A stretch of DNA of 50,901 bases, taken from Clostridia bacterium DTU068 (GTDB lineage Bacteria > Bacillota > DSM-12270 > Thermacetogeniales > Thermacetogeniaceae). Location of the stretch: the NCBI GenBank assembly GCA_001513545.1, contig LFTQ01000157.1, forward strand, positions 7,191-58,091. The letters are read 5' to 3'. This document shows, piece by piece, positions 1 to 50,901 of the stretch (positions within the stretch are counted from its first letter, which is position 1; each line of letters starts with the position of its first letter). Under the pieces are notes generated by a model, which saw nothing but the letters and a program-made list of their open reading frames with translations, was not told the DNA's origin and did not search any database. The translations under genes and the position numbers were made by a program.

Positions 1-135
1 GCTGCTCTTTTTTGCCGTGCCTGTGGACAAGGATATTTATTTTTTTTGTAGAAAAAACAATTATGCACCATTTGCAGTCAATAATCAGATAGCAGCAGTT
101 ACAGCATTTGCAGCAATAACGGAGGGATGAAATAG

Positions 136-657
136 ATGCACTGGACCGAAGATGCTTTGAAGCAGATTGAAAAAGCACCCGCTTTTATCAGAGGTATGGC
201 GAAAAGGGCAGTAGAAAAGGATGTTGCAAAAAGCGGAAGGGAAGAAGTTACTGAGGCAGATGTTCGTGCCGCATATGAGAAGTATATCAAGTTCGCGGTA
301 AACAGTGGTGAGGGAAACGGGCAGGAAAAGACCACCAAAATCGCGATTGTGCGCTGTGATGTTGTTGCTGAAGTCTGCCCGGGGATAGCCTGTTTCAAGG
401 CTTTTAACCATCGCAAATTGGCTTTTGAGCAGTATGGGGATAATGCGGAAATCATCGGATTTTTTACCTGCGGCGGCTGCCCCGGCAGAAGGGTTCCGCG
501 GCTTGTAGAAAAATTGATTCCACATGGTTTAGATGTAGTTCATCTATCCTCTTGTGTGATGTTGGATGATGATTACCCCCGCTGCCCTCATAAAAACCAG
601 ATTAAGAAGATCATAGAAAAGAAAGGAATTCGCGTAATAGAAGGAACTCATCACTGA
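136..657 (+). CDS. PCP_red-like / CGGC domain fusion protein
   Basis: A 173-residue soluble protein with two parts. Residues 1-52 (W3, a run of conserved A/P/R, then a helical tail) resemble the PCP_red domain seen at the end of light-independent protochlorophyllide reductase subunits. Residues 68-170 are a CGGC domain: C74, C81, C86, the signature CGGC at 112-115, C140 and C150, probably binding a metal or Fe-S cluster. The function of CGGC proteins is not established. The ATG at 136 follows a GGAGGG site at 120-125. An open frame runs from base 2 to 129 just upstream without a recognisable product. The domain calls are by motif recall; the role is unknown. Confidence 0.8.
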   Translation: MHWTEDALKQIEKAPAFIRGMAKRAVEKDVAKSGREEVTEADVRAAYEKYIKFAVNSGEGNGQEKTTKIAIVRCDVVAEVCPGIACFKAFNHRKLAFEQYGDNAEIIGFFTCGGCPGRRVPRLVEKLIPHGLDVVHLSSCVMLDDDYPRCPHKNQIKKIIEKKGIRVIEGTHH

Positions 658-726
658 ACTGATTTTTTAGTAATAAGGATCTATATTTGAGGCCGTAGTG
701 CCTGTTCAAAGGCAGGAGGGTTTGGA

Positions 727-1515
727 TTGGGATTTTTCAAAGATATGAGTGACAGCGCAATCAATTTTTCGCAGTACCGGTATTTTGCCAATCTGCCCTG
801 GAAAAGGGTGATCACTTATTTGCTGCTCATGGTGCTGGTACTGGGCATACCTGTTTTGTTGTCTTTTGCTTATGATTTTCAAAGGGATATGACAAAGAGG
901 ATTGAGCAATTCGACAGAACAGCTCCCGATTTTGTTTTAATGAATGGGGAATTAACAGTTGCTGGAGATATGCCGCTGGTTTATGAAAGCGAGAACCATG
1001 ATAGTGCGATTATTGTTGATACCAGCGGTAAGACTGACAGCAGTGTGTTGGATGAATATGAGCAGGGATTTTTCATTGAGAAAACAAAATTAGTGTATAA
1101 GCAGAATTCCCTAGAAAAACAGGAGTATCATTTTTCAGCCCTTAAGGACCTGGAGCTTGAGAAAGCTGATGTCGCTAATATGTTGTCCTATCTGAAACCC
1201 ATGAGTATGATGATCATTTTCTGGGGGTTAATTTATTTTATCTTTGCCAAAATCTGTACTGTCAGTATTTTGAGTTTGGTCACCCTGTTGTTTTCCGGTA
1301 TTCAAAATTGTGGATTGAAGTACGGCCAGTCCTTTAAGATCACAGTTTATGCTATCACCATACCCACCCTTTTTCAGTCCCTGCAGAATATCATCGCACC
1401 GGGATTTGTTTACGGGTGGTCCATTTACTATTCTATTGCTGTGATTTATCTCTGGTTTGCTGTGCGTTCCACTAAAAGCAAGCCGGTAGCAAGTGATGAG
1501 GACCTGCTTGTATAG
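727..1515 (+). CDS. DUF1189 family integral membrane protein
   Basis: A 262-residue membrane protein of the DUF1189 type. One membrane helix lies at about residues 27-49, then an extracytoplasmic domain of about 105 residues (SGKTDSSVLDEYEQG region), then three or four helices from residue 155 to 245. The start is TTG at 727, chosen because GGCAGGAGGG ends six bases upstream. The 3' part is overlapped by a long open frame on the other strand (1228-1959). The family has no established function. Family assignment is moderately sure. Confidence 0.75.
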   Translation: MGFFKDMSDSAINFSQYRYFANLPWKRVITYLLLMVLVLGIPVLLSFAYDFQRDMTKRIEQFDRTAPDFVLMNGELTVAGDMPLVYESENHDSAIIVDTSGKTDSSVLDEYEQGFFIEKTKLVYKQNSLEKQEYHFSALKDLELEKADVANMLSYLKPMSMMIIFWGLIYFIFAKICTVSILSLVTLLFSGIQNCGLKYGQSFKITVYAITIPTLFQSLQNIIAPGFVYGWSIYYSIAVIYLWFAVRSTKSKPVASDEDLLV

Positions 1516-1959
1516 ATTATAGAGGGGTCTGTTACAAGGATTGCCCCTTATTGGGGCGGTTCTTACAGGATACCTGGTCCACAGCAGGTAACCGGTGATC
1601 AGGCAGCCATAGATCTCCCAATAGAGATAAGAGATGGGTATTTCATAGGTTTTATCAAAGTGGAACCGCTGATGGAGGTCTAGCAATACACTACTGAAAC
1701 AAAAGAAGCTGTTAATATCCGGGAGCATACCACACAGTGCGCAGACCAGTATAAAGGGTTCTTTGTTTTTTATAACTGTGAGATAAAGAAAGATAACAGC
1801 CAGGAACCCCAAAGGGATATTCCATGCAGGGCTGTCATAATGAGGGATGGCATCCAGGGCGTAATGTGAGATTATTGCCAACAGGGGTGCCATTATTTTG
1901 TTCCTTCCGGTTAAAAGGTAAATTGATGATCCTGCCAACAGGTGTGCTGCACCGGTCAT
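1228..1959 (-). CDS. YdjM-like membrane-bound metal-dependent hydrolase homologue, with antisense tail
   Basis: Starts at ATG 1959 with GAGGG upstream. The first 140 residues look real: an early histidine in HLLAG, then HYALDAIPHYD at about residues 32-42 and GMLPDIN, the metal-ligand pattern of YdjM/DUF457 membrane hydrolases, among four hydrophobic helices. The remaining 100 residues (roughly 1228-1530) are unlike the family and lie antisense to the DUF1189 gene, so the natural stop was probably lost by mutation or a frameshift near 1530-1570. Supported gene body is about 1530-1959; the stated end is the first stop in frame. Confidence 0.55.
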   Translation of the reverse strand: MTGAAHLLAGSSIYLLTGRNKIMAPLLAIISHYALDAIPHYDSPAWNIPLGFLAVIFLYLTVIKNKEPFILVCALCGMLPDINSFFCFSSVLLDLHQRFHFDKTYEIPISYLYWEIYGCLITGYLLWTRYPVRTAPIRGNPCNRPLYNLYKQVLITCYRLAFSGTHSKPEINHSNRIVNGPPVNKSRCDDILQGLKKGGYGDSINCDLKGLAVLQSTILNTGKQQGDQTQNTDSTDFGKDKIN

Positions 1960-2013
1960 AGCTACCCTCTTTTCAATTATAAATGTCAGCCTATCATTTT
2001 TGACAGATTAAAA

Positions 2014-2133
2014 CTATAGTTCCGGGAGTCTTAAGTAATCCTGGGATGCTTCTTCCAATGATTCTCTATCACTGCTCTCCAAATCAAGCAAAGACCTGAT
2101 ATCTGTTTTTGTGTGAAAAGGGTACTGTATCAT
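2014..2133 (-). CDS. Small ORF, 39 residues
   Basis: A short frame with a near-perfect ribosome site: CTAGGAGGTG sits five bases before ATG 2133. The product is acidic and hydrophilic (MIQYPFHTKTDIRSL, then an EEASQDY segment, ending RLPEL) with no membrane segment or cysteine. It lies between the YdjM-like gene and the divergent TetR gene. I do not recognise a family. The site quality is the main evidence that it is translated. Confidence 0.5.
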   Translation of the reverse strand: MIQYPFHTKTDIRSLLDLESSDRESLEEASQDYLRLPEL

Positions 2134-2273
2134 TTTGACACCTCCTAGTTGTTTATTTTAGGTAAGCTGTCATTTTTTAAACTGGAAAATCAGCCCAGAC
2201 TTTTATGGGATACCGATCTCTAATTGCTGCTATGTCTATGTGTGTTTAATTTTCTCGGAAAAACCTGTATTAA

Positions 2274-2288
2274 ATACTGTAACAGTAT
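2274..2288. promoter_or_regulatory. Putative operator palindrome upstream of the TetR gene
   Basis: ATACTGTAACAGTAT is a perfect 7-1-7 inverted repeat placed 17 bases before the -35 box of the TetR gene and between divergently oriented genes. It could be the TetR protein's own operator; that is inference from position and symmetry. Confidence 0.45.
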
Positions 2289-2305
2289 AGTAAATCACAT
2301 TATTG

Positions 2306-2335
2306 TTGACATTGTAACCTGTATTTAACTATAAT
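2306..2335 (+). promoter_or_regulatory. Sigma-A promoter of the TetR/dehydratase-like operon
   Basis: Consensus TTGACA at 2306-2311 and consensus TATAAT at 2330-2335, with an 18-base spacer. It faces the TetR gene whose ATG is 47 bases beyond the -10 box. Confidence 0.75.
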
Positions 2336-2381
2336 GTGAGAGTGAGCAATCACTATCATTCAGTACACTGATGGAGGCCTT

Positions 2382-2999
2382 ATGGAAATAGCATCAGAAT
2401 TGAGCAGTACACAGCAGAAGATCTTAGATGCTGCTGTCAGGGTCTTTTCAGAAAAAGGGTTTGCCGGAGCTACAACCAGCGAAATTGCCCGGGAGGCAGG
2501 CGTTGCAGAGGGAACCATTTTTCGTCATTTTGGCACCAAAAAGGGGATCCTCCAGGGTATTTTGCTCAGTGTTGTCACAGAGTTTCAAAAATCGCAGGTG
2601 ATTGACTTTCTTGCTGTGTCTTTCGAAAAAGGAGATGCTTATTCTTTAGTGAGCATCATTAAGAAACAACTGAATGCCATTCAGCAGCAGCTCCCTTTGT
2701 TAAAGATGCTTTTTTATGAGGCCCAATTTCACACAGAAATACAAGAGATTATTGTGGACAAAATCGTCAAGCCTATCCTTGATCTCCTTGGTCAGTCCGT
2801 TGAGAAGCAAAAAGAGATGGGAGAGTACCGGTGTTTTGATACGAACATGATGGTCGTTTCTCTGCTCTCTTCCCTGTGGGGATATGTTGTTTGGAAGCAG
2901 ATAGCACCGGAGCAGGAGATATTGGATGAAGAAGAGGCTTTAATACAATTGCTGAATATATGGTTAAAAGGTGTAGCAGTAAATCCCCATGACTGCTGA
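2382..2999 (+). CDS. TetR/AcrR family transcriptional regulator
   Basis: A 205-residue repressor. Residues 10-57 carry the TetR helix-turn-helix: ILDAAVRVFSEKGF, then TTSEIAREAGVAEGTIFRHF. The C-terminal 140 residues are the variable ligand/dimer domain. ATG 2382 follows GGAGGCC. It is the first gene of a cluster with the three dehydratase-like genes, 15 bases ahead of the next start, so it probably controls them and itself through the palindrome at 2274-2288. The ligand is unknown; an acyl-CoA is a reasonable guess. Confidence 0.93.
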   Translation: MEIASELSSTQQKILDAAVRVFSEKGFAGATTSEIAREAGVAEGTIFRHFGTKKGILQGILLSVVTEFQKSQVIDFLAVSFEKGDAYSLVSIIKKQLNAIQQQLPLLKMLFYEAQFHTEIQEIIVDKIVKPILDLLGQSVEKQKEMGEYRCFDTNMMVVSLLSSLWGYVVWKQIAPEQEILDEEEALIQLLNIWLKGVAVNPHDC

Positions 3000-3014
3000 G
3001 GAGGTTATGTATTA

Positions 3015-3998
3015 ATGCCGGTCAGAGTGGGAATTCCTCGGTATCTGGCCTATTTTTCTTATTATCCTTGGTGGAAGACATTTTTTGAAGAATTGGGTTT
3101 TGAGGTAATAACATCATCACCCACCACTAAAAAGACTCTCGATGATGGAGTAGCAGAAGCTGTTAATGATGCCTGCATTCCCATTAAGCTGTACCACGGG
3201 CATGTTATTGAGCTCAAAGATAAGGTAGATATTATCTTTGTGCCCCGCCTGGTTAAGGTACGAAAATTTTTCACAGAAACCTTCTGCCCGAAGTTTCTAG
3301 CACTTCCTGATCTGCTGCAGGCTTCGATTAATGACCTGCCTGAGATATTGGATACCAGGATTGACCTTTCCCAGGGTCCCTTTGAACTTTTCCGTATTTC
3401 CAGGGAGGTTGGGGAAAGGTTTGGTGTGGGACTGTCCAGGATAACCAGGGCTTATCTCCTTGCTTGCAATGCTTTGCGGCGTTATAAAAAGTTAATGCTG
3501 GGCGGAATGCTTGCTGATGAAGCTCTAGAACACATGGAAAAAGGGGGAGGTATCAACCGGGATAAGAAGCGGGAATTAACCATCGCTGTGCTCGGTTACC
3601 CTTATTTGATTTATGACAACTTTATCAATTTGGATCTTGTTAAAAAGTTGAGAAAAATGGGTGTTGATGTTGTTACAGCTGAAATGGTGTCAAACAGAAG
3701 TCTGCTCAGAGAGGCAAAACGCATGCCCAAGCAGATGTTTTGGCATTATTCCAACCGTGCTATGCATGCTGCTTATTATTACATGAACAGGAAGAGAGTG
3801 GATGGTCTAATCCATGTTACCGCTTTTATCTGCGGTCCTGATGCCATGCTTGACAGGTTGATGGAGATTGAATCCCACCAGCATGATCAGATGCCTTTTT
3901 TAACTATTTCTATTGATGAAGAAACCGGATCAGGCGGTGTGGATACCCGTCTGGAAGCATTTATAGATATGTTGAAAAGGAGAAGGGTGCAGGGGTGA
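3015..3998 (+). CDS. Acyl-CoA dehydratase/activase-related protein, DUF2229 (COG3580) type
   Basis: A 327-residue protein related to the subunits of 2-hydroxyglutaryl-CoA dehydratase and benzoyl-CoA reductase. Visible are MPVRVGIPRYLAYFSYYPWW at the N terminus, C54 in DACIPIK, a second cysteine in ETFCPKF, CGPDAM near residue 275 and the EETGSGG...TRLEAF ending typical of the family. Such proteins bind Fe-S clusters through scattered cysteines. ATG 3015 has GAGGAGG upstream. Its end overlaps the next gene by four bases, so the pair is translationally coupled. The substrate is unknown. Confidence 0.85.
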   Translation: MPVRVGIPRYLAYFSYYPWWKTFFEELGFEVITSSPTTKKTLDDGVAEAVNDACIPIKLYHGHVIELKDKVDIIFVPRLVKVRKFFTETFCPKFLALPDLLQASINDLPEILDTRIDLSQGPFELFRISREVGERFGVGLSRITRAYLLACNALRRYKKLMLGGMLADEALEHMEKGGGINRDKKRELTIAVLGYPYLIYDNFINLDLVKKLRKMGVDVVTAEMVSNRSLLREAKRMPKQMFWHYSNRAMHAAYYYMNRKRVDGLIHVTAFICGPDAMLDRLMEIESHQHDQMPFLTISIDEETGSGGVDTRLEAFIDMLKRRRVQG

Positions 3999-5095
3999 AA
4001 CTAACATTTCCTCATATGGGATATTCCTATGTTGCATTTAAAATGCTGATCAATGAATTGGGGTATGAGGCGGTTGTTCCGCCAGAGCCCAGCAAACGCA
4101 CAATGGATCTGGGGGTCCGCTATTCTCCTGAATTCGCTTGTATACCCTTTAAGGTGCTGATGGGCACCTATCTGGAGACCATTGAGATGGGGGCTGAGAT
4201 GGCCATTTCCTCCGGTGGAGTTGGCCCCTGCCGGGCAGGTTACTACGGTGTCATGCACCAGAAGATCCTTAATGAACTGGGGTATGATTTTGAGGTGCTG
4301 ATTTTTGAACCACCTCAATCCAATTATTTGGACTTTATTAAAAAACTCAGAAGGGTCAAACCCCGGGGCATGTCCTGGCGTGTTTTTATTCAACTGCTCA
4401 AAAAGAATTACGGGAAGTTAGAAGCCATTGATCAGATAGAACATTTGATGTATAAGATTATGCCCTATGAAGTCAATAAAGGTGATACTTACAGAGCATT
4501 TAAGAAAGCACTGGACATGTTGGATGAGGCTTGTACTAAAGAGGAAATTGAAGATGCTCTCTGGGAGGGCAGAAAAATCATTGCCCGTATTCCCCAGGAC
4601 AGATCCCGGAATCCATTAAAGATCGGTATTGTCGGTGAGATCTATGTTGTGCTGGAACCCGCTATAAACTTCTATATCCAAAGAACCCTCGGTGAAATGG
4701 GGGTCTATACTGATCGCTCAATTTGGCTGACCTCCTATACCCAGAAGAATGTTATTGTAGAAGGAAAGATCGGAGAGCAGGATATTCATCAGATGGCTCA
4801 TCCCTATCTCAATGAACTGATCGGAGGGCATGGCATCAATAGTATAGGTGAAACTGTGATCTATGCCAATCAAGGTTATGATGGCATGATTCAACTGGCA
4901 CCATTTTCTTGTTTGCCTGAGATTATGGCCAAAGGTATTATGCCCCGGGTGAGCAGGGAAGTAGGAATCCCTGTTTTAACTATTTTTATCGATGAACAGA
5001 CTGCGGCTGCCGGTGTTATCACCAGGTTGGAGGCTTTTTTGGATCTGCTTAAGCGCAGGCGGGAACAGAAAGCCCAGGAGGCGTGTAATGCTTAA
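3995..5095 (+). CDS. CoA-dehydratase-like protein (COG3581 type)
   Basis: A 366-residue partner of the preceding protein and of similar design: FACIPFK, GGVGPCRAGYYG and APFSCLPEIMAKG hold the likely cluster-binding cysteines, and the C terminus repeats the EQTAAAGVITRLEAFLDLLKRR motif. It starts at GTG 3995 inside the stop of the upstream gene. The family occurs with an ASKHA-type ATPase as here. Known relatives use the ATPase to inject a low-potential electron; what this one reduces or dehydrates is not known. Confidence 0.85.
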   Translation: MKLTFPHMGYSYVAFKMLINELGYEAVVPPEPSKRTMDLGVRYSPEFACIPFKVLMGTYLETIEMGAEMAISSGGVGPCRAGYYGVMHQKILNELGYDFEVLIFEPPQSNYLDFIKKLRRVKPRGMSWRVFIQLLKKNYGKLEAIDQIEHLMYKIMPYEVNKGDTYRAFKKALDMLDEACTKEEIEDALWEGRKIIARIPQDRSRNPLKIGIVGEIYVVLEPAINFYIQRTLGEMGVYTDRSIWLTSYTQKNVIVEGKIGEQDIHQMAHPYLNELIGGHGINSIGETVIYANQGYDGMIQLAPFSCLPEIMAKGIMPRVSREVGIPVLTIFIDEQTAAAGVITRLEAFLDLLKRRREQKAQEACNA

Positions 5096-5119
5096 CTTGG
5101 AGCAGGGAGGAGATATTGC

Positions 5120-6085
5120 ATGAAAAAAGGTTATCTAGGAATTGATGTCGGATCGGTGAGTACCAATTTAATTGTCATAGATGAAAAAGATGAGGTCCTT
5201 GCCTCCCTATACTTAAGAACTCAGGGCCAACCGATTCGGGTTATTCAGGAAGGAATGGCTCAGCTGTCCGGCCTTATCCCTGATGATGTAGAGATTTGTG
5301 CCGCGGGAACCACAGGCAGTGCCAGACATCTGGCAGGGATCATGGTCGGCGCAGATATTGTTAAGAACGAAATTACTGCTCATGCTGTGGGAACATCACG
5401 GTTTATACCAGGTGTTCAGACTATCTTGGAGATCGGTGGTCAGGACTCTAAGATCATTATTCTGCGGGATGGTATTGTAACAGATTTTGCTATGAATACA
5501 GTTTGCGCCGCGGGAACAGGTTCATTTTTAGACCAGCAGGCGGCTCGTCTGACCATTCCTATAGAGCATTTTGGTGAATTGGCTCTAAAATCAGAGCATC
5601 CGGTGCGCATAGCTGGAAGGTGTGCAGTTTTTGCCGAATCGGATATGATCCACAAACAACAGTTGGGTCACTGTGTAGAGGATATTATTGCCGGCCTTTG
5701 TGAGGCTTTGGTTCGCAACTATTTAAATAATGTGGGCAAGGGTAAGGAGATACTGCCTCCCATAGCTTTTCAAGGTGGTGTAGCTGCCAATGCCGGTATG
5801 AAAAAGGCATTTGAGAAAGCTTTAGGTCATGAGGTGATTATACCCAAGCATTTTGCTGTTATGGGTGCGCTTGGTGCAGCCATACTTGCCCGGGAGGAAA
5901 TTGAGTCATTAAATAAGAGAACCCGGTTTAAAGGTTTTAAGGTGACAGACTTCAGTTTCCAGACCCGCAGTTTCGAATGCAAGTCATGTCCCAACCTTTG
6001 TGAAGTGGTGCAGTTCTTCCAAAATGGTGAGGTAATAGCCCGCTGGGGAAGCCGCTGTGGAAAGTGGGATGTGCAGGCCAGTTAG
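5120..6085 (+). CDS. BadF/BadG/BcrA/BcrD-type ATPase (dehydratase activator homologue)
   Basis: A 321-residue ASKHA ATPase. The phosphate loop GIDVGSVSTNL is at residues 6-16, GGQDSK near 110, and the two cluster cysteines of activators are present in NTVCAAGTGSFLDQQAARL and GRCAVFAESDMIH; in the family a homodimer holds one [4Fe-4S] cluster with them. The C terminus adds a cysteine block (FECKSCPNLCE ... SRCGKW) that plain activators lack and that is common in versions paired with DUF2229 proteins. ATG 5120 follows GGGAGGAG. It should drive ATP-dependent electron transfer to the two upstream proteins. Confidence 0.88.
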   Translation: MKKGYLGIDVGSVSTNLIVIDEKDEVLASLYLRTQGQPIRVIQEGMAQLSGLIPDDVEICAAGTTGSARHLAGIMVGADIVKNEITAHAVGTSRFIPGVQTILEIGGQDSKIIILRDGIVTDFAMNTVCAAGTGSFLDQQAARLTIPIEHFGELALKSEHPVRIAGRCAVFAESDMIHKQQLGHCVEDIIAGLCEALVRNYLNNVGKGKEILPPIAFQGGVAANAGMKKAFEKALGHEVIIPKHFAVMGALGAAILAREEIESLNKRTRFKGFKVTDFSFQTRSFECKSCPNLCEVVQFFQNGEVIARWGSRCGKWDVQAS

Positions 6086-6194
6086 AATTGAGCGGGTGTA
6101 AGTTACCTGAAAGGCACCTTTCACTGTTAACGTGTTCACCTTAGTGCATATCACCAACAAGTAACGACAAAAAATTTCAGTTTTCACGTTTATG

Positions 6195-6218
6195 AACCCT
6201 TTACTAAGAAGGGTTTTT
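6195..6218 (+). terminator. Rho-independent terminator
   Basis: Stem AACCCTT/AAGGGTT (6195-6201 with 6209-6215), seven-base loop, then a T run. It closes the TetR/dehydratase-like operon. Confidence 0.55.
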
Positions 6219-6337
6219 GCTTATATTATATGTTTAATAAATCCTAAACGTACAGAACAGTATATCCCCTCATGACCGAAACAAGGGTTTCCACAAGTAT
6301 TTTTGGTGAAAGGGAATACCTTTGGGAGGGGTTTGTA

Positions 6338-7798
6338 TTGCCTGGAAAGGATAAAGAGCTTTTTCCCAATACCGGAAAAAGTAATAATGTCAGGCAGTTA
6401 GTGTTTGGTTTACTACCGATACTTTGTATTGAATTCATCATAGTGGGGGTGGTCATCTATGTACTGGTGCCCAAGGGATGGCCACTGCTGCTGGCCTTCG
6501 CTTTATTTTTCTCCTTGTATTTATATGCAATTTCTGTTTTTACCAAAGTGCTTCGATCAGCCCATCTATTATCTGCAGGTGAATTAGACCTGCAGCTGGG
6601 TTCCTGGTTTAAACACCGCCTGCCGATTGATCTTATCGTAGCAGTAGAGCAATATTCTCCGATGTCATATCCTAAGCCCGATCTGCTCGGTTGTATGCTT
6701 GCCAGAGAAGGGGAGACCCTTTACTGCTTGTCGCGTAAGAGTGATGTTTGTAGGATTCTATTGAATGAACCGGTTATGGTCAAGGCGCCGGCCGCAGAAG
6801 GCCGTAAAAGCAAGCAGGGCTTGGTGGGAGAAATATTGATTAATGTTGATGACCCTGAAAGATTTTTGGAAAGTATGAAGAGGGTTGTCCCAGGGAAGGG
6901 GGATGTTGAAATTGGCGGAAGCAATGAAAGCAATGGGACAATTGCAACAGATTCTATGGAAGAAGCTGCTGCCCCCTTGATGCAAACTGAGATTGCTGAT
7001 CTAGCGGTGCAGCCAGTAAACAATACTGCAGCTAATTCTGAAAAGCATGCGGATCTACTTCCCAGTTTGGAATTTGATCGATTGACCAGGTATTATGGCG
7101 ATTTTCCAGCTGTGCAGAATCTCTCCTTAAAGACTTTTCCAGGTGAAATATTCGGTTTTCTCGGGGCGAATGGGGCTGGAAAAACCACCACCATCAGGAT
7201 GGTCACAGGTCTTTTGCGGCCTACTTCAGGTAAAGTGCTGCTGAGGGGTGAGGACCTGTGGAAGCAAGGAAGAGAAGGGCGCCGGCTGATCGGTTTTGTT
7301 CCAGACAATCCACTGGTATATGAGAGGCTGACTGCCAGGGAACACCTGATGGTGGCAGGCAGGCTTTATGGTTTGCCCCAGGAGAGGATCAAAGAGAGGA
7401 CAGAAGAACTCCTGTCAACCCTTGGTTTAGAAAACTGGGGTGACCAGATGATCTCCAACTATTCCATGGGCATGCAGCGCAAAGTATCTGTAGCCTTGGC
7501 TTTGCTGACCGATCCTGAGCTGATCATTATTGATGAGCTGACAAATGCCTTTGATGCCCCTACACTGGCTCAGATTAAAGATATTTTGATCGATCTCCGG
7601 GACAGGGGGAAAACAGTTTTTTTGTCAACACATGTGATGGATGTTGCCGAAAAGGTATGTGACCGGGTGGGCATTATCCACCAGGGGCAGCTGAAAGTTT
7701 TGGGTACAGTTGATGAACTCTGCAGGTCCTTTAATGTAAAAGGCGGTTTAGAACCATTGTTTCTGAAAATTGCTGCGGGTAAGGGGGTAGGGCAGTGA
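6338..7798 (+). CDS. Membrane-domain / ABC ATPase fusion
   Basis: About 486 residues. Two membrane helices (roughly residues 20-65) and a basic cytoplasmic region of the bacterial PH-like kind come first, then a low-complexity linker, then a full ABC ATPase: GANGAGKTTTI (Walker A), YSMGMQRK (degenerate signature), LIIIDELTNAFDA (Walker B; the usual proline after DE is leucine) and STHV. Fusion of this N-terminal module to an ABC-2 ATPase is unusual. TTG 6338 is preferred since GGGAGGGG ends six bases before it; ATG 6272 in frame has no ribosome site. The gene overlaps the start of a broken permease by four bases. Confidence 0.75.
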   Translation: MPGKDKELFPNTGKSNNVRQLVFGLLPILCIEFIIVGVVIYVLVPKGWPLLLAFALFFSLYLYAISVFTKVLRSAHLLSAGELDLQLGSWFKHRLPIDLIVAVEQYSPMSYPKPDLLGCMLAREGETLYCLSRKSDVCRILLNEPVMVKAPAAEGRKSKQGLVGEILINVDDPERFLESMKRVVPGKGDVEIGGSNESNGTIATDSMEEAAAPLMQTEIADLAVQPVNNTAANSEKHADLLPSLEFDRLTRYYGDFPAVQNLSLKTFPGEIFGFLGANGAGKTTTIRMVTGLLRPTSGKVLLRGEDLWKQGREGRRLIGFVPDNPLVYERLTAREHLMVAGRLYGLPQERIKERTEELLSTLGLENWGDQMISNYSMGMQRKVSVALALLTDPELIIIDELTNAFDAPTLAQIKDILIDLRDRGKTVFLSTHVMDVAEKVCDRVGIIHQGQLKVLGTVDELCRSFNVKGGLEPLFLKIAAGKGVGQ

Positions 7799-8226
7799 TC
7801 GGTCAGTGGGGGATACTGACAGCAAGGAGGTTGAGGGAAATCTGGAATCACCGGCTGCGCTTCGGACGCTCCGGTGTTTGGTTATCCTTCTGGAAGTGCT
7901 CGGACCCTTGACCTTTATCTTCTGGCTGAGTTTTGTTCTGCCTTCAGTGGCGGCTTACCAGCAACTGCCGGCTGTGCTGGGTTTCCTAACTGTTATGAAT
8001 CTGCTGGTTGGTTTTGGCAACAGCTACAACCGGGCAGAGGCAATACTGTTCAGTAACGAAGCCCGGCTTGATCTGGTGCTGGCTCGCCCGGTGGATGTTG
8101 TGCAGTCAGCTGTAATCATAACCTATCTGGATAACCTGCGGCCGGGAATGCACCGGAGGTGTTGTATTGGCAGTACTGGCGATGGTATTAACTAACTCCT
8201 TATTAAAACGCTGTTATTCATTATAG
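7795..8226 (+). pseudogene. Broken ABC-2 permease
   Basis: GTG 7795 overlaps the TGA of the ATPase gene, as in coupled ABC pairs, and begins a plausible permease N terminus (VIGQWGILTARRLREIW) that stops at 7909. The continuation lies in another frame (LGPLTFIFWLSFVLPSV to QSAVIITYLDNL, about 7880-8150) and a third piece in yet another frame (GGVVLAVLAMVLTN, 8155-8226). Two frameshifts and a length of only about 140 codons show a decayed and truncated gene, unless they are sequencing errors. Confidence 0.7.
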
Positions 8227-8336
8227 AACCGATGTTTAGAACATATTATTTCTACCGGGAGGTGTAGTCCTGGATTTCTATGTCTGCACTGTTATTCAGG
8301 TGAGAATGGGGTGCGGTTGAGGATCCGGGGGGTGTA

Positions 8337-8864
8337 ATGAAGACAGATCATAATAAAAAGTTAGAAGAGGTGCGCAATTTTTTTATCGAGGCATTGGGTA
8401 GAATTTTTGCTCTGTACGGGCTTCCTGATGCTTTAGGGCACATCTATGGACTTTTGTTTTTAGCGGACAGGCCCTTGGGGCTTGATGACATCGCACAGGA
8501 CCTGGGTGTCAGTAAATCAACGGTCAGCAATAACATCCGCTTGCTTGAGGGTGTTGCGTATGTCCGTAAAGTCTGGGTCAAAGGCAGCCGCCGCAACTAC
8601 TATGAAGTGGAACGGAACATGTCAAAAGTAGCTATGGAAACCATTCAAAAGAACTATGAAAAGGAGCTGGAAATCGTCGTCAGGACGTCGGAAAGCTGTA
8701 AGGACCTGCTAGCTGATGTCATTGATTCCTCTGATGAAGGATTAAAAGAAAAAGCACAGTTTTATTATCAGCATATCGACAAGCTGGAAAACCAAACAAA
8801 GCGCTTCGGCCGCAAACTATCGGAAATGCTGATCTCTGTTTTTCAGGAGGAAGTGGAAGAATAA
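8337..8864 (+). CDS. GbsR/MarR-type winged-helix regulator
   Basis: 175 residues. The winged helix is at residues 30-85 (IYGLLFLADRPLGLDDIAQDL, then VSKSTVSNNIRLLE), with the long helical C terminus of GbsR/OpcR-like proteins. In that group the members often control osmolyte or efflux genes. ATG 8337 follows GGGGGGTG. It stands alone after the broken ABC transporter, which it may once have controlled; a terminator follows it. Confidence 0.85.
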   Translation: MKTDHNKKLEEVRNFFIEALGRIFALYGLPDALGHIYGLLFLADRPLGLDDIAQDLGVSKSTVSNNIRLLEGVAYVRKVWVKGSRRNYYEVERNMSKVAMETIQKNYEKELEIVVRTSESCKDLLADVIDSSDEGLKEKAQFYYQHIDKLENQTKRFGRKLSEMLISVFQEEVEE

Positions 8865-8898
8865 TCCGGTGGAACATTTAAGTTGCATATAACCCATC

Positions 8899-8920
8899 CC
8901 CCTGTATAGGGGCTTTTTTT
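8899..8920 (+). terminator. Rho-independent terminator
   Basis: CCCCT/AGGGG stem with a four-base loop, then C and seven T. Short but well placed 35 bases after the GbsR-type gene. Confidence 0.65.
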
Positions 8921-9014
8921 GTTATGGACAGTCTCGCTGGTAATTGGAAAGTTGAATCAAATGCCTTGCTGGCAAAAAGCAACTTATTATTACAAAAAAG
9001 TATTTTAAAAATAG

Positions 9015-9043
9015 TTGACACAACTGTGCATACTGTTTATACT
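9015..9043 (+). promoter_or_regulatory. Promoter of the YtrA-type ABC operon
   Basis: TTGACA at 9015-9020, 17-base spacer, TATACT at 9038-9043. The -10 box lies inside the inverted repeat at 9031-9057. Confidence 0.75.
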
Positions 9044-9057
9044 GTATATAAACAGTA
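9031..9057. promoter_or_regulatory. Operator: perfect 11-bp inverted repeat
   Basis: TACTGTTTATA (9031-9041) and its exact complement TATAAACAGTA (9047-9057) are separated by five bases and cover the -10 box. A bound dimer would block RNA polymerase. The natural candidate is the GntR/YtrA-type protein encoded 48 bases downstream; YtrA-family repressors bind inverted repeats at their own promoters. Confidence 0.7.
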
Positions 9058-9104
9058 GTAACGGATGATACGGTAGGCACAGAATTGCAGGAAGGAGGCT
9101 GAGA

Positions 9105-9485
9105 ATGAAAATTATTATCAGCGGCGCTTCTCAGGAACCGCTTTATGAACAGATCGCCAAACAGATCAAAAATCAGATAATCCTAGGAGAGCTTAAACCC
9201 GGTGATGCCTTGCCTTCCATCCGCAAGCTGGCGAAAGAGCTTCAGATCAGTGTAATAACAACCAAAAGAGCTTATGATGAGCTGGAGAAGGATGGTTTTA
9301 TTGAAACAGTTGGCGGCAAAGGCTCTTTTGTCTCCGGTGAAAACAAGGAATTGTTTCGGGAAAAAAGACTGAGGATGATGGAGGAGAAGCTGTGTGAGAT
9401 CATAGCAGAGAGCCGCTATCTGGGTATCAGTGTTGAGGAGTTAAAGGAAATGATTGATCTTTTTTACAAGGAGGGGGAAATATGA
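9105..9485 (+). CDS. GntR family regulator, YtrA subfamily
   Basis: 126 residues, the length of the YtrA subfamily: a winged helix-turn-helix at residues 10-75 (PLYEQIAKQIKNQI, LKPGDALPSIRKLAKEL, TTKRAYDELEKDGFIETVGG) and a short helical dimer tail without a ligand domain. ATG 9105 has GGAGG upstream and the end overlaps the ATPase gene by four bases. It probably represses its own ABC operon through the 9031-9057 repeat; related systems respond to cell-wall-active peptides. Confidence 0.92.
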   Translation: MKIIISGASQEPLYEQIAKQIKNQIILGELKPGDALPSIRKLAKELQISVITTKRAYDELEKDGFIETVGGKGSFVSGENKELFREKRLRMMEEKLCEIIAESRYLGISVEELKEMIDLFYKEGEI

Positions 9486-10357
9486 ATGAGATTTTGGAAG
9501 TCAGGAATCTTACCAAACAGTACCCCGGTTTTTCGCTGAATAAAATCAGTTTCACTCTGGAAAAGGGCTATATCATGGGGTTCATAGGGCCAAACGGTGC
9601 AGGTAAAACCACAACCATCAAATTGATTATGAACCTGATCAGGCGGGATTCCGGTGAGATTAAGGTGTTTGGGCTTGATAATATCAAAAACGAGCTAGAG
9701 GTCAAAGAAAGGCTCGGCTTTGTTTATGATGATAATCACTTCTACAATGAACTGACTGTCCTGGAGATGAAAAAAATCATCGCACCCTTTTACAGCCAGT
9801 GGGATGACGGTGTTTTTAAGGATTACCTAGAACGTTTTGAGCTTTCACCGAGAAAAAAGATTAAAGACCTATCCAAGGGTATGAAAATGAAGTTTTCTTT
9901 GGTGATAGCTTTATCACACCATGCGGAACTGCTTATTCTGGATGAACCCACATCCGGTCTTGACCCCATTTTCCGCAGTGAACTGTTGGATATACTGGTA
10001 GAAATAATTCAGGATGAAAACAAAAGTGTCTTTTTATCCACCCATCTGACCACAGACCTCGATAAAATAGCTGATTATATTACATTTATCAATCAAGGTG
10101 AACTGGTATTTTGTGAATCCAAAGATGAGCTTATGGAAAGATATGGCCTGGTCAAAGGGGGGAATGAGCTCCTGGATGAGGAGTTGAAAAAGGAGTTTGT
10201 CGGCATCAAGCAAAGCAGTTACGGATTTACCGGCTTGACCAGTGATATACACAGGGCTCGTCAGCTTTTTGGCAGTTCTGTGCTGATTGAAAAGGCATCT
10301 TTGGAGGATATTATGCTTTATACAGTGAGGGGGGGAAAGCCATGTTTAACCTGTTGA
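9482..10357 (+). CDS. ABC transporter ATP-binding protein (YtrB-like)
   Basis: 291 residues. Walker A GPNGAGKTTT at about 36-45, signature LSKGMKMKFSL, Walker B LLILDEPTSGLDP, H-loop STHL. The C-terminal 75 residues are the regulatory tail common to ATPases of the ABC-2 export class. ATG 9482 lies inside the stop of the regulator gene and its own end overlaps the permease gene by 16 bases, so the three are one operon. Substrate unknown; a peptide or antibiotic is likely by analogy. Confidence 0.93.
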   Translation: MNEILEVRNLTKQYPGFSLNKISFTLEKGYIMGFIGPNGAGKTTTIKLIMNLIRRDSGEIKVFGLDNIKNELEVKERLGFVYDDNHFYNELTVLEMKKIIAPFYSQWDDGVFKDYLERFELSPRKKIKDLSKGMKMKFSLVIALSHHAELLILDEPTSGLDPIFRSELLDILVEIIQDENKSVFLSTHLTTDLDKIADYITFINQGELVFCESKDELMERYGLVKGGNELLDEELKKEFVGIKQSSYGFTGLTSDIHRARQLFGSSVLIEKASLEDIMLYTVRGGKPCLTC

Positions 10358-11019
10358 TGAAAGACCTTCTGATTCAAAAGAAAACACTGGGGTATCTCCT
10401 TTTCTACATTCCAATACTCTTGTTGGTTTTCACCAGTACCAGTATGGAGGGTGATATAGCGGTTGTTCTGTATGCCACCAGCACCTGTTTCATTGTTTAT
10501 CTTTTGATTGCTGGGGCCTGTTCTTATGATGAGCAGAACAGGAGTGAGGTTTTCTTAAACAGCCTGCCGATTAGGCGTAAAGATATTGTTTTTTCCAAGT
10601 ATTTGTCCATTCTTGTTTATGCAGTGTTCGGTCTTACCGCTGGAATTCTGATAGCCCTGATTTACAATGTGTTGGGGTTGGGGGAACCGGTGAGATATCC
10701 TGCAGTTAAAGACCTGTTTGGGGCATTGTGTGGAGCAATCATCATCGGAGCAGCCTATTATCCCCTTTATTTTAAGTTTGGCAGTATAAAAACGAGGCTG
10801 CTGCATGTTATAGTCATTATGGCGATTTTCCTGATCCCGGCAGGGTTGGTGTGGCTAGTAGAAAAGTACAGCCAGGGGACCGCCGTAAATCTGCTGACTC
10901 AGGTACTGAACAGCCCGGATTGGCTATGGGCAGTGGGATGTGGTGTGGTAATAGTGACCATATTATTGGTGTCCCTTGCAGGTTCTCTGCGGATCTATGA
11001 GAATAAAGATATCTCTTGA
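10342..11019 (+). CDS. ABC-2 type permease
   Basis: 225 residues, six predicted membrane helices (residues about 15-35, 40-60, 85-110, 125-145, 152-172, 195-215). An NRSEVFLNSLPIRRKDIVFSK loop after helix 2 is typical of ABC-2 permeases of the BcrB/YtrC kind. ATG 10342 overlaps the ATPase gene. It should form the channel for the adjacent ATPase. Confidence 0.88.
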   Translation: MFNLLMKDLLIQKKTLGYLLFYIPILLLVFTSTSMEGDIAVVLYATSTCFIVYLLIAGACSYDEQNRSEVFLNSLPIRRKDIVFSKYLSILVYAVFGLTAGILIALIYNVLGLGEPVRYPAVKDLFGALCGAIIIGAAYYPLYFKFGSIKTRLLHVIVIMAIFLIPAGLVWLVEKYSQGTAVNLLTQVLNSPDWLWAVGCGVVIVTILLVSLAGSLRIYENKDIS

Positions 11020-11065
11020 ACTAAATGGTGTGAATCATAAAATTAATTTTCAGGGGGGATTTCCA

Positions 11066-11725
11066 GTGCTGCCTATTTACCCTTATATGATAGAACAAAA
11101 AGAGGGAATGCCCTACAGCGCGGCTACAGGTTTTGCACATAATCTGAAGAGATTTAGCTCTTTGGAGCCTGATAAAATAGCCGAAAACAGCGGTTCTGTT
11201 TATGATCCGGTCAAGGGTATCATCTCATTGGTCAGCCTGGGGAGGGATATCTATGTTCACTACCCCCAGGGGAAGGTCTTTTTTAAGGATAGTGGGCTGC
11301 AACCTGTTTGGGAGTGGCGCTACTTGCTCATCCACTACCTGGGACGGGCAGATAATTTTCCTCTGAGTGGGGAATTGATTACCTACCGGGAAACTCTTTA
11401 TGGCAAGGTGTTTTACTTAGCCTTTTATAAAACGTGTGTTTTACCGCTGGTAGAAAGGCTAGCTGGTGATGATCCGGAAAAGATAAAAAAAGCATGTGCT
11501 GCTCTGGGAGCTGTATGTGAAAACACCAGTGATATCACTGCAGTTTTCAGCCTTTTTCCCAGGTTCCCGGTAACGGTTAAGATCTGGATGAAAGATGAAG
11601 AACTGCCTGGCTCAGCTAATATTCTCTTTGATTCATCTGCCAACCACTATATGCACACAGAAGATATAGCTCTTGCGGGGGGACTGGTGTCGGAGTTTTT
11701 GATGAGACAGTTTGAGAGTTATTAG
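11066..11725 (+). CDS. DUF3786 domain protein
   Basis: About 219 residues from GTG 11066, chosen because AGGGGGGAT ends five bases upstream; the open frame reaches back to 10976 but that part overlaps the permease. The region VFSLFPRFPVTVKIWMKDEE ... ANILFDSSANHYMHTEDIAL is typical of DUF3786, a domain found in anaerobes and often beside corrinoid or Fe-S proteins. No cysteine cluster is present here. Function unknown. Confidence 0.75.
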   Translation: MLPIYPYMIEQKEGMPYSAATGFAHNLKRFSSLEPDKIAENSGSVYDPVKGIISLVSLGRDIYVHYPQGKVFFKDSGLQPVWEWRYLLIHYLGRADNFPLSGELITYRETLYGKVFYLAFYKTCVLPLVERLAGDDPEKIKKACAALGAVCENTSDITAVFSLFPRFPVTVKIWMKDEELPGSANILFDSSANHYMHTEDIALAGGLVSEFLMRQFESY

Positions 11726-11778
11726 CTCTCCTGGGGATGAAAAGTATCTAAGCATAGATATAAGGCTGGTATGCTCGG

Positions 11779-12426
11779 TTATTCAGCCTCCCCATGGTTA
11801 ATACAGATATTCAGTAAGGGGCAGGAGGTGCACTCCGGTTTTCTCGCCCGGCAGCACCGGCGCCCATGAAAGATCAAAAGATGGTGAGCCTTCCCCCATT
11901 TTTCCTCTGGTATAACTTCCTTGAGGTGTTTTTCAGTTCCCTCAGGGTTTTTTGTTTTACACAGACCTATACGGTTGGCGACCCGGTGGACATGGGTGTC
12001 CACACCCAAGCCCGGTTTGCCAAAGGCGTTGAATAAAACCACATTAGCTGTTTTTCTGCCCACCCCGGGAAGACTTAACAGAGAGTCAAAGTCAGCAGGT
12101 ACCTTTCCCTGGTAATCAGTGAGGATCTTTTGTGCTGCAGCAACCAGGTGGGCGGCCTTGGATTTGTAAAGACCGACCGATCTGATTGTTGCTTCAACAT
12201 CAGCTAGGTCAGCCTCAGCAAGAGCCTTGACATCGGGGTATTTTGCAAACAGGGCAGGGGTTACTCTATTTACCTGCTCATCTGTGGTTTGAGCCGAAAG
12301 AATAGTTGCTACCAGTGCTTGATAGGGATTGGAAAAGAGCAAGCGGGGTCCTGCATCAGGGTATTGTTGGCGCAGGAGGTCAAGCACAGTTGCTGCAAAT
12401 TGTTTTGTGCCGCAAGAAAATCTCAT
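11779..12426 (-). CDS. nth: Endonuclease III
   Basis: About 215 residues, the normal length for Nth. It removes oxidised pyrimidines from DNA and nicks the AP site. Helix-hairpin-helix LPGVGRKTANVVL holds the catalytic lysine, VDTHVHR holds the catalytic aspartate, and the C-terminal cluster loop C-x6-C-x2-C-x5-C (CRARKPECTSCPLLNIC) binds [4Fe-4S]. ATG 12426 is preferred over the frame's far upstream start at 12792, which runs into the MATE gene; GGAAGGAG lies 12 bases before it. Confidence 0.95.
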   Translation of the reverse strand: MRFSCGTKQFAATVLDLLRQQYPDAGPRLLFSNPYQALVATILSAQTTDEQVNRVTPALFAKYPDVKALAEADLADVEATIRSVGLYKSKAAHLVAAAQKILTDYQGKVPADFDSLLSLPGVGRKTANVVLFNAFGKPGLGVDTHVHRVANRIGLCKTKNPEGTEKHLKEVIPEEKWGKAHHLLIFHGRRCCRARKPECTSCPLLNICINHGEAE

Positions 12427-12446
12427 CTCTTTCCACAACTCCTTCC

Positions 12447-12479
12447 GACCGATCAGGGGGACAGTCCCCCTGACCGGTC
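12447..12479. repeat. 33-bp palindrome of the dispersed repeat family
   Basis: GACCGATCAGGGGGAC (12447-12462), one central A, then GTCCCCCTGACCGGTC (12464-12479): 15 of 16 bases pair. It lies just upstream of nth and directly beside the 43-bp repeat copy at 12485-12527. No T run follows, so it is not a standard terminator. Confidence 0.75.
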
Positions 12480-12484
12480 CTAAT

Positions 12485-12527
12485 AGCGCAGCGGCCTGCA
12501 AAGGTTGTTGCTTGCCTTTGACGAAGG
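12485..12527 (-). repeat. 43-bp repeat copy B
   Basis: Its reverse complement matches 15857-15899 over 43 bases with about five differences. It sits in the 107-base gap between the MATE and nth genes and looks like a fragment of the larger element at 15706-15913. Confidence 0.75.
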
Positions 12528-12533
12528 TCGCTT

Positions 12534-13961
12534 CTACACCAGACGGGTGTGTTCTTTCTGCTTCCAGAAGATATGATAGTAAAGGTAGAGGAAGATTAAC
12601 CCTGCTATAAAACCTGCAGGGAAACCGAACATAACACCTTGAACACCGATTCTGGTGTGGAGAACGTAGGCCACAGGCACCTGTACTAACCAAATGGATA
12701 AAACGGTGATCAGTGTTGGCCAAAAGACAGTCCCACTGGATCGCATAATTCCCGCCAGGATATTGTTGTTGCCTAATATCGGATAACTCCACAATGTAAT
12801 GACCAGCAGACTGAAAGCCAGTTCCAATGCAGGGGCTTCGGTCAAGAACAGGGACAGAAGACTGCGTCCAAAGATATAGGCAACTATTACGGTTACACCT
12901 ACGACCAAATAGTTTATCAAGATACCGGTTCTGATTACTTTGTTCAATAGTTTATTGTATCCGGCACCGATGGCTTGGGCACCGAATATGGAGATGGTGA
13001 CTCCTAAACTGGCTGCTGGCATCTGCACATAGCTGATCACCTGGTTGACTGCCCCAAAAGCAGCGGTGGCAGTTGAACCGAATTTATTTATAAAAGAAAT
13101 CACCGCAATCGCTGACAGGGAAACCAAAATCATCTGGATACTTGTGGGTATGCCGATGGTCACCAAAAGTTTGAAAATTGGCCAGTTGATGCGTAGATTG
13201 CGCGCTGTTTCACGATCAAACTGCAGTGGGTGATTCACTTTTTTCAGGTAGAGAAGAAAAGCGGTTAATGAAACCAGTACAGCTATAACATTGGCCAGGG
13301 CAGCACCATTGACACCCATAGCAGGCAGAAAACCCCATCCTATGACCAGTGCAGGGGTCAACAGGATATTTAATGCTGTGCTGACCGCCAGGAAGTAAAA
13401 GGGTGTATTGGAATCCCCAGATCCTCTGAAAAATGTAGTGTAGGCATAGAACAAAAAAAAGACAACAGGCATCGCTATGAAAGTGATACGCGCAAATCCT
13501 GCTGACATGTCAATGACATCTGCAGGTGTTCCGGTCAGTTCCAGCAGCTCATAGGTGAAAAAGTATCCTGGGATAGCAACTATAAGACCGATTAAAAAGG
13601 TTGAGGTCAGTGTTGTTCCCACAATGACCTTTACCTTTTTCCACTCCTGCGCTCCGAAAGCCTGCCCGATCAAAACAGAGCTTCCTGCACCAACACCGAT
13701 GACAAAAGATATCAGCAAAAATAGAATTGGGAAGAAGGCAGATACCGCTGCCAAAGCAGTAACTCCAATAATACGGCCCAGGATGATACTGCTGATTGTA
13801 CCACTGATGGAATTCAGGGTATTGCTGAGCATCAGTGGAAGAAAAAAGAGGAAAATGCTTTTCCAAAGAGGTTTGTTGAAATCAATTTTCCCTTTATTTT
13901 GTTTTTGTTCTGCAGATTCTGATGTTTCGCCACCATCAAGGGTTGTCACTTCATTTTCCAT
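12534..13961 (-). CDS. MATE family multidrug exporter
   Basis: 475 residues with 12 hydrophobic segments in two similar halves, the MATE (NorM/DinF-type) fold. These antiporters use Na+ or H+ to export drugs or metabolites. Recognisable stretches are PLMLSNTLNSISGTISSIILG near residue 42, IGVGAGSSVLIGQAFGA near 92 and PILGNNNILAGIMRSSG near 392. ATG 13961 follows GGGAGCAGG. A hairpin-forming stretch lies 80-140 bases upstream. The substrate cannot be told from sequence. Confidence 0.92.
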   Translation of the reverse strand: MENEVTTLDGGETSESAEQKQNKGKIDFNKPLWKSIFLFFLPLMLSNTLNSISGTISSIILGRIIGVTALAAVSAFFPILFLLISFVIGVGAGSSVLIGQAFGAQEWKKVKVIVGTTLTSTFLIGLIVAIPGYFFTYELLELTGTPADVIDMSAGFARITFIAMPVVFFLFYAYTTFFRGSGDSNTPFYFLAVSTALNILLTPALVIGWGFLPAMGVNGAALANVIAVLVSLTAFLLYLKKVNHPLQFDRETARNLRINWPIFKLLVTIGIPTSIQMILVSLSAIAVISFINKFGSTATAAFGAVNQVISYVQMPAASLGVTISIFGAQAIGAGYNKLLNKVIRTGILINYLVVGVTVIVAYIFGRSLLSLFLTEAPALELAFSLLVITLWSYPILGNNNILAGIMRSSGTVFWPTLITVLSIWLVQVPVAYVLHTRIGVQGVMFGFPAGFIAGLIFLYLYYHIFWKQKEHTRLV

Positions 13962-14043
13962 AATTCCTGCTCCCTTGTACCTCTAATCAAAAATAGATCA
14001 ATAATAAGAACCCTTGTGATCAGGCTTACTTTATGCGGTAGTT

Positions 14044-14103
14044 GTTGGGGTATTACAGAATGTTCACCGGAACTCCATCATAAATGTTAATAAATACCCA
14101 ACA
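14044..14103 (-). other. Possible structured leader of the MATE gene
   Basis: On the minus strand GTTGGGTATT at the 5' end can pair with AATACCCCAAC about 40 bases later (one bulge), enclosing a small GTTC-CGGT-GAAC hairpin. It lies 83-142 bases before the MATE start. I cannot match it to a known riboswitch; it may be chance. Confidence 0.25.
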
Positions 14104-14206
14104 TTTTAAATTTCATCTGGACACTTATTTGAAGCACAATTATTAGATTATTACATTTTGGTTTTTTAAGCAACAGCATGACTTTATGTTTGGAGGTGAG
14201 TAATCT

Positions 14207-15499
14207 TTGGATGAAATTCTATCCGCCCAGTTTTGGCAGAGCAGAGCGCCTGATCCTGATGCCATTATCATGAATAAAGAACAAATCGATGCCTTTAACT
14301 GTGATATCAGAAATAGTCTGCCCGGTGTTATCCAGGATTTAATTGCATATCCCCAGGCGATCAGAGCCAAAGAGCTCAGAAACATGCTTTTGGCAAACCG
14401 TTTGCCCCAGAATGCTCTCTATCATAATGGCTACCGGTTAAAGCCGTCATTTTTTACTGCTCTTCAGAAGGAATTGAATTTGGCAGGGATAAAAAAATCT
14501 AACAATGTAACCTATGCCTGCACAGTCAGGAGTTCTATGGTCAGATCTTTGCCGACAAATTGTCTGGTTACAGAAGACCCTGCAGACCGGGACTTCGATA
14601 TTATTCAGGAAACAGCTCTTAGCCCTGGAGAACCGGTCATTGTGCTCCATAAAAGCGCCAGTGAAAAGTGGTGTTTTGTGCAGACAACTTTTTGCAGAGG
14701 CTGGGTGCTTACTGCGGACCTGGCAGTTACCGGGGACCGAAAGAAATGGCTCAGTTATTTACAAACTGATGAATTTTTGTTGGTAACAGGGAGCAGGCTG
14801 CATTTAGGCTATAATCCCTATAACCCAGATACATCCATATTGGAGTTCTTCATGGGTGCAAAAATTCCCCTGGCAGCACAGGAACAAATTCCAGAGGTTA
14901 TTGATAATCAGTCACCAGAAGGCAGTTATGTGGTTAAAATGCCTGTGCGCGGCAAAAATGGGGAACTTGTTATAAAATTGGCGCTAATACCCCGTGGGAG
15001 TGATGTGGTTAAGGGGTATCTGTCTTATACCAGATCAGCGGTTATCGGGCAGGCATTTAAGATGCTGGGGGAACGCTATGGATGGGGAGGGATGTTTAAT
15101 TTACGGGACTGCTCTGCTTTTATCAGGGATATATACAGCTGCTTTGGTTTTCAGTTCCCACGCAACTCCAGAGAGCAGGCAGCGCTCCCTGGAAAGGTTA
15201 TTTCCCTGCAGGGAGCAGACAGGAGAGAACGCAGTTGTATACTGGATCTGCTGCTTCCCGGAGCGATTCTCTATTTTCCCGGCCATGTAATGCTTTATCT
15301 GGGCAAGCACAACGGTGAATATTATGTGATCCACGCCATTGCTTATTATAGTAAATATGACCATTTTGTTAATGGTGTTCTCGATGCAGTGCCTCTTAAC
15401 GCGGTAACTGTCAGCCCACTTTCTTTACGCCGCCGCAGGAGCGGACAGGAGCTGTTGATGGCTTTGACCTCTGCCATCGAAATAACACCAAACCAATAG
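14207..15499 (+). CDS. NlpC/P60 cell-wall peptidase with SH3 domains
   Basis: 430 residues. A helical N-terminal region, two SH3b-like segments (about 100-250) and an NlpC/P60 domain (about 275-400) in the order of the YkfC/DVU0896 group of gamma-D-glutamyl-diamino acid endopeptidases. The catalytic cysteine is in NLRDCSAFI, the histidine in FPGHVMLYLG and a third residue in YYVIHAIAYY. No signal peptide is visible from TTG 14207, chosen for its GGAGGTGA site, which fits a cytoplasmic role in recycling murein peptides. Confidence 0.88.
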   Translation: MDEILSAQFWQSRAPDPDAIIMNKEQIDAFNCDIRNSLPGVIQDLIAYPQAIRAKELRNMLLANRLPQNALYHNGYRLKPSFFTALQKELNLAGIKKSNNVTYACTVRSSMVRSLPTNCLVTEDPADRDFDIIQETALSPGEPVIVLHKSASEKWCFVQTTFCRGWVLTADLAVTGDRKKWLSYLQTDEFLLVTGSRLHLGYNPYNPDTSILEFFMGAKIPLAAQEQIPEVIDNQSPEGSYVVKMPVRGKNGELVIKLALIPRGSDVVKGYLSYTRSAVIGQAFKMLGERYGWGGMFNLRDCSAFIRDIYSCFGFQFPRNSREQAALPGKVISLQGADRRERSCILDLLLPGAILYFPGHVMLYLGKHNGEYYVIHAIAYYSKYDHFVNGVLDAVPLNAVTVSPLSLRRRRSGQELLMALTSAIEITPNQ

Positions 15500-15544
15500 C
15501 TTACATGTGTCACTTGGGTACTCCGCTGGGGGGCAACCAGTCCC

Positions 15545-15570
15545 CCTGAACGTTGGGTTTATCCCTGCCG
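15545..15570 (+). repeat. 26-bp direct repeat, copy 1
   Basis: Matches 15695-15720 with two differences, exactly 150 bases apart (core GTTTATCCCTGCCG). It looks like the 5' edge of a truncated element. Confidence 0.7.
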
Positions 15571-15705
15571 AAGCAGAGGGACGTTCTTTTTGCTTCCTAT
15601 GAGTCAAGGGGACAGGCACTTTCACTGCTGTGGCATGTGTGCATGATTACGACCCCCATCCCCCTGACACAAGCCTACTCAGTCAACCTGTCCCTCTGAA
15701 CGTTC

Positions 15706-15913
15706 GGTTTATCCCTGCCGCTTGCGACATAAGCTCCGGTTTAACTTGCCCGTATACTATCCGCAGACGACAGCCAATCGGCTCCTATGACGCCATCCAT
15801 GGCGCATAGTCGCCTAGCTCAACATCCATGTTTCGCTTTGGCTGTCGTTAGCTGCTCCTTCGTCAAGGGCAAGTAACAACCTACGCAGGTCGCTGCGCTG
15901 GCAGGGAAAAACC
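15706..15913. repeat. 208-bp nested palindromic element
   Basis: A chain of nested complementary arms: 15706-15719 with 15900-15913 (13 of 14), GCGAC 15724-15728 with GTCGC 15889-15893, ACTTGCCC 15744-15751 with 15867-15874, CGACAGCCAA 15768-15777 with 15838-15847, and an inner hairpin 15785-15796 with 15799-15809. It contains repeat copy A (15857-15899). It could fold as one long hairpin in DNA or RNA and resembles a non-autonomous mobile or REP-like element. The 15500-15948 gap holds nothing else but these repeats. Confidence 0.75.
15857..15899 (+). repeat. 43-bp repeat copy A
   Basis: Matches the reverse complement of 12485-12527, about 88 percent identical over 43 bases (CCTTCGTCAA at the left end, CGCTGCGCT at the right end). 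Confidence 0.75.
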
Positions 15914-15948
15914 CTGCTCGTTGCGTTGGGGGATTTCTCGGTGATCGG

Positions 15949-16584
15949 TCATAGTTTGTCTATAGCTGTGATTAATTCTTCCCAGCTGTCTACCAGGAAA
16001 TCGGGGTGCTGGTTTGCTAAATCTTTTTTTGCTGCTATCCCCCAGCTAACTCCGATGGTGGCTGTACCGGCGTTCTTGCCGGTCATAATATCATAGATGC
16101 TGTCCCCGATGTAAACAGCTTCAGCGGGAAGGACTGACAGTTGCTTCAGAGCACTCAATATGCCATCTGGGTGGGGTTTCGGCTGCTTGGTATCTTCTAC
16201 TGTTACTACAACATCCATGAAATCAGTCAGCCCTGTTATCTTCAGGCTTTCTCTGGTGGGTTTACGGCGTTTGGAAGTGACCACACCGGTAAGGTAGCCT
16301 TTTTTTCGTATTTGGATCAGAGAATCAATTGTCCCTGGGAAAGGGTGTAGCATTTCTTCCTGTACTCCTTGCTGGTATTTAGCATAGACATCTAGAAAAA
16401 GTTCTTCATTTCCCGGGGCATAATGTTTGGCTACATCCCGCAGAGGTAAACCAATAGTGCCTAATACCTCTCCTTTCCCCCAGGGAATGCCCAGTTGCTT
16501 AAAGGTATGTACAAAGCTTGCTCTGATTAAAGGTATGGAGTCGATCAAGGTGCCATCGAGATCAAAAAGAACAGTTTTCAGCAA
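15949..16584 (-). CDS. HAD family phosphatase (PpaX/phosphoglycolate phosphatase-like)
   Basis: 211 residues. Motif I FDLDGTLIDS at 7-16, motif II VVTSKRR near 102, motif III lysine in KPHPDG and motif IV YIGDSIYDIMTGKNAG. Length and motifs fit PpaX pyrophosphatases or phosphoglycolate phosphatases; the cap domain does not settle the substrate. ATG 16584 is preceded by AAGGAAGG. It diverges from the MBL gene. Confidence 0.88.
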   Translation of the reverse strand: MLKTVLFDLDGTLIDSIPLIRASFVHTFKQLGIPWGKGEVLGTIGLPLRDVAKHYAPGNEELFLDVYAKYQQGVQEEMLHPFPGTIDSLIQIRKKGYLTGVVTSKRRKPTRESLKITGLTDFMDVVVTVEDTKQPKPHPDGILSALKQLSVLPAEAVYIGDSIYDIMTGKNAGTATIGVSWGIAAKKDLANQHPDFLVDSWEELITAIDKL

Positions 16585-16653
16585 TTTCTTCCCTTCCTTT
16601 TAGTTCTTGTTCTTTGTTGTATGAATTGGTATGATAAAAAAGGGTGTTGTCAA

Positions 16654-17562
16654 ATGGAACTGTTAAAAATAAATGGAAATACCTATTATATTAAAGCCCC
16701 TACCAACGCAGGGGTCTATCTATTTAACAACAGGGACTGTCTCTTGATCGATACCTGTTTTACCGACAAACAGGCACATCAGATCGATAAGATCCTCAAG
16801 GAAAATAACTTTAATCTCCGCTATATAATAAATACCCATACCCATTTGGATCACTGCCGCGGCAACCTTTATTTTCAGGAAACATATCCGGAGTGTAAGG
16901 TGTTTGCCTCTGAGCAAGAGAGGCCTTTTATGGAGCACCCTTATCTCCTGGGGGCCATCTTTTTTTCGGCCAGTCCCTTAAAGCATTTGGATCCGGCACC
17001 TCCGTCATTTCCGGTAGATCATTACCTAAAACCTGGAACCCATGACCTAGGCGGCAAACCCTTTAGGGTGATCCCCCTCCCTGGGCACACCAGAGGGCAG
17101 ATTGGAATTGTAACCCCTGATAGGGTGTGTTTTTTAGGTGATTCTATCTTCAGCAGGCAGGTTATTATAAAGTATTCCCTTCCCTACCTCTTTGATCTGG
17201 AAGGGAGCATTAAAACCCTTCACTTTCTTCCGGAGATCGATGCTGACTACTTCCTGCTCAGCCATGAGGAAGGGGTAATTGCCAGCAAGGACCTGCCTGA
17301 CCTGGTTAGTTATAATCTAGCAAATATTGAAAAGTTCCAGCAACAGATACTGGCCTTATTAAAGCAGCCTTTAAGCAGGGAGCAGTTGGTAAAAGAAATC
17401 AGCCTGAGCAATAATATTGTTTTAAATCTGTTGGAGTATCACGTTATCCAGACCACGGTTTCGGCTTTCCTCACCTACCTCAATCAACAGGGGCTGATTA
17501 CCTACACTATTGATCAAGGAAGATTGTATTTTCACCAGCCACAGCCTGTGAACTCCCAATGA
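16654..17562 (+). CDS. MBL-fold metallo-hydrolase
   Basis: About 302 residues. The zinc motif HTHLDH lies at about 62-67, LPGHTRGQ near 144 and FLGDSIF near 161, in the usual beta-lactamase order, with a 90-residue helical extension that probably adds substrate specificity. ATG 16654 is preferred over 16621 because AAAAAAGGGTG lies before it. Substrate unknown; thioester or lactone hydrolysis is usual for relatives. Confidence 0.88.
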   Translation: MELLKINGNTYYIKAPTNAGVYLFNNRDCLLIDTCFTDKQAHQIDKILKENNFNLRYIINTHTHLDHCRGNLYFQETYPECKVFASEQERPFMEHPYLLGAIFFSASPLKHLDPAPPSFPVDHYLKPGTHDLGGKPFRVIPLPGHTRGQIGIVTPDRVCFLGDSIFSRQVIIKYSLPYLFDLEGSIKTLHFLPEIDADYFLLSHEEGVIASKDLPDLVSYNLANIEKFQQQILALLKQPLSREQLVKEISLSNNIVLNLLEYHVIQTTVSAFLTYLNQQGLITYTIDQGRLYFHQPQPVNSQ

Positions 17563-17578
17563 TAATTAAGGATAATAG

Positions 17579-18418
17579 TTAGAAAGAGATCACCATGCCC
17601 CCTTCTCCGGCATAGGTAGCTATGGTGGAGCCCATCTCATTAACGATGAATTGTTCTTCCTTTATATTGAAGTTCTTCATGATCTGGCTTTTTAACATTT
17701 CAGCATCTTTCAGATTGTTGAAGTGGGAAATGCTGAACAATCTTGTGGGAATATCCTTTGCTTCCCGCAGTTTTTCACCCATTCTTTCCATCACTCTTTG
17801 TAATGCTTTTTTTCTGCCGTGTATTTTTTCAAGGGTTACTAATGCCCCATCAACCCCTGTAAGCAAAACTTTGATATTAAGCAGTTTGGCCAATGAGCCT
17901 TGAAATTTACTCAACCTGCCTCCTTTGACAACGTTCTCCAGGGTATCCAGGAGCACATAGTGGGTCAAACCTTTTTTATACTCTGTCAAAATTTGAATTA
18001 TATGATCCCGGGACATGCCCTTTTCAGCCAGCAGAGCGGCCTTGATAACCTGCAGCCCCTGGCCTAGTGTAGCCGCCCAACTGTCAAAAACAGCCACATT
18101 AACACCTGATAGTTTCCTGGCTAAGCATGCTGTTTGATAAGTACCGCTCAGTTTGGATGATATATTGATACAGAGCAGTTCTCCTTTGGCCTCTAGTTCC
18201 TTAAAAACCTTGATGAAACTTGCTGCTGATGGTTGAGATGTTTTCGGCAATTCTTTTGTTTTGGCCATTTTTTCGTAAAATTCCTTTGTTGAAATATCAA
18301 TACCGTCTGCATATTCTTTTCCATCGATATATACAGTAAGGGGAACAACTGTGATATTATGCTTTTCTACAATTTCTGCCGGCAGATCTGCTGCACTGTC
18401 TGTAATGACTTGGATCAT
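17579..18418 (-). CDS. DegV family fatty-acid-binding protein
   Basis: 279 residues, the full DegV length. Hallmarks: ITDSAADLP at 4-12, TSQPSAASF near 60, ISSKLSGTYQTA near 86 and GGRLSKFQGSLAKLLNIKVLL near 165. DegV/FakB proteins hold a fatty acid for phosphorylation by FakA; no FakA gene is present here. ATG 18418 has AAAGGAGGAAAAG upstream. It converges with the MBL gene, leaving 16 bases. Confidence 0.92.
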   Translation of the reverse strand: MIQVITDSAADLPAEIVEKHNITVVPLTVYIDGKEYADGIDISTKEFYEKMAKTKELPKTSQPSAASFIKVFKELEAKGELLCINISSKLSGTYQTACLARKLSGVNVAVFDSWAATLGQGLQVIKAALLAEKGMSRDHIIQILTEYKKGLTHYVLLDTLENVVKGGRLSKFQGSLAKLLNIKVLLTGVDGALVTLEKIHGRKKALQRVMERMGEKLREAKDIPTRLFSISHFNNLKDAEMLKSQIMKNFNIKEEQFIVNEMGSTIATYAGEGGMVISF

Positions 18419-18638
18419 GTCTTTTCCTCCTTTTCCTCTTCGGGCTGCTATGTGTATTATACTTGATCAAATCTGCCTTTTCACCTGCTCTTAGTAAGTA
18501 ACAATTTCTAACAGCAGCAATATAATAAAGGTAAAAATATCCTTATTGGGAACTTTTGTTGTAACAGCTCAATAAATTTTCATGCCAATTAAGCTGACCA
18601 GTATGATTGTTATTCTTGAATAAAAGGGGGTGCTGCAG

Positions 18639-18938
18639 TTGTATAATTACGAGCCGCTGGATTCTATGTATCCAGATGTCTACTATCGAGTATATCCATA
18701 TGTCAAACAGATGTGTGAAATGTATGACAATAGTTCAAACCCAGATCTATACCCTTATCCGACCAGGGAAGCTATTGAAAAAATGACCGACAGTATTTAT
18801 AACAGGGTTATGGCAGAAATGAAAAACCTTTCTTCAGATGAGGAGATAACTGTTAAACAGTTTGGAAGAGGGTTGTTCAGGTCTTTGATTGCGATCCTAT
18901 TAATTCGAGAGCTTCTCAGAAGAAGAAGGTCCTTTTAG
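18639..18938 (+). CDS. Small Tyr-rich protein of unknown function
   Basis: About 99 residues. The N-terminal half is rich in tyrosine, proline and aspartate (YNYEPLDSMYPDVYYRVYPY), the middle is helical and the end is a hydrophobic helix followed by RRRRSF. TTG 18639 is chosen for its GGGGGTG site; GTG 18630 in frame is too close to it. The composition recalls coat-like or membrane-edge proteins of spore formers, but I do not recognise a family. Confidence 0.65.
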   Translation: MYNYEPLDSMYPDVYYRVYPYVKQMCEMYDNSSNPDLYPYPTREAIEKMTDSIYNRVMAEMKNLSSDEEITVKQFGRGLFRSLIAILLIRELLRRRRSF

Positions 18939-18956
18939 AGCATTAAATACTCATTC

Positions 18957-18987
18957 AAGTGGCAGTATTTGCTGTCACTTTTTTTCT
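18957..18987 (+). terminator. Rho-independent terminator
   Basis: AAGTGGCAG (18957-18965) pairs with CTGTCACTT (18972-18980, one G-U), six-base loop, then a long T run. Confidence 0.8.
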
Positions 18988-19015
18988 ATTTTATATATTT
19001 TTACAGAGAAATAAC

Positions 19016-19024
19016 TGGTATAAT
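19016..19024 (+). promoter_or_regulatory. Extended -10 promoter of the AGCS gene
   Basis: TGGTATAAT combines the TGn extension with a consensus -10 box, 34 bases before the start. No good -35 box is present, as expected for this class. Confidence 0.5.
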
Positions 19025-19057
19025 AAAAGATATTTTTATAGTATTTAGGGGGTTGAA

Positions 19058-20422
19058 TTGTGTATGAGCATTTCTGAAGTAATCGGTGCAGTCAATGGTT
19101 TTGTGTGGGGGCCATGGATGCTGGTGCTATTGGTGGGCACGGGCTTGTTTCTGACTATACGCCTTGGATTTATGCAGTTTTCTACCCTTCCCTATGCACT
19201 CAAGCTTGCTTTCTCACCCTCAGCCCAGGACCGCAAGTCTCAAGGTGATATTTCACACTTTCAGGCCTTGATGACCGCTCTTGCAGCAACAATAGGTACC
19301 GGTAATATTGTAGGTGTTGCCACAGCTGTAGTGCTGGGCGGCCCAGGTGCTGTCTTTTGGATGTGGGTTACAGCCCTTGTTGGCATGGCAACCAAATACA
19401 GTGAAGCCGTGCTGGCGATTAAGTATCGCATAACTGATGAAAAAGGGGAAATGGCCGGAGGTCCCATGTACTACATTGAGCGGGGTATGAGGTGTAAATG
19501 GCTCGCCTGGCTTTTTGCTCTGTTCGGTGCTGTAGCAGCATTTGGTATCGGCAATCTGGTACAGGTTAACGCGGTGGCAGGGAATATGAATGACACTTTT
19601 GGTATTCCTTTTTGGCTTACCGGAATTGTTTTGACTATCTTAACTGCTCTGGTTATCCTCGGTGGGATCAAAAGTATTGGAAAAGCAACAGGAGTTTTGG
19701 TGCCTTTCATGGCTGTTATATATATCATAGGCGGACTAGTTATCATGATCCTTAATTATGATCGAATACCCCACGCCTTTGGGCTTATTTTTTCACAGGC
19801 TTTTACAGCAGAGGCGGGTTTCGGCGCTCTGATCGGTACTACTATCCGTTATGGTGTGGCTAGAGGTGTATTTTCCAATGAGGCAGGGCTCGGATCTGCA
19901 CCGATTGCCGCTGCTTCCGCAAAAACCGACCACCCCTGCAGACAGGGATTGGTTTCTATGACAGGTACTTTTCTGGACACCATTGTTGTATGTACTATCA
20001 CAGGTCTCACAGTGGTAATGGCCAATATCTATCCCTCTATTGAGGTGGCTGATGCTGCTGTGCTGACCGGCAAGTCCTTTGACTTTTTCCTCCCGGGTAT
20101 TGGCAGTCTTGTGGTTACCATTGGTTTGATGTTGTTTGCTTACTCTACTGTCTTGGGCTGGGCTTATTATGGAGAGAAGTGTTTTTATTACTTGACCAAT
20201 ATCAAAGGTGTGCAATTATACAGGATCATTTTCTGTGTTGTCGTATTTTTTGGAGCGGTTACACAGCTGGAATTGGTCTGGGATATAGCTGATACATTTA
20301 ATGGAGCGATGGCTATACCAAACCTGATTGCTCTTCTGGCTCTATCAGGTGTTGTGGCTGCAGAGACCAGGGATTTCAAAAGGATCCGCGCTTTAGAAAA
20401 ATCAGGCAAAAAGCCCATATAA
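19058..20422 (+). CDS. Sodium:alanine (AGCS family) symporter
   Basis: 454 residues, about 11 membrane helices. Family motifs are clear: FQALMTALAATIGTGNIVGV near 69, GGPGAVFWMWVTAL, GGPMYYIERG and GVFSNEAGLGSAPIAAASA. It imports alanine, glycine or a similar amino acid with Na+. TTG 19058 has GGGGG five bases upstream; ATG 19064 is the alternative. Confidence 0.95.
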   Translation: MCMSISEVIGAVNGFVWGPWMLVLLVGTGLFLTIRLGFMQFSTLPYALKLAFSPSAQDRKSQGDISHFQALMTALAATIGTGNIVGVATAVVLGGPGAVFWMWVTALVGMATKYSEAVLAIKYRITDEKGEMAGGPMYYIERGMRCKWLAWLFALFGAVAAFGIGNLVQVNAVAGNMNDTFGIPFWLTGIVLTILTALVILGGIKSIGKATGVLVPFMAVIYIIGGLVIMILNYDRIPHAFGLIFSQAFTAEAGFGALIGTTIRYGVARGVFSNEAGLGSAPIAAASAKTDHPCRQGLVSMTGTFLDTIVVCTITGLTVVMANIYPSIEVADAAVLTGKSFDFFLPGIGSLVVTIGLMLFAYSTVLGWAYYGEKCFYYLTNIKGVQLYRIIFCVVVFFGAVTQLELVWDIADTFNGAMAIPNLIALLALSGVVAAETRDFKRIRALEKSGKKPI

Positions 20423-20519
20423 AAAAAGTGAGCATTTATGCTGCAGGAATTTTGTTGACCGTTGGCGAAGTTAATGAAAAATATTGATTTGGGAGACTTA
20501 GAAAGGGGGTTATAGGTTT

Positions 20520-20750
20520 ATGGCAGAGGAAAAGAAAAAATATAAATTTACTTTTAAAATTGTTCAGGACCTCTGTATGGATTGCGCGAGCTGTTGGTAT
20601 GTGTGTACCTATGAAGGCGGCAGTGAAGCTATTGATGTGAGCTATAATGGAGGAGCTTTCTTTGTGATCGATGAGGGTTCCTGCATAAGGTGTGGGCGGT
20701 GCTATCGTTCCTGCCCGGTCAAGGCTGTTGAGCGCATTAAAAATGCCTAA
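20520..20750 (+). CDS. Small 2[4Fe-4S] ferredoxin
   Basis: 76 residues with two cluster motifs: C-x2-C-x2-C-x3-C at about 19-29 (CMDCASCWYVC) and CIRCGRCYRSCP at about 55-66. The charged N terminus (AEEKKKYKFTF) and the spacing between motifs are longer than in classic clostridial ferredoxin. ATG 20520 follows AAAGGGGG. Stands alone, ending in a terminator; a general electron carrier. Confidence 0.9.
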   Translation: MAEEKKKYKFTFKIVQDLCMDCASCWYVCTYEGGSEAIDVSYNGGAFFVIDEGSCIRCGRCYRSCPVKAVERIKNA

Positions 20751-20793
20751 GGGCATATAGTTTATTGGGTCTTATAGTTTAATTAGCTTGGTG

Positions 20794-20821
20794 AATCCCC
20801 GTTTTTGAATGGGGATTTTTT
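20794..20821 (+). terminator. Rho-independent terminator
   Basis: AATCCCC (20794-20800) with GGGGATT (20811-20817), ten-base loop, T run. Follows the ferredoxin gene. Confidence 0.8.
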
Positions 20822-20866
20822 CTTCTTAATAAAGCTGTGCTATACTTGTAGCGAGGTGAAGAGAAA

Positions 20867-21940
20867 ATGGCCTTAACCTGTGGTATTATCGGTTTACCCC
20901 TAGTGGGGAAAACAACACTGTTCAACCTCTTGACCCAGGGAGAGGAAGAGACATCCAGTTATGCAGGTCGCACAAAAACCAGTGTTCGTGTGGCCAAGAT
21001 TCCAGACAAGCGTCTTGACTTATTGGCGGAAATATACCTTCCCCGCAAAGCGATTCCTGCGATGCTGGAGGTTACAGATCTGCCTGGTTTGAACCGGGGA
21101 TCAGGGGCAGCTTTTTTAAATGCAGTGCGGGAGGTGGATGCCCTGATCCATGTTGTCAGAGCCTTCAGGAATGACAATATACCGCACATCGATGGCGATA
21201 TCAACCCGTTGCGTGATCTGGAAAATGTTAATGCTGAGCTTTTTCTGGCGGATCTGCAGATGGTGGAGACCAGGTTGGAGAGGATAGCTGCCAGCAAAAA
21301 GATAAAAGGTGAAACTTTAGTGGAGCAGGATGCACTAAAGCGATGCCAGGAAGTTCTTAATGAGGAAAAACCACTGCTGGAAGCCGGCCTCAGCGATGAT
21401 GAGTGGCAGGCAGTGCGTTCACTGGGATTTTTAACTACAAAGCCTATGATTCTTGTCATCAATATGGATGAGGACCAACTGCGGGATGGTCATTATGAAG
21501 GTGAAGAGGGTGTCAGGTTATATGGGGAGGGGAAGGGATTCCCTGTTCTCCCCATCTGCCTTGAACTGGAAGCGGAGATAGCACAATTGGATCCGGGAGA
21601 AAGGGAATTATTCCTCACAGAGATGGGGATCTCTGAGCCGGGTGTTGAGAGGGTTGCCAAAACCATTTATAAACACCTGGGTTTGATATCGTTTTTAACT
21701 GTGGGACGTGACGAGGTAAAAGCCTGGACCATTAAAAAGGGAACAGCAGCTAGGGTAGCTGCAGGTAAGGTCCATACAGATATTGAGCGGGGTTTTATCA
21801 GGGCTGAGGTTGTTAAATATGAGGATATGGAAAAATATCGGGATATGACAAAGATTAAAGAAAAGGGGCTTGCCCGTCTGGAGGGCAAGGATTATATTGT
21901 ACAGGATGGAGATATTATCGAGTTTAGGTTTAATATTTAA
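20867..21940 (+). CDS. ychF: YchF/Obg-like ATPase
   Basis: 357 residues. G1 GLPLVGKTTLF at 8-18, G3 DLPGL near 73, and NMDE in place of the NKxD G4 motif, the change that gives YchF its ATP preference. The C-terminal 80 residues are the TGS/DUF933 domain (WTIKKGTAARVAAGKVHTDIE ... VQDGDIIEFRFNI). The protein associates with ribosomes and acts in stress responses in other bacteria. ATG 20867 follows GCGAGGTGAAG. Confidence 0.92.
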   Translation: MALTCGIIGLPLVGKTTLFNLLTQGEEETSSYAGRTKTSVRVAKIPDKRLDLLAEIYLPRKAIPAMLEVTDLPGLNRGSGAAFLNAVREVDALIHVVRAFRNDNIPHIDGDINPLRDLENVNAELFLADLQMVETRLERIAASKKIKGETLVEQDALKRCQEVLNEEKPLLEAGLSDDEWQAVRSLGFLTTKPMILVINMDEDQLRDGHYEGEEGVRLYGEGKGFPVLPICLELEAEIAQLDPGERELFLTEMGISEPGVERVAKTIYKHLGLISFLTVGRDEVKAWTIKKGTAARVAAGKVHTDIERGFIRAEVVKYEDMEKYRDMTKIKEKGLARLEGKDYIVQDGDIIEFRFNI

Positions 21941-22047
21941 TTGTTGATTGTTGGCTGATAGTTAATTCGGAGCAGGATATTGTCGGTATTGGTAGAATTA
22001 TGAAGAGAAGATTGTTAAAGGGGGGTGAACCCCGGTAAGGGGCACAG

Positions 22048-22551
22048 ATGGCCAGTGGTGAGCAGGAAATTCAATTGGTAATATTCAGATTGGGTGTAGA
22101 GGAATATGGTGTGCCAATTACTCAGGTGCAGGAGATCAATTTATTATCCAAGCCGACAAAAATTCCCAACAGTCCGGTTTTCTTAGAAGGGGTGATCAAC
22201 CTGCGGGGTCGGATCATCCCGGTGGTTGATCTGAAAAAGAGGTTTGCACTTGACCATACAAAGTATACAAAAGATGCCCGGATTATGATAGTTGAAGTTA
22301 ATGAAAGCGTTATTGGAGTAATTGTTGATGAGGTGTTAGAGGTGCTTCGCCTACCTGCCGGCAGTATTGAACCACCACCTCCGGTGATTGCGGGTATTAC
22401 AGCTGCTTATTTGGATGGGGTAGGCAAGTTGGATGACAGGCTGTTTATTCTTCTGAATATGGATAAGGTTTTAACAGTAAGTGAACAGGAAGAGCTCGAA
22501 CAAGTGGAAAGTATGGCGGATTCTGGAGAAATCCTTATTCAAGAAGGTTAG
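22048..22551 (+). CDS. cheW: CheW-like adaptor protein
   Basis: 167 residues covering one CheW domain: LVIFRLGVEEYGVPITQVQEI near 12, then VFLEGVINLRGRIIPVVDLKKRF and VGVIVDEVLEVLRLP. A 25-residue acidic tail follows. CheW links receptors to CheA, but no other chemotaxis gene is near, and it heads a row of housekeeping genes with acpS nine bases downstream. ATG 22048; ribosome site GGGGTGAACCCCGG is 12-25 bases upstream and GTAAGGGG nearer. Confidence 0.9.
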   Translation: MASGEQEIQLVIFRLGVEEYGVPITQVQEINLLSKPTKIPNSPVFLEGVINLRGRIIPVVDLKKRFALDHTKYTKDARIMIVEVNESVIGVIVDEVLEVLRLPAGSIEPPPPVIAGITAAYLDGVGKLDDRLFILLNMDKVLTVSEQEELEQVESMADSGEILIQEG

Positions 22552-22559
22552 TTGATAAA

Positions 22560-22955
22560 ATGGTTTTAGGGATCGGTATTGACATCATTGAAATAGACAG
22601 GGTGGAAAAGGCTCTGGCAAGGCGTAAAGGCCTGCTGAGGCGGCTGTTTACCCAACAGGAGATCGCCTACTGCAATAGGCGGGGGAGGGCTGCGGCTTCT
22701 TTAGCTGCCCGTTTCGCTGCCAAGGAGGCTGTCAGGAAGGCCTGTAGTTCTGTGATGCCTGATATACTGTTTCCCTGGCTGGAGATTGAAATTGCTGTGG
22801 AGGGGGAACGGCCCCAGGTAAAACTGTTGGGGAGTAGTGCAGTTGAGGCAGAGAAGAGGGGGATTGCCGAGCTGTTGGTGAGCCTGAGCCACAGCAGAGA
22901 TTATGCCTGTGCCTCTGTCGTGGCCCTTGGGGAAGCAGCCGGTCCTAACATTTAA
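22560..22955 (+). CDS. acpS: Holo-[acyl-carrier-protein] synthase
   Basis: 131 residues, normal for AcpS. It transfers phosphopantetheine from CoA to ACP. GIGIDIIEIDRV holds the Mg-binding aspartate D8, and RFAAKEAVRKA the paired glutamate; SLSHSRDYACASVVAL is the C-terminal signature. Lies in the usual Firmicutes order acpS, nnrE-nnrD, alr. Confidence 0.95.
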   Translation: MVLGIGIDIIEIDRVEKALARRKGLLRRLFTQQEIAYCNRRGRAAASLAARFAAKEAVRKACSSVMPDILFPWLEIEIAVEGERPQVKLLGSSAVEAEKRGIAELLVSLSHSRDYACASVVALGEAAGPNI

Positions 22956-22972
22956 AGAGAAGGTGGTTGGCC

Positions 22973-24559
22973 ATGCGGCTTGTGAAAGCGGCCCAGATGC
23001 GGGAAATGGATCTGGATGCCACAAGGAGATACAGTATTCCCAGTTTGATTTTAATGGAAAACGCCGGTCTATCCATAGTGCAGGTGATTATGCAGCGCTT
23101 TCTTGGCGAGGAAGTGCAGGGTAAAAGGGTTTTTATTATCGCCGGCCCCGGGAACAATGGGGGAGACGGTTTTGTGGTAGGGAGGCACCTATTTAATAAA
23201 GGGGCTTTTGTTGGTTTTTTAATCACTGTTCCACCTGATAACTATCGGGGGGATGCTGCTGTTAATTTAAAGATTGTCGAAGATATGGGATTACCCTACA
23301 GTATACTGCATCCTGAAAATTTGGACAGTGTTGCTGTTGAATTAGAAAAAGCTGACCTCATTGTGGATGCTCTTTTTGGAACAGGGTTTAAGGGAGTCCC
23401 CCGGGAACCCTTTGCCTCGTTAATCAGAATGGTAAATAAGGCTGGGAAACCGGTTATCGCTGTAGACATCCCATCAGGTATGGAAGCTGATACAGGACGG
23501 ATAAGCGGTGATTGCATCCGGGCACAAGCTACAGTGACCATGGGAATGCCCAAGTTGGGGCTGTATCTTGATCCTGGTGCACAGTACACCGGAAAGGTTA
23601 TTGTAGGGGATATTTCATTCCCTCCTGATCTGAAGAGTGAAGAGGGTGGGGATTACTACCTGGTTGATGAAAAAATGGCAGCAGAGATGCTGCCTGAACG
23701 CCTTCCCACCAGTCATAAAGGGGACTTCGGTCATGTAGCTGTCATCGGTGGCACAAGAGGCTATACCGGTGCAGTTGTTTTAGCCAGCAATGCGGCTCTG
23801 CGCGGTGGAGCGGGATTGGTGACCGCCATTATTCCAGAAGTGTGCTACCCTATTGCTGCGGTGAAACTTACCGAAGCTATGACCTTCCCGGCCAAGGGGA
23901 CTGAAAACGGTGGTTTTTCCAGTTCAGCTCTGGAATCCATCAAAGGGGTTTTGCAGAGAGCCACAGTTGCTGCTGTAGGCCCAGGGCTGGGGCAGGAAGA
24001 GGAAACAGCAGACTTTCTGGAAGATCTATTGAAAAATCTCAATATACCTATAGTGCTCGATGCCGATGCTCTCAATATCATTGCCAAGAGGAGGCATTTG
24101 TTATCAGATCAAGCCCTTGCGAAACAGAGAAGGAATTGGGTGTTTACCCCTCATCCAGGTGAAATGGCCCGCCTCTGTGATACAACGATTGCTGCGGTAC
24201 AGGAGGACCGGGTAGGGGTTGCTGCTGAAGCCAGCAGAAAATGGGGTGTGGTTCTGGTTCTCAAAGGAGCACATACAGTTATTGCAGGTCCTGAGGGTCC
24301 CCTTTTCATCAACAGCACCGGAAATCCCGGATTGGCTTCCGGTGGCACCGGTGATGTGCTGGCAGGGTTGATCGCTTCATTTTTGGCACAGGGGTTGGAT
24401 CCTTTACAGGCAGCTGTCTGTGGCCCCTTTATTCATGGTTTGGCTGCGGACCTGATAGCAGAGAAGTCAGGAGAAGCCGGAATGATTGCTGGAGATCTAC
24501 TTGCTGAGATATCTCAAGTGATCGAGTCACTCACTGCTTTGAAACGGGGGCGCAGTTAA
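22973..24559 (+). CDS. Bifunctional NAD(P)HX epimerase / dehydratase
   Basis: About 528 residues. Residues 1-215 are the YjeF N-terminal epimerase (GPGNNGGDGFVVGRHL, DALFGTGFKG, AVDIPSGM); the rest is the ADP-dependent dehydratase (HKGDFGHVAVIGGTRGYTGA, GPGLGQ, DADALN, TPHPGEMARL, NSTGNPGLASGGTGDVLAG). Together they repair hydrated NADH and NADPH. ATG 22973 with AAGGTGG six bases upstream is better than TTG 22967. The next gene begins directly after its stop. Confidence 0.95.
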   Translation: MRLVKAAQMREMDLDATRRYSIPSLILMENAGLSIVQVIMQRFLGEEVQGKRVFIIAGPGNNGGDGFVVGRHLFNKGAFVGFLITVPPDNYRGDAAVNLKIVEDMGLPYSILHPENLDSVAVELEKADLIVDALFGTGFKGVPREPFASLIRMVNKAGKPVIAVDIPSGMEADTGRISGDCIRAQATVTMGMPKLGLYLDPGAQYTGKVIVGDISFPPDLKSEEGGDYYLVDEKMAAEMLPERLPTSHKGDFGHVAVIGGTRGYTGAVVLASNAALRGGAGLVTAIIPEVCYPIAAVKLTEAMTFPAKGTENGGFSSSALESIKGVLQRATVAAVGPGLGQEEETADFLEDLLKNLNIPIVLDADALNIIAKRRHLLSDQALAKQRRNWVFTPHPGEMARLCDTTIAAVQEDRVGVAAEASRKWGVVLVLKGAHTVIAGPEGPLFINSTGNPGLASGGTGDVLAGLIASFLAQGLDPLQAAVCGPFIHGLAADLIAEKSGEAGMIAGDLLAEISQVIESLTALKRGRS

Positions 24560-25696
24560 ATGGGGAGACCCGTTTGGGCAGAGATCGATCTCGATGCTCT
24601 AAAGAATAATGTGCAGGAGATGCGCCGCATAACAGACCTAAATGCACAGTTGATGGCTGTTGTTAAAGCCAATGGGTATGGGCATGGGATTGAGCAGACA
24701 GCAAGCACAGCTCTTCAAAGCGGGGCTACCTGGCTGGGTGTGGCTCTTCTGCAGGAGGCTGTTTTGCTGCGTGATAAAGGGATCACCGCTCCCATATTAG
24801 TTCTCGGTTATACACCGGTGGATGATGCTGTTGAGGTCATAAACCATGACATCAGCCAGACCATTTTTACTGTTGAAGATGCCCGGGCTTTTGCAGTTGC
24901 TGCTCACCGGCTTGGTAAAAAAGCAAAGGTGCATATCAAGATTGACACAGGTATGGGCAGGTTGGGTTTTTCCCTGCAGGGGGATACTCTGGATAAAATC
25001 CGCAGTTTATCACAGCTGCCCGGTTTGGATATAGAAGGGATCTTCACACATTTTGCCACAGCTGATGATTCCGATAAATCATTTGCTGAAGAGCAGTTTA
25101 TGAGATTTCAGCAGTTGCTGAAACAGCTGGCTGCACATCATATTTATATTAAGTGGCGGCATTGTGCCAATTCCGCCTCAGTGATAGATCTTCCCTATAC
25201 CCACCTGGATCTGGTACGCCCGGGGATCGCTCTTTATGGATACTATCCTTCCCCTTATGTTAACCGTGCTCTGGTGAAGCTGCTTCCGGTCATGTCTTTA
25301 AAGGCAAGGGTGGCTTTTGTTAAAGAGGTAGCAGAGGGGTGCAGTATCAGTTATGGCAGAAAATATATCGCTAAGAAGAAAACATTTATTGCCACAATCC
25401 CTTTGGGATATGGGGATGGATATTCCAGGTTGCTCTCTAACCAGGGAGAAGTGCTGATCAGGGGTAAGCGTGCTCCTGTTGTGGGTCGTGTATGTATGGA
25501 TCAGCTGATGGTTGATGTGGGTCATCTTCCAGATGTACAGCAGGGGGATGAGGTTGTGCTTTTGGGCAGGCAGGAGGGAGAAGAGATCACTGCTGATGAA
25601 TTGGCTGGGAAATTGGGGACCATCAGTTATGAAGTCCTCTGTATGATCAGTGAACGAGTTCCACGGGTCTACCTGTGCAATAATGGAAAGGGTTAA
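24560..25696 (+). CDS. alr: Alanine racemase
   Basis: 378 residues, PLP-dependent, making D-alanine for the cell wall. K36 in VVKANGYGHG carries PLP; the second catalytic residue is the tyrosine in ISYGRKY; IDTGMGRLGF, HCANSAS and RVCMDQLMVDVG are family signatures. ATG 24560 is adjacent to the stop of the preceding gene, so the two are coupled. Confidence 0.96.
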   Translation: MGRPVWAEIDLDALKNNVQEMRRITDLNAQLMAVVKANGYGHGIEQTASTALQSGATWLGVALLQEAVLLRDKGITAPILVLGYTPVDDAVEVINHDISQTIFTVEDARAFAVAAHRLGKKAKVHIKIDTGMGRLGFSLQGDTLDKIRSLSQLPGLDIEGIFTHFATADDSDKSFAEEQFMRFQQLLKQLAAHHIYIKWRHCANSASVIDLPYTHLDLVRPGIALYGYYPSPYVNRALVKLLPVMSLKARVAFVKEVAEGCSISYGRKYIAKKKTFIATIPLGYGDGYSRLLSNQGEVLIRGKRAPVVGRVCMDQLMVDVGHLPDVQQGDEVVLLGRQEGEEITADELAGKLGTISYEVLCMISERVPRVYLCNNGKG

Positions 25697-25712
25697 TATG
25701 AGGTGATATCCT

Positions 25713-26189
25713 TTGTGGCAGATATACTCACACAGCACCATGGTAACTGAAGCAATAGGTCGGGAACTGGGAAAGCTTCTCGGCCCTGGTGATATTATCT
25801 GCCTTACAGGTGAACTGGGGGCAGGGAAAACAGTATTGGTGCGGGGTATTGCCTCGGGCCTTGATGTTAAGGAGCCTGTTTCCAGTCCAAGTTTTTTGAT
25901 CATCCAGGAATACCAAGGTAAATACCCGGTTTTTCACTGTGATTTTTATCGCCTGGGATCTTACCAGGAATTAGTGGATATTGGATGGGAAGAATACTTT
26001 AATAGAGAAGGCGTTATCCTGGTTGAATGGGGTAATCTGATACCTGACGCCTTTCCTGCAGATTTTCTGGAAGTGAAAATCCAACATACAGATGTGGAAA
26101 CAGGCCGCCTTCTACAATTTATCCCAAAGAGCCATCACTATATAACTATTGTTGAGGAGTTGTCAAAAAAATGCGGATCCTGGGAATAG
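25713..26189 (+). CDS. tsaE: tRNA t6A modification ATPase TsaE
   Basis: 158 residues. Walker A GELGAGKTVLVRG at about 38-50, SPSFLIIQEY and HCDFYRLGSYQELVDIGWEEYF, then VEWG, all TsaE marks. It supplies ATPase activity to the TsaB-TsaD complex. TTG 25713 follows GAGGTGATAT. Ends 19 bases inside tsaB. Confidence 0.95.
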   Translation: MWQIYSHSTMVTEAIGRELGKLLGPGDIICLTGELGAGKTVLVRGIASGLDVKEPVSSPSFLIIQEYQGKYPVFHCDFYRLGSYQELVDIGWEEYFNREGVILVEWGNLIPDAFPADFLEVKIQHTDVETGRLLQFIPKSHHYITIVEELSKKCGSWE

Positions 26190-26863
26190 AAACATCCACA
26201 CCAGTGGTTTCTGTTGCTGCTGCAGAGGACGGCCAGGTATTGGGAGAGTTTTCTCTAACCACCAGGCAGGGGCATATGGAGCACCTGCTCCCATTGATTG
26301 ATCAACTTTTAACCAGCCTCAAATTATCAGTTAGAGACCTTGATGGGTATGCGGTATCGGTGGGGCCCGGTTCTTTTACATCACTGAGGGTGGGTCTTGC
26401 TACCTGCAAAGCACTGGCACATGCCGGTAAAAAATTTGTTGCTGAAGTTCCTACTCTGGATGTTCTTGCCTGGGGTCTGCAGGGAACAGAAGGACTGATC
26501 TGCCCGCTGATACCTGCCCGCCGAGATGAAGTTTATACTGCTATCTATGTAAGCTCACCTGGTGGAATAAAAAGGTTGAGCAGTTATTTGGCTTTAAATC
26601 CGAAGGATCTGACAGAGCGGTTGCGCGGGCAGCTGCAGGCTAAAATAACCTTTACAGGTGAAGGAGCACAACTATACCAGGATCTCCTGCAGCAGGATCT
26701 TAAAGACAATGCTGTTTTTGCTGACCCTGCTCGTGTTTGGCCCCGGGCGGGTTTTACGGCAATTATAGGCATAAAAATATTGGCTGAAAAGGGGGGTAAA
26801 GAGCCCGGGGCGGTGCAGGCGCTTTATGTCAAACCACCAGCTATTCGCTGCCGGAGGACATGA
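26171..26863 (+). CDS. tsaB: t6A biosynthesis protein TsaB
   Basis: 230 residues, ASKHA-like fold. RILGIETSTPVVSVAA at 2-17, QGHMEHLLPLID and VSVGPGSFTSLRVGL are diagnostic. It dimerises with TsaD to move threonylcarbamoyl to A37 of ANN-decoding tRNAs. Overlaps tsaE by 19 bases and rimI by four. Confidence 0.95.
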   Translation: MRILGIETSTPVVSVAAAEDGQVLGEFSLTTRQGHMEHLLPLIDQLLTSLKLSVRDLDGYAVSVGPGSFTSLRVGLATCKALAHAGKKFVAEVPTLDVLAWGLQGTEGLICPLIPARRDEVYTAIYVSSPGGIKRLSSYLALNPKDLTERLRGQLQAKITFTGEGAQLYQDLLQQDLKDNAVFADPARVWPRAGFTAIIGIKILAEKGGKEPGAVQALYVKPPAIRCRRT

Positions 26864-27360
26864 TGGAAGAGGTTAATAATGGGGTTTCTATACGCTTTAT
26901 GAAGAAAGGTGATATAGAAGAGATTATGCTGATCGAACAGTGCTCTTTTCCTGCCCCCTGGTCAGCAAAGGCGTTTCTTAGTGAACTCCAAAATAAGTTT
27001 GCCAGGTATTTTGTGCTCCTGGAACAGGGGAAGGTAGTTGGCTATGCAGGGATGTGGTTGTTTGCGCGGGAATCCCATATCACTACCATTGCAATTCACC
27101 CCAACTATAGAAATCAGGGTTACGGCAGGATGCTGATGAACTTTTTAATTGACTATTCCCGGGAAGAAGGGGTTGATACCATGATCCTGGAGGTCAGAAT
27201 ATCCAATATTCCTGCCATAAAACTTTATTCCAGCCTTGGATTCAAAAAGATCGGCATACGCAAAAATTATTATTTAGAAACACATGAGGATGCCATTGTT
27301 ATGCTCCGCAAATTTAATGAGGAGAACTGCAGAGGGGAGGATGAGAAAGTTGCAGATTAG
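26860..27360 (+). CDS. rimI: RimI-like N-acetyltransferase
   Basis: 166 residues, GNAT fold. The acetyl-CoA loop is HPNYRNQGYGRMLM near 85-98; EVRISNIPAIKLYSSLGFKKIGIRKNYY is the RimI/RimI-like C-terminal motif. It acetylates the N terminus of ribosomal protein S18 in E. coli. Sits in the usual tsaE-tsaB-rimI-tsaD order. Confidence 0.93.
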   Translation: MMEEVNNGVSIRFMKKGDIEEIMLIEQCSFPAPWSAKAFLSELQNKFARYFVLLEQGKVVGYAGMWLFARESHITTIAIHPNYRNQGYGRMLMNFLIDYSREEGVDTMILEVRISNIPAIKLYSSLGFKKIGIRKNYYLETHEDAIVMLRKFNEENCRGEDEKVAD

Positions 27361-27571
27361 AGGTGTTGTGGACCGCATTGAAGGGGATAAGATCATAGTT
27401 TTACTTACTGACGAAGGGATAGTGGTGCACTGGCCGCGGCAGTTTTTACCTGATGTAAATGAAAGCGATATAATCTGTTTTGATGTCAAAATGGAGGTAC
27501 CTGCTCGTGAGGTTAAGAAAATGTCGCCGAAGAGCCTTTTGGAACGCCTGGCCTGGCACCCTGATTATTAA
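27341..27571 (+). CDS. DUF3006 small protein
   Basis: 76 residues, beta-rich: MRKLQIRGVVDRIEGDKIIV, then WPRQFLPDVNESDIICFDV, the DUF3006 pattern. ATG 27341 with GAGGGGAGG directly upstream; overlaps the end of rimI by 20 bases. DUF3006 proteins have no established role. Confidence 0.8.
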   Translation: MRKLQIRGVVDRIEGDKIIVLLTDEGIVVHWPRQFLPDVNESDIICFDVKMEVPAREVKKMSPKSLLERLAWHPDY

Positions 27572-27625
27572 TTATTACTACTGCACATAATACCAGAGAA
27601 GACTTCTATAAGGAGGTGGCTCTGG

Positions 27626-27751
27626 TTGGATAATAAAAATCTTAAAGTGGATCAAGGCAAAAGAAAGGTTAAACGGGTAGATAAGGAGTGGTCCAAAGAC
27701 ACTGAGAACAACCCCGATGACCTGGAAATTTATGATGATGAGGATATATAG
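27626..27751 (+). CDS. Small charged ORF, 41 residues, before tsaD
   Basis: TTG 27626 has AAGGAGGTGG six bases upstream, one of the best ribosome sites in the window. The product is highly charged: a lysine/arginine-rich first half (DNKNLKVDQGKRKVKRVDKE) and an acidic end (DDLEIYDDEDI). It lies 25 bases before tsaD in the same operon. No family is recognised. Confidence 0.55.
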   Translation: MDNKNLKVDQGKRKVKRVDKEWSKDTENNPDDLEIYDDEDI

Positions 27752-27776
27752 CTTTTTTTAAGGGGAGTTAGGAGAA

Positions 27777-28790
27777 ATGCCAGTTGCCTGGATATTAGGT
27801 ATTGAAACAAGTTGTGATGAAACTTCTGCAGCTGTAATCGGAGATGGCAGTATTATTGCCTCCAATGTTATCTCCTCTCAGATCGCTGTCCACCGGCAAT
27901 ACGGTGGGGTTGTTCCTGAGGTTGCTTCACGGCAGCATATGAAAAAAATAACAGTTGTGGTAGAGAAAGCACTACAAGATGCGGGGATCGGTTTTGGTGA
28001 CCTGCACGGCATAGCTGTAACTGTGGGGCCTGGCCTTATTGGTGCTCTACTGGTTGGGGTAGCAGCAGCTAAGGCATATTCCTATTATTTGCAAAAACCA
28101 CTCCTCCCTGTACACCACCTGGAAGCACACCTATATGCTAATTTCCTTGTCCATAAGGATCTGGAGCCTCCCTTCATCTGTCTTGTGGTTTCCGGCGGCC
28201 ATACCAGCCTGGTTTTACTAAAGAGACACCTGGAATATGAGATTTTGGGAGCTACAAGGGATGATGCAGCAGGAGAGGCTTTTGATAAAATCGCACGGGT
28301 ATTGGGGCTTCCCTATCCGGGAGGGCCGGCTTTAGAGGAATTAGCCAGTAATGGCGACCCTAAGGCAATAAACTTTCCCAGGGCCTGGTTGGGGGAGAAT
28401 AGTTTAGAGTTCAGTTTCAGTGGACTGAAAACCGCGGTTTTAAACTATTTGAAGGGCTGCGAAAAAGAGGGGATTAGCCCAAACTTTCCCGATGTGGCAG
28501 CAAGTTTCCAGGCAGCAGTTGTAGAGGTGCTGGTGGAAAAAACTATTAGTGCTGCAAAACAAACCGGTATCAATGATCTATGTCTCGCCGGAGGTGTTGC
28601 TGCCAACTCCACACTGCGCAGACTATTTCAAAAAAGGGCTGAAGAGGAGGGCCTCTCATTTTACTATCCTGAGAAGATATTATGTACAGATAATGCAGCA
28701 ATGGTAGCCTGTGCCGGCTATTATCATTATCTGGCCGGGCATTTCGCCCATCTCAACCTGGAAGCCTGCGCTAATTATCCTCTGACCTGA
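27777..28790 (+). CDS. tsaD: tRNA threonylcarbamoyltransferase TsaD
   Basis: 337 residues, the catalytic subunit of t6A formation. LGIETSCDETSAAV at 7-20, HxxxH metal site in VHHLEAHLYANF, VSGGHTSLVLL, DDAAGEAFDKIAR, FSGLKTAV and GGVAANSTLRR. ATG 27777 follows GGAGTTAGGAG. Confidence 0.97.
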   Translation: MPVAWILGIETSCDETSAAVIGDGSIIASNVISSQIAVHRQYGGVVPEVASRQHMKKITVVVEKALQDAGIGFGDLHGIAVTVGPGLIGALLVGVAAAKAYSYYLQKPLLPVHHLEAHLYANFLVHKDLEPPFICLVVSGGHTSLVLLKRHLEYEILGATRDDAAGEAFDKIARVLGLPYPGGPALEELASNGDPKAINFPRAWLGENSLEFSFSGLKTAVLNYLKGCEKEGISPNFPDVAASFQAAVVEVLVEKTISAAKQTGINDLCLAGGVAANSTLRRLFQKRAEEEGLSFYYPEKILCTDNAAMVACAGYYHYLAGHFAHLNLEACANYPLT

Positions 28791-28873
28791 AAAAAGGTGC
28801 AATATCCCTTTTCGCTCATTTGTTCCGGGTGTTTATATGTTGATAATTTGACTGAGATATGTGATTCTATATG

Positions 28874-28904
28874 TTGACATAACAGAATAAGTTTCAGTTA
28901 ATAT
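28874..28904 (+). promoter_or_regulatory. Possible promoter of lgt
   Basis: TTGACA at 28874-28879 and TAATAT at 28899-28904 with a long 19-base spacer. The -35 match is perfect, the spacing is not. Confidence 0.35.
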
Positions 28905-28941
28905 TGGGGATAATTTTAGTTTTCGATTAAATAACCGATAA

Positions 28942-28955
28942 TATTGTATACAATA
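28942..28955. promoter_or_regulatory. 14-bp perfect palindrome beside DnaA-like boxes
   Basis: TATTGTATACAATA is fully self-complementary and ends two bases before three DnaA-box-like nonamers. Could be an operator for lgt. Confidence 0.35.
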
Positions 28956-28957
28956 GC

Positions 28958-28986
28958 TGTGGATAAACCTGTGGATATGTGGATTA
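28958..28986 (-). promoter_or_regulatory. Three tandem DnaA-box-like nonamers
   Basis: TGTGGATAA (28958-28966) is the exact complement of the TTATCCACA consensus; TGTGGATAT (28970-28978) and TGTGGATTA (28978-28986) differ at one position. All point the same way, upstream of lgt. Confidence 0.45.
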
Positions 28987-29027
28987 TTGTAATAAAAATC
29001 AAATATTTTTAATTTGAGGCGGTGTGT

Positions 29028-29789
29028 ATGCGGCCAGTTTTGTTTGAAATTGGAAATCTGTCAATTTATAGTTACGGTTTTTTTGTGGCTTTGGGTATTG
29101 CTGTGGCAACTCTGTGGATGATATATCAGAGCAAAAAATGGGGTAAGTCTCCTGATATTGTGCTGGATTGTGTTCTCATCGCTGTGATCAGTGGTGTTAT
29201 TGGGGCACGCTTATTCTATGTTTTCCTTTATGAAGCTGATTATTACCTTGCCAATCCGGTGCAGATTTTGTTTATTCAGCAGGGAGGGTTGGCTTTTTAT
29301 GGAGGTCTGCTTAGTGGGCTGTTGGCTGTTGTTATTTATCTTTTAATCAGACGTATACCTGTACTCCCTTTTTTAGATTTTGTTGCTCCAGCGACAGCAC
29401 TTGGTTATGTTATTGCCAGGTTCGGTTGTTTCATGAATGGTTGTTGTTATGGAAAGACAACAACCACTGCTTGGGGAGTGGTTTTCCCTGCTGTTGATGG
29501 ATTAACACGCCATCCAACACAGATTTATTCCATGCTGGCCGGTTTGCTGATCTTTGTTTTTTTGGTGTGGAAGTCACAGAAGGGCATCCGTTTTCCAGGG
29601 CAGGTCTTTTCTTTGTTTCTAATCCTCTATGGATTATTCAGGTCGGTTATTGAGCTTTTTCGGGAAAACACAGAACTTACAGGTGGCCCTGCTGAGGCAT
29701 CATTGGTGGCACTGCTGCTGGCTGTTATGGGTGGGGTCCTCTATTATTTCTTATCCAGGAGAGTGAAAGGAATACCCCCAAAGGTATAG
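29028..29789 (+). CDS. lgt: Prolipoprotein diacylglyceryl transferase
   Basis: About 253 residues, seven membrane helices. It adds diacylglycerol to the lipobox cysteine of prolipoproteins. GGLAFYGGLLSG near 88-99, ARFGCFMNGCCYG near 130 and HPTQIY near 163 are the Lgt signatures. ATG 29028 is preferred over GTG 29022 for its distance from GAGGCGGTG. It has its own promoter region with DnaA-like boxes and a strong terminator. Confidence 0.95.
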   Translation: MRPVLFEIGNLSIYSYGFFVALGIAVATLWMIYQSKKWGKSPDIVLDCVLIAVISGVIGARLFYVFLYEADYYLANPVQILFIQQGGLAFYGGLLSGLLAVVIYLLIRRIPVLPFLDFVAPATALGYVIARFGCFMNGCCYGKTTTTAWGVVFPAVDGLTRHPTQIYSMLAGLLIFVFLVWKSQKGIRFPGQVFSLFLILYGLFRSVIELFRENTELTGGPAEASLVALLLAVMGGVLYYFLSRRVKGIPPKV

Positions 29790-29814
29790 AGAAAAGAAGG
29801 CATAAAAGGATAAC

Positions 29815-29842
29815 AAAAGAGAGCCGGTTTAGGCTCTCTTTT
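29815..29842. terminator. Bidirectional terminator between lgt and the LysM-SleB gene
   Basis: AAAAGAGAGCC (29815-29825) and GGCTCTCTTTT (29832-29842) are exact complements with a six-base loop; A run on the left and T run on the right serve both converging genes. Confidence 0.9.
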
Positions 29843-29851
29843 GAAATGAAA

Positions 29852-30775
29852 TTATTTGTAAAATACATGGTTTCCTATCCGGCAGACATAGGTGAGTGTT
29901 TTAAAGAATTCGGTGCTCTGTGCTGTGGCCGGATTGCAGAAGTAGACAGCTCCATATACCGGATCCCAACCATCCAGAGCTGCATCTGCAGCCCGAATCG
30001 AATCTGCACTTGGGGGGAGATAGAGTGTACCGTTGAGTACCGGTTCAAACTGCCAGGGCTCATAGATCACATCTGTGATGGTGTTGGGGAATCTGGGGTC
30101 TCTGATTCTATTCAGAACCACTGCCCCGACAGCAACCTTTCCTTCAAAAACCTCACCTGCTGCTTCAGCATTGATCAGCTGTGCCAGTAGGTATCTTTCT
30201 TCAGCCGAATAGCTGCCGCCCCGTGAGGGTGGTGGTGTTCCACCTCCTGAGCCTCCTGGCACCAGCAGAACCTGGCCGGGATAGATCACTGTACTGTAAA
30301 GGCCGTTCAGTGACATGATGGAGTCAACTGATGTTCCAAAGGATCTTGCGATAAGATAGAGTGTGTCACCAGGCTGGACTGTATAATACTGTGTTTTTCC
30401 TATTGGGGCCTGTCCACTTCCTGGCACCAGCAGAACCTGACCCGGATAGATCATTGTACTGGAAAGGCCATTCAGCGACATGATGGAGTCAACTGATGTC
30501 CCAAAGGATTTTGCGATAAGATAGAGTGTGTCCCCCGGTTGGACTGTGTACTGTTTTGTTCCTTTGTCAGGCAGTATCAGCACCTGTCCGGGGTAGATCA
30601 TTGTGGAACTGAGGCCGTTGAGGGACATGACCGTATCGACTGATGTGCCGTTTCTTGTGGCGATTAAGTAGAGGGTGTCACCTGGCTTAACTGTGTAACT
30701 TGCTGCATAGCCGATGTTCCCAAATGCAATAATCCCGACCAGCAGAACAACAATGATCAGGCACAATTTGCGCAA
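29852..30775 (-). CDS. LysM / SleB-CwlJ family cell-wall hydrolase
   Basis: 307 residues: signal peptide (1-25, cleavage after YAA), three LysM peptidoglycan-binding repeats (about 26-70, 75-118, 130-173), a Gly/Pro/Ser linker and a C-terminal Hydrolase_2 domain (YLLAQLINAEAAGE to the end) as in spore-cortex enzymes SleB and CwlJ, with the catalytic glutamate in INAEA. TTG 30775 with AGGAGG seven bases upstream. It follows a c-di-AMP riboswitch. LysM repeats 2 and 3 are almost identical in DNA (165-base period), a recent duplication. Confidence 0.93.
   Translation of the reverse strand: MRKLCLIIVVLLVGIIAFGNIGYAASYTVKPGDTLYLIATRNGTSVDTVMSLNGLSSTMIYPGQVLILPDKGTKQYTVQPGDTLYLIAKSFGTSVDSIMSLNGLSSTMIYPGQVLLVPGSGQAPIGKTQYYTVQPGDTLYLIARSFGTSVDSIMSLNGLYSTVIYPGQVLLVPGGSGGGTPPPSRGGSYSAEERYLLAQLINAEAAGEVFEGKVAVGAVVLNRIRDPRFPNTITDVIYEPWQFEPVLNGTLYLPPSADSIRAADAALDGWDPVYGAVYFCNPATAQSTEFFKTLTYVCRIGNHVFYK
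30255..30535 (-). repeat. Duplicated LysM coding repeat
   Basis: About 117 bases from 30255 and again from 30420, offset 165 bases (55 codons), differing at roughly one base in ten. The third LysM copy (from about 30577) is more diverged. Confidence 0.7.
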
Positions 30776-30794
30776 TGCTCTTCCTCCTTTCCCT

Positions 30795-30942
30795 GCCTCC
30801 GAGGTAAGCTGATGGGTTCGGTCGAAAGGATCGCCCTACATTTCCGTCTCCCCTTCGGAAATGATTCACCCCTGACGCGCAGGAATGCACGTCAATATGG
30901 TTCCCCCGTACCGTACATAGGACAAAAGTACGGATTCGGCAC
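30795..30942 (-). ncRNA. ydaO/yuaA c-di-AMP riboswitch
   Basis: The minus strand carries the conserved blocks in order: CCGAATCCGT, TACGGGGGAACCA, GGGGTGAATC, a hairpin with GAAGGGGAGAC, TAGGGCGATCCTTTCGACCGAACCC (split here as TAGGGCGATCC and CGACCGAACCC), then TCAGCTTACCTCGGAGGCA. It precedes a LysM cell-wall hydrolase, the commonest target of this class. The aptamer ends only a few bases before the ribosome site and no separate terminator hairpin is seen. Confidence 0.92.
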
Positions 30943-30963
30943 AATGTTATATATTTTTAGACA

Positions 30964-30992
30964 ATTATGGCATCTCTGGTTTTTTAAATCAA
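30964..30992 (-). promoter_or_regulatory. Promoter of the riboswitch-LysM transcript
   Basis: On the minus strand TTGATT (30992-30987), 17-base spacer, CATAAT (30969-30964), about 20 bases before the aptamer. Confidence 0.5.
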
Positions 30993-31103
30993 GCGGTAAT
31001 ATTCGCCAGTGTCTTCGGCTAAGCAACCATGCTTTGTATGCATCAATCTAAAATGAAAAAGCGACAGGGTATTAACAACGATTGGAATACATCATAATTA
31101 AGA

Positions 31104-31131
31104 TGTAACATTAATCAAGTCTGATCGTTAT
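31104..31131 (+). promoter_or_regulatory. ECF-type promoter of the sigma/anti-sigma operon
   Basis: TGTAAC (31104-31109), 16-base spacer, CGTTAT (31126-31131), like promoters read by sigma-W/sigma-X type ECF factors. It is 40 bases before the sigma gene, suggesting autoregulation. Confidence 0.55.
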
Positions 31132-31170
31132 TATTAGTAGTCGGCCGGCTGTGAAAGAAGGTGTGGATAG

Positions 31171-31701
31171 TTGCTAGATGATGAAGTAACAAAGGCTGCC
31201 GGAGGTGATCAACACTCCATTGAACAGGTTTGTCTGAAAATGTGGGAACCCCTTTATCGCTATATCTATTTTAAAGTACAAAATCGCGAAGAAGCAGAGG
31301 ATATTACCCAAGAAACATTTGTTAGAGCTCTGTCCTATTGGAAGAAGGAGAAATTGTGTTTAGATAAATGGCCGGGGTTTTTAAGAACAATAGCACTTAA
31401 TATATTGCGAGATCGATGGCGTCAAAAAAAACGCAGGGGGATAGCGGTCGATTTTGAAAAAGTGAATCCAAGCCAACTGTTAAGTACTGATGAGCAAAAC
31501 ACTGTTACCCAGCGCCTGCAGATAGAAAATGCGTTAGCGAAACTGAGTGCAGAACAGCGTAAGATTTTGGAACTGCGCATCATCCAGGGTTATTCAGTAG
31601 CTGATACTGCCGGGTTGGTGGGAAAGACCGAGGGGGCTGTACGCACAGCCCAATACCGCGCATTAAGGGCTTTGGCTCAAATTTTGTATAACAATGGTTA
31701 G
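31171..31701 (+). CDS. ECF RNA polymerase sigma factor
   Basis: 176 residues. Region 2 at about 22-90 (LYRYIYFKVQNREEAEDITQETFVRA) and region 4 at about 118-170 (LSAEQRKILELRIIQGYSVADTAGLVGKTEGAVRTAQYRALRAL) with no region 3, as in ECF sigmas. TTG 31171 follows GAAGGTGTGG. The next gene, 20 bases on, encodes its presumed anti-sigma. Confidence 0.92.
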   Translation: MLDDEVTKAAGGDQHSIEQVCLKMWEPLYRYIYFKVQNREEAEDITQETFVRALSYWKKEKLCLDKWPGFLRTIALNILRDRWRQKKRRGIAVDFEKVNPSQLLSTDEQNTVTQRLQIENALAKLSAEQRKILELRIIQGYSVADTAGLVGKTEGAVRTAQYRALRALAQILYNNG

Positions 31702-31721
31702 GTCAGGAGGGACGGATAGAT

Positions 31722-33227
31722 ATGGATGATAATGAAAAAAGGCTATCTGATTATATAGATGCCTTAAATGCGGAACAGGAACCTGAAAAACATTACGGGC
31801 CTGCTGATTCACCTGAATTGGAAAAAACCCTGGCTGCAGTGCGCCTGGTTCGTACTCTCAGAGAACCGGCACTCCCTGATCCCGGTTATCCGCAGAGGCT
31901 GTCTCAGAGAGTAGCTGAGCGGATTAAGGTTCCTGGTTTCCGTCGCAGGTGGATTTTACCGGCAGTAGCAGCACTGGCAGCTTGTTTATGTTTATTTGTA
32001 TTTTTTGATATATTTACCCAAGATGTGGTTTACGCAATGGAGAAAGCTGTTACCAATCTGAACAGTTATCACGGTGTTATGGAGATACGCGTTCAAAATG
32101 CAGCAGGAAATGAATGGATGGTTCGTAGGGTAGAGCTTTGGTCCCATGGAGAAAAATATGCCATTGAGCAGGATGATGGCACTTTGACGGTCAACAATGG
32201 TGAGCGAAAATGGCAGATCCGCCCACAAAGCCAGGAAGTAGCCATACTGCCGTTGCTTCCGGACCCCACAGGCAGTAGTTTTGATCTGCGGGATGAAGCA
32301 AAACAGGCCAAAGATTATCCTCATCAGATCGTCGGCACTGAGCTGATTGCCGGCCGTCAGTCAATCAAATTAAAAATATCTCCTCCAGGAGGTAGGCCCT
32401 ATTATTTATGGGTTGATAAGGAAACAAATCTGCCTATCCAACTGCAGACCCCTATGGAAAATGCATTACAGACCACATATACCTTTGTAAGTTTTGAACC
32501 TAATGTCAAGATTGAGGCTGAAATATTTGCTTACCAGCCGCCTGAAGGATATCAAGTGGTGACAGATAATCCCGGGCAGTTGGCAGCAACCATTGAGGAA
32601 GCTGCTCTCATCAGTAAGATTAGCCCATTAGTCCCAAAAGAAGCACCACTCCGTATTCTGGCCTTCCATGACCGGATTGTGCTGGATTATGGTGAAACAA
32701 TTGTTGTTGAAACCGCTGCCAGAGGAGTTTTTAAGCCAGCCCCTGAAGCAGCTCTAGGCACTGCTGCCGGTGAGCCGCTGGAAGTATTGGCGGAAAAACT
32801 GAGGTGGCAGCAGGATGGACTGGAAATACAAGTGGAAGGACCCGAGCGGGTGGAGTTGGCACGACAGATTGCCGCTGAGCTGACTCTTCCTAACACTGAT
32901 ATCCAGCTGGCAGAGCAGGCAGAGGTTAAGGTTCCGGTAGATATGGATCTTGTAAAAGCCAATCAACAGCAGGTTGACAGAGGCAGCAGTCCTTGGCAAC
33001 TGGATCCCGAACAGGTGGCCTTCACCTTTGTAAATTTAAAGGTGTCTCCAGAAGGAATTGTCGGTGAACCGAAGATCAAAGAGGAGTCTTTTAAGCTCAA
33101 GATTAATAACGGTGTCGAATCAATGGTAGAAGTGGCTGATGGCCCGGTTAAGAGAGTATATCTTAAACGACTGGTGCGGCAGGATGAAACCGGTATTTGG
33201 ACAGTGGTGGGCTACGACCCCCGATAA
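31722..33227 (+). CDS. Membrane-bound anti-sigma / sensor protein
   Basis: 501 residues. A short cytoplasmic acidic N terminus (about 1-70), one membrane helix (about 72-96, WILPAVAALAACLCLFVFF) and a 400-residue outer part. Its first section (about 105-290, VTNLNSYHGVMEIRV ... YYLWVDKETNLPIQLQTPM) resembles the MucB/RseB/LolA-like lipoprotein-carrier fold. Position directly after the ECF sigma gene suggests that it holds the sigma factor until an envelope signal. ATG 31722, site AGGAGGGACGG. Confidence 0.75.
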   Translation: MDDNEKRLSDYIDALNAEQEPEKHYGPADSPELEKTLAAVRLVRTLREPALPDPGYPQRLSQRVAERIKVPGFRRRWILPAVAALAACLCLFVFFDIFTQDVVYAMEKAVTNLNSYHGVMEIRVQNAAGNEWMVRRVELWSHGEKYAIEQDDGTLTVNNGERKWQIRPQSQEVAILPLLPDPTGSSFDLRDEAKQAKDYPHQIVGTELIAGRQSIKLKISPPGGRPYYLWVDKETNLPIQLQTPMENALQTTYTFVSFEPNVKIEAEIFAYQPPEGYQVVTDNPGQLAATIEEAALISKISPLVPKEAPLRILAFHDRIVLDYGETIVVETAARGVFKPAPEAALGTAAGEPLEVLAEKLRWQQDGLEIQVEGPERVELARQIAAELTLPNTDIQLAEQAEVKVPVDMDLVKANQQQVDRGSSPWQLDPEQVAFTFVNLKVSPEGIVGEPKIKEESFKLKINNGVESMVEVADGPVKRVYLKRLVRQDETGIWTVVGYDPR

Positions 33228-33251
33228 AAGTCAAACTAGGAGGTGTTATCA

Positions 33252-33335
33252 TTGAGGTCAAAAAAGTTCTTTATACCTCTGATCAGTCTGCTGCTGTTAT
33301 GCTTAATCTTTTTAATGGAATGTGCTTTTGTATGA
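33252..33335 (+). CDS. Possible 27-residue membrane peptide
   Basis: TTG 33252 has AGGAGGTG six bases upstream. The product is basic then hydrophobic (RSKKFFIPLISLLLLCLIFL, then MECAFV), a single membrane helix. Directly follows the anti-sigma gene and precedes a terminator. Translation is plausible from the site; no family known. Confidence 0.35.
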   Translation: MRSKKFFIPLISLLLLCLIFLMECAFV

Positions 33336-33393
33336 GGGAGTTACCGCTCTCTTCAGGCAAGATAGAATTAGGTAGCTAGCCCCAATTATTGAT

Positions 33394-33434
33394 AAGGGAC
33401 AAGTATGTTAAAGCATACGAGTCCCTTTGTTTTT
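33394..33434 (+). terminator. Rho-independent terminator
   Basis: AAGGGAC (33394-33400) with GTCCCTT (33421-33427), an inner GTATG/CATAC stem, then a T run. Ends the sigma/anti-sigma operon. The stretch 33435-33610 shows nothing I can name. Confidence 0.8.
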
Positions 33435-33613
33435 AAATACTCAAGGATTTTTTATTATTGCAGGAGGTTTTTTCGCTTTACTGTCGAATACAACTAATGT
33501 AAACTTATCGAAAATCTTACTTGCATATTATGCCTATACCCGAATTGCTAGGAATTGTTCTACTGGTTAGCTGTTTCATATCTTGATTTCCGATTGATTT
33601 TGTCAGGTTTTAT

Positions 33614-33644
33614 CCTGTTAACAGGCTATTAGCCTGATAACAGG
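33614..33644. promoter_or_regulatory. Inverted repeat before the formate dehydrogenase operon
   Basis: CCTGTTAACAGGCT (33614-33627) and AGCCTGATAACAGG (33631-33644) pair at 13 of 14 positions with a three-base loop, 37 bases before the first gene. Either an operator or an RNA hairpin; no T run follows. Confidence 0.55.
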
Positions 33645-33680
33645 TCATTTTAATGTAATACAAGAAGGGAGGGGGATTGG

Positions 33681-34172
33681 ATGCCTGAAGCTGGCTGTGC
33701 ACAACCTGCCGAAGATATCCAGAAGGAGAAAGAGTTAGGGGATCTTTTTGCACAGTGGCGAGGGGTAAAGGGTGCTTTAATACCAATCCTGCAGGGAGCA
33801 CAAGAGATTTATGGATATCTGCCTAAAGAGGTGCTTCTGCGGATCGCGCGCGAATTGAAGCTTCCGCCAAGCCGTGTATTTGGAGTTGCCACTTTCTATG
33901 CCCAATTCCATTTGCAGCCGCGTGGGCGTAATATTGTCAGGGTTTGTCTCGGTACAGCCTGCCATGTTCGTGGTGCCTCAAAGATATTTGAGGGCATACA
34001 GCAAGAGCTGGGTATTGATGACGGAGAGACCACTGAGGATCTGCGTTACACGCTGGAAACCGTAGCCTGCCTAGGCTGCTGTGGTTTATCTCCGGTGGTT
34101 ATGGTCAATGATGACACTCATGGCCGACTGGTTCCGGACAAATTAAAAGGTATTCTCGAACAGTATGAGTAA
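33681..34172 (+). CDS. NuoE/HndA-like [2Fe-2S] subunit
   Basis: 163 residues. Thioredoxin-like [2Fe-2S] subunit of NADH-linked hydrogenases and formate dehydrogenases. Cluster cysteines: C-x4-C in VCLGTACHVRG and C-x3-C in ACLGCCGLSP; helical N-terminal domain with GALIPILQGAQEIYGYLP. ATG 33681 follows GGGAGGGGG. First gene of a four-gene operon (NuoE-, HndB-, NuoF-like, FdhA). Confidence 0.92.
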   Translation: MPEAGCAQPAEDIQKEKELGDLFAQWRGVKGALIPILQGAQEIYGYLPKEVLLRIARELKLPPSRVFGVATFYAQFHLQPRGRNIVRVCLGTACHVRGASKIFEGIQQELGIDDGETTEDLRYTLETVACLGCCGLSPVVMVNDDTHGRLVPDKLKGILEQYE

Positions 34173-34247
34173 ACAGACCCTTAATGAAGGGAGGTGAATT
34201 CACCGGGTTTTGCCGCGCTTAATAACGGGGCAGGCAAGGTGAAGATT

Positions 34248-34619
34248 ATGAAACTAGTAAACAGGGAAGACCTGAAGAAATATCGTGAGGAAGCCCAAAA
34301 GGAGATATTTTCACGTAATTCTGAGAATACCAGAGTTATTGTGGGGATGGGAACCTGCGGTATTGCAGCCGGGGCTCGTGAAGTGATGGCCGCCATACAT
34401 GAAGAGCTTAATAAGCGTAATCTTGAAGTTATTGTAGACAAAACCGGCTGTATCGGAATGTGTGAGCAGGAACCACTGGTGGATGTACAAAAACCAGGGG
34501 AGCCGCGCATTACCTATGGTAAGGTTAAGCCTGCTGATGCCGCAAGGATCATTGTAGGGCATGTTATGCACGGTAATATCGTCGATGACCTTGTAATTGC
34601 ACGCTTTGAAGAAATTTAA
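34248..34619 (+). CDS. HndB-like [2Fe-2S] ferredoxin-domain subunit
   Basis: About 123 residues. MKLVNREDLKKYREEAQKE, then VGMGTCGIAAGAREVM and DKTGCIGMCEQEPLVDV, the thioredoxin-like [2Fe-2S] pattern of HndB in NADP-reducing hydrogenase. Only three cysteines are visible. ATG 34248, with AAGGTGA upstream, matches the usual family start; GTG 34194 in frame would add 18 residues. Confidence 0.85.
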   Translation: MKLVNREDLKKYREEAQKEIFSRNSENTRVIVGMGTCGIAAGAREVMAAIHEELNKRNLEVIVDKTGCIGMCEQEPLVDVQKPGEPRITYGKVKPADAARIIVGHVMHGNIVDDLVIARFEEI

Positions 34620-34649
34620 AAAAACATAAGGGAAGGAGGGAAATTCAAG

Positions 34650-36443
34650 GTGCAATTAGTCAGAGCCCATGTTCTAGTATGCGGGGGCAAAAACTGTTCC
34701 TCATCTAATTCCAAGCAGGTGCTTGAAGCATTTGCCAAAGAATTGGAAGGGAAAAAGCTTGATCAGGAAGTTAGACTGGTTGAGACCGATTGTCATGACT
34801 TTTGTGAAAATGGGCCTCTGGTAATCGTTTATCCTGAAGGAACATATTATGTCAGGGTAACACCGGAGGATGTTCCCGAAATAGTAGAAGAACATCTGGT
34901 TAAAGGTCGGGTTGTTAACCGCCTGATTTATAAGGCGCCTATTAAGGAAGATGAAATTCCTACCTATAAAGAACTTGACTTTTACCGGAAACAAAAACGT
35001 GTTGCCTTGCGCAACTGTGGTTCCATTGATCCAGAAGAAATAAAGGAGTATATTGCCAGGGGTGGTTACTCCTCTTTGGAAAAAGCTGTTTATGAGATGA
35101 CCCCGGAACAGGTGATTGATGAGGTTAAGCGTTCCGGGCTGCGCGGTCGTGGTGGTGGAGGTTTCCCCACGGGCCTCAAGTGGGAGTTCTGCCGCCGTTC
35201 CCCCGGGGACCTGAAATATTTGATCTGTAATGCTGATGAGGGTGACCCCGGTGCTTTTATGGACCGCAGTATTTTAGAGGGGGATCCGCACACTTTAATC
35301 GAAGGTATGGCTATCGCTGCTTATGCTATCGGATGCCGGGAGGGTTATATTTACTGTCGTGCCGAGTATCCGCTTGCAATTAAGAGATTAAAGATAGCTA
35401 TTGCTCAGGCTGAAGAATTCGGGTTGTTGGGAGAAAACATCCTAGGAACCGACTTTACCTTCAATCTACACATTAAAGAGGGAGCTGGAGCCTTTGTATG
35501 TGGTGAAGAAACCGCTCTTATGGCTTCTATTGAGGGTAAGCGCGGTATGCCCCGGGTAAGACCACCTTTCCCGGCACAGTCGGGATTGTGGGGGAAACCT
35601 TCAAATATTAATAATGTGGAAACCTATGCCAATGTGCCGGTTATTATCGGAAGAGGTGCTGATTGGTTTGCTTCCATGGGTACGGAAAAGAGCAAAGGTA
35701 CCAAAGTATTTGCCTTAACCGGTAAAGTGAATAATACCGGCCTTGTAGAAGTGCCGATGGGTATTACGATCCGAGAGATCATCTTCGAAATCGGCGGGGG
35801 TATAGTCGGGGGTAAAGAGTTTAAGGGTGTACAGATCGGTGGGCCCTCCGGTGGTTGTATACCGGCTAGCTTAATGGATACACCAGTTGACTATGAGTCA
35901 CTGATCCAGGCAGGGGCCATGATGGGTTCAGGTGGTTTGGTGGTTATGGACGAAACCACCTGCATGGTAGACCTGGCTCGGTTCTTCCTCAATTTTACTC
36001 AGTCTGAATCCTGTGGTAAATGCACCCCCTGCAGGGAAGGGACCAAGAGGATGCTGGAAATCCTGACCAGGATTTGCAATGGAGAGGGTGTACCCGAAGA
36101 TATAGAAACACTGGAGCGTTTAGGTCGTGTAATCAAATCAACCGCTCTTTGCGGTTTGGGTAATACCGCTCCCAACCCGGTGCTTTCTACACTGCGCTAT
36201 TTCCGTGACGAATATGAGGCACATATTTTTGATAAACGCTGTCCGGCACATGCCTGTTCAGCCCTGCTGATTTACTCCATAGATAAAGAGAAGTGTTCCG
36301 GCTGCGGCCGTTGTGCGAAGGTATGTCCGGCAGGGGCAATAACCGGGGAAAAGAAAGAGCCGCATGAAATAGACCCCGATAAGTGCATCAAGTGTGGCAG
36401 CTGTATTGAGCAGTGCAAGAGGGGCGCTATTTTGCGCTTGTAA
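34650..36443 (+). CDS. NuoF/HndC-like NADH-binding flavoprotein subunit
   Basis: 597 residues. Residues 1-95 are an extra [2Fe-2S] domain (C-x4-C in VCGGKNC, C-x3-C in DCHDFC). Then the FMN/NADH core (GLRGRGGGGFPTGLKWEF, NADEGDPGAFMDRSILEGDPH), the SLBB domain, the N3-type [4Fe-4S] motif ESCGKCTPCREG with a fourth cysteine in TALCGLGN, and a C-terminal 2[4Fe-4S] ferredoxin (CSGCGRCAKVCP, CIKCGSCIEQC). GTG 34650 follows GGAAGGAGGG. This architecture is that of electron-bifurcating or NAD(P)-linked HndC/HydB subunits. Confidence 0.95.
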   Translation: MQLVRAHVLVCGGKNCSSSNSKQVLEAFAKELEGKKLDQEVRLVETDCHDFCENGPLVIVYPEGTYYVRVTPEDVPEIVEEHLVKGRVVNRLIYKAPIKEDEIPTYKELDFYRKQKRVALRNCGSIDPEEIKEYIARGGYSSLEKAVYEMTPEQVIDEVKRSGLRGRGGGGFPTGLKWEFCRRSPGDLKYLICNADEGDPGAFMDRSILEGDPHTLIEGMAIAAYAIGCREGYIYCRAEYPLAIKRLKIAIAQAEEFGLLGENILGTDFTFNLHIKEGAGAFVCGEETALMASIEGKRGMPRVRPPFPAQSGLWGKPSNINNVETYANVPVIIGRGADWFASMGTEKSKGTKVFALTGKVNNTGLVEVPMGITIREIIFEIGGGIVGGKEFKGVQIGGPSGGCIPASLMDTPVDYESLIQAGAMMGSGGLVVMDETTCMVDLARFFLNFTQSESCGKCTPCREGTKRMLEILTRICNGEGVPEDIETLERLGRVIKSTALCGLGNTAPNPVLSTLRYFRDEYEAHIFDKRCPAHACSALLIYSIDKEKCSGCGRCAKVCPAGAITGEKKEPHEIDPDKCIKCGSCIEQCKRGAILRL

Positions 36444-36486
36444 GCACATTACATGAGAAACAAAGGGGAAAAGGAGTGTGAGAAAA

Positions 36487-39165
36487 GTGGCTCTCGTCAC
36501 CGTCACTATTGACGGCCAGACAGTCCAGGTCCCGGAGGGCACATCGGTGTTGGATGCCGCCCGGTCCATTGGGATAAATATCCCCGCCCTGTGCCATGAC
36601 CCGGACCTGACACCTGTCGGGGCTTGTCGTCTTTGTGTTGTTGAAATAGAGAATATGCGTAATCTTCCCGCTTCTTGTGTAACCATCTGTACTGAGGGTA
36701 TGGAAATCAGGACCAATACACCCAGAGTCAGAGAGGCGAGAAAAACGATCCTGGAACTACTGGTTTCCAATCATAATCTTGACTGTATGACCTGTGAAAA
36801 GGCCGGAAGCTGCCTCCTGCAGGATTACTGCTATGAATATGGTGTTAGCGGATATGTTTTCGAAGGAGAAAAGCACGATTATCCCCTGGAGGTAGACAAC
36901 CCCTTCTATATCAGGGATATGAATAAATGCATCGTCTGTGGGCGCTGCATCCGGGCCTGTGAAGAGGTCGTCGGCAAAAACATCTTAGATTTTGTATACC
37001 GCGGGTTTAAAACAAAACCCAGTCCTTTTATGGACACACCTATGAGCGAGTCTGACTGTGTCTACTGCGGCAGCTGTGTTACTGTATGTCCGGTAGGTGC
37101 TCTGGTAGAAAAGGATAGATTAGGCAAAGGCCGTACCTGGGAGATTGAGAAGGTGAAAACCGTTTGCCCGTACTGTGGTACAGGATGCACCATTGATCTC
37201 AATGTCATGGACGGCAAGGTTATCGGGGTGACTGGGAACCCTGAAGGTGATGTCAATGGCCGCTTCCTCTGTGTGAAGGGGCGTTTTGGCTACGAATTCG
37301 TTCACAGTGATGACCGGTTGAAAAAACCCTTGATCAAAAAGGATGGCCAGTTTGAAGAAGCAAGTTGGGATGAAGCCATCAACCTGATTGCTTCCAAGCT
37401 CAATGAGGTCAAAGAGAAGAATGGTGCAGATGGTATTGGCATCCTCAGTTCTGCACGCTGCACCAATGAAGAGAACTATCTACTGAATAAGTTTGCCAGA
37501 GCGGTGATCGGCACAAACAACATCGATCACTGCGCCCGTCTCTGACACGCTCCCACAGTCGCCGGTCTGGCGGCAGCTTTTGGGAGTGGAGCAATGACCA
37601 ATTCCATCAATGAAATCAGCGGTGCTGATTTTATCCTGGCTTGTGGGACCAATACCGCTGACTGTCATCCAGTGATCAGCTATAAGGTCAACAAAGCTAT
37701 CCGTAATGGCGCCAAATTGGTGGTCATCGATCCTCGTGCCACAGATTTCGCTGCTTGGGCTGATGAACACCTGCAGCTTAAACCAGGTACAGATATTGCC
37801 CTTTTCAATGGTTTTGCCAATGTAATCATCAATGAAAATCTGTGGAACAAAGATTTTGTTGCCAATCGAACAGAGGATTTTGAAGCACTCAAGGAAGCGG
37901 TGGCTAAATACACACCTGAATATGTGGAAGGTATCACCGGTGTCCCGGCGGAAAAGATCAAAGAGGTGGCCAGGGCTTATGCCGGTGCAGAGCGGGCAAC
38001 GATCCTCTACACCATGGGCGTTACTCAGCATACAGTTGGAACCCATAATGTTTGGTCTGTAGCCAATTTAGCTATGCTCTGCGGGCAGATCGGGCGTGAA
38101 TCAACAGGGGTTAACCCACTGCGCGGCCAGAATAATGTCCAGGGAGCATGTGACATGGGAGCACTTCCCAATGTGTTAACCGGCTACCAGAGTGTTGTAG
38201 ATCCATCTGTTAGGGAAAAGTTTAATAAGGCCTGGAACTGTAATATACCAGAGAAACCAGGTCTTACCGTAACTGAGATGATGTCTGCAGCAGCCCGTGG
38301 GGATATCAAAGCCATGTTCATCATGGGTGAGAACCCGGTGCTCAGTGATGCTGATGCAAGCCATGTGGCAGAAGGGCTAAAGAAATTGGACTTCCTGGTG
38401 GTGCAGGATATCTTCCTTACAGAAACAGCCCAGTATGCTGATGTGGTGCTTCCTTCAGCCTGCTTTGCAGAAAAGGACGGCACATTCAGCAACACCGAAC
38501 GCCGTGTCCAGCGGGTGCGCAAGGCCGTGGATCCTCCAGGAGAGGCTCTAGCAGACTGGGAGATTATCTGCAGGATCGCCAATGCTATGGGCTACCAGAT
38601 GAATTATGCTTCTCCATCTGAGATTATGGATGAGATCGCCGGCCTGACACCATCCTATGGTGGTATCTCCTTTGCACGTTTGGAGAAGAATGGCCTGCAG
38701 TGGCCCTGCCCGACTCCAGATCATCCCGGTACTCCTTTCCTGCATGGAGAGAAGTTCAGCCGTGGTCTCGGCAAATTCCATGCTGTAGAACATATACCAC
38801 CTGATGAACAGCCTGATGAACAGTACCCGTTTATCTTAACAACAGGGCGTAGGCTTTACCATTACCACACAGGAACCATGACCAGAATAGGTATGCTAAA
38901 TGAGCAGATGCCCGGTGATTACCTGGAGATAAACTGTGCCGATGCTGAGAGGCTAAATATCAATGACGGGGATAAGGTAAAGGTGACCTCACGCCGTGGT
39001 AAAATTGAGATTCCGGCTAAGATCAGTGATACAGTGCCACCAGGCGTAGTATTCACCTCCTTCCATTTTGCAGAAACACCTATTAATAAACTGACAAACC
39101 CGAAATATGATGCCATCTCAAAGATTCCAGAATTAAAGGTTTGTGCGGTTAATGTGACGAAATAA
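36487..39165 (+). CDS. fdhA: Selenocysteine formate dehydrogenase, catalytic subunit
   Basis: 892 residues when the TGA at 37543-37545 is read as selenocysteine (residue 353): the context DHCARL-Sec-HAPTVAGL is the formate dehydrogenase active site. N-terminal [2Fe-2S] (LCHDPDL...GACRLC), His-Cys cluster H-x3-C-x2-C-x5-C, two [4Fe-4S] motifs (CIVCGRCIRAC, CVYCGSCVTVC), then CPYCGTGC of the Mo/W-bis-MGD domain. It oxidises formate or reduces CO2. GTG 36487 is preferred; GTG 36478 is only two bases from AAGGAG. Last gene of the Hnd-like operon. Annotators that ignore Sec would split it into 36478-37545 and 37594-39165. Confidence 0.95.
37546..37590 (+). promoter_or_regulatory. Bacterial SECIS element of fdhA
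   Basis: Directly after the TGA. Lower stem CTCCCA (37550-37555) with TGGGAG (37581-37586); upper stem CGCC (37560-37563) with GGCG (37569-37572) closes the loop GGTCT. The loop G lies 18 bases after the TGA, the same distance as in the E. coli fdhF element, where SelB binds. Confidence 0.85.
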
Positions 39166-39180
39166 AGAAAAAACCGGTTA

Positions 39181-39213
39181 AAAACCCGACTCCATGATGG
39201 GGTCGGGTTTTTT
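39181..39213 (+). terminator. Rho-independent terminator of the formate dehydrogenase operon
   Basis: AAAACCCGACTCC (39181-39193) with GGGGTCGGGTTTT, five-base loop, long T run. Confidence 0.9.
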
Positions 39214-39282
39214 AATAACAAAAACTACCGGTCATAACTAATAAAACCGGTTATTAAATTTTAAAAAGGGTGGTGATTGTTT

Positions 39283-39861
39283 ATGATCAGAAGAAGATGG
39301 GCCAAATCCAAAATATTTTTGTTAATTATCGGGCTTTGTGCAGTTTTTATGATAGCTTTAATAGTAAGATCAGGGGTCATTGCTGCTGTTTCCTCAAAAA
39401 ATACTTCTCAGATCAAATATGAAACTTACAGCTATAAGGATGTGCCTTTAACTGTTTCTCTACCTGAATCAACTGATGTCACTGAAGATTATTACAGCAG
39501 TGGTGAGATAATCATTAATTCGCAATTGTGTGATGATGTGCATAACTATCACGGCTACCTACAGATCTGGAGAATCTCTGACCCAGAGGAATTTATTAAA
39601 AAGAGTAAATTAAACAGCACCTATCATTTTACTGCTTATGAACAAAACAAAATTACACAGGGTAATTATCAAGGGTTTGTTATTTCCTGGTCAGCCCAGC
39701 TTCAAGACAGCGGGTATATTTCCGGCAGGGATTATATTTTACAAAATAAGGATGACGAGGAGAAGTTTTTAAGAATTTCTCTTACCACCAAAGAAAAAGT
39801 TTTTCCTGATGAACTGGGGAAAATAGCAGACACTATTGTTTCATCTGTGGTATGGAAATAG
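39283..39861 (+). CDS. Membrane-anchored extracytoplasmic protein of unknown function
   Basis: About 192 residues. Basic start (RRRWAKSK), one membrane helix at about 10-32, then a 155-residue outer domain of alternating beta strands (YSYKDVPLTVSLPES, YHGYLQIWRIS, YQGFVISWSAQ). A PsbP-like or DUF fold is possible but I cannot name it. ATG 39283 with GGGTGG is preferred over TTG 39277. Converges with the Crp/Fnr gene. Confidence 0.7.
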   Translation: MIRRRWAKSKIFLLIIGLCAVFMIALIVRSGVIAAVSSKNTSQIKYETYSYKDVPLTVSLPESTDVTEDYYSSGEIIINSQLCDDVHNYHGYLQIWRISDPEEFIKKSKLNSTYHFTAYEQNKITQGNYQGFVISWSAQLQDSGYISGRDYILQNKDDEEKFLRISLTTKEKVFPDELGKIADTIVSSVVWK

Positions 39862-39878
39862 TCCTCCCACAAGGACAG

Positions 39879-40571
39879 TTATTCTGCACTTCTCTTCAAG
39901 GCCTCCATATTTTTGATTCTTATTGATGACCTGTGAAAATCGATGATCCCTTCATCCCTCATTTTGCACATCTCCCGTGACAGGGAGGGTCGGGAAACAT
40001 TGAGCAGATCAGCCAGTTCACAGCGCTTAAGGGGCAGCATAAAGGTGGTCATGCCTGTTCTCTGGTGCTGTTCTAGCAGATAGGTGCATATTTTACCCCG
40101 CAGGCTTTTAATTGCCAGGTATTCAACTTTTCTGTTCAGCAGGAGGGCCTTCTCTGAAATAATTCTGAGCATATTTTGAATGAGCATTCTATGGTTTTCA
40201 CAGCTGTTATCACAGTAACCGATGATCTTTTCCGGTTTGAGGAACAGAGCTGTACACTTTCCTTGAGCGAAAACTGTAGCCGGCCAGCACCTGTTTCCTG
40301 AAAAGGTCGCTATCTCACCGAAAAGTTCCCCAGGGCACAGTACCGTCAAAATGATCCTGCTGCCTGCCGCGTTCTCTTTGGTCACCGCAGCCTCACCGGA
40401 GAGCAAGATCCCAAATTCGGATAGTTCATCACCAGCGATGGTTATGCACTCATTTTTTTGATAACTTTTGATACGGGGATGCAGGCATTCCAGCAGGCAG
40501 TTTATTTCCTCCTGGTTTAATCTGTGGAACAGTCTGCATCTCTTTAAGCTGTCCATCCATTTAAAATTCAT
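39879..40571 (-). CDS. Crp/Fnr family regulator
   Basis: 230 residues. Cyclic-nucleotide-binding fold at 15-130 (GILLSGEAAVTKE, LCPGELFGEIATFSG) and a C-terminal winged helix with the recognition helix LADLLNVSRPSLSREMCKMRDEG. Several cysteines (C12, C26, C29 and others) raise the option of Fe-S or redox sensing, but the Fnr pattern is absent. ATG 40571. The GTAAC-TTTG-GTTAC site in the divergent promoter region is its likely target. Confidence 0.92.
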   Translation of the reverse strand: MNFKWMDSLKRCRLFHRLNQEEINCLLECLHPRIKSYQKNECITIAGDELSEFGILLSGEAAVTKENAAGSRIILTVLCPGELFGEIATFSGNRCWPATVFAQGKCTALFLKPEKIIGYCDNSCENHRMLIQNMLRIISEKALLLNRKVEYLAIKSLRGKICTYLLEQHQRTGMTTFMLPLKRCELADLLNVSRPSLSREMCKMRDEGIIDFHRSSIRIKNMEALKRSAE

Positions 40572-40589
40572 TTAATAATCACCGCATTT

Positions 40590-40605
40590 GGTAACTTTGG
40601 TTACC
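40590..40605. promoter_or_regulatory. Crp/Fnr-type operator
   Basis: GGTAAC-TTTG-GTTACC, a perfect 6-4-6 inverted repeat with the half-site spacing of Crp/Fnr sites, between the divergent regulator and ferredoxin genes. A TCTAAT -10-like box at 40622-40627 puts it near position -37 for the ferredoxin gene. Confidence 0.7.
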
Positions 40606-40675
40606 GTTTTATATCCCTGATTCTAATACACTGAACACAGAAAGACAAGAACAAAGATGAAAGGGGTTATTGAAG

Positions 40676-41413
40676 ATGAGAAGAAAGATAGTTCATATTG
40701 ATGAAGAGAAGTGCAATGGGTGCGGACTTTGTGTTGAGGCATGTCATGAAGGAGCACTGCAGCTCATAGATGGTAAGGCAAAACTGGTTTCTGAATCCTA
40801 TTGTGACGGCCTGGGCGACTGCTTGCCTGAATGCCCTACCGGAGCCATAACCATTGTGGAGCGGGAGGCAGAGCCCTATGATGAAGAAGCTGTTAAGAAA
40901 AATATGGAGGCTAGAAAAACTGCGAAAGATGCAGCAGAAGGTACTTTGCCCTGCGGCTGCCCAGGTACACATGCCAGGACAATACACAGGAAAACAGAAA
41001 CTCAGATTGGAGCACCGGAAGCAATGCAAAATGTACCTGTGGAGTCCCAGCTGAGACAATGGCCCTGCCAGATTAAGCTGGTGCCTGTTAATGCACCTTA
41101 TTTAGACAATGCACATCTTCTGGTGGCTGCTGATTGTACAGCCTATGCCTATGCCAACATGCATAACGACTTTATAAGCGGTAAGATCACTTTGATCGGT
41201 TGCCCGAAGCTGGACTCAGTTGATTATTCTGAAAAACTGACAGAGATCCTGAAGGCACATAAGATCAAGAGCATCACTGTTTTGCGCATGGAAGTGCCCT
41301 GCTGCTCTGGCTTGGTTAATGCAGTCAAAAAGGCTCTCATTGACAGCGGGAGAATGATTCCCTGGCGGGTTGTTACCATCAGTACAGATGGGAGAGTTAT
41401 TGAGGACTGCTGA
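40676..41413 (+). CDS. 4Fe-4S ferredoxin-type protein, 245 residues
   Basis: N-terminal 2[4Fe-4S] domain: CNGCGLCVEACHEGAL near 12-27 and a second motif YCDGLGDCLPECPTGAI with longer spacing. A linker has CGCPG (near 92). The C-terminal half (LVPVNAPYLDNAHLLVAADCTAYAYANMH ... IGCPKLD ... EVPCCSG) is the iron-sulfur protein domain of a family common in anaerobes that grow with hydroxylamine reductase or anaerobic respiration. ATG 40676 after AAAGGGG. Divergent to a Crp/Fnr gene with a shared operator. Confidence 0.88.
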   Translation: MRRKIVHIDEEKCNGCGLCVEACHEGALQLIDGKAKLVSESYCDGLGDCLPECPTGAITIVEREAEPYDEEAVKKNMEARKTAKDAAEGTLPCGCPGTHARTIHRKTETQIGAPEAMQNVPVESQLRQWPCQIKLVPVNAPYLDNAHLLVAADCTAYAYANMHNDFISGKITLIGCPKLDSVDYSEKLTEILKAHKIKSITVLRMEVPCCSGLVNAVKKALIDSGRMIPWRVVTISTDGRVIEDC

Positions 41414-41518
41414 TAGCTATCAAATGCATTGTTTGAATTCTTTGAGGAACATTTCTTAGAAGTTGAATAGGGTATTAAAAAATGCGGATGAGGGGACTTT
41501 TTAAACTAATCTGTTGTG

Positions 41519-41546
41519 GGGAAAGCAGTTAAAGCTTTCCCTTTTT
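41519..41546 (+). terminator. Rho-independent terminator
   Basis: GGGAAAGC (41519-41526) with GCTTTCCC (41534-41541), seven-base loop, T run; 105 bases after the ferredoxin gene. Confidence 0.8.
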
Positions 41547-41553
41547 ATTTTAG

Positions 41554-41736
41554 GTATTTCTCGGCAGTATTTATTTTAATACCCCTGGTGTTGTCAAGGG
41601 AGACCTTCTGTTGATTAACGGGGAAGGTGTTATCGGCCTGATTATCGGCCTGTTAACTGCTGTATGGTTTTTCAATAGGATCAAGAAAGATGATTTTTTA
41701 TTCTCATTTTATAGACATACATCAATAAACTGCTGA
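41554..41736 (+). pseudogene. Possible remnant of a membrane protein
   Basis: An open frame with no ATG after the stop at 41551 encodes a hydrophobic stretch (NGEGVIGLIIGLLTAVWFFNR) then a basic segment. TTG 41611 with AAGGGAG upstream would give 41 residues. It overlaps the 3' end of the patatin-like gene on the other strand. Could be a decayed gene or chance. Confidence 0.2.
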
Positions 41737-42594
41737 AAACTGTCTTTCGATGACGGTTTTTATTTGATCATAAGCCTCAGCTGCGTCAAGATAACCCAGC
41801 TCATAAAGATGATTCAGTTTATCGGCATTTTTTTCAAAGCGGTTCACATTTAATTTTTTTGAGGGTCTGATCACCGCTATTTGTCCCTTTTGTTCCAATT
41901 GCTCTATGTATAGTAAGGTTTTGTTGTAAATTTGATATCGATTTAGCATAGCGGCAATAAGATTCGGGTAATCTCGGTATTTCTTTTCTAACAGTAGACG
42001 CAGCGGTGTGCTGACCGGTTTCTTTTGATAACCCTGATTGCGGGTTAAGACCACCATATTCTTCTGGTAACCATCTGTTATGGCCTGGCGGATAGGTATG
42101 GGATCTGTAATCCCTCCATCCAGCAGGTGGTATCCTCTATAATGAACAATAGGTGAAACGAACGGAAGGGAAATTGAAGCTCGCAGAGCAGTAAAATTTT
42201 TATCCATCTCACTCTTATCGAAATATAAAGGTTTTCCTGTTTTGCAGTCAGTAACCCCAACTTTAAAAGTAATCGGTGAATTGAAGAAAGTATCATAATC
42301 AAAGGGGACTCTTTTTTGGGGGATCTCATCAAATATAAAGTCCATACCGAAAAGGGAGCCATTTTTGACAAGGTTTTTAATGCTCATATAACGCCAGTCA
42401 TTGATAAAGGCAGTAGTGATGATTTTGTTGCGTCCCTTTTGCCGGGAAATATATGAAACTGCATTGCTGGCGCCAGCTGAAACACCTATCACATAATCGA
42501 AAATCAGGTCTTTTTCAAGAAAAAAGTCCAGCACACCCGCTGTGTACAGTCCTCTCATTCCACCGCCCTCAAGTACTAGTCCTGCATGAATCAC
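41722..42594 (-). CDS. Patatin-like phospholipase
   Basis: 290 residues. Oxyanion loop GGGMRGLYTAG at 10-20, nucleophile S39 in GVSAG, and the catalytic aspartate in LLDGGITDPIP. Lipid acyl hydrolase of the RssA/YjjU kind, cytoplasmic or membrane-edge since no signal peptide is seen. ATG 42594 has AGGGGTGG upstream on the minus strand. Confidence 0.93.
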   Translation of the reverse strand: MIHAGLVLEGGGMRGLYTAGVLDFFLEKDLIFDYVIGVSAGASNAVSYISRQKGRNKIITTAFINDWRYMSIKNLVKNGSLFGMDFIFDEIPQKRVPFDYDTFFNSPITFKVGVTDCKTGKPLYFDKSEMDKNFTALRASISLPFVSPIVHYRGYHLLDGGITDPIPIRQAITDGYQKNMVVLTRNQGYQKKPVSTPLRLLLEKKYRDYPNLIAAMLNRYQIYNKTLLYIEQLEQKGQIAVIRPSKKLNVNRFEKNADKLNHLYELGYLDAAEAYDQIKTVIERQFSAVY

Positions 42595-42687
42595 TTAACC
42601 ACCCCTAAATACCAACAGATAGCCGCTTGAAAACAAAAATAACAGTTGACATAAAGGTAGTTTTCAAGAACCATTTTTGTTACCCAT

Positions 42688-42756
42688 GTCCTGACTGAAC
42701 AGTCCTGACTGAACACAAACAACCAACCACTAACCACCAACGACCAAATCACCAAC
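42688..42756. repeat. Tandem 14-mer and AACCA-rich low-complexity stretch
   Basis: GTCCTGACTGAACA occurs twice in perfect tandem (42688-42701, 42702-42715), followed by about 40 bases of repeated AACCA/ACCAAC units reaching the 3' end of the next gene. Confidence 0.6.
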
Positions 42757-43789
42757 CCGGATATTTACTCCTCCATTCTTCTGTATCCTGGTAACCGGTT
42801 AAGAGGTCATCTGCCAGCTGTATAAGCAGATCAGCAAACTCCACTTTCTGCAACCATGGGGCAGGGATGGCATCGATACCCAGATAGGCCCCTAATATGT
42901 TGCCGGTGACTGCACCTGTGCTGTCACTGTCTCCATCATGATTGACCGAGATGAGGAGAGCTTTTTTGAAATTATTTTTTTCTTTGAGGGAGCAGTAAAC
43001 GGCTATGGCAATGGTTTCCTCTCCTACCCATCCCTCTCCCAGCTGAGATAGGGCAGTGAGAGGTTCGGTATTATCCCGGGAGAGTGCTATAGCTTTTTCC
43101 AGCAGACTGCTGCACTCTTCATGACCATTGTGTTTCTTCAGTTCTTCAAGGGAGGCAGTAACAGCATCCTCTATTTCCATCCCCTCGATAATACAGGCGA
43201 TTAAATGGGCCAGGACACCGGCAGATAGATAGCCGCTGGGGTGTCCGTGGGTCAGTGCTGCAGATTCACAGCCGATTTCAAAGGCACTCTCTCTGCTGCA
43301 AAATAAGCCTACTGGGGCGACTCTCATCACACCGCCGCATCCCTTGCTGTTGTTGATGGGCTGCTCTATGGTTCCCATTTTACCGCTCTTCAATGCAGAA
43401 AGGCAGGTATTGCCTGGAGCACGCTGTTGGTGTAGTTCACTGACATTGATCAACAAGCCATCAAGTTCCTTCAAAATGCCTGTATTGTACCCCTGAGTGA
43501 CCAACCACCGCTGGTATGCATGAAAAATAACAGATGGCAGGTTGTTTTCTCCCTTTTCTGAACATCTGGTGGCTGCTCTGAGCAGCCCCTCTGCTGTGAA
43601 CATTGTCATTTGTGTGTCATCTGTGATTTCGGCCAGGTTTTTGTTGCCCAGGTCCAGATCTTTGATGCCCTTCGAGCCATATTTTTTTACAATTTCTTTA
43701 TACTTTAAAAATTCTACCGGCCACCCCATTGCATCTCCCACTGCACCACCGACTAAGCAGCCGCGAAAATATTTCTCATCCTTTTTCAT
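42749..43789 (-). CDS. ADP-ribosylglycohydrolase family protein
   Basis: 346 residues. FRGCLVGGAVGDAMGWPVEF at 8-27, the metal site ITDDTQMTMFTAEGL and the C-terminal NHDGDSDSTGAVTGNILGAYLG, which supplies the two-Mg ligands. Such proteins remove ADP-ribose from proteins or other molecules (DraG-like). No matching transferase gene is in the window. ATG 43789 with GGAGG upstream on the minus strand. Confidence 0.93.
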   Translation of the reverse strand: MKKDEKYFRGCLVGGAVGDAMGWPVEFLKYKEIVKKYGSKGIKDLDLGNKNLAEITDDTQMTMFTAEGLLRAATRCSEKGENNLPSVIFHAYQRWLVTQGYNTGILKELDGLLINVSELHQQRAPGNTCLSALKSGKMGTIEQPINNSKGCGGVMRVAPVGLFCSRESAFEIGCESAALTHGHPSGYLSAGVLAHLIACIIEGMEIEDAVTASLEELKKHNGHEECSSLLEKAIALSRDNTEPLTALSQLGEGWVGEETIAIAVYCSLKEKNNFKKALLISVNHDGDSDSTGAVTGNILGAYLGIDAIPAPWLQKVEFADLLIQLADDLLTGYQDTEEWRSKYPGW

Positions 43790-43957
43790 AGTGTTATCCT
43801 CCCGGTCCTTTTGTGTATTGATGCCCGATTACCAAAGTATCTTTTACTTTGAACTTCCTTTTTCCTGCCCCTGTACAGGCAGGTTTCAATACTTGATCTT
43901 ATCCTGTATTGTATTAAAATGGAATAGAAGCTCTTTTTCAAGGGGGGATATGGTTTA

Positions 43958-44437
43958 ATGACCGATCAACTGCATCAGGCTGTACACCTTTTACCAATGC
44001 CTGTTACTTTAATCGGTGCCAAGGATGGTGATCAACATAATATCACTACTGCTGCCTGGATCAACCAGATATCATGGAACCCTCTGCAGTTGATGGTATC
44101 TATATCTCCACAGCGGTATATTCATGACATGATTGCCAGAACAGGGGAGTTTATGGTGACCATCATGGGGGAAGGTGACAGAGCGACTGCCTTTTTTTGT
44201 GGGACAAGATCCGGCAGGAATACAGACAAGCTTAAAGAGTTGAACCTTCCCACAGAACCGGGTGAGGTTATTGCAGTACCCAGGATCAAAGACGCTCTGG
44301 CCAATCTTGAATGCAAACTGGTAAAAAGCATTGTTTCCGGTAATCACACCCTTTTTATCGGAGAGGTCGCTGCTGCCGATTACAAAAAGGGCCCCAGGCC
44401 ATTGGTTTTATGGCAGGGCGAATTAATTACAATATAA
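43958..44437 (+). CDS. Flavin reductase-like (flavoredoxin) protein
   Basis: 159 residues with the FMN-binding split-barrel fold: MPVTLIGAKDGDQHNITTAAW, NPLQLMVSISPQRYIHDMI, FMVTIMG and HTLFIGEVAAADYK. Reduces or carries FMN. ATG 43958 after AAGGGGGGATATGG; 24 bases before queF. Confidence 0.88.
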   Translation: MTDQLHQAVHLLPMPVTLIGAKDGDQHNITTAAWINQISWNPLQLMVSISPQRYIHDMIARTGEFMVTIMGEGDRATAFFCGTRSGRNTDKLKELNLPTEPGEVIAVPRIKDALANLECKLVKSIVSGNHTLFIGEVAAADYKKGPRPLVLWQGELITI

Positions 44438-44460
44438 TAACTAAATAAAGGAGTAATAGA

Positions 44461-44862
44461 ATGGGACAGGATAATGAGAAATATTCTTTGCGTTGGGATG
44501 TAGACACATATGAATCAATCAGAACAGATATATTGGAGTCATTGCCTTTTGAATATCCGGGCAGTGCAACAGAGGTAACCTACACATATCCGGAGTTCAC
44601 ATCTGTTTGTCCATGGACCGGGCTTCCAGATTTCGGGACATTGACAATCACTTACACACCTCGTGAGAAACTTGTTGAACTCAAATCATTGAAGTATTAT
44701 CTAAATTCCTTCCGCAATGTGGGGATTCTGCAGGAACATGTAGTAAACAGGGTGAAAGATGATCTTGTAAAGCTTCTGCAGCCTGTTTCCCTTACTGTAA
44801 CAGCGGAATTCAATCCTCGTGGTGGCATCGGCACTCTGGTTCGGGCGGATTATCAGTCTTAG
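44461..44862 (+). CDS. queF: NADPH-dependent preQ0 reductase QueF
   Basis: 133 residues, type I (single-domain) QueF. Reduces 7-cyano-7-deazaguanine to preQ1 for queuosine. C50 and D57 in SVCPWTGLPDFG are the nucleophile and acid; ELKSLKYYLNSFRN is the QueF motif; EFNPRGGI follows. ATG 44461 follows AAAGGAGTAATAG. No preQ1 riboswitch is visible. Confidence 0.95.
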   Translation: MGQDNEKYSLRWDVDTYESIRTDILESLPFEYPGSATEVTYTYPEFTSVCPWTGLPDFGTLTITYTPREKLVELKSLKYYLNSFRNVGILQEHVVNRVKDDLVKLLQPVSLTVTAEFNPRGGIGTLVRADYQS

Positions 44863-44905
44863 CGTTTACCTAATCCTTTGGACCTGATTTGAGGGGGGCA
44901 TTGAT

Positions 44906-45613
44906 TTGGTTTTGTCTGAGAGGCTTACCAGGATTGCCAGTTATGTTCCTAGAGGTAGTATTGTGGCAGATATCGGTACTGATCATGCCCTGCTCCCTAT
45001 TTATTTGGTTCTGGAGGGGATTTGCCCCCGCGCCATCGCCTGTGATCTCTTCCCGGGTCCGCTGGATTCGGCAAAAGCCAATGTCATACTTTACAAGTTA
45101 GCACGGTCCATTGAGATAAGACAGGGTGACGGTTTGGAGCCGCTACAGCCCGGGGAGGCGGATGTGATTGTAATATCCGGTATGGGAGGAGCCAAAATTA
45201 AAGAGATTTTGGAAAGATCCCCTACTGTTTTGGATGAAGTGTCCTGTTTAATTCTACAGCCCCAGAGAGGTTCTGGTATTGTCCGGAAATGGTTGTTTGA
45301 TCACAACTGGGTGATAACAGATGAGGACCTGGTGCTGGAAAAGGATCAGTTCTATGAAATAATTGTTGCCGAACAGCCGACTGCTCAAAAACCCCAGTAT
45401 GAGATTGATGATGATGCACTTTTTGATATTGGACCACTTCTTATCGAAAAAAAACACCCTCTCTTGATACCGTTTCTTGAGGATAAGTTGAGAACAGCCA
45501 AAAATGTTTTAAGATCCCTACGCCATGCCAGAACTCCTGCAGCTAAAGAGATGAAGCGGGATTGGCTGCATAAAATTGAGGTCATGAGGAGGATTATCGA
45601 GGATGTCAGTTAA
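44906..45613 (+). CDS. trmK: tRNA (adenine22-N1)-methyltransferase TrmK
   Basis: 235 residues. SAM motif VADIGTDHALLPIYL near 20-34, DVIVISGMGG near 90 and ILQPQRGSGIVRKWL are TrmK signatures; the C terminus is a coiled-coil. TTG 44906 has GAGGGGGG seven bases upstream. Overlaps the Nif3-like gene by 11 bases, the usual pairing in Firmicutes. Confidence 0.93.
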   Translation: MVLSERLTRIASYVPRGSIVADIGTDHALLPIYLVLEGICPRAIACDLFPGPLDSAKANVILYKLARSIEIRQGDGLEPLQPGEADVIVISGMGGAKIKEILERSPTVLDEVSCLILQPQRGSGIVRKWLFDHNWVITDEDLVLEKDQFYEIIVAEQPTAQKPQYEIDDDALFDIGPLLIEKKHPLLIPFLEDKLRTAKNVLRSLRHARTPAAKEMKRDWLHKIEVMRRIIEDVS

Positions 45614-46721
45614 ATGCGCAAAGATTTTTGCCTGGATTGAAGATTGGGCACGGCCTGAATTGGCAGAAGAGTGGGACCGGATCGGATTGCTGGTGGGGTC
45701 ACCAGCAGATGAAGTGGATAAAGTGCTGGTAACCCTTGATGTGACAGCAGATGTGATTACAGAGGCGGTTAATGAGAGAGTTAATTTAATCGTTTCCCAC
45801 CACCCCCTTTTCCGTGACCCAATTCCTTTTTTGCGATCCGATATCTATCCTACTTCACATGTCTGCAGGCTGATCAAAGAGGGAATAGCCCTCTATGCTG
45901 CCCATACCAACCTTGACGCAGCTCCCGGAGGGATCAACGACCTGCTGGCAGACCGGTTGGGGTTGGTAGATGTAGATCTCCTTCTCTGCACTGATGAGGA
46001 GAAATTGTACAAGCTTGTTGTTTTTGTGCCTGAAGGATATGAAGACACAGTGCGCCAGGCCATCTGTTCCCAGGGAGCGGGATGGATCGGAAAATATTCA
46101 GACTGCACCTTTCAGACCAAAGGGACAGGTACATATAAACCCCTTGAAGGAACCAGTCCCTTTATTGGAGAAACAGGCAAGCTGGAAAAGACCCCTGAAT
46201 TAAGGATAGAGACCATTGTACCTGAAGGCCGGCTGAAAAAGGTGGTCAGGGAGATGCTGGCAGCACACCCCTATGAAGAGGTTGCTTATGACTTATATCC
46301 CCTGAAAAATCAAGGTGATCGTTCTGGTCTGGGTAGAGTGGGAAGACTGCTGGAACCCATGCCTCTTGCTGCTTTTGCTGAAAAGGTGAAAGCCGATTTG
46401 GGTTTAGAGATGGTAAGGATGTCAGGAGACCCCAAGAGGCTTGTATCCAAAGTTGCTTTATGTGGTGGGAGCGCTATGGCTCTTCTGGAGTATGCTGTCC
46501 GCTCAGGTGCTGATGTTTATCTAACAGGGGATGTCAGACATCATGGAGCATTGGATGCCCTGGATCAGGGGATCGCGGTAGTTGACGCCGGACACTATGG
46601 AACGGAGTGTGTAGTTGTCCCTGTACTGGCTGATTATATTGCGAAAAAAGCAAAAGAATCTGGTGAGGAACTTACAGTTGTGACCTCCCGGATTAAAACA
46701 GATCCATTTAGATATCTGTGA
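45603..46721 (+). CDS. Nif3-like dinuclear metal-centre protein
   Basis: 372 residues, the YqfO-type Nif3/DUF34 length with a CutA-like insertion near 130-230. Metal ligands in SHHPLFRDP, AAHTNLD and the C-terminal GDVRHHGALDA ... DAGHYGTE. Once labelled GTP cyclohydrolase I type 2, but the biochemical role is unsettled. ATG 45603 overlaps trmK. Confidence 0.93.
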   Translation: MSVKCAKIFAWIEDWARPELAEEWDRIGLLVGSPADEVDKVLVTLDVTADVITEAVNERVNLIVSHHPLFRDPIPFLRSDIYPTSHVCRLIKEGIALYAAHTNLDAAPGGINDLLADRLGLVDVDLLLCTDEEKLYKLVVFVPEGYEDTVRQAICSQGAGWIGKYSDCTFQTKGTGTYKPLEGTSPFIGETGKLEKTPELRIETIVPEGRLKKVVREMLAAHPYEEVAYDLYPLKNQGDRSGLGRVGRLLEPMPLAAFAEKVKADLGLEMVRMSGDPKRLVSKVALCGGSAMALLEYAVRSGADVYLTGDVRHHGALDALDQGIAVVDAGHYGTECVVVPVLADYIAKKAKESGEELTVVTSRIKTDPFRYL

Positions 46722-46783
46722 TATTTTGTGCTCTTGTTTTTAAATGAAGTCTGACAAAGGAGTTTTTTAAAGGTTTAGCCTTG

Positions 46784-46821
46784 AAAACCAACTGATCTGT
46801 TAATTGACAGTTGGTTTTTTT
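46784..46821 (+). terminator. Terminator 1 after the Nif3-like gene
   Basis: AAAACCAACTG (46784-46794) with CAGTTGGTTTT (46808-46818), 13-base loop, T run. Confidence 0.85.
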
Positions 46822-46832
46822 ATTTTTGCTGG

Positions 46833-46858
46833 CACCGGCAGATCCCGGTGTTTTTTTT
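46833..46858 (+). terminator. Terminator 2, in tandem
   Basis: CACCGG (46833-46838) with CCGGTG (46845-46850), six-base loop, then eight T. Back-to-back with terminator 1. Confidence 0.8.
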
Positions 46859-46916
46859 GGTTATTTACAAATAATAAGAAAAACTTTATGTGAGATTTTT
46901 AAAGGAGGTTTTTTGA

Positions 46917-48248
46917 ATGCTCAACTGGTTGCTGACAAAAATGGCTGACCCGCTGATGGATGATGCCATGGAAAAGATGCTGACCACCAAATATGCGGAA
47001 AACCCTTTTGTTTTATTGACTGCTATGGAAAAGCTTACCCCAGCTGCTGTCATTGAAGCAGGTATGAGGGCTGAAACAGGAAAAGAACTGGAACGGCCTC
47101 TAGGCAGTCCTCTAAACCTTGACCCCTGGGAAAGGGTACTGCTTAATCCAAAGCAGCTGTTTCAGCTTCCAGCTGAAGACCTCAATAGTATTGACACTCA
47201 AACAGTAATCGGCCCCCGGGCGGGCAGGCCACTTAATCTGAAGATCCCTGTGATGATCACAGGGATGTCCTATGGGGCATCTGTCAGTTTACCATTTAAA
47301 ATTGCGCTGGCCAAAGGGGCTTCTCTGGTGGGAACAGCAACTAACACCGGTGAGAGCGCTGTCACAGCTGAGGAGCGCCAGGCGGCAAAGTATCTGATCG
47401 GTCAGTACAACCGGGGTGGGTGGTTGAATTCCAGTGAACAACTGGAACAGCTGGATGCCATCGAAGTGCAGTTCGGCCAGGCTGCCTGGGGTGGAGGGGT
47501 TACCGAAACCATTAAATCAGATGCTATCGGTCCGGAATTGAGGGAATTGTGGAAGCTGGAAAAGGGATATGATGCTGTTATCAATTCCCGTATGCCGGGC
47601 ACATCTTCAGCAGCAGACATCATCAAGCTGATCAATGGGCTGAAAGATGAGTATGATGTGCCTGTGGGTGTTAAAATTGCGGGCTCTGACTATATTGAAT
47701 ATGAGCTGGAAGTGATCTCCAAAACAGATGCAGATTTCATTACCATCGACGGGTTTGGAGGTGGCACTGCCGGATCACCTCCTACTTTGGAGGACAATTT
47801 AGGGCTTCCACTGCTTTACTGTTTGCCCCGTGCCATTCAATGGTTGGAGGATCATAACCTGCGGGACCGCTTTACTGTGATAGCCTCCGGTAGGATGAAA
47901 ACCCCAGGCCATTTTTTGAAAGCCCTGGCTCTCGGCGCAGATGCCGTTTATATTGGTTCTATTGCAATTATGGCGGCACTTCACACACAGGTAATAAAGG
48001 TTTCACCACAGACAACCCCACCTCAGCTTGTCCTCTATGATGGCACCCATAAAGATGAATTGGATGTGGAACAGGCAGCAAAGAGTCTCTCCAATTTTCT
48101 CAATTCATGTATGGCAGAGATGCGGCTGGCGGTGCAGGCAGTGGGCAAAAATTCCATTAAAGAACTGAACAAAGATGATCTGGTGAGTGTTGACCGGGAC
48201 CTTGCGGAGGCCTTAGGCATCAGGTATGCTGGGCACGGGCGCAAATAA
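46917..48248 (+). CDS. Glutamate-synthase-like FMN-binding protein
   Basis: 443 residues. The barrel domain of glutamate synthase large subunit is recognisable (PVMITGMSYGASVSLPFKIAL, GTATNTGESAV, IEVQFGQAAWGGG, VGVKIAGSDYIEYELEVI, DFITIDGFGGGTAGSPPT, RFTVIASGRMKTPGHFLKALALGADAVYIGSIA). The glutaminase domain and the usual C-x5-C-x4-C [3Fe-4S] motif are absent, so it is not an ordinary GltB. ATG 46917 after AAAGGAGG. Substrate unknown. Confidence 0.88.
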   Translation: MLNWLLTKMADPLMDDAMEKMLTTKYAENPFVLLTAMEKLTPAAVIEAGMRAETGKELERPLGSPLNLDPWERVLLNPKQLFQLPAEDLNSIDTQTVIGPRAGRPLNLKIPVMITGMSYGASVSLPFKIALAKGASLVGTATNTGESAVTAEERQAAKYLIGQYNRGGWLNSSEQLEQLDAIEVQFGQAAWGGGVTETIKSDAIGPELRELWKLEKGYDAVINSRMPGTSSAADIIKLINGLKDEYDVPVGVKIAGSDYIEYELEVISKTDADFITIDGFGGGTAGSPPTLEDNLGLPLLYCLPRAIQWLEDHNLRDRFTVIASGRMKTPGHFLKALALGADAVYIGSIAIMAALHTQVIKVSPQTTPPQLVLYDGTHKDELDVEQAAKSLSNFLNSCMAEMRLAVQAVGKNSIKELNKDDLVSVDRDLAEALGIRYAGHGRK

Positions 48249-48303
48249 AAAGAAAAACATCTAATAGACCGAGAAGACGATTTGCAATATATGATAAAAT
48301 ATG

Positions 48304-48350
48304 AACTGTGGATCTTATTGTGGCAAGTTATAGATCCGCAGTTTCTTTTT
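48304..48350 (+). terminator. Rho-independent terminator
   Basis: AACTGTGGATC (48304-48314) with GATCCGCAGTT (48333-48343, one G-U), 18-base loop, then a T-rich run. It ends the FMN gene; no T-box signals are found between it and tyrS. Confidence 0.8.
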
Positions 48351-48464
48351 GTGCTTGCCATAGGGGATGCGTGATCTGCCGTCAATTTTTCTTGTCTTGT
48401 AACGTGAGGAAAATAATGATATTTTAAACTGAAGATTAACAAGTCTGATAGGGAGGATATTGAA

Positions 48465-49700
48465 TTGTCACATTTGGTCAAAGACATCGACAAGCAGTTG
48501 GAGATCATAAAAAGAGGCACAGCTGAGATCATTCCTGAAGAGGAACTGGTTGATAAGCTCAAGCGTTCCATTGAGGAGGACAGGCCTCTCAAAGTTAAAT
48601 TGGGTTTGGATCCAACTGCTCCTGATATCCATTTAGGACATACAGTTGTTTTACACAAAATGCGCCAACTGCAGGAATTGGGGCATGATATTATTTTGAT
48701 TATGGGGGATTTTACCGGGCGGATCGGGGATCCATCAGGGCGTTCTGAGACCCGCAGGCAGTTGACAGAGGAAGAAATAGAAAAAAATGTTGCAACATAT
48801 AGGGATCAGGTTGGTAAAATAATCGATATCAATAAAACCAGATTGGTTTACAACAGCACCTGGCTGGGAGCCCTTTCTTTCTCTGATGTGGTCACACTGG
48901 CTGCCAAATATACAGTTGCCAGGATGCTGGAGCGGGATGATTTTGAACGCCGCTATAAACAGGGCATACCGATCGGTATTCATGAATTCCTCTACCCACT
49001 GATGCAGGGCTATGATTCTGTGGTTGTAAAAGCAGATATCGAATTGGGAGGAACAGACCAGAAGTTTAACTTGATGGTAGGGCGTGATCTACAGCGTGAG
49101 TTCGGACAGGAACCACAAGTGGCAATTACAATGCCCATCCTTGAAGGACTTGACGGTGTTCAAAAGATGAGCAAAAGCCTGGGGAATTACATAGGTGTTT
49201 CCGAGCCTCCCAATGAGATTTACGGCAAGACCATGTCTATCACTGATGAATTGATTGTTAGGTATTTTGAATTGGTTACTCCTGTACCTAATGAGGAAAT
49301 CAGACAGATCCGGGATGACATGGCCAGTGGGAAACTCAACCCCAGGGATGCCAAAATGCGCTTAGCTAAAGAATTGGTGACTATGTTCCACGGTAGAGAA
49401 GCAGCCCTTAATGCGGAAAAAGAGTTTATTACTGTTTTTCAGAAAGGCGCACTGCCTGATGATATTCCAGATGTTTTTATTCCACAGGGCGAGCTGGGGG
49501 ATGATGGGACCATCTGGCTTCCAAAACTGCTGACTGCAGCAGGGCTTGCCAACAGCACATCATCTGGTAAGAGATCTATTATCCAGGGAGCGGTCAGGAT
49601 AGATGGAGAAAAGATAACTGATCCTGATCATCGTGTCCTTGTCACCAGCGGTATGATTGTACAGATCGGAAAAAGAAAATTTGCCCGTATAAAATTATAA
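48465..49700 (+). CDS. tyrS: Tyrosyl-tRNA synthetase
   Basis: 411 residues, class I, TyrZ-like. HLGH of the HIGH motif in DPTAPDIHLGHTVVLHKM, KMSKSLGNY near 233 and a C-terminal S4 RNA-binding domain. TTG 48465 follows GGGAGG by eight bases. Confidence 0.96.
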   Translation: MSHLVKDIDKQLEIIKRGTAEIIPEEELVDKLKRSIEEDRPLKVKLGLDPTAPDIHLGHTVVLHKMRQLQELGHDIILIMGDFTGRIGDPSGRSETRRQLTEEEIEKNVATYRDQVGKIIDINKTRLVYNSTWLGALSFSDVVTLAAKYTVARMLERDDFERRYKQGIPIGIHEFLYPLMQGYDSVVVKADIELGGTDQKFNLMVGRDLQREFGQEPQVAITMPILEGLDGVQKMSKSLGNYIGVSEPPNEIYGKTMSITDELIVRYFELVTPVPNEEIRQIRDDMASGKLNPRDAKMRLAKELVTMFHGREAALNAEKEFITVFQKGALPDDIPDVFIPQGELGDDGTIWLPKLLTAAGLANSTSSGKRSIIQGAVRIDGEKITDPDHRVLVTSGMIVQIGKRKFARIKL

Positions 49701-49731
49701 AATTGGGATGCGCACCCCTTTGGAAACGTAA

Positions 49732-49739
49732 TCATATAA
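49732..49739 (+). promoter_or_regulatory. Possible sporulation-type -10 box before yunB
   Basis: CATATAAT fits the -10 of sigma-E or sigma-K promoters, which read yunB in Bacillus; no clear -35 partner. If used, transcription would begin at about 49746, after ATG 49743. Confidence 0.3.
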
Positions 49740-49742
49740 TAC

Positions 49743-50438
49743 ATGGTATTGTTTTTCGAGGGGGTGGAAGCACTGTTTCGGCTACACCTTTTCTACTGCC
49801 GCCGTGTACCAAGAATCAAACTGGCACTGGTTGCCGGCGGAATAACTTTATTTTTTCTAATTTTGATGTTCATTATTATCGAACACAATTTAAAACCGAC
49901 TATCAGTCATATTGCTGAAGCAAGGGCACGGCAAATTGCGACTGAAGCTGTGAATAATGCTATAAAAGCCAAAATAGCCGATTCTGTTAACTATGATGAT
50001 CTGATCAGTGTCCAGAAGGACTCTCAAGGGCAGATTGTTTTGATGCAGCCCAATATTGTGCGCATCAACCAACTGGCTTCTGATACAACACTATCCATTA
50101 ACAGTGCATTAAAAGGCTTAGAGAAGGAGAAGTTTTATATCCCTGTAGGGCAGGTATTGGGAAGTCAACTGATTGCCAACTATGGTCCGCGGATTAAGGT
50201 TTCAATTTACCCCATTGGTACAGTGAAAACCACTGTTTTCGATAAGTTTGAAGAAGCGGGGATAAACCAAACACGCCACCGACTTTATCTATCTGTTGAT
50301 AGCCAGGTGCGGGTGGTTGTACCACTGATCACATCTAATGTTAGAGTAAAAACACAGGTTCCTGTGACCGATACCATAATTGTGGGTCAGGTCCCGAAAA
50401 CTTATGTCAGATTGGATGCTAAACCATTGGAACATTAA
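49743..50438 (+). CDS. yunB: Sporulation protein YunB
   Basis: Up to 231 residues. One membrane helix at about 27-49, then a YunB domain (LKPTISHIAEARARQIATEAVNNAIKAKI, VGQVLGSQLIANYGPRIKVSIYPIG, VRVVVPLITSNVRVKTQVPVTDTIIVGQVPKTYV). Function in mother-cell-stage sporulation is unknown. The start is uncertain: ATG 49743 has no ribosome site, whereas GAGGGGGTGG (49759-49768) points to a CTG at 49773. Confidence 0.88.
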   Translation: MVLFFEGVEALFRLHLFYCRRVPRIKLALVAGGITLFFLILMFIIIEHNLKPTISHIAEARARQIATEAVNNAIKAKIADSVNYDDLISVQKDSQGQIVLMQPNIVRINQLASDTTLSINSALKGLEKEKFYIPVGQVLGSQLIANYGPRIKVSIYPIGTVKTTVFDKFEEAGINQTRHRLYLSVDSQVRVVVPLITSNVRVKTQVPVTDTIIVGQVPKTYVRLDAKPLEH

Positions 50439-50505
50439 ACAGGGAAAAGTTTTGTTGGTGTATTTGTTTTGTATGAAAAGATAGGATGGTGGGATATTAT
50501 TAGTG

Positions 50506-50534
50506 TTGGCAAAGAACCTGAAAGGCAGTAAGCT
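50506..50534 (+). promoter_or_regulatory. Array promoter P0 (degenerate)
   Basis: TTGGCA, 17-base spacer, TAAGCT. The weakest unit; no spacer dyad. Confidence 0.5.
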
Positions 50535-50570
50535 GAGCAACACTGATGCGAGATGGTGACAGAAAAGTGC

Positions 50571-50599
50571 TTGACAAGCCCTCAGGTGGGGAGTAAGAT
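50571..50599 (+). promoter_or_regulatory. Array promoter P1
   Basis: TTGACA, 17-base spacer, TAAGAT; followed by the CTGTCA/TGACAG hairpin at about 50609-50626. Confidence 0.8.
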
Positions 50600-50635
50600 A
50601 AACAACGCTGTCAACGAGGTGACAGAAAAAGATCC

Positions 50636-50664
50636 TTGACAAGCCCTAACAGGGGTAGTAAGAT
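50636..50664 (+). promoter_or_regulatory. Array promoter P2
   Basis: TTGACA, 17-base spacer with CCCT...AGGGG, TAAGAT. Confidence 0.8.
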
Positions 50665-50703
50665 GGAGAACGCTGTCGCTGAAAAGGTGATAAAAAATGA
50701 GCC

Positions 50704-50732
50704 TTGACAATCCCCAAAGGGGAAAGTAAGAT
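50704..50732 (+). promoter_or_regulatory. Array promoter P3
   Basis: TTGACA, 17-base spacer with CCCC-AAA-GGGG, TAAGAT; followed by CTGACACC/GGTGGCAG. Confidence 0.8.
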
Positions 50733-50770
50733 AGACAGCGCTGACACCGAAGGGGTGGCAGAAAAAAGTC

Positions 50771-50800
50771 TTGACAAAACCCCAGAGCGGGTGATAGGAT
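50771..50800 (+). promoter_or_regulatory. Array promoter P4
   Basis: TTGACA, 18-base spacer with CCC...GGG, TAGGAT; followed by TGCCGC/GCGGCA. Confidence 0.75.
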
Positions 50801-50835
50801 AGACAACGCTGCCGCCGAAAAAGCGGCAAAAAGTC

Positions 50836-50864
50836 TTGAAAGCCCTAAATAAGGGTGGTAAGAT
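50836..50864 (+). promoter_or_regulatory. Array promoter P5
   Basis: TTGAAA, 17-base spacer with CCCT...AGGG, TAAGAT; followed by CTGTC-AACT-GACAG. Confidence 0.75.
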
Positions 50865-50901
50865 AGACGACCCTGTCAACTGACAGCAAGGAACTAGAAA
50901 A

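Follow-up and report, generated by a model that had tools for sequence, protein, structure and literature searches.

The Promoter Array at the Contig End

The window, namely the whole analyzed stretch of 50,901 nucleotides from Clostridia bacterium DTU068, a Syntrophaceticus-like organism, carries near its 3' end the genes tyrS and yunB, followed by a tandem array of promoters and hairpins. At its 3' end the window coincides with the end of contig C2, where the array is cut. The features are as follows, with the units P1 to P6 counted from 50506.

48465–49700 (+): tyrS, tyrosyl-tRNA synthetase (TIGR00234, E 1.6e-122)
49743–50438 (+): yunB, sporulation protein YunB, the gene 5' of the array (TIGR02832, E 1.8e-59)
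50469–50498 (+): P0, promoter-like TTGTAT-18-GATATT, 5' of the array, degenerate in the window
50506–50534 (+): P1, degenerate first unit, TTGGCA-17-TAAGCT, below the promoter-scan threshold
50571–50599 (+): P2 promoter, TTGACA-17-TAAGAT; spacer dyad CCC(6)GGG; A-tract 5' of the -35
50608–50625 (+): P2 start hairpin, CTGTCA/TGACAG
50636–50664 (+): P3 promoter, TTGACA-17-TAAGAT; spacer dyad CCCT/AGGG
50674–50692 (+): P3 start hairpin, TGTCGCT/GGTGATA, with G-U pairs
50704–50732 (+): P4 promoter, TTGACA-17-TAAGAT; spacer dyad TCCCC/GGGGA
50741–50761 (+): P4 start hairpin, CTGACACC/GGTGGCAG, with one A-G mismatch
50771–50800 (+): P5 promoter, TTGACA-18-TAGGAT, TG before the -10; spacer dyad ACCC/GGGT
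50810–50828 (+): P5 start hairpin, TGCCGC/GCGGCA
50836–50864 (+): P6 promoter, TTGAAA-17-TAAGAT; spacer dyad CCCT/AGGG
50873–50886 (+): P6 start hairpin, CTGTC/GACAG

Five near-consensus sigma-A promoters begin at 50571, 50636, 50704, 50771, and 50836, all within 331 bp. They are 65, 68, 67, and 65 bp apart, in agreement with the period of 65–68 bases given in an earlier sequence-only reading of this DNA. They match the consensus at 10, 10, 10, 10, and 9 of 12 bases, their spacers are 17–18 bp long, and a run of 4–6 A lies directly 5' of each -35. Besides these five, the promoter scan picks up a partial match at 50473, giving six promoter-like sites versus 0.5 ± 0.7 in shuffles. The sequence-only reading counted six units with near-consensus -35/-10 pairs. 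This holds for P2–P6, but P1 is decayed, and the units are not six equal ones. P1 keeps the register of the array, with 65 bp between its start and that of P2. At the position of P0, the relatives have TTGCAT-18-TATATT with TG before the -10, which is better kept than in the window, and a P0-type element with a GTGGTATATTA-type -10 is found again in the equivalent loci of the family, 11 of which were examined. The sequence-only reading had overlooked P0.

The 5' arm of each start hairpin opens about 8 bases past the -10, at or next to the expected transcription start. RNA reading through from the first strong start is predicted to fold at -93.1 kcal/mol (z = -5.96). No sense-strand terminator is found in the array of the window or in that of the same-genus genome G003, and the hairpin tails are A-rich; attenuator or terminator hairpins are rejected, as the sense strand has no U-tracts. 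On the minus strand, terminator-like structures with weak T tails are seen at 50608–50625, 50736–50749, and 50809–50829.

Elsewhere in the window, a c-di-AMP riboswitch lies at 30779–30951 (-) (RF00379, 73.3 bits). The protein encoded at 46917–48248 (+) weakly resembles the large subunit of glutamate synthase and IMP-dehydrogenase-like families, and no NCBIfam model scores above cut-off for it.

rRNA Operons of the Same Genome and of Relatives

The contig stops inside the array, 15 bases past the P6 start hairpin, and neither boxA nor 16S rRNA appears before that stop. Assemblies break at rRNA repeats, and arrays sitting at contig ends are a typical outcome. A second, near-identical copy of the array lies at the end of contig C23 of the same genome. 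The sequence-only reading had proposed a multi-promoter rRNA control region, and the relatives bear this out. In Syntrophaceticus schinkii Sp3, the order is tyrS, yunB, three such promoters, and 16S rRNA. In G003, a single contig carries four promoters that lead directly into 16S rRNA. Because the gene order is the same in the window and in S. schinkii, and 16S rRNA follows the homologous arrays, the array is an rRNA control region.

The same reading suggested looking for the unit before other rrn operons of the genome. Besides the array on C23, a third rRNA operon start, which is partial, is present at G000:C141 (L121). The Rfam 16S model gave no match in this genome, and the operon was found later by a 16S DNA search. 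The gene 5' of it resembles, by eye, a lysyl-tRNA synthetase gene. The operon has two ordinary promoters instead of an array; its start hairpin differs, and its boxA-like element is the one described below. A search of the 2.2-Mb genome for TTGACA-16/18-TARGATRGA, the promoter pattern of the window, gives five matches, all of them inside the two arrays. The complete single-contig relative G019 gave no 16S match, whether by the Rfam model or by DNA search, and was therefore left out as a control.

In more distant genomes of the same family (G004, G006–G011, and G013), one or two promoters replace the array before 16S rRNA. The single-promoter rRNA operons of the family also contain a start hairpin, which is followed by the boxA-like sequence GGTCYTTGAAAACTGAACAG before 16S rRNA. 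Across 12 family rRNA leaders this element is invariant, apart from a single change in one. The hairpin arms in the non-array operons are unrelated in sequence: GGAGTC/GACTTC, GGAGCC/GGCTCC, and GCTGCTTTTC/GAGAGGCAGC. In the last unit of the relatives' arrays, the hairpin is located directly 5' of the boxA-like sequence. Across the phylum, the first 40 nt from proximal rRNA promoters fold with z <= -2 in 25 of 56 cases (mean -1.79). The presence of the hairpin in non-array operons and the phylum-wide folding indicate that the start hairpin is a common leader element, present in many copies in the array. The leader RNA structure proposed for the window is thus found in rRNA leaders family-wide.

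Paired Changes in the Hairpins and Symmetry in the Spacers

For the covariation test, the 5' arm of each unit was paired with the downstream segment of its own unit or, by permutation, with those of other units. Over 40 units of the family, the own-partner pairing score is 431 versus 345.7 ± 16.4 in permutations, and none of 20,000 permutations reaches it. For the genus arrays, 10 of 20,000 permutations match the observed score. The five units of the window alone give a borderline result (1,004 of 20,000) and do not suffice for the claim; they include one mismatch and wobble pairs. The proposal that the arms change together accordingly stands on the family-wide comparison, in which the pairing is kept, and not on the window by itself. 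The start hairpin is real and is kept by paired changes.

The number of units differs between copies and between species, in line with unequal recombination. The array on C23 is longer than that on C2 by exactly one 68-bp unit, located by comparing L002 1501–1709 with 50760–50901 of the window and bounded by repeated AAGCCCTAA. Either a unit was lost naturally, or the assembly produced this difference at the contig end. These are draft metagenome assemblies with a possible short-read effect, and exact unit numbers near contig ends are uncertain.

Such variability would also fit units that are mostly neutral tandem duplications, where only the last promoter counts and the others are by-products of slippage. 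The decay of the first unit and several -35 changes (TTGAAA, TTAACA) agree with this explanation. However, five promoters keep 9–10 of 12 consensus bases, hairpin pairing is retained via paired changes between units, and multi-unit arrays persist in two genera. Neutral duplication is therefore rather unlikely, even though it survives better than the other alternatives.

The spacers contain a second symmetry. CCCY...RGGG or a close variant is found in the spacers of P2–P6, with just three pairs in P2, and the P1 spacer has CCT/AGG only. The dyad had been assigned to P1–P5; its existence is upheld, and its placement is corrected to P2–P6. Summed over the genus arrays, which have 17 unique spacers, the dyad scores 151 versus 112.4 ± 7.0 in shuffled spacers (0 of 2,000), although the units share ancestry and these shuffle counts overstate their independence. 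In the sister genus, the arrays have a weaker dyad in other letters, such as CACC/GGTG (55 versus 43.7 ± 4.2; 19 of 2,000). Among other rRNA promoters of the family there is no excess of dyads, with 1,347 of 2,000 shuffles equally good. The spacer dyad is real, yet nearly confined to the arrays of this genus.

A regulator binding this dyad, either a dimeric repressor or a MerR-like activator, could govern all units jointly. The excess over shuffled spacers is consistent with it, as are the centering of the dyad some 10 bp 5' of the -10 in the majority of the genus units, the paired change from CCCT/AGGG to CCCC/GGGG, and the weaker dyad of different sequence in the sister genus. On the other hand, shared ancestry inflates these statistics, other rRNA promoters in the family lack the dyad, and some units of G002 and G003 have lost it. 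MerR promoters have spacers of 19–20 bp, and the dyad here lies in spacers of 17–18 bp, which rejects a MerR-type promoter. A genome-wide dyad regulon is rejected as well. TTGACA with the CCC/GGG dyad has six occurrences in the arrays and just two in the rest of the genome, equal to the count for the reversed-pattern control. The dyad-binding regulator of the sequence-only reading is thus improbable. The dyad contributes to the folding of read-through RNA, and may be merely an inherited trait of the founding unit. That the hairpins terminate antisense transcription or insulate the units from one another is very improbable: three minus-strand hairpins are terminator-like versus 0.6 ± 0.8 expected, but their tails (CGTTGTCTAT) are poor U-tracts, the array of G003 has none, and the hairpin also follows single promoters, before boxA, where insulation of units is not needed.

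Proposed Working of the Array and Comparison with Known Systems

Very probably, the locus as a whole is a cut-off rRNA control region composed of amplified promoter-hairpin units with a boxB-like leader hairpin. In the favored account, the starting point was a single rRNA unit consisting of an A-tract, a sigma-A promoter, and a start hairpin, and unequal recombination at repeats multiplied it into a tandem array with at least five promoters. The hairpin would have been duplicated together with the promoter. RNA polymerase would be loaded independently at each promoter, and each start would yield an RNA whose first ~20 nt fold as a hairpin. The unit spacing is close to one polymerase footprint, which suggests packing of polymerases along the array. 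The array could act as an amplifier, giving more initiation on few rRNA operons.

Based on its location directly 5' of the boxA-like sequence in the last unit of relatives, the start hairpin is most likely a boxB-like part of the rRNA leader, with roles in antitermination, folding of the pre-rRNA leader, or protection of the 5' end. A more speculative reading is that each unit combines a complete promoter with an antitermination-like module. About 4–10 nt past the hairpin, read-through RNA contains YCTTGACA of the next unit, which resembles the boxA-like YCTTTGAAAA of the family. Such hairpin/boxA-like pairs might reload antitermination factors on polymerases that pass the downstream promoters. 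There is only a slim chance of this; if true, tightly packed promoters could fire without roadblocks or early termination.

Multi-promoter rRNA operons are already known, and the regularity of this array and its paired symmetries are unusual. Mycobacterium chelonae rrnA has five promoters before 16S rRNA (PMC10218544). Like the array, the hypervariable multiple promoter region (HMPR) of mycobacterial rrnA/rrnB has a variable number of tandem promoters before 16S rRNA, and tyrS is upstream of mycobacterial rrnB. The HMPR belongs to an unrelated lineage in a different phylum, whereas the units here are regular repeats of 65–68 bp. The array appears to work like the HMPR and is not classed as a member, the likeness being one of description rather than of compared sequences. 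The tandem P1/P2 rRNA promoters of Bacillus subtilis are likewise sigma-A promoters with A/T-rich upstream elements (PMC7824091), but there are two of them, in contrast to five or more here. In Escherichia coli rrn operons, boxB-boxA lies just after P2, and the role of boxB has been called puzzling (PMC10250234). The relatives here show the same order, a hairpin after the last promoter and then boxA. Unlike boxB of E. coli, the hairpin here opens at or beside the predicted start, and every unit has its own copy.

In 57 rRNA upstream regions of other Bacillota, promoters were counted within 650 bp. One region has none, 24 have one, 22 have two, eight have three, and two have four; none of the 57 reaches five. 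The multi-promoter regions in this survey show little similarity among their units. Among open-license papers, no account of Syntrophaceticus rRNA promoters or of repeated promoter-hairpin units was found. What is new in this array is its uniform promoter-hairpin unit, together with the density of these units and their gain and loss.

The array is a natural experiment on rRNA promoters, in which one promoter-hairpin unit is repeated within an operon, with paired changes between the copies. The start hairpin matches boxB by position, and its retention in every amplified unit makes the role of boxB testable. By multiplying promoters, a syntroph that has few rRNA operons may achieve more initiation.
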